In this document: positions 1 through 33,051 of the stretch, one piece after another
Position numbering within the stretch: the stretch's first letter is position 1
How the letters are laid out: each line of letters begins with the position of its first letter
IMG/VR virus record: IMGVR_UViG_3300031952_001269
Span: 1-33,051 of that record
Direction: 5' to 3' (one strand)
Origin: a virus
DNA: 33,051 nucleotides
Notes under the pieces: model-generated
Database searches by the model: none
Told to the model about the DNA's origin: nothing
Seen by the model: only the letters and a program-made list of their open reading frames with translations
Position numbers and translations under genes: made by a program

Positions 1-1
1 C

Positions 2-220
2 GACGTCGACGCCGTCATTGCCAAACGGCTTGGCGTCGCAACGTCGACAGTCTGGAAGGCACGGACCAACCGCAAAGGCAAGTCTCGCAGAGACTCACAG
101 ATATTCGTGCGGTGTCCTGTCGACGTGAGAAGCGCCATCATTGAAGCAGCCGCTGTCGATGGTGTGACGATGTCGCAGTGGGTGCTCAGAGCGTGTGAGC
201 GTGCGATTGAAGACCTGTAG
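2..220 (+). CDS. C-terminal part of an HTH plus ribbon-helix-helix DNA-binding protein (5' end outside window)
   Basis: The reading frame is open from the left edge and ends at TAG 218-220, giving 72 visible residues. The first part (IAKRLGVATSTVWKA) looks like a helix-turn-helix recognition segment. The second part, with a beta strand (IFVRCPVD), helix RSAIIEAAAVDG and helix SQWVLRACERAI, matches the pattern of an Arc/CopG-type ribbon-helix-helix or HicB-like C-terminal domain. Two DNA-binding modules in one small protein suggest a regulator, perhaps an antitoxin-like or operator-binding protein. It overlaps the next gene by about 26 bases. The family call is by pattern only and the N-terminus is missing. 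Confidence 0.6.
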   Translation, partial: DVDAVIAKRLGVATSTVWKARTNRKGKSRRDSQIFVRCPVDVRSAIIEAAAVDGVTMSQWVLRACERAIEDL

Positions 221-476
221 CGATTGCGGATGGCCCCTAGCCAAATGGGCGAAGGGCCGCTGTCGATCATGCGCACGCTTGCGAGACCTCGCACGCCATC
301 ACGCCCCACCTCGACAGGTGGCGTGTTGGCATTGCCAGACGCCAGTGAGCGCAAGCAGTCGCAAGGCTGGCGTCGTCGCATGGTGTGGAGCCGTCGCTTG
401 TCGGAGACCCTGTAAGGCGGAGTCAGAGCGACGTAGTCAATCCCGAAAAACAGTGACAGCCCTTGCGCCAACGTAG
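195..476 (+). CDS. small double zinc-ribbon protein, function unknown
   Basis: This 93-residue protein has a GTG start inside the end of the preceding gene; GTG 201 is an alternative. It carries two cysteine clusters: C8xxC11 with C23xxC26, and C44xxC47 with C64, C69 and C73. Both look like compact zinc ribbons, as found in small phage nucleic-acid-binding proteins and some HNH-associated proteins. No HNH catalytic motif is visible. Its last 40 bases overlap the end of the convergent peptidase gene, which shows how compact this junction is. Transcription regulation or RNA polymerase modulation is possible but is inference only. Confidence 0.5.
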   Translation: MSVRLKTCSDCGWPLAKWAKGRCRSCARLRDLARHHAPPRQVACWHCQTPVSASSRKAGVVAWCGAVACRRPCKAESERRSQSRKTVTALAPT

Positions 477-1018
477 GGCCGTCGACGCCGTCCCCACATG
501 ACCGTCGCCGCTAGCGTTGTGCGGTCGATCCTCTCAACCTTTGCCGTCGCGGGGTCCGCGAGATACAGCCACGCATCGTCGGCAGCGTAGGCGCAGACCC
601 AATGGTCCCCGATGCTGTCGCCGCCCTTGACCCCGGCGTCGTAGTCCACTGACAGCAAGGCGACACCGCCACGCGACAGAGTGTCCAGAATCAACGGAGA
701 CAGCCGATCAACAGGCGCCTTGACGCCGGGTCCATCGGCGTCGACGCCAACAGCCAGGCCCGTTTGCGCTCGTACGAGCTCGGGAACCACGCACCCGCTC
801 GCACCGGGAGCCCACACGCCGGGTCGAGCCAGGCCAGCGGTCTGCACCGTCGTCGGTGTAGCGCCAGCCCTGACGCCAAGGTAGCGCAAGGCCATCGCTA
901 CCGACGTGATGACACATCCGACGGCGCCGCATTTCTGATTGCCACGCCCGACGCTCATAGGCCCGTGCGGATAGGCACCCTGCCAGATGACGGGCTGATC
1001 GTTGTGGCCGCTACGCAT
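437..1018 (-). CDS. C39-like cysteine peptidase, probable endolysin
   Basis: The 193-residue protein has the layout of papain-like peptidase family C39: a catalytic cysteine in GCVITSVAMAL (C35), a histidine in GDHWVCAY (H139) and an acidic residue in LYLADPA (D155). A Q28 just before C30/C35 could form the oxyanion hole. There is no signal peptide and no separate wall-binding domain, so the enzyme would need holin-dependent release. It is the last gene of a cassette with two small membrane proteins, which supports a lysis role as a peptidoglycan peptidase. Its start overlaps the preceding 42-residue gene by 8 bases. A virion-maturation peptidase is the main alternative. Confidence 0.65.
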   Translation of the reverse strand: MRSGHNDQPVIWQGAYPHGPMSVGRGNQKCGAVGCVITSVAMALRYLGVRAGATPTTVQTAGLARPGVWAPGASGCVVPELVRAQTGLAVGVDADGPGVKAPVDRLSPLILDTLSRGGVALLSVDYDAGVKGGDSIGDHWVCAYAADDAWLYLADPATAKVERIDRTTLAATVMWGRRRRPYVGARAVTVFRD

Positions 1019-1139
1019 GTGTCACCACCTTGATCGTCGACGACGAGAACAAGCGGCCCAAGCGCAACGCCTCGACAATGTCGTGAGCCATCACGACGCG
1101 GTACGCGCCGTCGTCGTAGACCACGCGGTAGGCCGTCAT
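1011..1139 (-). CDS. 42-residue protein in the lysis cassette, function unknown
   Basis: This short gene reads MTAYRVVYDDGAYRVV followed by a helix and a hydrophobic end, with no transmembrane segment or known motif. It is supported by position. It starts in an ATGA overlap with the stop of the coiled-coil membrane protein gene, and its TAG lies 8 bases inside the start of the peptidase gene. It therefore fills an otherwise unexplained 118-base gap with the same overlap grammar as its neighbours. It could be an antiholin-like or lysin-modulating peptide; that is a guess from context. Confidence 0.5.
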   Translation of the reverse strand: MTAYRVVYDDGAYRVVMAHDIVEALRLGRLFSSSTIKVVTHA

Positions 1140-1432
1140 CGCTTGGGTGCGTTCGCCAGACGCTTGACGTCGTCACGCAACTCGGAAAGCTGTTCCTTGA
1201 TGGTGACGATGTCCGCCGACATCGTCGCTATCGCAGCAGGCACACTGTCGACGCGGCGTAGGTCTCGCTCGACGACGGAGACGCGTTGATCCATGCGAAT
1301 GGTGTCATCACGCAATGTGAAAAACGACGACGACACCCACGCGACGCTAGCCGTCAGCAATGCGCCGATGACGCCAATCGACCACATGGGGACCGTGACG
1401 CCGGTTGGCCGATCCGTTGTTGACGTCGTCAT
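1136..1432 (-). CDS. single-pass membrane protein with coiled coil, possible lysis accessory
   Basis: The 98-residue protein has one N-terminal hydrophobic segment (about residues 16-38, including WSIGVIGALLTASVAWV). A predicted helical coiled-coil region follows from about 41 to 95, with regular hydrophobic spacing (VVERDLRRV, IKEQLSELRDDVKRL). This build resembles inner-membrane spanins and XhlA-like lysis accessories. The gene overlaps both neighbours by ATGA and sits between a holin candidate and the peptidase. No outer-membrane lipoprotein partner is visible, so a spanin role is not proven. Confidence 0.55.
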   Translation of the reverse strand: MTTSTTDRPTGVTVPMWSIGVIGALLTASVAWVSSSFFTLRDDTIRMDQRVSVVERDLRRVDSVPAAIATMSADIVTIKEQLSELRDDVKRLANAPKR

Positions 1433-1641
1433 GGCTTCTTCGCCACGCGCTCAATCGAATCAGCCGCTTGGTCAAGTGCCACGCCGATGACGTCGTTGCC
1501 CTTGTCTTTATCGGACAACAACTGCCTCGACACGCGCCGAAGAATGCCGACGATGAAGTCCTTGGCGAAGAGCGCCAGCAAGACAACCAGCATCGATTGC
1601 AGCGACTGTGGCGAGGCGAGAGACAGCATGAGGTCTGGCAT
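1429..1641 (-). CDS. small single-TM protein, holin candidate
   Basis: From ATG 1641 the protein has 70 residues. It has a short N-terminus, one hydrophobic helix at about residues 13-34 (LQSMLVVLLALFAKDFIVGIL) and a charged, helical C-terminus. It is the first gene of the lysis-like cassette and ends in an ATGA overlap with the next gene. The ATG has TAGG 5 bases upstream. A TTG at 1677, one base after the TAG of the preceding gene, would add 12 residues and is a real alternative. Size, topology and position fit a one-TM holin or a holin partner, but holins share little sequence and this is not confirmed. Confidence 0.5.
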   Translation of the reverse strand: MPDLMLSLASPQSLQSMLVVLLALFAKDFIVGILRRVSRQLLSDKDKGNDVIGVALDQAADSIERVAKKP

Positions 1642-1678
1642 GGTGCCTACAGTAGCGAGCCGATCACCAATCGACAAC

Positions 1679-2434
1679 CTACCGCCAAGGGTTGGGCACC
1701 GAAAACAGTAGGGCTTTTTTCGTTGGCCGTTGTCGTACTAGCGTGATCAAAAGCACGGAGCCCGACGACGTCGCATCGTCGAGAGAGATAGCGCCGGTCC
1801 CTGTCGCGCCAAGCTGTAGGTTGGCGTCGCCAGTCACGGACACTGCGTCTAGCGCAACGGCGCCGGTTGCGGTGATGGCCGATGCCTGGACGTCGCCCAC
1901 ACCAGCGACGCTGACACCGCCCAACGCAATCGTGCCCGTCGCTTGACTTGTCGACGAGCCGACGCCAGCAACAGAGACATTGCCAAGCGTAACGGCGCTG
2001 CTTGCCTTGATTGTCGACGTTGCAACGCCTGCGACCGCAACAGCGCCCAACGTGACAGCGCCCGACGCAACGATGACAGGTGAGCCCGCGCCAGCGACGG
2101 ACACCGAGGCCAGGGAGATTGAGCCGGACGCGTGAACTGTCGACGTGCCCAGCCCGGCGACTGTGACGGCGCCCAATGCAACGGCGCCGGTAGCGATGTG
2201 CGTTTGTCTGCCGACGCCAGCAACGGTGACGGTGTCGAGGGTGACAGCGCCGGTAACTGTGACGCCAGCAGCGCCAACCGTAGCGGAGCCACTGACAGCA
2301 GCGTCGCCAAGCGTGATGTCGCTGGCTTCTTCAAGCGGAAACGGCGGATTTGGATCGTGCGCCGTGAGCGTAGGAGCCCATTGCGTTTGCGCCCACGATT
2401 GCGTGACTAGGCCGTTGCCGGATGTCTGATGCAT
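1679..2434 (-). CDS. tandem-repeat beta-rich virion protein
   Basis: The 251-residue protein contains about eight to nine imperfect repeats of 20-23 residues with the core TGAVxLGxVxVAGVG, covering residues 38-225. The regular alternation of Thr/Ser, Val and Gly with short turns suggests stacked beta strands, as in beta-helical or fibre-shaft proteins. A short non-repetitive head (SWAQTQWAPTLTAHDPNPPF) and a basic tail (VRQRPTKKALLFSVPNPWR) flank the repeats. The start has a strong TAGGAGG site 7 bases upstream. A capsid- or tail-attached decorative fibre is the likeliest role. No receptor-binding domain is recognised. Confidence 0.55.
   Translation of the reverse strand: MHQTSGNGLVTQSWAQTQWAPTLTAHDPNPPFPLEEASDITLGDAAVSGSATVGAAGVTVTGAVTLDTVTVAGVGRQTHIATGAVALGAVTVAGLGTSTVHASGSISLASVSVAGAGSPVIVASGAVTLGAVAVAGVATSTIKASSAVTLGNVSVAGVGSSTSQATGTIALGGVSVAGVGDVQASAITATGAVALDAVSVTGDANLQLGATGTGAISLDDATSSGSVLLITLVRQRPTKKALLFSVPNPWR
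1762..2323 (-). repeat. coding tandem repeat, about 63 bases per unit
   Basis: About eight to nine degenerate copies encode TGAVxLGxVxVAGVG-type units. The copies differ at many third positions and in the linkers (GTSTV, GSPVI, ATSTI, GSSTS), so this is an old diversified array, not a recent expansion. Copy number could still vary by recombination. Confidence 0.7.
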
Positions 2435-2455
2435 GACCCGGCCTCCTACTCAGTT

Positions 2456-3580
2456 TTAGCCCGCAGCGGTTGCGAATATCCCGCTGATACTGGAGCCGGT
2501 CGCAGATGAACAATTGACGTCCAGAAACGACAAGCAGGCATCGTCAAAAATGCGCGCCAGATTAAATGCGGTGTTGATTCCGTCGACGATGGTCAGCATG
2601 TTTGTGACAACGCAGGGCATAAACGCGAGAGGGTGCCCAATGAAAAACGCAACGGTTCCTGTCACCGAGGCAGAGCATTGCATTTGCGTCAGCGTCTGGA
2701 TGCCAGTGTCACCAGTGGCGAGAGGTGCGAACCATTGATTGAGCGGGTGATCGAGACGATTGATTATTCCGCCTGAGTTGCCGATCAACGACGGCAGGGT
2801 GGATGCGTTGCCCACGTGGTCTGTGTAGTTGCAGACGGTCCAGTTGTGGGCCGTCGCGCCCAATGCGACTTGAATCTCGATGCCAAGAAAGTTTCCGTCG
2901 ACGGAATCCGGTTGGTTGCTGACGGTATTTTGGTAGCGCGTTGGCGCTCCCGTTACGGCCTCCGTTGTGATCGACGCCATTGTTTTGTTGACTTCAAAAA
3001 TTCGGTCGTAAAGGAGGATGGACCGAGGAGCAATCGACGACATGATGTCAGCGCGGACGAAGTGCTGCGTGTCTGGAGACGTCGGATTGACGAAAAAAAA
3101 CGCTCCCGCGCTCGCATCCGTCAACGCGGCACCACCGGGGGCAGCAGCAGCAGCGCCACCGGCAGACGGATAGTTCCCCTGTCGCCAAAATGAATTGGTG
3201 CCGCCGACGACGGAGGCGCTTCCGATTTTTGAAAACGTAAAGTCTCGACGCTTGCCGAAGTTTGTCACTTCATTGATGAGATCAGACAACGACGAAAACC
3301 CATGCATGCGGTGACGGTTGGCGATCATTGCGACAGCGTGGTCAACGCGTTGCACGCATCGTTCTGCGAGGCCGACAAACCCGCCGCCGTCGATGGTGCC
3401 GACAAAATCGCCGCCGCGCCCTACCCACACACCGCCAGCACCAGGCACACCGCCAACAAGGATTGGACGTGTGCCGTGCCAAGTCCGCATTGACGTCGAG
3501 ATGTTTTCAATCTGTTCTTTGCCAAGCCAGCGTTCAAGTTTTCCAGCGTGGGTCGAACGATTTTCAATGACGTTGGCCAT
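2456..3580 (-). CDS. putative structural protein, 374 residues
   Basis: The frame is open for 65 further codons upstream, but the start at ATG 3580 (MANVIENRS) is preferred. It has GAGGAA 8 bases upstream and follows the stop of the preceding gene directly, and the upstream extension merely overlaps that gene. The protein is rich in Gly, Ala, Thr and Asn with an alanine/glycine linker (SAGGAAAAAPGGAA), a glycine-rich early part (GGVPGAGGVWVGRGGDF) and many short hydrophobic strands. These traits suggest a virion component such as a minor capsid, decoration or tail protein. I do not recognise the family. It lies among other accessory virion-type genes downstream of the capsid gene. Confidence 0.5.
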   Translation of the reverse strand: MANVIENRSTHAGKLERWLGKEQIENISTSMRTWHGTRPILVGGVPGAGGVWVGRGGDFVGTIDGGGFVGLAERCVQRVDHAVAMIANRHRMHGFSSLSDLINEVTNFGKRRDFTFSKIGSASVVGGTNSFWRQGNYPSAGGAAAAAPGGAALTDASAGAFFFVNPTSPDTQHFVRADIMSSIAPRSILLYDRIFEVNKTMASITTEAVTGAPTRYQNTVSNQPDSVDGNFLGIEIQVALGATAHNWTVCNYTDHVGNASTLPSLIGNSGGIINRLDHPLNQWFAPLATGDTGIQTLTQMQCSASVTGTVAFFIGHPLAFMPCVVTNMLTIVDGINTAFNLARIFDDACLSFLDVNCSSATGSSISGIFATAAG

Positions 3581-3590
3581 GATGTTTTCC

Positions 3591-3806
3591 TCAGGTGCAG
3601 ACTTGTCCGGCGTATTGACCGACGTCGTCAGGGGGTGCGGTGTCGTCGGATGTCGGCGTTGAATCATGACCAGCACGCCAGAACCCGACGACGACACCGC
3701 AATGCTCGCAACGCCAAAAGACATGCGTCGCCACGTCTTCGCCCGCAGGTGGCAAGGCGAGTACCCACGACGCATGACTGAGATTCGTTGATGGATCGAC
3801 CGACAT
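3591..3806 (-). CDS. 71-residue protein with one CxxC pair
   Basis: This short protein has a single CEHCGVVVGFW motif near the middle, an N-terminal half with mixed hydrophobic residues (HASWVLALPPAGED) and an acidic, proline-rich C-terminus ending QVCT. The CxxC could bind metal together with a nearby His, or be a redox pair. The start is in a TGATG overlap with the preceding gene, and its stop lies just before the ribosome binding site of the next gene. That placement is why it is called rather than the N-terminal extension of the neighbour in another frame. Function unknown. Confidence 0.5.
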   Translation of the reverse strand: MSVDPSTNLSHASWVLALPPAGEDVATHVFWRCEHCGVVVGFWRAGHDSTPTSDDTAPPDDVGQYAGQVCT

Positions 3807-4207
3807 CAGACGTTGCCGTCAGTGATTGTCAGCGAGGTCACCTGCACCGGTTGTGTCGCGACAATCGACAGCGTGGTGAGGTTGAGATCACTGCCCGATG
3901 TGCCGCAGTCGCCGTCACAAACAAACGCGCCGGTCGAATCGGTGAGGTAAAAAAATGCAGCCGTGCCCGTGGCGTTGGCGCTTGTGTCGGAAAACGGAAC
4001 CGTGAACGTGAGGACGCCCGTCGTCGACGACCCGCAAGGGTCCGCACAGGTGAGCTCAGCTAACAACACGCCAGCAGGGACGCCGCCCTTTGTCGGCTTG
4101 CTTCCGCTATAAATGCGCAGCAGGCCAGCGCCAGCGCCAGCGTCGACGGCGATGCGGATGGAATCCACGCGAGTGTTGCGGACTGTGTCTGCGATGCGGA
4201 CGGCCAT
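3806..4207 (-). CDS. conserved phage structural-type protein (133 residues)
   Basis: The pattern matches a widespread small phage family: an N-terminal helix of the form RIADTVRNTRVDSIR, then DAGAGAGLLRIYSGSKP, a strand LLAELTC, the segment ANATGTAAFFYLTDSTG, and GTSGSDLNLTTLSI before a beta C-terminus. Members usually sit with head or tail genes and are annotated as hypothetical or head-associated proteins. The start has GAGGTG 6 bases upstream. The stop overlaps the next start in TGATG. An unusual pair of cysteine motifs (CADPC and CDGDC) is present, which could form disulfides or bind metal. A minor virion role is inferred from family context. Confidence 0.55.
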   Translation of the reverse strand: MAVRIADTVRNTRVDSIRIAVDAGAGAGLLRIYSGSKPTKGGVPAGVLLAELTCADPCGSSTTGVLTFTVPFSDTSANATGTAAFFYLTDSTGAFVCDGDCGTSGSDLNLTTLSIVATQPVQVTSLTITDGNV

Positions 4208-4240
4208 TAGGTCACCTCGAGATAAAAAACAGTAGCGGAC

Positions 4241-4624
4241 TCATGGCGACTCAACAACCTCGTCTGGACATGACGACCAGCCAATGGTGTCGGGCTCCGC
4301 AAACACCGCCAACGACGCCATCGACGATTGAGCCGTAGCGGCGTCGTTGGGAGTCGCCATCATGCGCAGCAGCCAGCCGACAGGGACGCCGTCGGCGCAC
4401 TGGCGAACGCCTTGTTCGATGGCGTTGTTGACGAGGCAAGGCGCATCATCTCCGCAGTACCAATCACCCCAAGCAGTCCAGAACGCCAGGGCATCGCTGT
4501 CGCCGACACAGACCACCAGCGACGCGGTCCGCATGGTGTCGTCGAGTGGCGCGGCATCAGGTGACGCGTAGTAGCCGACAGCAACAGCAGCGGCGGCGAG
4601 AAGAGCAGCGAGGTAGCGAGTCAT
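4241..4624 (-). CDS. exported or membrane-anchored Cys-rich protein, unknown
   Basis: From ATG 4624, in an ATGA overlap with the preceding gene, the protein has 127 residues. It opens with a signal-like segment (MTRYLAALLAAAAVAVGYYA). The mature part holds six cysteines (VVCVGD, WYCGDDAPC, RQC, SSCPD) and many tryptophans, as expected for a small disulfide-bonded domain outside the cytoplasm. No lipobox is seen. It is the last of three consecutive genes with export-like N-termini. Possible roles include surface exclusion, an envelope-acting lysis accessory or a secreted virion factor; none is proven. Confidence 0.5.
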   Translation of the reverse strand: MTRYLAALLAAAAVAVGYYASPDAAPLDDTMRTASLVVCVGDSDALAFWTAWGDWYCGDDAPCLVNNAIEQGVRQCADGVPVGWLLRMMATPNDAATAQSSMASLAVFAEPDTIGWSSCPDEVVESP

Positions 4625-5730
4625 GGTGTCACCGGGAGAGTGCCGCCAAGCGCCCACTCGTCAGTCTGTTTGTTTATGCCGCGCTGTGTGGCGTCGAGTG
4701 CAGTGCCGCTGTAAATGAGGACGCGGAAGAGGTCGCCAGTCAGCGGAAATCCGCCTGCGTTGTACGCGCACAGCGTCAACGGTGAGGCTGTCGTCGTCGA
4801 GTAGAGCAGCGCACGGGTTCCCGTAGCTGTGGCCAGAGAGTCAACGAATATAGACGCATCAGTGCCAGCGCCGCCATCGTCGAGCAGTACCGACGACGCC
4901 AGATGAAACAGCCCCGACGTGTAGCCAGAACGAGAAAAACTCAAGTTTGTGGCTGGGGTCTCGTTGATGATTTGCAAAAAGTAACTTCCGCCGACGTCGA
5001 TGGACGAATAGCCATGCACGCCGTTAGACGCGCCAGTCGCAGCGTATGTGCCGTTTCCTGAGACCGTCTTGCCGACTGTCTCGACGGTAAATGCTGCACC
5101 CTGATACAAAAACGTCCAATCAACAGCAGCAGCGCCAGCGACGCGATCCCCACCATCACACCGCACAACAGGTTGCCCGCCGACAATCGCAGTGCGGTAT
5201 GTCGGTTGCGCGGAGCCCGTCGCTTGCGTCACATTCAACGACGACGACCCAAGGTTGACCCATGTTCCGACGGCGTCGAGGTTGAGTTTGCCAGCGTTGT
5301 AGGCGCCGTCGTAGGACTGCGCCAAAAAGCAGCTATGCGCGCCAGCGACGTAAAATCCAACGTCAACCGTCGCCGACCCGCCGCCCGCCTGCGACACGGT
5401 GATCGTCTCCACGCCCTCGCCTGCCGCGTTTGGCGAAACGGCCACAGGACAAGACCACGACGTGGTGCCTGTGCAAGCGCCAGACGCACCGTCAGGCGAC
5501 GCCGCCCACGTTACCGCGCCAGCGCCTGTCGCTGTGCCTGTCAGCGTTCTGGCGCCGGTACAGGTGACGGTGCGTGCAAAGGGTTGTGAATCAATCGACA
5601 ACGGCACACGGACACCGGGATCGAAGAACCCCGATTCGCCGCCCATGATGCCTGTCTGATCTCCGAGGTGTTGCGCAAAAGAGGCGGGCGCCACAAGGAC
5701 GCCCGCCAACAACAGAGCAACGGCTCTCAC
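4621..5730 (-). CDS. Sec-signal LamG/concanavalin-like protein
   Basis: The start is GTG 5730, which forms a GTGA overlap with the preceding stop and places a typical signal peptide at the very N-terminus (VRAVALLLAGVLVAPASFAQ, cleavage likely after SFA). An upstream GTG at 5751 would add seven polar residues. After a cysteine-containing Ig-like or beta region (about residues 50-130), the C-terminal 220 residues resemble a laminin-G/concanavalin-like jelly roll. Typical strands are visible in TWVNLGSSSL, GQPVVRCDGGDRV, AAFTVETVGK and LFRVLIYSGT. Such domains bind glycans or form tail-fibre modules. A cleaved Sec signal is odd for a virion protein and points to export into the host envelope. 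Confidence 0.55.
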   Translation of the reverse strand: MRAVALLLAGVLVAPASFAQHLGDQTGIMGGESGFFDPGVRVPLSIDSQPFARTVTCTGARTLTGTATGAGAVTWAASPDGASGACTGTTSWSCPVAVSPNAAGEGVETITVSQAGGGSATVDVGFYVAGAHSCFLAQSYDGAYNAGKLNLDAVGTWVNLGSSSLNVTQATGSAQPTYRTAIVGGQPVVRCDGGDRVAGAAAVDWTFLYQGAAFTVETVGKTVSGNGTYAATGASNGVHGYSSIDVGGSYFLQIINETPATNLSFSRSGYTSGLFHLASSVLLDDGGAGTDASIFVDSLATATGTRALLYSTTTASPLTLCAYNAGGFPLTGDLFRVLIYSGTALDATQRGINKQTDEWALGGTLPVTP

Positions 5731-6116
5731 TTTGTCACCAGAAAGCGACACTCAAGCACCACGCTACCAGCCGAGATGCACCGTTCAGGGTTTTGCACAT
5801 TGGCGCCAATTCGGTCGCCGTTGGCCAGGACGAATCCATTTGCAAACGTCAACGCCGACCCCGCGCCGGTCGTTGACCCGACTGCAACAGCACCGCGACT
5901 GATGCACTCATAACTCACCAGTTGATGAGACCCGGCGGGTTTGATCTCCACTCCGCCCGCCGTGGTGTCGCATGTGATGCGCTCATGACGAGGGAATGCA
6001 GGACCAACCGCCGTAGCGCCGTCACGGATAGCGGCAACGACAGGCAGCGGAGAAAACGCAAGGAGCCCACCACTCACAACGAGTGCGAGAGCAACGACGA
6101 GAATGGTGGGACGCAT
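5727..6116 (-). CDS. small exported Cys-containing protein, unknown
   Basis: The 129-residue protein opens with a long hydrophobic signal-like stretch (MRPTILVVALALVVSGGLLA, ending near PVVAA). The mature part is beta-rich with four cysteines (ITCDTT, YECIS, ERCIS, LECRF), suggesting two disulfides in an oxidising compartment. It starts 3 bases after the preceding stop, and its stop overlaps the LamG-like gene start in GTGA, so the two are translationally coupled. The short segment AVAVGSTTGAGS followed by NGDRIGA resembles small beta-sandwich phage proteins, but I cannot assign a family. Confidence 0.5.
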   Translation of the reverse strand: MRPTILVVALALVVSGGLLAFSPLPVVAAIRDGATAVGPAFPRHERITCDTTAGGVEIKPAGSHQLVSYECISRGAVAVGSTTGAGSALTFANGFVLANGDRIGANVQNPERCISAGSVVLECRFLVTK

Positions 6117-6119
6117 GAT

Positions 6120-6620
6120 TCAGACCTCGCCGATCTTGACCAATTCCAGAGCAGCCGAACGGATCAGGATCGCGTTGCCGTTGGTTTGCACTCCAAGGCG
6201 CATCTCGACGGTGTCGCCTACGGCGCTCAGGTCAACGATGGCGATAGCCACGCCGGTCGAACCACGGACGGCAGCGGCGCCCTCAGTGCGCAACGCCTTT
6301 GATCCTTTGACGGCAGCGGCAACGCCAGCTTCTTTGGCGTAGACCTGAACGAAATGAAACGTGCTCAGCACACCAAGCGCATCGCCAAGGCTGGCACAGA
6401 CAGCATACCGACCGATGCCAGCGGGAGTCGCGACGGTAGCGACTCCAGCGGCGAAGGTGATGCCGCCGTTGGTGTTGTTCTTCTTTTCGGTGAACAACGC
6501 ATCGGTGACGACTTGCGGCGTAGCGGAAGCCGCGACGGTGATCGTGAAGCCGGTTGCATTGTCGACGTCGACAAGAACAGTGTTGTGTGTGCCGCCAGTA
6601 TTGAAAGCTGCAAGAGACAT
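6120..6620 (-). CDS. C1q-like jelly-roll virion protein
   Basis: The 166-residue protein has the profile of a C1q/TNF-like or head-fibre jelly roll: a strand region VATVATPAGIGRYAVCASL, then FHFVQVYAKEAG, AIAIVDLSAVGDTVEMRLGVQ and a final SAALELVKIG. In that fold the motif GDTVEMRL and the terminal strand are characteristic. The start has TAGGAG 6-7 bases upstream, one of the better ribosome binding sites here, suggesting high expression. It lies downstream of the capsid gene, so a capsid decoration or tail spike role is likely. The fold call is by pattern and needs structure prediction. Confidence 0.5.
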   Translation of the reverse strand: MSLAAFNTGGTHNTVLVDVDNATGFTITVAASATPQVVTDALFTEKKNNTNGGITFAAGVATVATPAGIGRYAVCASLGDALGVLSTFHFVQVYAKEAGVAAAVKGSKALRTEGAAAVRGSTGVAIAIVDLSAVGDTVEMRLGVQTNGNAILIRSAALELVKIGEV

Positions 6621-6629
6621 GAAAAACTC

Positions 6630-6773
6630 CTAGCGCCGTTGGCGCTGTTGTTGGTTGATGCGCTCGGCTGATTCTCTCGCGATCTTGCGAGCCTGTTCCG
6701 AGGTGAGAGAGGGGGAGGATTGCTTGATCTTTTCCGCGACCTTGTCGACGGTGTTGGTCTTGATCTCAGACAC
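6630..6773 (-). CDS. 47-residue charged helical protein
   Basis: The GTG at 6773 is preferred over upstream codons in the same frame because it overlaps the end of the preceding gene by only 8 bases and has a purine-rich GGGCGG nearby. The peptide is almost fully charged and helical (VDKVAEKIKQ, SEQARKIARESAERI) and ends in an Arg/Gln-rich tail (NQQQRQRR). It sits directly after a conserved-looking gene downstream of the capsid. It could be a small head-completion or nucleic-acid-binding peptide. No family is recognised. Confidence 0.4.
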   Translation of the reverse strand: MSEIKTNTVDKVAEKIKQSSPSLTSEQARKIARESAERINQQQRQRR

Positions 6774-7203
6774 GCGCACCGCCCTTCGCAGAGACAGCGC
6801 GGACCATTTGCGTGATGGTGTTGGCAACGTCAGCCGACTGATTCTTTTCCATCTGTGCCTCAGCCTGTCGACGAGACTCGACAGATTTGGCAATGAAGAC
6901 AGCCCGCGATTCGTTCCACTTTTTGATCATGTGCTCGGGATGTTCTCGCTTGATGACGTCTTCCTCAAACGACGCGAACTCATCTCCACCCGGCAACACC
7001 TCGCCAGGCGCAAACTTCCAATCGCCGACAAACTCGACAAGAAACACCGGCATCTGTTTGCCGTCGACGTCGATGCGCTTGGAGAGCACACGCGACAACG
7101 CTTGACGTTGCGAGGTTGCTTCGCCTTCGCGGGTGACTCCACCGTCGGGAAACTCGACGATGTGCGGGTCTTTGATTGAGCGGAGCTTGATGATTCGTTT
7201 CAC
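6766..7203 (-). CDS. unknown protein downstream of the capsid gene
   Basis: The 145-residue protein starts at GTG 7203 with GAGG upstream. Its first half is compact and beta-rich (RIIKLRSIKDPHIVEF, MPVFLVEFVGDWKFAPGE). The second half is helical and basic (IKKWNESRAVFIAKSVESRRQAEAQMEK). It is the first gene after the terminator that follows the capsid gene, so it is expressed by read-through or from a promoter I cannot identify. Position suggests head maturation or decoration, but sequence gives no clear family. Confidence 0.45.
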   Translation of the reverse strand: MKRIIKLRSIKDPHIVEFPDGGVTREGEATSQRQALSRVLSKRIDVDGKQMPVFLVEFVGDWKFAPGEVLPGGDEFASFEEDVIKREHPEHMIKKWNESRAVFIAKSVESRRQAEAQMEKNQSADVANTITQMVRAVSAKGGARV

Positions 7204-7227
7204 GTCGGCGCCTCATGGGAGGGAAAG

Positions 7228-7258
7228 GAAAAGAGCGGGGCCACATGACCCCGCTCTT
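7228..7258 (-). terminator. Rho-independent terminator after the capsid gene
   Basis: A perfect 10-base-pair stem (AAGAGCGGGG at 7231-7240 with its complement at 7249-7258) has an 8-base loop. On the minus strand it is followed by a T-rich run (TTTTCC). It lies 13 bases past the capsid stop, where partial termination would raise capsid over downstream protein output. Confidence 0.85.
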
Positions 7259-7270
7259 CAAGAGAATCGA

Positions 7271-8263
7271 TCAGGTCTTCTCGTAGATGATCTTCACGCC
7301 GTGTTCGTCGGTATGCTCGGCAAGCGCGTAGCACCAACGACCAACGGCAAGCAGGCTGTCGTCAGCGAGGTCGTACTGAAAACCAAGCGATGGCTCGTAG
7401 CGTTCCGTCATTTCGGCGAAGCCACGCACACTACCGGGAGCGCCAGTCTCGCCACGGCCAGCGACGATCAACGCGGACACACGGTCAACGCCAGCGTTGG
7501 CTGTGGCCATCGCGTTTTTGTTGGCGGCGTAGATCGGGATGCCGCAGAAGCCGCCACGGAAACCGTTTCGGCTTACGTCGGGGCGCTGATTGAAGAACGA
7601 CAGATCGGCGGCGCCGTTGCCTGTGAAGACCGACGACAGAGCAGCACCGGAGCCCGACGACGCGAGGGTGCGCAAGTCGCCGACGCCAATTTCTTCAAGG
7701 ACGAAAACAAGATCTTCGCTGGAGGGGTTGTTGTCGAGCAGCTTGACCATTGAGTCGAGCAAGGTTGCAAACGACAACGGCTGATTGGTGGTGCCAGCCG
7801 ACTCCGACAGGCCGGAGAACAACGCCAAGGCGTCGGTCTCAGCCCGCAGGTAGTGCGACTCAAGGATCTCGGTCATCGCGTCACGGACGAGGGGCAGAGC
7901 GCCAGCGCCGTTGCCCTGGATGGCGTCGATCACCTGTGAGCGAGCAACGCCAGGCAGAGCCAATTCAATCGCATCGGCAGTCAACTGAATGCCCTGAACC
8001 TTGGTCGAAGGCGTGATCGAGATGTTGGCTACGACGCCAAGGGTTGCAGGGTTGGAAAACGCGGTGGCTTCCGTGTCATCGACAGCAGCGGCAATCGCGC
8101 TCTTCTTGCGGATCTTGCGGACCTTGGACGAACGACCGGAGATGTCAGCCATGTTCAAGAAAGGCAGCAAGACGAACTTGCCGCGCAACGGGTCAAGTGC
8201 GATCTGCGACATGACCTCGGTCAAGAGCCAGTTGGCGACGGTGGTGGACGTAGAGACAGCCAT
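7271..8263 (-). CDS. major capsid protein (HK97-fold type)
   Basis: The 330-residue protein has the architecture of an HK97-fold capsid protein without a long delta domain. It has an N-arm region followed by GKFVLLPFLNMADISG, a long spine-helix region with DAMTEILESHYLRAETDALALF, an A-domain with SSEDLVFVLEEIGVGDLRTL, then GFCGIPIYAANKNAMA and a closing beta region (FQYDLADDSLLAVGRWCYALAEH). It has an AAGGAT site 8 bases from the ATG, a scaffold-like gene directly upstream and a perfect terminator directly downstream, all typical of capsid genes. Its location after the tail genes is unusual. Confidence 0.8.
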   Translation of the reverse strand: MAVSTSTTVANWLLTEVMSQIALDPLRGKFVLLPFLNMADISGRSSKVRKIRKKSAIAAAVDDTEATAFSNPATLGVVANISITPSTKVQGIQLTADAIELALPGVARSQVIDAIQGNGAGALPLVRDAMTEILESHYLRAETDALALFSGLSESAGTTNQPLSFATLLDSMVKLLDNNPSSEDLVFVLEEIGVGDLRTLASSGSGAALSSVFTGNGAADLSFFNQRPDVSRNGFRGGFCGIPIYAANKNAMATANAGVDRVSALIVAGRGETGAPGSVRGFAEMTERYEPSLGFQYDLADDSLLAVGRWCYALAEHTDEHGVKIIYEKT

Positions 8264-8299
8264 GATTCGATCCTTGTGCGGCGCTCAGCCGCTCAGTGG

Positions 8300-8929
8300 T
8301 TATTGCGCCTTGGCTCGGGCAAATCGCCCGATGCCAAGGGAAGCACTCGACGATGAGCGCCCAGACATTTTGGATGCGAGCCACGACGACCAGCCTTGTG
8401 GATCGCGTGCCTTCGCCTCAGCAGCTTTCTTGCCGGTCACATCGGCAAGCGCCTCATCAAAGTCGACGACGGACACAGCAGGTGGAGCACCCATCGACGG
8501 GGGCTGGCCAACGGTCTTGAGCGGTGCTGTCGAGGTCGAGCGAAACGCCGCAAGGATCTCGCGCTTGGCGTCGATGTCGCCTTGCTTGCCATAGATGGCA
8601 CGCACCGCCTCGGGGAGTGCGGCAGCCTCAGCGTCGAGGCGCTTTGATTCTGCCTCTTCATGAGCACGCCAACGATTGGCCAGGGGCTCGTAGCCCTCGA
8701 GCTCCGCCAGGCGAGCCTTCGCAACATCCAACGCCTTCGCCATCTCGCCAGCACGTTCCGCGTCGGCCTGCGCCGCTTTGCGAGCATCGCGGTCGGCCTG
8801 TTTGGATGACGCCATCTGCGCCTTGAGCGCAGCAAGCTCGACAGCCTCCGGTGACGGAGACGCAACAGGCTCAGGCGAGGGTGCGGCGTCCATGGTTGGC
8901 GCGCCGTCGATGGCGGATAAGGTGGTCAT
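8300..8929 (-). CDS. capsid scaffolding protein
   Basis: From ATG 8929 the protein has 209 residues. It is rich in Ala, Glu, Lys and Asp and dominated by a long coiled coil (about residues 25-110, including VELAALKAQMASSKQADRDA and AKARLAELEGYE). A flexible Pro/Ser-rich N-terminus precedes it, and a basic, serine-rich C-terminus follows it (SWLASKMSGRSSSSA). This composition and the position immediately upstream of the capsid gene fit a scaffold, whose basic C-terminal tail would contact the capsid protein. No protease domain is visible here. A TTG at 8965 could add 12 residues but would lie inside a dyad sequence. Confidence 0.7.
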   Translation of the reverse strand: MTTLSAIDGAPTMDAAPSPEPVASPSPEAVELAALKAQMASSKQADRDARKAAQADAERAGEMAKALDVAKARLAELEGYEPLANRWRAHEEAESKRLDAEAAALPEAVRAIYGKQGDIDAKREILAAFRSTSTAPLKTVGQPPSMGAPPAVSVVDFDEALADVTGKKAAEAKARDPQGWSSWLASKMSGRSSSSASLGIGRFARAKAQ

Positions 8930-8945
8930 GTCAAGGACTTTATCA

Positions 8946-8965
8946 TTACATAACCGCTTATGCAA
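8946..8965. promoter_or_regulatory. 20-base dyad upstream of the scaffold gene
   Basis: The sequence TTACATAACCGCTTATGCAA is an imperfect palindrome: TTGCATAA faces TTATGTAA across a GCGG centre. A close relative lies at 19137-19156. Both sit in rare short gaps of an otherwise gapless operon, suggesting a shared operator or RNA processing hairpin. Confidence 0.4.
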
Positions 8966-8984
8966 GCGACGCTAAAACGGCGTT

Positions 8985-9665
8985 CTAGTGCGACCTGACA
9001 GCAAACTGTGACAGTGTAGCAACGTCGATTGACACGCCAGTAGCGACGCCGCTTTTTGCTGTCAGCTTGACCTCAAACGTCAGGGTGTTGATACCAGGGC
9101 GCAACGTGAAGAATGGCGAACCCGACGCCACCGTCAGAGCGGTACTGCTGACTGTCAACGTCGACGACGTCGACGACGCCTCATCGGATGACAGGCATGT
9201 GATGGTAGCAGTAGCAGACCCAACGCCAGCGCCGCCAAGACGAAACCCAAGCACTTGGAGAAGGCCACGGCTGTAGGGCGTCATCTGGCGTTCCTGAAAT
9301 GGCTTGACCTCGACAGTGATGGTGCGTCGTTGCGATTGCCCGACTTCGCCCAAAGAGATCCATGGCGTCGTTCGCCCGTAGACAAGCGTCGACGTCTGGT
9401 TGGCTTCGCTTTCGTAGGTCCATAGCGGATGCAGACAAGCGGTCCCCCATGGCGCACCGCTACGGTCAACGCCGCGCTTGCCTTGTGGATTGAGACCTGT
9501 CGCGCCTTCGTCGTCGGCTATAGGATTCTCACCTGTGGCCAACTCCCAAAGCATCCTGCTTCTGCCCAGGATCGATTCTGCGAGGCTATCGGCAACGGCA
9601 GGCGACAGACTTGTGGCCTCGACAGCCAGCAGCGCCTTGCTTGAGATAAAGCGTTTCAGCGTCAT
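8985..9665 (-). CDS. virion protein, possibly tail-associated
   Basis: The 226-residue protein starts in an ATGA overlap with the preceding gene and is the last of the tail-tip set before the scaffold. The N-terminal half is mixed (FISSKALLAVEATSLSPAVADS). The middle has a beta segment (QRRTITVEVKPFQERQMTPYS). The C-terminal 80 residues are a beta-rich Ser/Thr domain (ATITCLSSDEASST, LRPGINTLTFEVKLTAKSG) that looks like a fibronectin- or Ig-like sandwich. I cannot assign a family. A tail-tip or fibre-attachment component is the best guess from position. Confidence 0.45.
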   Translation of the reverse strand: MTLKRFISSKALLAVEATSLSPAVADSLAESILGRSRMLWELATGENPIADDEGATGLNPQGKRGVDRSGAPWGTACLHPLWTYESEANQTSTLVYGRTTPWISLGEVGQSQRRTITVEVKPFQERQMTPYSRGLLQVLGFRLGGAGVGSATATITCLSSDEASSTSSTLTVSSTALTVASGSPFFTLRPGINTLTFEVKLTAKSGVATGVSIDVATLSQFAVRSH

Positions 9666-11077
9666 GGTGCCTCAAAATATGCCATCGCGCCCAAGACGAT
9701 GAGGTCTCCGTCGATGGCAGCGGGTGTGATGTGATGGAGGTTTACTATCACATTTTGGTGTGAACCCGGCGTAAACGGAATCGCGGTGATGGTACTTGAC
9801 CAATAGTTGGTTGCGCCCATGCGAGTGAATGAGAACGTGCCAGACGTACCCGCCGCCGTCACACGAACACGCCAGTCGTTGAGTGTCGTTGCACCGCCAC
9901 CGGGCGCTTGCACCAGAAGCGTGAGCCTCAGCAGCGACGATGCCGTGCTAAAGTTGGGCATGATGCAGCGCATGAGAGCAACGCTTGCAGGGGTCACAAT
10001 GTCAGGACGAGTGACAGGGAACCTTGACCACTGAAGCATCCCTGTCGACGCCGCTAGCGTCTGTGGCGCAACGATGAGTTTGAACCCGCCAGCATAGGAA
10101 GACCCAAGCGCAACGCACGCAATGGGCAAATCAATCAACGGCTCGGCAGTAAACGACGCACGGTTGCCAAGCCGGTTCGTCGTCATCGTCATGGATGCAT
10201 TGCCAGCAACAGGGGCGCCCGTCATCCACTCCGTCAGGGCGTTGATGTTCCGGTTGGCCCTCGAGATGACATAGGCGTCAAGCGGCCCGCTTTCTTCGAC
10301 TTGCGTTGAATCGAACTCCACCCATGTGCCGGGAACAAACGTCGTTGGCAGCGGGTGATTATTGCCGACGCTCGACGACGGTACCGCGCCGGTCCGCGAG
10401 GCTTGGCGCCTTGCAGGGTACAGGCGCCAAGCGCCCAACTTGCTGGAGTCGTTGCCGCCAACGCCAGACGCAAGCACACGTGTGAACCGCGAGACGGTCA
10501 GGAACTGAAGGCCAGCGGACAACGTCAGATTCCACGAATACGTCGGTAGCGCCGTAGTGTTGAACTGTTGTTCATCGGTGATGGTGCGCGGTGGAGCGGA
10601 GCCGTCGTTGATTGGCCGACCGGGGGCAATACCGCCAGCGGTCCGACGCCCGTCAATCGGTCCCTGAAACGCCGCCCACGACGAGTCAAACAACGTAGCG
10701 GTGACACCGACTTCGCCTTCGTTGAAAGGCTTTGGGTCTGATATTTCCACCTCCAAGACCCACGATTGATCCTCGCCAGTCGCAACAAAAATGGGAACCG
10801 CGATGACGTCGACGTAGTCCGCCACAGCAGGCGACGGATCGGTGATGTCAATCCGTGCATCAATGTGCTGATTGGCGATTGCAAGACCGAGAGGACAACC
10901 GCGACCGCTACCAGTGTGGTTGATCGTAACGGCGTTGCCATTCTCGCCCGTCAATCGGTCCTTGACCTCGGCCATCTCGCCAAGTGCTTGGTACAATGCT
11001 CGCCAATAGATGCTGGCGTCGGCCACCACCTCGGACGGTGGAGTACCTGCGAAAGTTGAAGCAAGTATGCGAGCCAT
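9662..11077 (-). CDS. large tail-tip or fibre protein
   Basis: The 471-residue protein starts at ATG 11077 in a TGATG overlap, with AAGGTGG upstream; a GTG nine bases earlier is less well placed. The N-terminal 80 residues are helical (EVVADASIYWRALYQALGEM) and probably anchor it to the tail hub encoded just upstream. The rest is beta-rich with many Ser, Thr and Gly. It includes VTATLFDSSWAAFQGPIDG near residue 130 and a region from about 300 onward with repeated aromatic-ended strands. It follows the hub gene and is the longest protein after it, so a central fibre or baseplate component is likely. No receptor-binding module is recognised. Confidence 0.5.
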   Translation of the reverse strand: MARILASTFAGTPPSEVVADASIYWRALYQALGEMAEVKDRLTGENGNAVTINHTGSGRGCPLGLAIANQHIDARIDITDPSPAVADYVDVIAVPIFVATGEDQSWVLEVEISDPKPFNEGEVGVTATLFDSSWAAFQGPIDGRRTAGGIAPGRPINDGSAPPRTITDEQQFNTTALPTYSWNLTLSAGLQFLTVSRFTRVLASGVGGNDSSKLGAWRLYPARRQASRTGAVPSSSVGNNHPLPTTFVPGTWVEFDSTQVEESGPLDAYVISRANRNINALTEWMTGAPVAGNASMTMTTNRLGNRASFTAEPLIDLPIACVALGSSYAGGFKLIVAPQTLAASTGMLQWSRFPVTRPDIVTPASVALMRCIMPNFSTASSLLRLTLLVQAPGGGATTLNDWRVRVTAAGTSGTFSFTRMGATNYWSSTITAIPFTPGSHQNVIVNLHHITPAAIDGDLIVLGAMAYFEAP

Positions 11078-13293
11078 CAGCGCCACCTTGGTTCTGTGTC
11101 AATGACGCCAGCGGTACCAGCCACGATGCCCTCATCGTTGGCGAGCGATGCCATCTCGATCACGTTGACTGTTGAGACAGGCGCCGTTGGCGTGGAGCCT
11201 GTACTAGTCGGTGCAGCGACGATGTAGTCAACGCCAGCTTGCAGCGCGAACGCCGTAGCGGAGTCGATGGTTACCGTCGTTGCACTGACAGCCGTTACGG
11301 TTCTGACGTTGTAGGTTGCGCCCGATATGTCGAAGACACGCACGGACATGCCCACGCTAAAATACTCGCCAGGCGAGGCGTATCCGTTGACCTCGGGGCC
11401 AGTCGTCGCCAGCGTCAAGACCGTGCCGACAAACGAACCAATGACAGCAGCAGGGCAGACAAACAGTTGCTTGTCGAGCACCTGAAGGCCCAGCGTCATC
11501 CGTCCAGCGTCGTAGTCTGGACGTCGTGAGACCACGCGACAGTTGCTCCCAGCCAGCGTGCCGCCTCGCATGTCTGGCAGATAGGCGTAGTCGTTGATCA
11601 ACGTGCCAAGCGTGACGATGTCGCCAAGGTTGACCGACAACAACGACAGCGAAACATCAACCGACAAGCGACGGATGGCGTTGCCGCCGCCAGCGCCGCG
11701 CAAAAGTTTGGTGAGGTTAGACAACCGGAGCCCGATGGGCATGTCCGCTGGATGCTCAAAGGGGTCGGCATGAATGCGCCGCGCTTCAAGGCAGCCGATC
11801 GACTTGAACTCAAGGTTCAGCCGGTTGCTCATTCTCGGATAACGCTTGGCCATGATTCCATCAACGAGATTCATCTCGGCTGTGTAGTCGCCAGAGATGG
11901 GGGAGTATCCCAGCTTGATAGTGGCGTAGGGGTAGACCGTGCCTTCGTCGGCCATCACCACGATCCGCGAGTCAGGCAGCAAGCTGTTGCCGTCAATCAA
12001 CGTCGACGACGTGCGTGACTTGCTTAGGTTGATCAGGCGCAGCACACCATCTGACGTCGTCACGACGGCGCAATTTGCCAAGATACAGAACTCCCTCAAG
12101 TAGTCGGACAGCTTGCTTTCCTTGTCGACAATCAGCGTCGACAGCGGAGACACAACCTGATCAAACGAACTCAAGTCCACATCGGTAACGTCGATCCCAG
12201 CGCCGATGCTCCATCCCGATTCCAACCGACCATCAGGCGTCGTTGATGGCAAACGACCCGGCAATTTGTCGTTGACGGTCGCGCCCTGTCCTTCGCGTGA
12301 CAACATGAGATACTTGAGCATCGTCGCGCCGCCCTCTTCAGAGACGAACGCAATCTGTCTTGCCGACGTGACGATGCGAAAGGAGAACCGTTGAGACCCA
12401 AAGAGCGTGTCGGCGTAGACCTTCAGCGTGCCAGTGATGGCGTCGTGTGATTCCACCTCATAGATGCCGACGCTACCGCCGTTGGACTCAAGCGCAACGT
12501 AAGCGGGGAACGCAACGGCGTTACGGATTGCGGTCTTGTTCTCACATTCAAAAGCATCGACACGACGATTGGAGACAATCGCCGACGACAGCCACTTCGC
12601 CGGGGTTGTTTGCAGTCCGAATCCAACCGGGCGTTCAAAGAACTCTTGAGCGATGCCCGCCAAACGGAGCGACCACTTGCGGTCTCCGTTGTGCATTGGC
12701 GATTCGTCAACGACGAACACGCCTAGCAATTGCTGCGACGTAGGTGTGTAGCCGTATAGGAAAACGCGTCGACCTTGCCACGACGGAGGGGAGACGTAGA
12801 CGGAGTCCCCATCTGTCAAATCGCCAGTGATAGCAGATGCCTTGGAATCGAACGCGCCACGGACACACGTTCCGAGCGTTGTGCCCACCACCGTGCCGAT
12901 GGTTACCGTTTCGGCCCCGATGTAGATTACCTGTCCAGGCGACAACGACGCGGCGTTGTAAACTGACAGGTTGGCTCCTATCGCCGTCGTCGCGCTTTTG
13001 ATCCATGTTGCCCTTCGCTTCACGACAGAGAACAACGATTGAATCGACAGGCTGTTGTCGTCGACAAGTTCAACGTCGAGCGTCGCCGCTACTTCACGAC
13101 GTTGATCCATATCAAGCACTGCGTCGCCTTGTTTCAGCGACGTGATGCACGCAATCTGCGTCCGGCCTGTCACTGTACTGAACGACGACGAAACCACGCG
13201 CTCCATAAACGCGACAGGGATGCCCTCGACAATCAGACCCAACGTCAGGTCTTTGTGTGCGCCAGATTGCGCGAGGTCATCATACAGCGTCAT
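11077..13293 (-). CDS. tail hub / tail-tip protein (Tal-like)
   Basis: At 738 residues this is one of the longest proteins here. The first third contains strands seen in phage hub proteins, the segment RGAFDSKASAITGDLTDGDSVY (positions about 141-162) resembling a common tail-tip motif, and several beta modules. The middle (DQVVSPLSTLIVDKESKLSD, YLREFCILANCAVVTTSDG) resembles gp27-like hub domains, where a short helix precedes a strand pair. The C-terminus has IgG-like or OB-like strands with VIGSFVGTVLTLA. No lysozyme or peptidase domain is visible. It follows the distal tail-type gene and shares TGATG overlaps on both sides, which fits the canonical tape measure, Dit, Tal order. Confidence 0.6.
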   Translation of the reverse strand: MTLYDDLAQSGAHKDLTLGLIVEGIPVAFMERVVSSSFSTVTGRTQIACITSLKQGDAVLDMDQRREVAATLDVELVDDNSLSIQSLFSVVKRRATWIKSATTAIGANLSVYNAASLSPGQVIYIGAETVTIGTVVGTTLGTCVRGAFDSKASAITGDLTDGDSVYVSPPSWQGRRVFLYGYTPTSQQLLGVFVVDESPMHNGDRKWSLRLAGIAQEFFERPVGFGLQTTPAKWLSSAIVSNRRVDAFECENKTAIRNAVAFPAYVALESNGGSVGIYEVESHDAITGTLKVYADTLFGSQRFSFRIVTSARQIAFVSEEGGATMLKYLMLSREGQGATVNDKLPGRLPSTTPDGRLESGWSIGAGIDVTDVDLSSFDQVVSPLSTLIVDKESKLSDYLREFCILANCAVVTTSDGVLRLINLSKSRTSSTLIDGNSLLPDSRIVVMADEGTVYPYATIKLGYSPISGDYTAEMNLVDGIMAKRYPRMSNRLNLEFKSIGCLEARRIHADPFEHPADMPIGLRLSNLTKLLRGAGGGNAIRRLSVDVSLSLLSVNLGDIVTLGTLINDYAYLPDMRGGTLAGSNCRVVSRRPDYDAGRMTLGLQVLDKQLFVCPAAVIGSFVGTVLTLATTGPEVNGYASPGEYFSVGMSVRVFDISGATYNVRTVTAVSATTVTIDSATAFALQAGVDYIVAAPTSTGSTPTAPVSTVNVIEMASLANDEGIVAGTAGVIDTEPRWR

Positions 13294-14114
13294 CAGACCA
13301 CCTCAGCGTGCATGATGAGGTCCAGAGAGTAGAGAGGCACGCCAGCCCCGATGGCTTGTGGCTCGTAGGTCGTCAGTGCGTCCTCACTGAAATGCACCAC
13401 GTCAACAAGCGTCGACGACGTGCGAGCCGCAAGCACGGTGCCCGACGAGATGGGCACGTCATGCATCTCCAGGGAAGCGCCAGCGCCGAAGCGTTCAATG
13501 AAACCCTCAAGCGTGTCAGCAGCGAACGCCAGCGCATCAATGACGAACGTGCGCGACAGGTGGACGAACCCAAGCGACACACGCCAAGACTGCATACGGT
13601 CGCTCCTAGACACGCCAGAGACGCGACCGTTCGCCGCACGGGTCACACTGGCGACCCGCTCGGAGAACGGCTCCAGAATCGCGTAGGCGTCGTTTGACGC
13701 CCATGCCGCAGCACATGACCGCGTCGACACCTTGGGTGTCGCATCGTTGGCGGTACTGGCGACGATGCCGATCAGCGCCATGTCGAACGTCGTCGAGCCA
13801 TCGACGACAACGCCGAAGGTGTCCGTGCCAGTGGCACGCGTGATGGTCAGCAGGGTGTGCGACGTCGACGTGTTGAGATTGGCGGCAACCGTAACCGTGT
13901 AGGTGTTGCCTGCCCCATATGCAGCAGACAGCGCCGTCGCCAGCACAGCGCAGAAGTCTGACGCGGTGCCGTCACCTCGGAGATAGTAGGCAGGCGTCAA
14001 CGTGGTGTTGATTGGCAGGTCCACGTTGACGGTTGCCAACGCCGCCTCTCTGAATCGCAAGCGCCGATTAGCGAGAGTCACAACGATGGCGCCAAGGAAA
14101 ACCGGATAGCTCAT
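13293..14114 (-). CDS. distal tail protein (Dit-like) candidate
   Basis: The 273-residue protein starts in an ATGA overlap with the tape measure gene and precedes the hub gene, the usual place of Dit. The N-terminal part has ANRRLRFREAALATVNVDLP. A central insertion follows (YTVTVAANLNTSTSHTLL, DTFGVVVDGSTTF), a repeat-like beta module also common in phage tail proteins. The last 110 residues contain RVSLGFVHLSRTFVIDALAFA and end in a hydrophobic strand (LYSLDLIMHAEVV). Sequence similarity to known Dit proteins is not evident to me, so the call rests mainly on gene order. Confidence 0.5.
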   Translation of the reverse strand: MSYPVFLGAIVVTLANRRLRFREAALATVNVDLPINTTLTPAYYLRGDGTASDFCAVLATALSAAYGAGNTYTVTVAANLNTSTSHTLLTITRATGTDTFGVVVDGSTTFDMALIGIVASTANDATPKVSTRSCAAAWASNDAYAILEPFSERVASVTRAANGRVSGVSRSDRMQSWRVSLGFVHLSRTFVIDALAFAADTLEGFIERFGAGASLEMHDVPISSGTVLAARTSSTLVDVVHFSEDALTTYEPQAIGAGVPLYSLDLIMHAEVV

Positions 14115-15619
14115 CGTCCACCACGTCGTCGGCCAGTGTTGACCGCTTTGGAGATTTCTCGCGCCGTGTCTTCAGGAAGAGGACCGCCGACACCATATGC
14201 CACATTGACGACGAGCGGGCCACCACCACCGTTGCCACCGCCACGGCCAGGGCTTGCGCCACGATCACGAGATGCGGACTTGTCTGTCGATGGTGCTTTT
14301 GCCGCGCTCGACACCATCGACGCTGCAACCTCAGCGCCACCGACGGCGATGGCTTGTCCAGCGGCAATCAAAGCAAGACCGCCAGCAAGCGGGACGGCGC
14401 CCGCCGGGTTGCCGGTGAAAAGTTGCGCCAGTCCCGTTGCAGCCGACTCGGCACCCTTCAGCGTGATGAGGTCGCCAGCCTGTTGTGCCAGACCTTGAAG
14501 CAATATTGCGCCAGCGTCCTCCTGTCCCTTGGCAGCAGCCGCAGCAGATTGAGCGATGACCGATGACGTCTTCATCAGTTGGCCGGTGACGAATGCGGCC
14601 TGAGAGTCAGCGACGCTTTGTTTCTTGCTCGCCTCATCTTCCGCGATCTTCACGCGCTCTTCTGCTTGACGTCGCTCTTCCTCGGTCGCTTCCTTGTCCA
14701 TGCGTGCTTGCTCTTCACGCGCATTGGCTTCGTTCTTCAGTCGATGCGCTATGGCTTCATCTCGCATCTTGGTCACAAACATTATGTTCTGTTCTGCGAC
14801 TGTGCTTTCTTCCATTGCCTCATGCTTGACGACGGTAGGGCCGATCTTCTTTGCAGGCAGGTTAGCCGTCGCTGCCTTGCCTTGTTCAAGGTTCTGTTTC
14901 TGCTGTAGAAGAGTGACCGTCTTCTCAAGGATCTTTCGCTGTTGCTCGTACCGTTCTCTCTCGTCAAAATACTCTTGACTGCTACTGATTTTCATCGCGT
15001 TGCGGGCTTTGATAACTTCGTCGACTTGCGCATTGACGGCGTCAATCTCCATCTGCACACGCGCCGCCGCTTGCTTGACCGTCTCAGGCCCAGCGGCATC
15101 GCGACGTAGTGCAGCTACATCGCGCTCGGCTTTCTGCATCTGCCCCGCAGCAGCTTCAACGGGGCCATATGTTTTTGCGATGAGTTCGTCTTGTTCGCGG
15201 TTGAGTGTTGCGAGGTGAGAACTAAATGCGTCGACGGCAGCAAGGCCAGCGACAAGTGCAAGCGCAAAAGGACCGCCAGCGCCGAACGCCGCAGCCATCT
15301 GGCCAGCGCCCGCAACCATCTTGCCGACTTGTCCTCCCATGCCCTCCATCGACGACGACACCAGCGAGATGGCGGCAGCTTGCTTGCTTAGGTTTTCGGC
15401 ACTCTTGCCGATGCGTTGGCGCAGCGTCTCGGTAGACGTCGCCGTCGTCGTCGCTACCTTGCCTTGCTCCTTCAGCGCCGCCGTGGCTTTGTTGGTCTCC
15501 GTCGCCAACTTCTGCTCATTGCCAACAAGAGACACCGCCGCTTTGTCGACCTTTGCCAACTCGCTGTTGGCTTGCGTCGCATCGGCGGTGATCGTGTATT
15601 TGACTTGTTGGTCGCTCAT
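14111..15619 (-). CDS. tape measure protein
   Basis: The 502-residue protein has the expected build. An N-terminal segment YTITADATQANSELAKVDKA is typical of tape measure families. Long alanine-rich helical stretches follow, then hydrophobic segments near residues 85-130 (GKMVAGAGQMAAAFGAGG, FALALVAGLAAVDAF), a strongly charged coiled coil at about 270-345 (REEQARMDKEATEEERRQAE) and a second hydrophobic region near 395-440. A Gly/Arg-rich linker precedes a conserved-looking end (LPEDTAREISKAVNTG). At about 0.15 nm per residue it would set a tail near 75 nm. It follows the chaperone genes by an ATGA overlap and has AGAGG upstream. Confidence 0.8.
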   Translation of the reverse strand: MSDQQVKYTITADATQANSELAKVDKAAVSLVGNEQKLATETNKATAALKEQGKVATTTATSTETLRQRIGKSAENLSKQAAAISLVSSSMEGMGGQVGKMVAGAGQMAAAFGAGGPFALALVAGLAAVDAFSSHLATLNREQDELIAKTYGPVEAAAGQMQKAERDVAALRRDAAGPETVKQAAARVQMEIDAVNAQVDEVIKARNAMKISSSQEYFDERERYEQQRKILEKTVTLLQQKQNLEQGKAATANLPAKKIGPTVVKHEAMEESTVAEQNIMFVTKMRDEAIAHRLKNEANAREEQARMDKEATEEERRQAEERVKIAEDEASKKQSVADSQAAFVTGQLMKTSSVIAQSAAAAAKGQEDAGAILLQGLAQQAGDLITLKGAESAATGLAQLFTGNPAGAVPLAGGLALIAAGQAIAVGGAEVAASMVSSAAKAPSTDKSASRDRGASPGRGGGNGGGGPLVVNVAYGVGGPLPEDTAREISKAVNTGRRRGGR

Positions 15620-15945
15620 CGGTGCCTCTTCTCAATCTCAGCCGTGCGCGCAGCACGTCCACTGGCGATAATCTCAAAGGCGTCGATGGTGTGTGGCGAC
15701 AACGACGACAACGCGGCCACGCCGGGGTTGCCTTCGCATGAGCGCCACAGCGACAAGGTGCCGACGACGTCGCTGTTGTTCAGCAGGTGACGTCGTGGAC
15801 AAGTGTCGCTCGCATATTCTGTCCCGACAAACGACGTCATGCGCCCGCCTCCGTGACATCCGAGTAGGTCGCGCCGTGGAGCGGGACATCGACGACAGTC
15901 AAACTCCGTCAGGTCAACGGCTGTAGCCGCCCACAGCGCAATGCT
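15616..15945 (-). CDS. tail assembly chaperone frameshift extension (GT-type C-terminal part)
   Basis: This is the -1 frame segment, not an independent gene: 109 residues from SIALWAATAV to the TGA that overlaps the tape measure start. It has no good ATG near its beginning. It is entered by -1 slippage at G GGA AAA (15945-15951) from the upstream chaperone gene, giving a 311-residue fusion (202 plus 109). The extension carries a cysteine-rich patch (CRRCPAPRRDLLGCHGGG) and later CPRRHLLNN, plausible zinc ligands. In lambda the equivalent T domain recruits the tail tube protein to the tape measure. The frame relation and slip site are seen; the function is by analogy. Confidence 0.75.
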   Translation of the reverse strand, partial: SIALWAATAVDLTEFDCRRCPAPRRDLLGCHGGGRMTSFVGTEYASDTCPRRHLLNNSDVVGTLSLWRSCEGNPGVAALSSLSPHTIDAFEIIASGRAARTAEIEKRHR

Positions 15946-16550
15946 TTTCCCGGAGGCAACTCCAAGAAGTAGCGCACAGCGTCGTGGAATGGCACCAGCA
16001 GACCGGCCAGTCGCAAGCCGGGCAGAGACTCGGCCAGCGTCGAGCGCATACCTTGCAAGCCCGTCACGCTCGCCAGGCACACGGTGATCATTTCCTCGTA
16101 GAGCAGACACAGCCGCTCGTCGGCGTCTCGCTTGCCTTCGTCGTCGGCAGCGTCTCGCCAAGCACGCCAGGCAGAAGCACGCCGCGCTACCCACCCGCGC
16201 CGTTGCGCGTCAGAGCACATGCGAAGCGTGACCGACACGCCGTCGAGGTCTTCGCTGTCGACGTACTCGCCGGGGTCGGCCAGCGTGTAGCCGGAGACAA
16301 GGCCCGCGATGGCACGGGCCGATGCACCGACAGCCGACGTGTCACGCGCTACGATGGCCGCAGACAGCGTTGCGTCGGCAGATGCGACCGCTCGCCAGTC
16401 CGTCGAGTCATCAAGCGGCACGTTCGATTTTACGCGTGCCGCAATCTCGGCAACGACAGCCGCACGGGAGGCGTCGTGTGCTTCCCGAAGGATTGCCTGC
16501 AACGACACCGGCTCGCCAACGTCGCCAGGGTAGAGAAGCAGCGCGGCCAT
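15909..16550 (-). CDS. tail assembly chaperone (G-type)
   Basis: The 213-residue protein lies between the tail tube and tape measure genes, exactly where lambda-type G and GT chaperones are found. It is helical (ILREAHDASRAAVVAEIAARV, WRAWRDAADDEGKRDADERL) with no transmembrane segment. The C-terminus (FLELPPGKALRCGRLQPLT) contains the slippery codons CCG GGA AAA, so most ribosomes would stop at TGA 15909 and a fraction would continue into the -1 extension. The start is in a TGATG overlap with the tube gene. The zero-frame tail past the slip site is only 11 residues. Confidence 0.75.
   Translation of the reverse strand: MAALLLYPGDVGEPVSLQAILREAHDASRAAVVAEIAARVKSNVPLDDSTDWRAVASADATLSAAIVARDTSAVGASARAIAGLVSGYTLADPGEYVDSEDLDGVSVTLRMCSDAQRRGWVARRASAWRAWRDAADDEGKRDADERLCLLYEEMITVCLASVTGLQGMRSTLAESLPGLRLAGLLVPFHDAVRYFLELPPGKALRCGRLQPLT
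15920..15951 (-). promoter_or_regulatory. programmed -1 frameshift site with hairpin
   Basis: The minus strand reads G GGA AAA in the chaperone frame (15951-15945), an X XXY YYZ heptamer almost the same as lambda's G GGA AAG. Seven bases later comes a 5-base-pair stem GCTGT/ACAGC (15937-15933 with 15924-15920) around an 8-base loop. The spacing is near ideal for -1 slippage. Confidence 0.85.
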
Positions 16551-17788
16551 CAGCCCACCGCCAACACGGCAGGGAGTGCGCCGGTACCGACAGCGGTGAA
16601 CTTCATCCGTGACAGACCGTTGACGACGGCTGTCGACGCGACGAAATCAGCCGTCGGCAGCAAGGCGTACATGATGGCGCCAACGTCTGAGCCGACAAGC
16701 AAGGCGACTTCACGCACCGTCGAGACGGCGCCCGCGTTGACGTCGGACCCAAGGAGCGGGACCATCGCGGCGTCCGTGAGCTCACCCGTCAGGGCAGGCG
16801 ACGTCGCACCGATCAGGACTTCGCCTTCGATGGTAAACGACTTGCCATCGCCAGCACCGCACACACCACCCAAGCGACCGTTGCCGCCGATGGTGTCGAC
16901 GTCGCGGATCTGCGTTGCGTTGCTGTAGTTGATGGAGATGTTGCTGGCGAAGTATTCCACGCCGTCGATGAGCAAGCGCACACGGTCGGCGACGATGGGT
17001 GAGCCAGCCGTCGGCTCGGCATGGGCCGGGTCCGCCTCGGCAACGTCAGCCCATGAGGTCGGAGAAAACACCGAAGACATGCCGACGATCTGCCCACTGG
17101 CGAGCGACAGCGCCATGCTCATTGGAGCACAACCGAAATAGTCACGGCGCCATGACTCGCCCTCGCCAGTCAGGAACGCGTGGACGTGATGCGTCACGCT
17201 ATCGGCCACCGTGTAGACGGCCATCCGAAAGACCGTTGCTGCCGTCGTCGGGGTGCCGGTGTAGGGGTGTTGCAGTGTGACCGTCGTCGTCGCCCCGCCG
17301 CCGCCAGACTCAACACGACCCATCTGAATGCCCGTCGTTGACGCGAACGCAATCACAGCGCCGTTCTGCACGTTTGCCGCCGCCGTGAACGCGACGATTC
17401 CCGATGCCGGAGTGTGACCCGCCGCCGCGATGGTGGGAGCAACGCCAACAGTTGCAGGCGCAACTGCGCCGAACATCGACTGCAACAGCAGCCCTTGTTC
17501 CATCTTCGCTTCCCATGCCGCGACAGCCGCGCCGCTGTTGCTGTCGACGCCGCGAAACTCCGTCGCCAGCGTGATGTCCGCAACGTCCTGAGCACCGCGT
17601 GCATGGGTGTACCGGCGTCCGCCCTGTGACCGCAGATTGCGAGCAAGTGCCACGCGATTGCGTGGGTACAAGCCCGCAACGTCGTCAGTGCAGCGCAACG
17701 GAAACAACGTGCCGGGGGTGCCCGTGAACGTCGATGAGTCAGAGTGCAGAGCGTGGCGGACTGTCAGCAGGCGGGATACGTCGGTCAT
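16550..17788 (-). CDS. major tail tube protein
   Basis: The 412-residue protein precedes the chaperone genes and follows the tail terminator, as expected for the tube protein. It is beta-rich. It has an early region LRSQGGRRYTHARGAQDVADITLATEF, a central module around residues 110-180 (IVAFTAAANVQNGAVIAFAS, TVTLQHPYTG) that looks like an inserted surface domain, and a final part with VEYFASNISINYSNATQIRD and GEVLIGATSPALTGELTDAA. The pattern of a substitution test domain followed by GKSFTIEGEVLI is common in long phage tube proteins. The ATG has GAGG 9 bases upstream, consistent with strong expression. A stop/start TGATG overlap leads into the chaperone gene. Confidence 0.7.
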   Translation of the reverse strand: MTDVSRLLTVRHALHSDSSTFTGTPGTLFPLRCTDDVAGLYPRNRVALARNLRSQGGRRYTHARGAQDVADITLATEFRGVDSNSGAAVAAWEAKMEQGLLLQSMFGAVAPATVGVAPTIAAAGHTPASGIVAFTAAANVQNGAVIAFASTTGIQMGRVESGGGGATTTVTLQHPYTGTPTTAATVFRMAVYTVADSVTHHVHAFLTGEGESWRRDYFGCAPMSMALSLASGQIVGMSSVFSPTSWADVAEADPAHAEPTAGSPIVADRVRLLIDGVEYFASNISINYSNATQIRDVDTIGGNGRLGGVCGAGDGKSFTIEGEVLIGATSPALTGELTDAAMVPLLGSDVNAGAVSTVREVALLVGSDVGAIMYALLPTADFVASTAVVNGLSRMKFTAVGTGALPAVLAVG

Positions 17789-18237
17789 TGGCGATACCTC
17801 ACAGAGAGAGAGATGCGGAGGCGTCGAGCGCCAGTGATTTGCTCGACGACGAACGGGGCTAGCGTGTTGTCCAGAGTAGCGATGCGTTCAATCGTCGACG
17901 TCGGTCGAGCCCAGTTGGCTCCGTCGAGCAACGCATAGATGATGCGCGTGGCGTCGTCGACGACAGCTAGGTCAATCTCTGACGTGTAGGCGACGTCATC
18001 GGGGTACTCGACGACAAGGTCACACATGACACGCCAGCGAGAAGCAAGCGGTTGAGTCACGTCTTCAGGTGCGCCCGACGTGGTGCGAATCCAGAAGCGC
18101 CGCGATGACCCAACGGCGGCTAGGTCACTGCCCGTGGGGTCTTCCTTGAACGACGGCGCCAGCCCACGCGTGCGCACAACAGGCGCCACGCCCTTGATGA
18201 TCGACACCACTTGGGCACGCGCCAGCGCCCAAGTCAT
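17785..18237 (-). CDS. tail terminator / tail completion protein
   Basis: The 150-residue protein lies between a connector-type gene and the tube gene, with ATGA overlaps on both sides. It has a helical start (WALARAQVVSIIKGVAPVV), a strand-rich centre (RFWIRTTSG, WRVMCDLVVEYPDD), a helix (DDATRIIYALLDG) and a C-terminal strand (RRLRISLSVRYRQ). This alpha/beta arrangement and size fit the lambda gpU / SPP1 gp17 class of ring proteins that cap the tail. The assignment is from order and fold impression, not a diagnostic motif. Confidence 0.6.
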   Translation of the reverse strand: MTWALARAQVVSIIKGVAPVVRTRGLAPSFKEDPTGSDLAAVGSSRRFWIRTTSGAPEDVTQPLASRWRVMCDLVVEYPDDVAYTSEIDLAVVDDATRIIYALLDGANWARPTSTIERIATLDNTLAPFVVEQITGARRLRISLSVRYRQ

Positions 18238-19142
18238 CGCGTCACCATGATCTTCTGCTTGGGCTCGTTGCCGGGTGACGGAGGGTCCGGCGTCGCTTCA
18301 AGCTGTGACCGGATGGCGAGGTCAACGCGGTCTTTCGTCGTGGCCTTCGTTTGCTCGTAGGCCGCTTCAAGACGTTCGACGTAGGCCACATCGGCAGCGG
18401 GCCACTGGCGAGCGAGATGCAGCACGACAGCCGCAGCGTGGACAGGAATGAGCACGTCATCGGTGATGACGTCTTCATCGAGGATGCCAGTTGCTGCCAG
18501 CCACGGCTGCACCATCGCAAGCCACGCCGCGCCAATCGACTCTTCCAGCGTGGTGTCTGTCGACGACGCCAGCCGACGCACGACAGGGTAAAGGTGTTGC
18601 AACGTCGTCGTCGTCAACGCGATTGACGTGATGCGCCGGACAACGCGAAACGCCTCGTCCCATTCCGTCAAGATGCCGTCGACGGTAGCCCTGAAGAGCA
18701 CATAACCGGGGCCAGGCTCGGATGTCTGCGCCGCCGTCAACGCGACGGAGACCTCGAGACCTCGAACCGCGCTTCCGTTAGCGACGTCCGCAAGCAACGG
18801 CTCTGCAAGCCACATCTCCGTCGACGTGCCGGTTCTTGTCGCCTCGACAGTCAGCACGCGCCCATGCGTTGCATCGGTGATCAGATACCGTCGACCGGCG
18901 ACAATGGCGACGGCGCCCGCCAACGTGATCGATTCGTCACCCTCTTGATGTGCGCCCTGTGTCGTCGTCGACAGCGCATCAATGGATGCCGCAACGTAGG
19001 CCGTCTCAGGGTCGCGAGAGACCTGCCCCACACGTCGAGCCGTCGCCGACGTAGGCACGCCAGACAGGCGCATCACGTCGTCTCTCAGGACACGCGGATA
19101 GGACACTACCGATTGTGTTGTGCCCAGCAGGATGCGTTGCAT
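18234..19142 (-). CDS. head-tail connector / neck protein candidate
   Basis: The 302-residue protein has a beta-rich first half, with ITLAGAVAIVAGRRYLITDA and TEMWLAEPLLADVANGSAV. A helical second half follows, with TLEESIGAAWLAMVQPWLAA and a helix bundle ending AAYEQTKATTKDRVDLAIRS. Helical C-terminal parts of this type occur in adaptor proteins that dock under the portal. It sits between a morphogenesis-type gene and the tail terminator, which supports a neck role. The start codon lies inside a 20-base dyad shared with the scaffold upstream region. The exact family is not recognised. Confidence 0.5.
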   Translation of the reverse strand: MQRILLGTTQSVVSYPRVLRDDVMRLSGVPTSATARRVGQVSRDPETAYVAASIDALSTTTQGAHQEGDESITLAGAVAIVAGRRYLITDATHGRVLTVEATRTGTSTEMWLAEPLLADVANGSAVRGLEVSVALTAAQTSEPGPGYVLFRATVDGILTEWDEAFRVVRRITSIALTTTTLQHLYPVVRRLASSTDTTLEESIGAAWLAMVQPWLAATGILDEDVITDDVLIPVHAAAVVLHLARQWPAADVAYVERLEAAYEQTKATTKDRVDLAIRSQLEATPDPPSPGNEPKQKIMVTR

Positions 19143-19156
19143 AGCGGCTTATGTAA
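19137..19156. promoter_or_regulatory. 20-base dyad, relative of the site at 8946-8965
   Basis: TTGCATAGCGGCTTATGTAA is an imperfect palindrome sharing both seven-base arms (TTGCATA and TATGTAA) with the other copy. It covers the start codon of the connector gene in one of the few gaps of the operon. It may be a protein-binding site or act at the RNA level. Confidence 0.4.
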
Positions 19157-19163
19157 CACGCCG

Positions 19164-19667
19164 CTAACGGCCACGCAACGGGATGGCGATTCCGGCATCT
19201 AGTAGTTGACGCATCAGGCTAGCCATGTCTTTGGGGGACAGCGCCAGCCACGGACGGGCAGGCATTTGCCCGCGCCCGTAGTGATGGATTGCGCCAAGCA
19301 CACTATGCGTTGGGCTTCGCTTGCCCGTTCGTTTTGCGACACCGTCGACGAATCGGGTAGCGGCGGACGTACCAGCACCGGGCGCAATCACGATGGTGAA
19401 CCCCTGTTCCGTGACGACGACGGAGACAGCAGCGACGCTACCCAACAGGCCGTTGGTGACAGTGAGGTTGACTCCGGGGTTGCGGCCCGCGCTTGTCTTC
19501 GCCAGCAAGTAGTCACGGCTGTAGCGCTTGAATGGCCGGTCCTTGACGTCAATGCCTTCGCCCGTGCGCTCCCGAATCAGGCCAGGCGCCAACGTCGCAA
19601 CGAGCTTGGCGATGCGCTCCATCGGCACACGGGGAGGACCGCCAGAGCGAGTCACAACGATGCTCAT
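19164..19667 (-). CDS. phage virion morphogenesis / gp10-like neck protein
   Basis: From ATG 19667 (ATGA overlap with the preceding gene) the protein has 167 residues; the longer frame start adds an unlikely N-terminus. It has the pattern of the virion morphogenesis (Mu gpG/gpS-like) family. A helix ERIAKLVATLAPGLIRERTG comes first, then RPFKRYSRDYLLAKTSAG, strands LTVTNGLLGSVAAV and FTIVIAPG, and the diagnostic end HHYGRGQMPARPWLALSP followed by a helix (KDMASLMRQLLDAGI). In related phages this protein helps complete the tail or neck. It lies between the MuF-like gene and the connector, which fits. Confidence 0.7.
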   Translation of the reverse strand: MSIVVTRSGGPPRVPMERIAKLVATLAPGLIRERTGEGIDVKDRPFKRYSRDYLLAKTSAGRNPGVNLTVTNGLLGSVAAVSVVVTEQGFTIVIAPGAGTSAATRFVDGVAKRTGKRSPTHSVLGAIHHYGRGQMPARPWLALSPKDMASLMRQLLDAGIAIPLRGR

Positions 19668-20431
19668 TCCAGAATCTCGATCCCGCGTCGTCGCGCTTCC
19701 GCCAACGTGATGGGGCTCCACACATGCCGACAGTTGTATCCGCCCGCGAAAGCGTCGACGGGCAAACCCTGTCCGTTGTTGGCTTGCGCTATGCCGGACT
19801 CAGTCAGCGCCTTGCCCACATGCATACGGCAGAAGGGCCGGTTCCGCGAGTCCTTGGGGCCGCTGTAGAGGTAGACCAAATCAACGAGCCCATCGGCAGC
19901 TTCCGTCGCCGCACGGATGACAGCCGTCCTCCCAGCAGCCATGACACTGGCGTCGACAGCGGCTTGAGCACGCGTGACGCTTGTCCCAATGGCACCGGCC
20001 ACGCCTTCGATGAGGTCAGACAGACTTGCGCTTGTCGTCGTGCCTAGCGCGATGGCTTTGCGGATTGTCGACGACGCATCCCCAAACACGTTGGCGATGT
20101 CGGCTGTCTGCGATTTGACGATGGCGTCGATCTCCGTCACGACAGACACCGGCAGGTCGACACCGCCCAATGCCGCTAGGGCACTCTCAATCGCCCTGTC
20201 ACGCAAAACGCCAGTGATGGCCTTCAGCCCCTTGGCTTTCATCGTCGCGTCAATCTGAGAGGCAACCTGTGCAGCCACACGGCCCTGTTGTTTGACGAGC
20301 GTGTCTTCGCCGGGGGCGGTGTTCAATCGAAGCAACGCCCGTCGGATCTCGCGGTCCAACTGGACACGGATGGCTTCAAGGTCCGCCACCGCCGCATCAG
20401 CGACGGGGCCGGACCTGTCAGATGCCGCCAT
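19664..20431 (-). CDS. Mu F-like head morphogenesis protein
   Basis: The 255-residue protein follows the portal, overlapping its end by 14 bases. The N-terminal two thirds are helical (LEAIRVQLDREIRRALLRLN, VVTEIDAIVKSQTADIANVF). The C-terminal third holds the family signature: YLYSGPKDSRNRPFCRMHVGK, then GLPVDAFAGGYNCRHVWSPIT, where Cys and His residues (FCRMH, NCRH) resemble a metal site. Proteins of the Mu gpF / SPP1 gp7 family are minor head proteins packaged with DNA or linked to the portal. No ADP-ribosyltransferase or other toxin fusion is present, as sometimes seen at the C-terminus. Confidence 0.75.
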   Translation of the reverse strand: MAASDRSGPVADAAVADLEAIRVQLDREIRRALLRLNTAPGEDTLVKQQGRVAAQVASQIDATMKAKGLKAITGVLRDRAIESALAALGGVDLPVSVVTEIDAIVKSQTADIANVFGDASSTIRKAIALGTTTSASLSDLIEGVAGAIGTSVTRAQAAVDASVMAAGRTAVIRAATEAADGLVDLVYLYSGPKDSRNRPFCRMHVGKALTESGIAQANNGQGLPVDAFAGGYNCRHVWSPITLAEARRRGIEILE

Positions 20432-21974
20432 TGTCGGCCCCGTCGTCGATCACTGTCGTTGTCTCGCGCATCGTCTGTGCCCCATCGGTTGGCGAGGCAA
20501 ACAGCGACTGCAACGGCGACAGCGCCGGGGCTTTCTTGATCTCTCCTAGATACTCCATCGCCTCGGCCCGGTTGCTCGACAAGCCCAGCATCACACGCGC
20601 ATCGGCGTCGTCGATAAGACCCGCCAACTTCAGGTCAAGCACGCGTTGCGCTTTGGCGTTGTCGTCTTCGTAGGTTTTGCTCATGCCCATCGAGACCGAC
20701 GCATAGGCGCCACCGAACGACGACGGCGCCGATGGGCTGTAGCGTTCGAGGATGTCGATCAACACCGGCAACAGATACTGCTCTTCAGTGTGCTTGTAGA
20801 TGGGTCTCATTTCGGACACGCGTTGCTCATGCGGAGCGTTGGCGATCATCCGCGAGACACCCGACTGTGGCGCGCCAGGCTCGACGCTGTAGGCATCGGG
20901 GCTGTTGCCGCGAGACACGCCGAGCTCATGCAAGTCACGCGTTGCGCTGGTTTCGATTGCCGTGTGGTTGGCTCCAGCCGTCAGGTATTGGATCGTCTCG
21001 CCATTGCCGACTTGCACTACCGTCGACGGACCAGAGACAAGTTCAGATGTCTCGCGCATGGTGCCCGCGTAAATCAACATCGCGTGCGCTTGCATGTCGA
21101 TCACATGCTGGCGATTGGACCTCGACACGTTGAGGCTGTCGACGTTGATCAGCACGTCCCTGTCAGGCTCAGGCCAGAAGCCACCCGACGGCGGTTCCGT
21201 CCTGAAGAACACGCCGGGGAACAACCCATCGTACACCTCGGACGGTGTCGCCTTGTGGCCGTCCTCAGAGACACGCCGATGCGTCCACTGCCCGTACATG
21301 GCAACGGTGCCGTCGTCGTGCTCGGTGAATGTGCGCGACCACACCCACCACAGTTCAACAGCCGATGACGTCTGTGCCCTTGCTTGGCGAAATGCAACGA
21401 ACCAAAGCGATTCGGGCGCATCAGGCGCCGATGGGTGGTTGATCGTGACGACGTCGTGCGGCCAGTAGATGTGCGCAACGGGCTTGCCATCGTCGGCGTC
21501 GTCGACTTTGCGATAGCCCAGCATGACGACAGCAGCGCGTGCACCCGTGTTAGCGCGTCTCTCAATCTCCGGCATGAGCACGTTGATGCCGATGTCCTCA
21601 AGTGCTTTGTCGAACGCCTCAGCCCTCGGGTCTTCGTGATCAACGGCCACGTCGTCATCCGTGAAAAGTTCACGCTGTGCGGGTTCCGTGTACACGCCGC
21701 TGTCTTGGCGAGCAAAAAAGCGTAGCCAGTTGACAGGGTCGATTGGGATCTTGTCGCCGGTCTGTGGGTATCGATCCCTCAGCGCCGCCTTGACAATGCC
21801 TTGTTGGTCACCGCTGTACCGCTTGGCGAGGCCACGCACGACCGTCTCGTAGTCGGCAGGCCGTTGGCGTCGACCCGCCGTCAACAGGTCCAGCAATTGC
21901 TCAGGCCCCCAAACGCCAGCGTCGGCGCGGATCTGATTGACGATGGCGTCGCTTTCGGCGTTGAGTTTGAGCAT
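20418..21974 (-). CDS. portal protein
   Basis: The protein is about 518 residues from ATG 21974 (a GTG at 21983 would add three). It follows TerL and precedes the MuF-like gene. It has the portal layout: an N-terminal helical part with DPVNWLRFFARQDSGVY, a wing region with ALEDIGINVLMPEIERRAN and beta strands VAHIYWPHDVVTINHP, then LNVSRSNRQHVIDMQAHAML near the stem. A long crown helix region follows (RPIYKHTEEQYLLPVLIDIL, DDADARVMLGLSSNRAEAM). Neither start has a clear Shine-Dalgarno site; a TTGACA hexamer lies in the gap upstream, without a convincing -10. Confidence 0.8.
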   Translation of the reverse strand: MLKLNAESDAIVNQIRADAGVWGPEQLLDLLTAGRRQRPADYETVVRGLAKRYSGDQQGIVKAALRDRYPQTGDKIPIDPVNWLRFFARQDSGVYTEPAQRELFTDDDVAVDHEDPRAEAFDKALEDIGINVLMPEIERRANTGARAAVVMLGYRKVDDADDGKPVAHIYWPHDVVTINHPSAPDAPESLWFVAFRQARAQTSSAVELWWVWSRTFTEHDDGTVAMYGQWTHRRVSEDGHKATPSEVYDGLFPGVFFRTEPPSGGFWPEPDRDVLINVDSLNVSRSNRQHVIDMQAHAMLIYAGTMRETSELVSGPSTVVQVGNGETIQYLTAGANHTAIETSATRDLHELGVSRGNSPDAYSVEPGAPQSGVSRMIANAPHEQRVSEMRPIYKHTEEQYLLPVLIDILERYSPSAPSSFGGAYASVSMGMSKTYEDDNAKAQRVLDLKLAGLIDDADARVMLGLSSNRAEAMEYLGEIKKAPALSPLQSLFASPTDGAQTMRETTTVIDDGADNGGI

Positions 21975-22007
21975 GGCACGCACACTAGCATGGTGCGTGT
22001 CAAGGGG

Positions 22008-23339
22008 CTAGGCCACGCGGCCCCAGTCGTCTGTGACGGCGTCGGATTGCGACCTGACGACGTTCGCTTTTCTGTGGACAGGGAATAGCCGATGTGCCGC
22101 ATAGCCCAGGGCGTCGAGAATGTGCGACATGTCCGAGGCGCCGACTTTCTTTTCAGGCTCGCCATTGCGGTCGAGGGCCTGTGTCTCAAGTGCGCGGCAT
22201 AGATGCGGGCAGGCGTCGGCGTCGATGGTCAGACGTCGATCCCTCAGCAGTACGTTGACCGTGTTGACCCGCTCCATAATGGGCGGATTCGCCTTGGGAT
22301 GATCGGGACGGAAGCCAGCCTGCAACAGCAGATGGATGTCGGAAAGTGTCGACGTCGTGTGCAACGACGCACCGCTTGCGTCAGGGTGCGCCTTGATGCG
22401 CATCGCGAAGACGTCTTCACGCGTGTAGCGCCGTCCCTTAGTGCGCTCAAGATGCGCCATGATCCAACGAGCGGTGCGCTCGGCATGTTCATCCGTCGTC
22501 GTGCCGCCTTGACGGATGACCTCGCCAACGACGTGGAGCACGCGCCTGTCGTCGTCGACCTCAGCAACGATCCATTGCGCATCGCGCACGTTGAAATCGC
22601 ACCCAATGACGAGACGCCCCCGGCCAGGCGTGACGACAGGTGGCGCGCCACAATGAATGCGCCTATCGAAACGCGAATAGACGCGGCCACCTCTCGCGGT
22701 CCTGACGCCGTCCAACTTCTCTTTGATGGCTTCATCAGTGCCTAGACGCGACCGCGATTCGTCGACGTAGGACGCAGGAAGAAACGGATTGTCAGCCGTG
22801 CGGATAACGTAGGCCCGTGTCGTCGCCGATGGCTTCGCCAACACCAACTCATAGGCAGGCCCGTAGCCCTCGGGAGTGCCGGTCAGCAGAGTCTCAAGGG
22901 CAGTGCCGGAGCGGACACGCTGCATAGCAGGCACAAGCGCCTCGGGGTCGCAGAGCTCCCATTCGTCAGCCCACAGACCAATCGCGTTGATGCCTTCTAC
23001 AGCGCGGGGCTTGTCGAGGGAGCGACACCAAAATTCAAACCGCTTGGCGCCGCCGATCTCAAAGATGTGATCGCTCTTCCAGTGCCTGTACGGTAGCCGC
23101 CACTCGTCGAGGTAGCGCATGGTGCTGCGCTCCATCACGTCGCGCACCATCGGGTAGCTAGGCTCCGTGCCGAGGATCGGGCCATGTTGGCCGTGCCTCA
23201 GTCCGAGGTCGACCATCCACGCGACGCCTAGCGAGGTCTTGCCGGAGCCGTAGCCACCAGACACCACACGGATGCCAGGGCCACGGTCGGCTAGCACCAT
23301 GAGGTGCTTGTCGCCCATGACGACAGATGCCCGCTTCAC
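22008..23339 (-). CDS. terL: terminase large subunit
   Basis: The 443-residue protein has all key terminase motifs: Walker A SGGYGSGKTS (residues 27-36), Walker B AIGLWADEWE (119-128) with catalytic E126, and motif III LLTGTPEG (151-158). The nuclease domain has acidic residues in VIGCDFN (D248), HPDASG (D320) and ASDMSHILDALGY (D403, D409). The start is GTG 23339 in a GTGA overlap with the small subunit; ATG 23318 is possible but would bring the start close to Walker A. It translocates DNA into the prohead and cuts the concatemer. Sequence alone does not tell whether packaging is headful or cohesive-end. Confidence 0.92.
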   Translation of the reverse strand: MKRASVVMGDKHLMVLADRGPGIRVVSGGYGSGKTSLGVAWMVDLGLRHGQHGPILGTEPSYPMVRDVMERSTMRYLDEWRLPYRHWKSDHIFEIGGAKRFEFWCRSLDKPRAVEGINAIGLWADEWELCDPEALVPAMQRVRSGTALETLLTGTPEGYGPAYELVLAKPSATTRAYVIRTADNPFLPASYVDESRSRLGTDEAIKEKLDGVRTARGGRVYSRFDRRIHCGAPPVVTPGRGRLVIGCDFNVRDAQWIVAEVDDDRRVLHVVGEVIRQGGTTTDEHAERTARWIMAHLERTKGRRYTREDVFAMRIKAHPDASGASLHTTSTLSDIHLLLQAGFRPDHPKANPPIMERVNTVNVLLRDRRLTIDADACPHLCRALETQALDRNGEPEKKVGASDMSHILDALGYAAHRLFPVHRKANVVRSQSDAVTDDWGRVA

Positions 23340-23812
23340 TTGATGACAGGCGTGAAGTCGACGCCGTCGACGCTGTCAGCAGCCGCCGTGGTCATCCGGC
23401 CAGGGGGGCCGTAGCGGGCGGGGTCGAGGGCTGCGAGCATTGCGAGGATCGCGGACCGATCTCCATCCTCAGCAATAGCCGCTAGGCGTTCCTCGAGGTC
23501 TTCCACGGACGGACGAGACCACGACCCACCCATCGCGCCAGTCGACGTCGTGCCGCGTGCCTCAGGCTCCCACCGTGCATGTGGAGCCATCGTCAGTTCA
23601 ATGATCATTTTAGCGGCGGCATTGCGTTGATTGCCGTCGGCGTCGACAATCGTCATGCGCTCGGATTCGGTCAGGTCTCCGACGACGTCGGGGTTCCCTA
23701 CCGCCTTGCCATACTGCACGCGCAATATGTGATCCGAGGCGTCCCGCATCCACCGCTTGAGCGGGAGCCGGTCAGACGCCCGACCAGACCCAGGCCGAGG
23801 AGGAGAAACCAC
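23336..23812 (-). CDS. terS: terminase small subunit candidate
   Basis: From GTG 23812 the protein has 158 residues; a TTG at 23857 would add 15, including three tryptophans. It has a Pro/Arg-rich N-terminus (PPRPGSGRASDRLPLKRWM), a helical segment HILRVQYGKAVGNPDVV, then DGNQRNAAAKMIIELTMAPH and a helical acidic C-terminal part (VEDLEERLAAIAEDGDRSAI). Small terminase subunits have an N-terminal DNA-binding part, a central oligomerisation helix and a C-terminal TerL contact. The position directly before TerL with a GTGA overlap is the main evidence. An imperfect hairpin 55 bases upstream of the GTG could be its DNA target. Confidence 0.6.
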   Translation of the reverse strand: MVSPPRPGSGRASDRLPLKRWMRDASDHILRVQYGKAVGNPDVVGDLTESERMTIVDADGNQRNAAAKMIIELTMAPHARWEPEARGTTSTGAMGGSWSRPSVEDLEERLAAIAEDGDRSAILAMLAALDPARYGPPGRMTTAAADSVDGVDFTPVIK

Positions 23813-23866
23813 GCAAGCACCATACCAGTTGATGGCACGCTTTTGCAACCACCACAAAGACCGAAC

Positions 23867-23894
23867 GCCACTCTCACGGAATTGTGACAGTGGC
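23867..23894. other. inverted repeat upstream of the terminase genes
   Basis: Eleven-base arms (GCCACTCTCAC at 23867-23877 facing GTGACAGTGGC at 23884-23894) match at 10 positions around GGAATT. No T run follows on the minus strand, so it is not an ordinary terminator. It could be a regulatory dyad or part of a packaging (pac or cos) recognition site. Confidence 0.4.
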
Positions 23895-23940
23895 GCTCAC
23901 GCGTTGTTGCTTAGGCTACGCACCTTGAAAGTGCACCAAA

Positions 23941-23975
23941 GTGAAACCCCCGTCAAGCGGAATGCTCGCCGGGGG
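23941..23975 (-). terminator. weak Rho-independent terminator candidate
   Basis: CCCCCG (23947-23952) pairs with CGGGGG (23970-23975), with an inner AGC/GCT pairing. On the minus strand the stem is followed by TTTCACTTT. It lies 26 bases past the end of the ribbon-helix-helix gene, between it and the terminase genes. The T run is short. Confidence 0.4.
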
Positions 23976-24000
23976 CTAGTGCGTCGACACCGGGGTCAGG

Positions 24001-24249
24001 CTAGCCCAGATCGACAGGCTCATCAAGCCGCATCGCATCGTCCACCAGCATCCGAAGCACAGCCGATGCAGGACAGCCCCTAGAAGCCAACCAGGCGGCT
24101 TGGGCTGGAGTCAACGAGACTTGGCAGGTGTGAGCACGGCCAGAGGGCGAGAGGCGCTTAGGGCGGGTTTGGCGAGGCTTGGGAGGGTCGGCCAAATTGG
24201 GGTTGACCCAGCGCTTGAATTCTTGATTTTCTTTTGGGGTCTTGATCAC
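24001..24249 (-). CDS. ribbon-helix-helix DNA-binding protein candidate
   Basis: The 82-residue protein starts at GTG 24249 with GGAG 6-7 bases upstream. A basic N-terminal arm (PPKPRQTRPKRLSPSGR) is followed by a strand TCQVSLTP, a helix QAAWLASRG and a second helix SAVLRMLVDDAMRL. This is the strand-helix-helix pattern of Arc/CopG/MetJ-type regulators, which bind operators as dimers through the strand. It sits between the terminase genes and a region full of operator-like palindromes, so it may repress or activate late transcription. The call is by pattern only. Confidence 0.55.
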   Translation of the reverse strand: MIKTPKENQEFKRWVNPNLADPPKPRQTRPKRLSPSGRAHTCQVSLTPAQAAWLASRGCPASAVLRMLVDDAMRLDEPVDLG

Positions 24250-24256
24250 GGTGTCT

Positions 24257-24288
24257 CCAAAAAGAAAGCCCGCCAGTGTGGCGGGCTT
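24257..24288 (-). terminator. Rho-independent terminator before the ribbon-helix-helix gene
   Basis: A perfect 9-base-pair stem (AAGCCCGCC at 24266-24274 with its complement at 24280-24288) has a 5-base loop and is followed on the minus strand by TTTCTTTTT. The tail of the terminator leads directly into the ribosome binding site of the next gene, so read-through is needed to express it unless another promoter exists. Confidence 0.8.
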
Positions 24289-24297
24289 GGGGGGGGG
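24289..24297. repeat. G9 homopolymer
   Basis: Nine G in a row lie between the terminator stem and the TGA of the gene at 24298-24510. Such runs are prone to sequencing or replication length errors. It is outside coding sequence, so any error would not change a protein. Confidence 0.8.
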
Positions 24298-24510
24298 TCA
24301 AACGGCTTTGGGCAAGCGAATACGCGCCATGGTTTCGCCAAAGCCGCCTGAGACGCTGTAGGGGGCTGCAACCTCGGACCACGCTTGCCACTTGTAGCCG
24401 TAGCGAGGGTCTTGGTATCGCGCCCGCTTGAACCATTGGCCGTCGGCGCGCTGTGCGTGTTCAATGCGGCCCGTGTAATCGCCCGTGTAGCTGGTCAGAA
24501 CTTTGGTCAT
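24298..24510 (-). CDS. 70-residue protein, unknown, under its own promoter
   Basis: The protein starts at ATG 24510 with GGGAG 7-8 bases upstream. It is rich in aromatic and basic residues (SYTGDYTGRIEHAQRADGQW, FKRARYQDPRYGYKWQAW) and has no known motif or membrane segment. It is expressed from a sigma70-like promoter at 24558-24586 and stopped by a strong terminator after its stop codon, so it is essentially a single-gene unit. This arrangement, with operator-like dyads over the promoter, suggests a tightly controlled early function such as host takeover. Function unknown. Confidence 0.6.
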   Translation of the reverse strand: MTKVLTSYTGDYTGRIEHAQRADGQWFKRARYQDPRYGYKWQAWSEVAAPYSVSGGFGETMARIRLPKAV

Positions 24511-24555
24511 TGTCTGTCTCCCGTTTGCGTCCCGCGTCGTTGCGTGCTCGTAGGC

Positions 24556-24574
24556 CCACTATGCAGCACAGTGG
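24556..24574. promoter_or_regulatory. operator-like dyad over the -10 region
   Basis: CCACTATG (24556-24563) faces CACAGTGG (24567-24574) with one mismatch across CAG. It overlaps the -10 hexamer and part of the spacer of the promoter at 24558-24586, so a bound protein would block polymerase. Confidence 0.5.
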
Positions 24575-24586
24575 AGACAGTGTCAA
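24558..24586 (-). promoter_or_regulatory. sigma70-like promoter for the gene at 24298-24510
   Basis: On the minus strand TTGACA (24586-24581, perfect -35) is followed after 17 bases by CATAGT (24563-24558, 4 of 6 -10 matches). It would give a leader of about 40 bases before the ATG at 24510. Confidence 0.7.
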
Positions 24587-24666
24587 GCATAGAAGCGAGA
24601 AATAAATATGGGGGCTTCCCAAAGCCAGATTAGGCGCATTCCTGAACATTTGTTTCGTATGTAGAT

Positions 24667-24683
24667 GATCTGTCCGACAGATC
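24667..24683. promoter_or_regulatory. perfect 17-base palindrome, operator candidate
   Basis: GATCTGTC and GACAGATC flank a single C. It lies between the terminator at 24694 and the -35 at 24586, a natural place for an upstream operator or activator site. Confidence 0.5.
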
Positions 24684-24693
24684 ACGCGAGCCC

Positions 24694-24723
24694 AAAAAGA
24701 AAACGCCACCCATTGGGTGGCGT
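24694..24723 (-). terminator. strong Rho-independent terminator
   Basis: A perfect 9-base-pair stem (ACGCCACCC at 24703-24711 with its complement at 24715-24723) has a 3-base loop and is followed on the minus strand by TTTCTTTTT. It would end transcripts from the primase-helicase gene and from the candidate small RNA promoter. Confidence 0.85.
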
Positions 24724-24780
24724 CATCAACCTGATCCCGCAGTGGGGAGACGTCGGGACTAGGTACGGGGTCGAGCCCGT
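24694..24780 (-). ncRNA. candidate structured small RNA, about 87 bases
   Basis: A possible promoter (24787-24814) lies about 7 bases upstream of a short stretch that can fold into three hairpins. The first pairs ACGGG with CCCGT (24776-24780 with 24765-24769). The second pairs CCTAGTCCCG with CGGGATCAGG (24763-24754 with 24739-24730), 9 of 10 pairs. The third is the terminator. The 14-base loop of hairpin two contains GTCTCCCC. Seven of these bases (GTCTCCC) are complementary to the GGGAGAC ribosome binding site of the gene at 24298-24510, and six to GGAGAC before the gene at 24001-24249. It may instead be the 3' untranslated end of the primase-helicase transcript. Confidence 0.45.
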
Positions 24781-24786
24781 GGGGGG

Positions 24787-24814
24787 AGTCTACCGATTAG
24801 GCGATGAGAGTCAA
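24787..24814 (-). promoter_or_regulatory. possible promoter for the candidate small RNA
   Basis: On the minus strand TTGACT (24814-24809, 5 of 6) is followed after 16 bases by TAGACT (24792-24787, 4 of 6). Transcription would begin near 24780, at the first base of the first hairpin. Confidence 0.45.
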
Positions 24815-24877
24815 GGCCATTGGCGCGCCAACAGGTTGAAATATCGACTCTTTTGGATTTAGAAAAAGACTATCTAT

Positions 24878-24893
24878 CTGGTTATATAACCAG
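24878..24893. promoter_or_regulatory. perfect 16-base AT-centred palindrome
   Basis: CTGGTTATATAACCAG is a perfect palindrome in the AT-richest part of the window. It is a candidate binding site for a dimeric regulator or initiator protein. Confidence 0.5.
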
Positions 24894-24900
24894 AGAACTT

Positions 24901-24968
24901 CTTTCTTCATTCATAGGTGGTGCGACGCACGTACACCTATAAGGACCCTCGTTGAAGAATGAAGGAAG
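24901..24968. repeat. nested inverted repeat after the primase-helicase gene
   Basis: Outer arms CTTTCTTCATTC (24901-24912) and GAATGAAGGAAG (24957-24968) match at 11 of 12 positions. Inside, ATAGGTG faces CACCTAT (24913-24940) with further GTGCG/CGCAC pairing. It would form a long two-stage hairpin in RNA or a cruciform in DNA. Confidence 0.5.
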
Positions 24969-25023
24969 GGGAGGCAAACTGCCGCACTTCCTGTTTTCCA
25001 ACAAGGGACCTCACAACCCTAGC

Positions 25024-27273
25024 CTATTTCAACTTGATTGTCACGCCAGAACGGCCACCTGTTGCGACCTTAGCCACAATCAACCGATCTTCTTGCCTCA
25101 GTCGGTCTAGGACTCCATCCAACGCCATTGCGTCCAGACGTTGGCAAGCTCGCAGAAGTTGGGACCGTTGCACCCATCCGTCGGCATCGCCCAATCGCAT
25201 CATGGCGGATTCGACGTAGGATATCTGTCCTGCAACGTCGTTCCATTGCGGCGCCTTGTGGTCGCGCAATGACCGGGCGATGGTCCAACTTGACGCCTCA
25301 ACGATTCTAATCGCGCACTCAACCACCGCCTCCGTCACCACCGGCCAAGCAGGCCACTGACAGCGTAGGATGGCCAGAGACAGCGCAACGCGTGTTGCCT
25401 GTTCCGCACATCGGCCAAGCAGCGCCGCAGGCACGTCGCCCTGTTGTGGTTCGCGTCGGCGCTCGTCGCAGTGCTCTGCATAGTCCGCCAGCAAAGCAGC
25501 GCCGCCGCCATCCTCGACTTCGTCAGCCTGGTACATGCGCAGCAGAGCGCCGGTAGCTGCGTCGCCCTGTTCAGGGTACCGCTTGTGCCACGTCTCATGG
25601 GAGGCCCGACACGCTACCACGGCTTCCTTGACGGCCACCGGGATGGACCCACTACCGGGCGCCGCCCGCTGGCGCCTTGGGAGCTCTAGCAGCCCCTCGC
25701 ACCAGAGATGCCGACCCATGAAACCATCATCAACAGCCATCTGCCCAATGGCATCATGCAAAGCTGCTGGCGTGCTCGAGCCGAAGATTGACAACGCCGG
25801 GGCCGTGATCGTCCGGTCTTTGCCGCCTCGGGTGGCGGACGTGGCGGCAACGTAGGAGCCGGTCCCAATGGTTGCCATGGTCAGCAACAGCGCCCGCATG
25901 TCCCGTTGATGGCCCGATCTGGCGTCAAACAGCGCCTTGAGCCGGGGTCCGTATTCGTCAAGCACGAGAAGCAGGCCGGTGCCGTAGTTGGTGGCCTCTT
26001 CGATTCTCGTGATCGTGCTCACGGTTGAGGACAGATCATTGGCACCGATCGATCCTGGCCAGATTTCCCGCAAGACTTGGGACAAGGCACCTTGTGGCCG
26101 TCCCTTGCCGGTTGCTGTTGGCGCTACGGCACACACGATCTGCGCCGATGTGGCCCGGTCAAAGGTCCAGCGGCGGGCACCAAGAGCAGACCCAAGCGCC
26201 ACGAGCGCACCCAAGGTCAGCCCCGGTTGTGGATAATCGGCGCCGTCAAGCACCCATGCCGGGAATGACTCGCAAAGCCCGCCAAGCGCCCGCACATCGT
26301 CAAGCAACGACCATTGCGCATCGTCGTCCGGCTCCGGCAGCCTGACAAACTGGCGTGCTGGCGTGCTGTCAACGACAGCGTCGACGATCTCTCCCTCGAC
26401 TTCTTGCCCAGTGATCTGCATGCCATTTAGTGCGTCGTCGAATCGCGACACCAGCATGTGGCCAGTGCTGTTCCCTTTGGGGTCCGGCTTGGACGCCGCT
26501 TCCTTGGCTTTGTGCTGCAACTCCTTTTGAGACCACGGCGGCGAACATCGTTGAGACCATTCTGCCATGACGTCGATGATCTCTGACTCGCACAAGCCAA
26601 AGCCCGTGGCGCACGCCCTCGCGACTTTCATTGCAGCGGTATGGCCGCCACTGCCAGAAATGGCGCCAGGCATGCGAGCAACGTAGGCCCGCGCCCGTTC
26701 CAACCGCCGCGATGGATCGAACACGCTAGACGGCAGGATCTGCTGTGCTGGCGCTTTGGGTCGCTTGTAGGCCCGCATCGCCTCGAGCACCCATGTCGGG
26801 ATGGGAGCCGGTTCAACGTCGCAGAGCACATCATAGGTTCCAGCCGCTGTCGTGGAGCCGGGGCCAACAACGTAGCCACCAATCCCGCGAGTGTCGACGT
26901 CATCAAACCCTAGGCAGCCCTTCGCCTTTTGCGTGTTGCGCAAAACGTCGTCGTCGTCGCCTCCCTCTGGCATGGCGTAGTAGTAGTGAAAGCCTCCTCG
27001 TGGTGTTTGCACAATCAACGTCGGATCCATGCGCTCATGGATCGGGTGAGCCGGATCGGCGCTGTCGACGTCGACGACGAACAAGCCCGATGACCGACCA
27101 CAAGCAATGCCAACAGCACACGTCGGATAGGGCCTGAAGAGCGCCCGCACCTTGTCGGCATCGTTGCTGGCGACGACGTCCCAAGCGTCGACAATCGGGC
27201 GCTTCTGCTTGCCGATGGGGAAGACGGCCCAGCCGTTGTTGGCGAGGGAGAGGGCAAGATCGAGGCTAGTCAT
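25024..27273 (-). CDS. primase-polymerase / DUF3987-like helicase fusion
   Basis: From ATG 27273 (8-base overlap with the preceding gene) the protein has 749 residues; the frame extends 49 codons upstream without support. Residues 1-190 are a prim-pol domain: GWAVFPI start, catalytic DVD (D68, D70) in GLFVVDVDSADP, TPRGGFHYYYA (H96) and DTRGIGGYVVGPGS (D127). Residues about 230-300 are a small helical primase C-terminal part. From about 345, a DUF3987-type P-loop domain follows with a degenerate Walker A (APTATGKGR) and a Walker B (LLLVLDEYG), then a helical C-terminus. It would prime and unwind phage DNA. The missing Ser/Thr after Lys in Walker A is unusual. Confidence 0.75.
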   Translation of the reverse strand: MTSLDLALSLANNGWAVFPIGKQKRPIVDAWDVVASNDADKVRALFRPYPTCAVGIACGRSSGLFVVDVDSADPAHPIHERMDPTLIVQTPRGGFHYYYAMPEGGDDDDVLRNTQKAKGCLGFDDVDTRGIGGYVVGPGSTTAAGTYDVLCDVEPAPIPTWVLEAMRAYKRPKAPAQQILPSSVFDPSRRLERARAYVARMPGAISGSGGHTAAMKVARACATGFGLCESEIIDVMAEWSQRCSPPWSQKELQHKAKEAASKPDPKGNSTGHMLVSRFDDALNGMQITGQEVEGEIVDAVVDSTPARQFVRLPEPDDDAQWSLLDDVRALGGLCESFPAWVLDGADYPQPGLTLGALVALGSALGARRWTFDRATSAQIVCAVAPTATGKGRPQGALSQVLREIWPGSIGANDLSSTVSTITRIEEATNYGTGLLLVLDEYGPRLKALFDARSGHQRDMRALLLTMATIGTGSYVAATSATRGGKDRTITAPALSIFGSSTPAALHDAIGQMAVDDGFMGRHLWCEGLLELPRRQRAAPGSGSIPVAVKEAVVACRASHETWHKRYPEQGDAATGALLRMYQADEVEDGGGAALLADYAEHCDERRREPQQGDVPAALLGRCAEQATRVALSLAILRCQWPAWPVVTEAVVECAIRIVEASSWTIARSLRDHKAPQWNDVAGQISYVESAMMRLGDADGWVQRSQLLRACQRLDAMALDGVLDRLRQEDRLIVAKVATGGRSGVTIKLK

Positions 27274-27649
27274 TGTTTGACCCGATAACGGAAACGACAT
27301 CAACAAAGCGGCGAGCACCAGCGCCGAGCGCCTTGCCGACCACGTCTTTTTTGTCGTTGACGACGACAAACCATTGATCTCCGTTGACAGAGTATCCATC
27401 GAAAAACTGTTGCTGGCCAAGGTACGACCAGATGTTCAGGCACCCGGACGACTCTCCAATGGTTGTGACGTCATGTTCAGCAAAGCAGTGTGTTGAGATC
27501 AGATGGTTGATGACGTCGACGATTCGTAAATCGTGGTCTTCGTCCCACTCAATCACAAAGCGCCAGATGTATTCATTGCAGACTGTCTCGCAGACAGAAA
27601 AGTTTGGCGTCTCGCCAACGACGACGAAAAACGATGAAAGCTGTTTCAT
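27266..27649 (-). CDS. unknown 127-residue protein between two replication genes
   Basis: The protein starts at ATG 27649 with AGAGG 6-7 bases upstream and overlaps the primase-polymerase start by 8 bases. It is acidic and rich in Val, Asp and aromatic residues (EYIWRFVIEWDEDHDLRIVD, FFDGYSVNGDQWFVVVNDKK), with a C-terminal basic patch (KALGAGARRFVD). No motif is recognised. Its place between a helicase and a primase suggests a replication accessory such as a loader or clamp-like factor, but that is inference from position. Confidence 0.5.
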   Translation of the reverse strand: MKQLSSFFVVVGETPNFSVCETVCNEYIWRFVIEWDEDHDLRIVDVINHLISTHCFAEHDVTTIGESSGCLNIWSYLGQQQFFDGYSVNGDQWFVVVNDKKDVVGKALGAGARRFVDVVSVIGSNND

Positions 27650-27680
27650 TTTCTACCTCTGGACTTTCGGCCCGGTCTTG

Positions 27681-27727
27681 GTGGCGCCTTTCGAGCGCCA
27701 CGGTTCTGCCCTGCATATCACATGCAG
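27681..27727. other. two hairpins in the gap after the SF2 helicase gene
   Basis: CTGCAT/ATGCAG (27711-27716 with 27722-27727) and GTGGCGC/GCGCCAC (27681-27687 with 27695-27701) are perfect stems within an 80-base gap. No T run follows, so they are not standard terminators. They may affect mRNA stability or be operator sites. Confidence 0.45.
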
Positions 27728-27729
27728 AG

Positions 27730-29406
27730 TCAAAAGGGGATCTCTTCGTCTTCGTCCCACGTAGCGGCAACGAGCGCCGGTCCGTGGTCGACCGCTACGA
27801 TGCGCGTGTAGTCTCCGTCGGGAATCGTCTTGATGGCGACGACGCGGCGCATGTAGCCCTGGTCCATCAGCGCGACGGCTTCGCTTGCGGTGTCCGGCAT
27901 GTCGACGCCACAGACGTTTTCTTTCCACCATGCAACAGCTTTGTTGTAGGCGAATCCGTCGTGTTCGATGCACACCCATTCACTGGCGACCTTGACTGCA
28001 ACAGGAGCCATTTCAAGAAAGCTAGCCTCGTTGTAGTATTCAACACGCATCGTCGACGGTGCATCGGCGTTGCCTTTTTTGCGATGCACAGCAAACCGGA
28101 CAGACGTGATCTCATGGATCGTCGCGGTCGGCTTTATCGTCGGCCCTGACAGGATCGGGAGGTTGCTCGCAATGGCGTTTGCTTTCTTCTCTGGTGGCGG
28201 GAACTCGCTGTCACACTCGGAGCATGCACGAGCCGACGTCGGCTGCATCGCCATGCACACCGGGCAGATTTTGACTGGAGCGTCGCCGTCGCCCTTGCCT
28301 TTCGTCGCTTCCTTGACCCGCACGGCATCCACAGGCCCATGACGGGCCACGTTCGCGCCGTAGTCGAGGATCACGCAGTCGCCCTTGCCATCTGCAATAC
28401 GCATCCCTCGCCCGACGATCTGCTGGTAGAGCGACGTCGACTGCGTAGCGCGCACGATGGCCAAGACGTCCACCACCGGGGCATCGAAGCCCGTGGTGAG
28501 CACGTCGCAGGAGGCCAGGGCGGAAAGTTCCCGACGACGGAAGCGCCCGATGATGGACTGACGGATCATCTGTTCTGTCTCGCCCGTGATGACCTCGCAG
28601 GAGTGCCCACGATCCCGCACAGCGTCCGCCAGATGGTTGGCGTGGGTGACGGAGCACCCGAACAACAGCGCAGACGTCCGGCCAGCCTGTAGCGCCTCGT
28701 GGACGTCGTCGGCCACCTTCTGCGTCACCTCTTCGATGTCGGCAGCAAGCTCGAGGTCTCGAGCCGCGAACTCGCCCATGCGCGTTGCCACTTGCGACAC
28801 GTCGATCTGCGTCGATGCCGTGCCAGTCACGAGCGGAGACAAGAAGCCATCACCAATCAACCGGGCGACGTCGCAACGGTAGACAATCGCCGTGAACAAG
28901 GCGCCTTCGCCTTGCGTCAAATAGCCCTGCCCGAGCCTGTGAGGTGTGGCAGTCAACCCAACGATCCGCAGGCCAGGATTGATGGCCCGCAGGCCTTTCA
29001 CCATCGTCTGATACTGCCCGTCTCCCTCTGGCGGGATGAGGTGGGCCTCGTCGACGATGAGCACATCTACGTTACCGAGTTGCTCCGCCTTGCGCGCCAC
29101 GGTCTGCACACCACAGACCGTGATCGCAGAGACGCCGCGCTTCTTCAGGCTAGCGGACCAAACAGCCATCGGTGCCTCTGGCCACATCTTGCGGACGGCG
29201 GCAGAGTCTTGATCGATCAACTCAGCGCGGTGCGTTGCGATGACGACGCGCCCGCCGCAATCCTGCACGACAAACCGGGCAAGTTCGCCAAGGACCGCCG
29301 TCTTGCCGCCGCCTGTTGGGATCTCCACGAGCGGATGCATGCCGCCCTTCTCCCAGTAGGCGATCACAGCGTCGACGGCTTCTCTCTGGTATCCACGTAG
29401 TTTCAT
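27730..29406 (-). CDS. superfamily 2 DNA helicase (DEAH-type) with zinc finger
   Basis: The 558-residue protein carries SF2 motifs: LRGYQREAV near the N-terminus, Walker A PTGGGKT (30-36), DEAH (119-122), LTATPHR (151-157), VLTTGFDAP (302-310) and QQIVGRGMR (328-336). A four-cysteine zinc finger follows (C381, C384, C395, C398). The C-terminal 140 residues resemble a domain often fused to phage Rad25/UvsW-like helicases. It ends in WDEDEEIPF, strikingly like the acidic tip of bacterial SSB. It probably remodels replication or recombination forks. It is the first gene of the leftward early operon. Confidence 0.85.
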   Translation of the reverse strand: MKLRGYQREAVDAVIAYWEKGGMHPLVEIPTGGGKTAVLGELARFVVQDCGGRVVIATHRAELIDQDSAAVRKMWPEAPMAVWSASLKKRGVSAITVCGVQTVARKAEQLGNVDVLIVDEAHLIPPEGDGQYQTMVKGLRAINPGLRIVGLTATPHRLGQGYLTQGEGALFTAIVYRCDVARLIGDGFLSPLVTGTASTQIDVSQVATRMGEFAARDLELAADIEEVTQKVADDVHEALQAGRTSALLFGCSVTHANHLADAVRDRGHSCEVITGETEQMIRQSIIGRFRRRELSALASCDVLTTGFDAPVVDVLAIVRATQSTSLYQQIVGRGMRIADGKGDCVILDYGANVARHGPVDAVRVKEATKGKGDGDAPVKICPVCMAMQPTSARACSECDSEFPPPEKKANAIASNLPILSGPTIKPTATIHEITSVRFAVHRKKGNADAPSTMRVEYYNEASFLEMAPVAVKVASEWVCIEHDGFAYNKAVAWWKENVCGVDMPDTASEAVALMDQGYMRRVVAIKTIPDGDYTRIVAVDHGPALVAATWDEDEEIPF

Positions 29407-29412
29407 GAGCGC

Positions 29413-29441
29413 ACCCTAGCGCCGTTTGTCGGCTAATTCAA
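29413..29441 (-). promoter_or_regulatory. possible leftward promoter, near-leaderless
   Basis: TTGAAT (29441-29436) and TAGGGT (29418-29413) lie 17 bases apart on the minus strand. The start site would fall at or next to the ATG (29406), giving a leaderless or very short-leader mRNA. Alternatively AGGGTG acts as a ribosome binding site. Confidence 0.35.
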
Positions 29442-29450
29442 CTTTTCTTG

Positions 29451-29479
29451 TTGACACGATGGCGGCATGTGCTTAGGTT
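29451..29479 (+). promoter_or_regulatory. rightward early promoter
   Basis: TTGACA (29451-29456, perfect -35) is followed after 17 bases by TAGGTT (29474-29479, 3 of 6 for the -10). It precedes the GTG at 29502 and would drive the whole rightward operon. Confidence 0.6.
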
Positions 29480-29501
29480 CCATTTCACAAAGAGGTGAAA
29501 C

Positions 29502-30188
29502 GTGATTGCGAAGAAGAGCCTGAAGGACGCCATTGAAGCGCGTGCCCCTAAGATCATTGTCTACGGCGGTAGCGGCGTAGGGAAGACCACCCTCATTGCG
29601 TCGCTTCCGGGCAAGTTGTTGATTTTGTCGTCAGAGTCGGGCTTGCTTTCGTTGGCTGGAGCGGACCTTGATGCAGATGTGGTCGAGGTCTCCACTATGG
29701 ATTCGTTGCGTGCTGTCTATGCGGAGTTGCGCAGCGGCGACCACGGTTATGATTGGGTCATTCTCGACAGCGTTTCTGAGATTGCAGAGGTCGTGTTGTC
29801 TGCCGAAAAGGCCAAGACAAAAGATCCTCGCCAAGCCTACGGCGCTCTTCAGGATGAGATGATCAAGATCATGCGAGCGTTTCGCGACCTCGCATGTGGC
29901 GTCTATTTTTCGGCCAAGTTGCACGTCAACAGGGACGAGGCCACCGGGCGCGTTAGCTACGGTATTGGCATGCCAGGCAGCAAGTTGGGCGAGGGAATTC
30001 CCTACCTCTTTGACGAAGTCTTTCGCATGATCGTGATTGACGAAGACGACGGACGCGGTGGCAAGGTGTCGGCCCGCTATTTGATGACCTGCACCGATGG
30101 AAAGAGCGTGGCCAAGGACCGTAGCGGTCGCCTTGACGCCCTCGAGGTGGCGGACCTTGGCGCCATCGTTGCCAAGATCAAGGCCTGA
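29502..30188 (+). CDS. Sak4-like RecA-type ATPase (single-strand annealing/recombination)
   Basis: The 228-residue protein has a Walker A GGSGVGKTT (22-30), a Walker B DWVILDS (84-90) and the compact length of phage Sak4 or AAA_24-type nucleotide-binding proteins. These assist homologous strand pairing. A strong AGAGGTG site precedes the GTG start. It is first in the rightward operon, and the next gene is of the DUF669/SSB-like class that commonly pairs with Sak4-like ATPases. It lacks the extra domains of full-length RecA. Confidence 0.8.
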   Translation: MIAKKSLKDAIEARAPKIIVYGGSGVGKTTLIASLPGKLLILSSESGLLSLAGADLDADVVEVSTMDSLRAVYAELRSGDHGYDWVILDSVSEIAEVVLSAEKAKTKDPRQAYGALQDEMIKIMRAFRDLACGVYFSAKLHVNRDEATGRVSYGIGMPGSKLGEGIPYLFDEVFRMIVIDEDDGRGGKVSARYLMTCTDGKSVAKDRSGRLDALEVADLGAIVAKIKA

Positions 30189-30264
30189 CAACACGCCCAC
30201 CGGAGCGCATCCGGTCCAGCCTCACACGGGGGATAGGCGCCCGTCACAGACAACGAGAATGCAG

Positions 30265-30777
30265 ATGAGCGATTGGAACAGCGGCAACGATGACGGCGAC
30301 CTTGGCGCCCTTGGCTTTGATTCCGACGAGGTCGAAGCGCCAGAGTTTACGTTGCTTGCGGACGGGCGTTACCCACTGATCTGCACGTCAGCTCGTGTGG
30401 AGCCGTCGAAGAACAATTCCAGCACCATCATGGCGAACATTGAAGAGACTGTCGTTGATGGTCCTGGCGCCGGTCGCAAGGTGTGGTCGCGCTACATCGT
30501 GGCCCACGAGAAGCCCGACGTGATGGCTCGAGGTCGCGCCGACATCAAACGGATGATGCAGGCCTACGGCGTTGGTGGTGCCAGCCTGACACCCATTGTC
30601 GGTCTGGAATGCATCGGCGCCGTCACCACCGAAGCAGCGAAGGGTGACTTCGCCGCCAAGAACAAGGTCAGCCGTCGTGAGCCGTCAGGCAATGCTCGCC
30701 AGCCTGCACCAGCGGCAGCAAGCAAGCCCGCCGCAGCAAAGGCGCCACCTGGTTTCCTTGCCAGCCGGAAGGGGTGA
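30265..30777 (+). CDS. DUF669-like, probable single-strand DNA binding protein
   Basis: From ATG 30265 (after GAGA) the protein has 170 residues; an ATG two codons earlier is poorly spaced. A short acidic N-terminus (NDDGDLGALGFDSDEVEA) is followed by a beta-rich part, FTLLADGRYPLICTSARVEP, MANIEETVVDGPGAGRKVWS and RADIKRMMQAYGV, as in phage DUF669 proteins. The C-terminus is a flexible Ala/Pro/Lys-rich tail (APAAASKPAAAKAPPGF). Genes of this family are regularly next to Sak4-like ATPases and helicases, suggesting an SSB role. A 76-base gap with a small hairpin (ACCGGA/TCCGGT) separates it from the ATPase gene. Confidence 0.6.
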   Translation: MSDWNSGNDDGDLGALGFDSDEVEAPEFTLLADGRYPLICTSARVEPSKNNSSTIMANIEETVVDGPGAGRKVWSRYIVAHEKPDVMARGRADIKRMMQAYGVGGASLTPIVGLECIGAVTTEAAKGDFAAKNKVSRREPSGNARQPAPAAASKPAAAKAPPGFLASRKG

Positions 30778-30780
30778 CAC

Positions 30781-31026
30781 GTGATCGTGTGGCAACGACG
30801 AGACGGCACACGGATCGAACTCGACGGCGAGCGCCTACGGGTGCTTCGTCTTTTAACGGATCAGACACAGGCCGATGTGGCAGAGCACATCGGTTGCACA
30901 TCGGCTGCTGTGTCGTCGTGGGAGACAGAGGCCCGATGTCCGTCGTTGCCGCAGATTGAGCGCATCGTTGATCTATTTGGCAAGAAACTAGAGCGCAGCG
31001 GCGCTCTTCGCGTGGTGAAAAAATGA
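30781..31026 (+). CDS. XRE/Cro-type helix-turn-helix regulator
   Basis: The 81-residue protein starts at GTG 30781, three bases after the preceding stop. Residues 18-66 hold a clear XRE helix-turn-helix: RVLRLLTDQTQADVAEHIG, then SAAVSSWETEARCPS and PQIERIVDLFG. An N-terminal RRDGTRIELDGERL strand pair precedes it. Small stand-alone HTH proteins of this type act as Cro-like repressors or early-gene regulators. It could bind the dyads in the control regions at 24.5-24.9 or 29.4-29.5 kb, which is a testable guess. There is no peptidase domain as in lytic repressors. Confidence 0.85.
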   Translation: MIVWQRRDGTRIELDGERLRVLRLLTDQTQADVAEHIGCTSAAVSSWETEARCPSLPQIERIVDLFGKKLERSGALRVVKK

Positions 31027-31319
31027 CAAAATCAGCAATAGCAAAAGAGACCGAAAAGGTCGGTTCACAGAATCTTGTTGGCTTGTTCTTCGTTGGCGAT
31101 GTTGGCGACCGTCGAGGCCATCAAGGCCATGTGCTGGCGTACCTTGTGAATGGCTTCTACCTTGTCCAATTCTTCAGTTGGGTGATGGGAGACCCAACTA
31201 ATAAAGGCGTCGTCAGGTTGGAGGATCTGTTGCAAGCAGAGTTCTATACCGATCACGGCCAATGGATTGAAGCAGGCGAGAACCTGACGCGCCGGAACAT
31301 GGCCAAGGTGAAACAATGA
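31023..31319 (+). CDS. unknown 98-residue protein
   Basis: The protein starts in an ATGA overlap with the HTH gene and ends in an ATGA overlap with the exonuclease gene, so it is translationally coupled on both sides. The middle reads HVLAYLVNGFYLVQFFSWVM, hydrophobic but probably a buried strand pair and not a membrane helix. It is followed by NKGVVRLEDLLQAEFYTDHGQW. A small SH3-like or beta-barrel domain is conceivable. No family is recognised. Confidence 0.55.
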   Translation: MTKSAIAKETEKVGSQNLVGLFFVGDVGDRRGHQGHVLAYLVNGFYLVQFFSWVMGDPTNKGVVRLEDLLQAEFYTDHGQWIEAGENLTRRNMAKVKQ

Positions 31320-31936
31320 TCATCTACCTCGACACCGAAACCGTACCGTCTTCACGTCTTGACGTCGCAGAGCACTACGCCGCCAAGCATTTTGATCCCG
31401 ACGACATCGCCAAGGCCGCCAAGAAAGCAGCAGCCGACCTCGACAAGACCAGCCTGTCTGGCTTGTTTGGCGAGCTTGCTGTGATCAGTTGGGCCAACGA
31501 CGACGATGAGCCCTGCACGTTGACTCGCAACTTCTACCGCGCCGATGGTGAGCGCGAGATGCTGGAAGCGTTCGCAGAGTGTGACGTGGAGGGTGATCAC
31601 ATCGTCGCCCACAATGCCGAGTTTGATCGGAACATGATTCGTCAACGCGCCATCGTGCTCGGGGTCAAACTGCCCCGCGTTTACTCGGCTACCGACGTGA
31701 AGCCGTGGGAAACGCGGTGGCGCTGCACCATGGCCATGTGGACCGACTCGCGCACGGGCAGGGTGAGCCTGGATGACCTGTGCTTGGCTTTCGGCCTCCC
31801 CGGCAAGGGTGGCGTCGACGGCTCCATGGTGGCGGGCATGGTGCGTTCTGGTCGCATCGACGAGGTAGCAGCGTATTGCGCCGACGACGTGCGACGTGTT
31901 CGCTCGATTTACCAGAGGATGGTGAGCCGTGGTTGA
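31316..31936 (+). CDS. DnaQ-like 3'-5' exonuclease
   Basis: The 206-residue protein has the DEDD exonuclease motifs: Exo I YLDTET (D6, E8), Exo II HNAEFDRNM (D104) and Exo III AYCADDV (D190/D191), spaced as in PolB-related stand-alone exonucleases. A helical insertion at residues 15-50 (LDVAEHYAAKHFDPDDIAKA) fits the predicted polymerase B-type exonuclease family found in phages. It could proofread for the host polymerase, trim ends for recombination or degrade DNA. It is co-transcribed with the recombination genes and overlaps both neighbours. Confidence 0.8.
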   Translation: MIIYLDTETVPSSRLDVAEHYAAKHFDPDDIAKAAKKAAADLDKTSLSGLFGELAVISWANDDDEPCTLTRNFYRADGEREMLEAFAECDVEGDHIVAHNAEFDRNMIRQRAIVLGVKLPRVYSATDVKPWETRWRCTMAMWTDSRTGRVSLDDLCLAFGLPGKGGVDGSMVAGMVRSGRIDEVAAYCADDVRRVRSIYQRMVSRG

Positions 31937-32306
31937 GAGATCCGAACACATCGAGCAGCGCGAGTTCGTGCAATGGGTGCGGCAGATGACGCCACTGCTG
32001 GTGATCGCAATCCCGAACGGTGGCAAGCGCGGCAAGCTTGAGGCCATTCGCCTGCGAGCGGAGGGGGTGACGGCTGGCGTTCCCGACCTCCACATTCCAC
32101 GGTTCGCCCTGTGGATCGAGATGAAGGCGAAGGGTGGTCGCTTGTCTCCGGTCCAAAAGGAGATGCATGAGCGCCTGCGTAGCGAGGGGCAAACGGTGGT
32201 GACGTGCTTTTCAACGGAAGAGGCGATCAACGTCGTGACCGCTCGTATGGAGGACGTCGGGATTGTCCCGACGCGGCAACCGATTAGGAAGATGGTGAAG
32301 ACGTGA
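31929..32306 (+). CDS. VRR-NUC domain nuclease
   Basis: The 125-residue protein is almost entirely a VRR-NUC domain: helix EHIEQREFVQWVR, IPNGGKRGKLEAIRLRAEGV, then AGVPDL (D53) and LWIEMKAKGGRLSPVQ with the catalytic ExK (E64, K66) and Q76. Such stand-alone nucleases cut branched DNA, and in phages they may resolve recombination or packaging intermediates. It starts at GTG 31929 with an 8-base overlap and ends in a GTGA overlap. All catalytic residues appear intact. Confidence 0.85.
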   Translation: MVERSEHIEQREFVQWVRQMTPLLVIAIPNGGKRGKLEAIRLRAEGVTAGVPDLHIPRFALWIEMKAKGGRLSPVQKEMHERLRSEGQTVVTCFSTEEAINVVTARMEDVGIVPTRQPIRKMVKT

Positions 32307-32443
32307 CTCACGACAAAGGCAGCGGGATCAGACCACGCGACAACAGACCATCATGGAGGCTGCCGGGAACCCCAGCCACTGACGACGGGTCGCCCCTGTG
32401 GCAGGCCATCGCCAAACTACCAAAGAAGAAGGCCAAGAAATGA
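32303..32443 (+). CDS. 46-residue basic peptide gene
   Basis: The peptide starts at GTG 32303, overlapping the nuclease stop in GTGA, and ends with its TGA overlapping the next ATG. It is basic and proline-rich (GIRPRDNRPSWRLPGTP) with a lysine-rich end (LPKKKAKK). Double overlap and gap filling support it as a real small gene. It is too short to assign; a DNA-binding or protein-inhibiting peptide is possible. Confidence 0.5.
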   Translation: MTHDKGSGIRPRDNRPSWRLPGTPATDDGSPLWQAIAKLPKKKAKK

Positions 32444-32673
32444 CAAACGAGGAAATGGAAAACGCCATCGCCAGCGCCCTCATCGCCGCTGCCATCGTGG
32501 CGCACGAGCGGCGCGCCAAAGCACGCAAGGGAAAAAACAAGCACGCCACCGAAGCAGCCGATGCCATGTGCGCACACATCGACATTGCCCGTCGGGCGCT
32601 CGGAGCCCTTGAGAGGTGTGAGCCAATGAGGTTCGTCTCCTTTGCCGAGTTCATCAAACAGGACACGCCATGA
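32440..32673 (+). CDS. 77-residue helical protein, unknown
   Basis: The ATG at 32440 is in an ATGA overlap with the preceding gene, which decides it over an upstream start in the same frame. The peptide is helical (MENAIASALIAAAIVAHERR, then a lysine-rich turn, then CAHIDIARRALGALERCEPM). The first helix is hydrophobic enough for membrane contact but short. It ends in an ATGA overlap with the next gene. No family is recognised. Confidence 0.5.
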   Translation: MTNEEMENAIASALIAAAIVAHERRAKARKGKNKHATEAADAMCAHIDIARRALGALERCEPMRFVSFAEFIKQDTP

Positions 32674-32957
32674 GCAAACGGTATTGGTGTCCGACGTGTG
32701 GCGAGATGGAGTCGTTCGTCTTCCTTGGGATCGCCAACGCAATCAAACACCGCGACGGTTGCATTTTGCGAGAAATCCCCGTCGTCGAGCCCCTCGCCGT
32801 GCCAGAGGTGACGACGTGGGGTGAGTCGGGGGGAGTGGATGCGGTGTGTCTGAGTGTGTATTTCGACGACACGATCTACCTCCGTGGTCGGTTGTTTGCG
32901 CCTGGTGACCGCAACATCGTTGCGGCCATCAACTACGTCGCAGGGGTGAAGAGATGA
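32670..32957 (+). CDS. 95-residue zinc-finger-like protein
   Basis: The N-terminus is a probable zinc ribbon or C2HC finger: CPTC (C7, C10), then KHRDGC (H27, C31). The C-terminal part is beta-rich (VDAVCLSVYFDDTIYLRGRL, NIVAAINYVAGV). The gene is in ATGA overlaps with both neighbours. A DNA- or RNA-binding accessory of the early operon is plausible; there is no direct evidence of function. Confidence 0.5.
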   Translation: MSKRYWCPTCGEMESFVFLGIANAIKHRDGCILREIPVVEPLAVPEVTTWGESGGVDAVCLSVYFDDTIYLRGRLFAPGDRNIVAAINYVAGVKR

Positions 32958-33051
32958 TCGACCTTAGACTTGGCCGCTGGCAGGACACGCTGGCCGAAGT
33001 GACGACGTGTGATGCGGTGATCTGTGACCCGCCGTATTCGGCTAGGACGCA
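32954..33051 (+). CDS. adenine-specific DNA methylase, 5' part only
   Basis: The gene starts in an ATGA overlap and runs off the right edge after 32 codons. The visible part, beginning MIDLRLGRWQDTL and including AVICDPPYSA, holds the catalytic DPPY motif IV of N6-adenine or N4-cytosine methylases close to the N-terminus. That is the usual order in small phage Dam-like and beta-class enzymes. It could protect phage DNA from host restriction. The target site cannot be told, and no partner restriction enzyme is visible. Confidence 0.75.
   Translation, partial: MIDLRLGRWQDTLAEVTTCDAVICDPPYSART

Follow-up and report, generated by a model that had tools for sequence, protein, structure and literature searches.

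The window, i.e. the whole stretch of 33,051 bases analyzed, was taken from IMG/VR virus record IMGVR_UViG_3300031952_001269. Its minus strand carries, in order, a primase/polymerase gene, a candidate small RNA (sRNA) gene, two small genes (24298-24510 and 24001-24249), a possible TerS gene and TerL (Table 1). Isolate phages yielded no DNA match to the window, and TerL was only ~31% identical to its counterparts in isolate phages. Bacterial genomes were searched for the sRNA pattern and, separately, for the primase, with no match to either, and a partial scan of the proteins recognised no integrase.

Table 1. Features of the sRNA locus and neighboring genes (window coordinates).
Feature	Position	Strand	Basis or remark
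Primase/polymerase	25024-27420	-	Prim-Pol and PHROG DNA primase matches
sRNA promoter TTGACT-16-TAGACT, sigma-70 type	24787..24814	-	Promoter scan, 9/12 matches
Small RNA gene, ~80-90 nt, three hairpins (predicted)	24695..24788	-	Fold, homologues, covariance model
Hairpin 1, ACGGG-CUCGAC-CCCGU	24765..24780	-	Fold; compensatory change
Hairpin 2, display hairpin	24729..24764	-	Fold; two pairs changed on both sides
Apical loop of hairpin 2, ACGUCUCCCCACUG	24740..24753	-	Contains GUCUCCC (24751-24745), complementary to RBS
Intrinsic terminator, 10 pairs, loop of 3, T-rich tail	24694..24724	-	Terminator scan; pairs vary on both sides
Cassette promoter TTGACA-17-CATAGT, separate from that of the sRNA	24558..24586	-	Scan; same kind heads cassettes of relatives
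RBS GGGAGAC, target site	24516..24522	-	Precedes ATG 24510
Cassette gene, 70 aa, likely target	24298..24510	-	No PHROG or Pfam match
RBS GGAGAC, possible second target site	24253..24258	-	Precedes GTG 24249; 6-base match
82-aa gene, possible second target	24001..24249	-	Sub-threshold DUF2239 match only
Possible TerS	23336-23857	-	Small gene; position only, no match
TerL	22008-23339	-	Protein family match

The first-pass annotation of this DNA had proposed a promoter, three stable hairpins of which the last is a perfect terminator, and a 14-base loop in hairpin 2 containing GTCTCCC, and each of these was recovered. The promoter scan returned TTGACT-16-TAGACT at 24814..24787 (minus strand), the loop was located at 24753-24740, and 24790-24694 (minus strand) folded at -41.8 kcal/mol with z = -4.67, none of 200 shuffles being equally stable. 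The terminator stem (24724-24702) is a perfect 10 bp helix followed by T-rich sequence, and the minimum free energy structure of hairpin 2 places two weak extra pairs inside the apical loop. An apparent promoter of its own and an intrinsic terminator flank this predicted non-coding structured RNA, as expected of a trans-acting antisense sRNA gene. Rfam returned no match to the sRNA at gathering score, to the c4 family or any other, and none of relevance below it. ARAGORN called neither a tRNA nor a tmRNA, and the T-arm-like hairpin 1 (GGGCUCGACCCC) was rejected as a piece of a tRNA. Roughly at the position of the sRNA, the related phage L076 has a tRNA-like stretch (11000-11160; GGATGGTTCGACTCCAT ... 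ACGCCCACG) that is followed by a terminator and has the primase on one side and a small gene with its own promoter on the other; no tRNA was called by ARAGORN there either.

Relatives were collected via TerL, the primase and a DNA pattern, and the sRNA was present in at least 12 distinct IMG/VR contigs. Among 12 or more relatives, TTGAC and TA[G/C][A/C]CT (TACCAT in one) were kept at a fixed distance of 16 bases, with spacer letters drifting despite the constant spacing. Homology began at the -35 box, and the DNA upstream was unrelated in most relatives. A covariance model (R1) scored the window at 114 bits (E = 2e-27), window-type relatives at 60-114 bits and L031 at 38 bits. The first-pass annotation had called for a covariation test, and the three hairpins were found to be kept and co-varying in related phages: five stem pairs, comprising eight cells, were changed on both sides, for a covariation score of 0.184 vs 0.119 when shuffled (0/500) and 0.02-0.11 when slid (maximum 0.109). 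Hairpin 1 showed a compensatory change from G-C to U-A in L022 and L051, and changes on both sides occurred at two pairs of hairpin 2 and at pairs of the terminator. The loop (GUCUCCCC) was almost invariant among window-type RNAs; in L006 one position is U, which still allows a G-U pair. The promoter and terminator stem persist in L031, L112 and L115, as does hairpin 1 in L112 and L115, and all three have a remodelled hairpin 2 whose loop is rich in C and U. Judged from these homologues, 24788-24695 (minus strand) is a conserved predicted RNA gene unit of promoter, fold and terminator.

Downstream, GGGAGAC had been named as the ribosome binding site (RBS) of 24298-24510, and this was confirmed. 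Relatives hold one to four small genes, or cassettes, each with its own TTGACA-17-CATAGT-like promoter. A promoter-based scan requiring only a general Shine-Dalgarno (SD) sequence detected 18 promoter-headed cassette genes among ten phages that have the window-type RNA, and the RBS was GGGAGAC in every one (18/18). This first target is well supported. The RBS of an AAA-ATPase gene returned by the same scan was AGAGGTGA, unlike those of the cassettes, and the loop matched well-supported structural genes (window, rough gene call) by only 3-5 bases. The other proposed target, 24001-24249, fared less well: its GGAGAC was kept in only 5/8 relatives (kept in L027, L057, L022 and L004; absent in L030, L072 and L020). 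Its protein has a DUF2239 match with E 1.4e-4, below gathering score, and contains a segment, CQVSLTPAQAAWLASRGCPASAVLRMLVDDAM, common to many relatives. The cassette proteins are 50-130 aa in length, diverse and not evidently hydrophobic single-helix peptides, and those tested had no PHROG or Pfam matches. Cassettes arranged in tandem, with promoters and RBSs that are almost the same, encode different proteins of this size in L062 (7571-8742), in other relatives and in the window (24586-24298), forming an apparent plug-in site for accessory genes adjoining the terminase genes.

Taken by itself, the window offers little statistical weight. In 20000 trials, composition-shuffled loops matched either RBS over at least 7 bases in 2.0% and both RBSs over 7+6 bases in 0.5%; shuffled loops seldom match. 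The window contains 6 copies of GGGAGAC vs 4.9 expected. The loop/RBS match in this single genome is weak (p about 0.02), whereas across the related phages it is clearly above chance.

Across phages, loop and RBS changed together. The loop and RBS were GUCUCUCC and GGAGAGAC in L056, CGUCUCUC and GAGAGACG in L013, UCUCUCCCU and AGGGAGAGA in L017, CUCUCUCC and GGAGAGAG in L018, GUCUCUUC and GAAGAGAC in L010, CUCUCUCCC and GGGAGAGAG in L014, UGUCUCCC and GGGAGACA in L033, UGCUCCC and GGGAGCA in L080, and CUUCUCCCUCGU and ACGAGGGAGAAG in L077. The RNA scaffolds of L010/L017/L018, L014/L064, L033 and L077-L081 show no obvious resemblance to that of the window. By permutations that treat related phages as exchangeable and whose p values are therefore optimistic, a phage's own loop and RBS matched over 7.18 bases vs 6.18 for swapped pairs (p = 5e-5) in 17 phages in which homology, position or promoter-terminator rules, and not the RBS, had served to find the RNA; the corresponding p was 0.001 for group I alone (14 phages) and 0.004 with one phage per class (7 phages; 7.9 own vs 6.3 swapped). 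When RNAs found with RBS-inspired motifs (L033, L014, L064, L077-L079), which are not independent evidence, were included, the values were 8.08 vs 6.41 bases (p = 2e-5), and shuffled loops never rose above a mean of 6.0.

Comparisons within a gene family are better evidence than permutation p values. The PNSCWG cassette protein is preceded by GGGAGACA in L047, GGGAGAGACA in L112 and GAAGAGAC in L010, and the match to the phage's own loop was 8, 10 and 8 bases, respectively, vs 5-7 when swapped among the three. Similarly, own matches in the FAS family (L033, L013, L056) were 8, 8 and 8 bases, with most swapped values at 5-7 and one at 8. The L018 loop matched another gene by 8 bases vs 6 for its PNSCWG-family cassette, the motif of L013 lies partly inside a stem, and the pairing cores are short (7-10 bases). 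The loop offers a predicted exposed seed that is complementary to translation start regions and kept so by co-variation, as expected of a trans-acting antisense sRNA.

The relationship also permitted the prediction of an unseen loop. The RBS in L112-L115 was CGGGAGAGAC, and the RBS form GGGAGAGAC implied the loop GUCUCUCCC; the whole L112-L115 records were searched for GUCUCUCCC after this prediction from the RBS. Besides the RBS copies, GUCUCUCCC occurred at one place each in the L112 and L115 records, and both places fell in the second hairpin of an RNA homologous to that of the window, i.e. in 2/2 contigs reaching the locus (the L113 and L114 contigs hold RBS copies only, the sRNA locus being beyond them). 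In the L112 and L115 homologues the GUCUCUCCC loop lies behind TTGACA-16-TACACT and the hairpin GGGGCUCGACCCC; the same terminator follows in L112, and the contig of L115 stops partway through the terminator. The chance of one given 9-mer occurring in a ~15-base loop is about 6e-5. Between GGGAGAC/GUCUCCC and GGGAGAGAC/GUCUCUCCC, the RBS has gained GA and the loop a compensating UC. This provides a sequence rule, by which the sRNA loop is predicted from the cassette RBS, and it has worked once blindly. L116 was tried as a further case and set aside; it has the same cassette protein with an unrelated leader, RBS AAGGGAGCC, and no recognisable promoter or sRNA.

These comparisons make it highly probable that the locus encodes a trans-acting antisense sRNA, equipped with its own promoter and terminator, which prevents the cassette genes from being translated. 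The sRNA would be transcribed from its sigma-70-type promoter and ended at its own terminator, and hairpin 2 would display the pyrimidine-rich loop GUCUCCC. The loop would pair in trans with the extended SD sequence GGGAGAC of promoter-headed accessory cassettes, blocking ribosome binding and repressing their translation, such that several cassettes of one phage may share a single post-transcriptional off-switch. Such a switch might time cassette expression in lytic growth or keep the cassettes quiet in a carrier state. Action in trans is favored by the placement of the matching cassettes in other phages, which can be opposite-strand, upstream or at a distance of kilobases: they are on the strand opposite to the RNA in L010, L017, L018 and L047, the L047 cassette is 8 kb from the RNA in opposite orientation, and in L033 the RNA is situated beyond its cassettes. 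The first-pass annotation had suggested an RNA controlling the two genes downstream of it; such control is supported by the co-variation, more for the first gene than for the second, but the downstream position proved irrelevant, since cassettes are found elsewhere in other phages.

A general anti-SD sRNA directed at host mRNAs, in the style of the alphaproteobacterial cuckoo/alpha-r14 RNAs, would match the cassettes simply because SD sites are purine-rich. The loops are indeed pyrimidine-rich, swapped pairs still average 6.2 matching bases, and alpha-r14 RNAs show CCUCCUCCC motifs in the loops of divergent stems (PMC10746234). However, the loops track the cassette RBS base by base, including the matched 2-base insertion of GGGAGAGAC/GUCUCUCCC and the GGGAGCA/UGCUCCC of L080, which a general binder need not do, and the phage's ordinary genes are hardly matched by the loop; this explanation is considered unlikely. 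Less credible again is a terminated leader like lambda 6S RNA, in which the promoter serves the downstream operon, an antiterminator passes the terminator and the short RNA is a by-product. The RNA does lie between the replication genes and the small genes and terminase, on the same strand, with about 60 bases from promoter to terminator, but each of the downstream cassettes is served by a promoter of its own, the RNA of L010, L017, L018 and L033 does not occupy a leader position relative to the genes it matches, and loop/RBS co-variation would be left unexplained. A simple next-operon leader was dropped, as the matching genes are on the opposite strand in several phages.

A type I toxin-antitoxin-like module, with toxic cassette proteins and the RNA as antitoxin, ranks marginally below the terminated leader and is equally hard to favor. 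A strong promoter, a small ORF and an RBS-directed RNA are the type I layout, but the cassette proteins are of the size and diversity given above and not evidently hydrophobic single-helix peptides, those tested lack family matches, and several targets per phage share one RNA. Scarcely any weight is given to chance, i.e. an ordinary conserved terminator region whose loop holds an anti-SD-like string by accident, which accords with the single-genome p of about 0.02 but not with the conserved promoter, co-varying stems, loop/RBS co-variation and successful prediction.

To our knowledge, targets are known for only a few of the sRNAs that phages encode, and the documented ones act mostly on a single locus or on host genes. 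The c4 RNA of P1 and P7 and its target share one transcript, from which c4 is processed. Loops of c4 are complementary to the RBS region of ant mRNA and block its translation, which underlies the heteroimmunity of P1 and P7 (PMC12197685). The present sRNA is likewise a phage RNA with a loop complementary to a phage RBS region, where it would similarly block translation; it differs in having its own promoter and terminator, and several scattered putative targets with separate promoters. The sar RNA of P22 is encoded at its target locus and is perfectly complementary to the target over its length. As an antisense RNA of a phage, it prevents the translation of ant from being initiated (PMC12197685). 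A comparable block at the translation start of a phage gene is proposed here, but only a loop of 7-10 bases matches, and the genes are elsewhere.

The cuckoo/alpha-r14 (NfeR1) RNAs of alphaproteobacteria have hairpins with divergent stems and an anti-SD loop motif, and act in trans on many mRNAs (PMC10746234). The display of an anti-SD motif in a hairpin loop is shared, whereas theirs is the ultraconserved CCUCCUCCC with bacterial targets, and here the loop varies with the RBS of the phage's cassettes; instead of CCUCCUCCC in three loops, the window RNA has the single display loop ACGUCUCCCCACUG. PreS of lambda and VpdS of VP882 are phage-encoded trans-acting sRNAs of 50-90 nt (PMC12197685). 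PreS is Hfq-dependent and has a host gene as its target, whereas the evident targets here are the phage's own genes. With its own promoter, several targets, no sequence match and a variable motif, the present sRNA belongs to none of the c4, sar and cuckoo/alpha-r14 groups. A search of the open-access literature returned no account of a loop in a phage sRNA co-evolving with a repeated RBS.

More tentatively, loop and cassette RBS may work as lock and key, in a code that diversifies among phage relatives, with all cassettes of a phage's own code silenced and those of relatives with another code not; this is viewed as possible, with the balance against it. Under such a code, silencing would be independent of the insertion site of a cassette or the protein it encodes, acquired cassettes would join the regulon via their 5' end alone, and RNA-based immunity groups could be set, as by c4 for P1 vs P7. 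Comparative genomics alone linked an sRNA family to a whole accessory gene set, and RNA-mRNA co-evolution is seen over many phages and several unrelated hairpin scaffolds. Furthermore, this provides a handle on many small phage proteins without a known family that are apparently regulated as a group.

In L076-L081, a promoter-hairpin-terminator RNA (TTGCAC ... TAGCCT, stem CACGTCG/CGACGTG) is divergent from the primase, lying at 7640-7730 in L077, at 1030-1120 in L078 and upstream of the primase in L076, L079, L080 and L081. Its loop matched the primase RBS by 12 bases in L077, 8 in L078 and 7 in L080, and by only 5 in L076, L079 and L081. In these phages, the targets may include the primase itself.

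A second structured element (24860-25023, minus strand; fold z = -5.5) is situated in the interval that separates the stop codon of the primase from the promoter of the sRNA. It had no Rfam match, and the relatives examined, with primases as little as 66% identical, carried it 3' of that gene. Its CTTCCTTC/GAAGGAAG helix is replaced by AATTAATT/AATTAATT in other phages, and the terminal hairpin, before TAGATAGTCTTTTTC, is changed on both sides (TCTGGTT..AACCAGA and TCGGAAT..ATTCCGA). This stretch is possibly a separate new phage RNA element.
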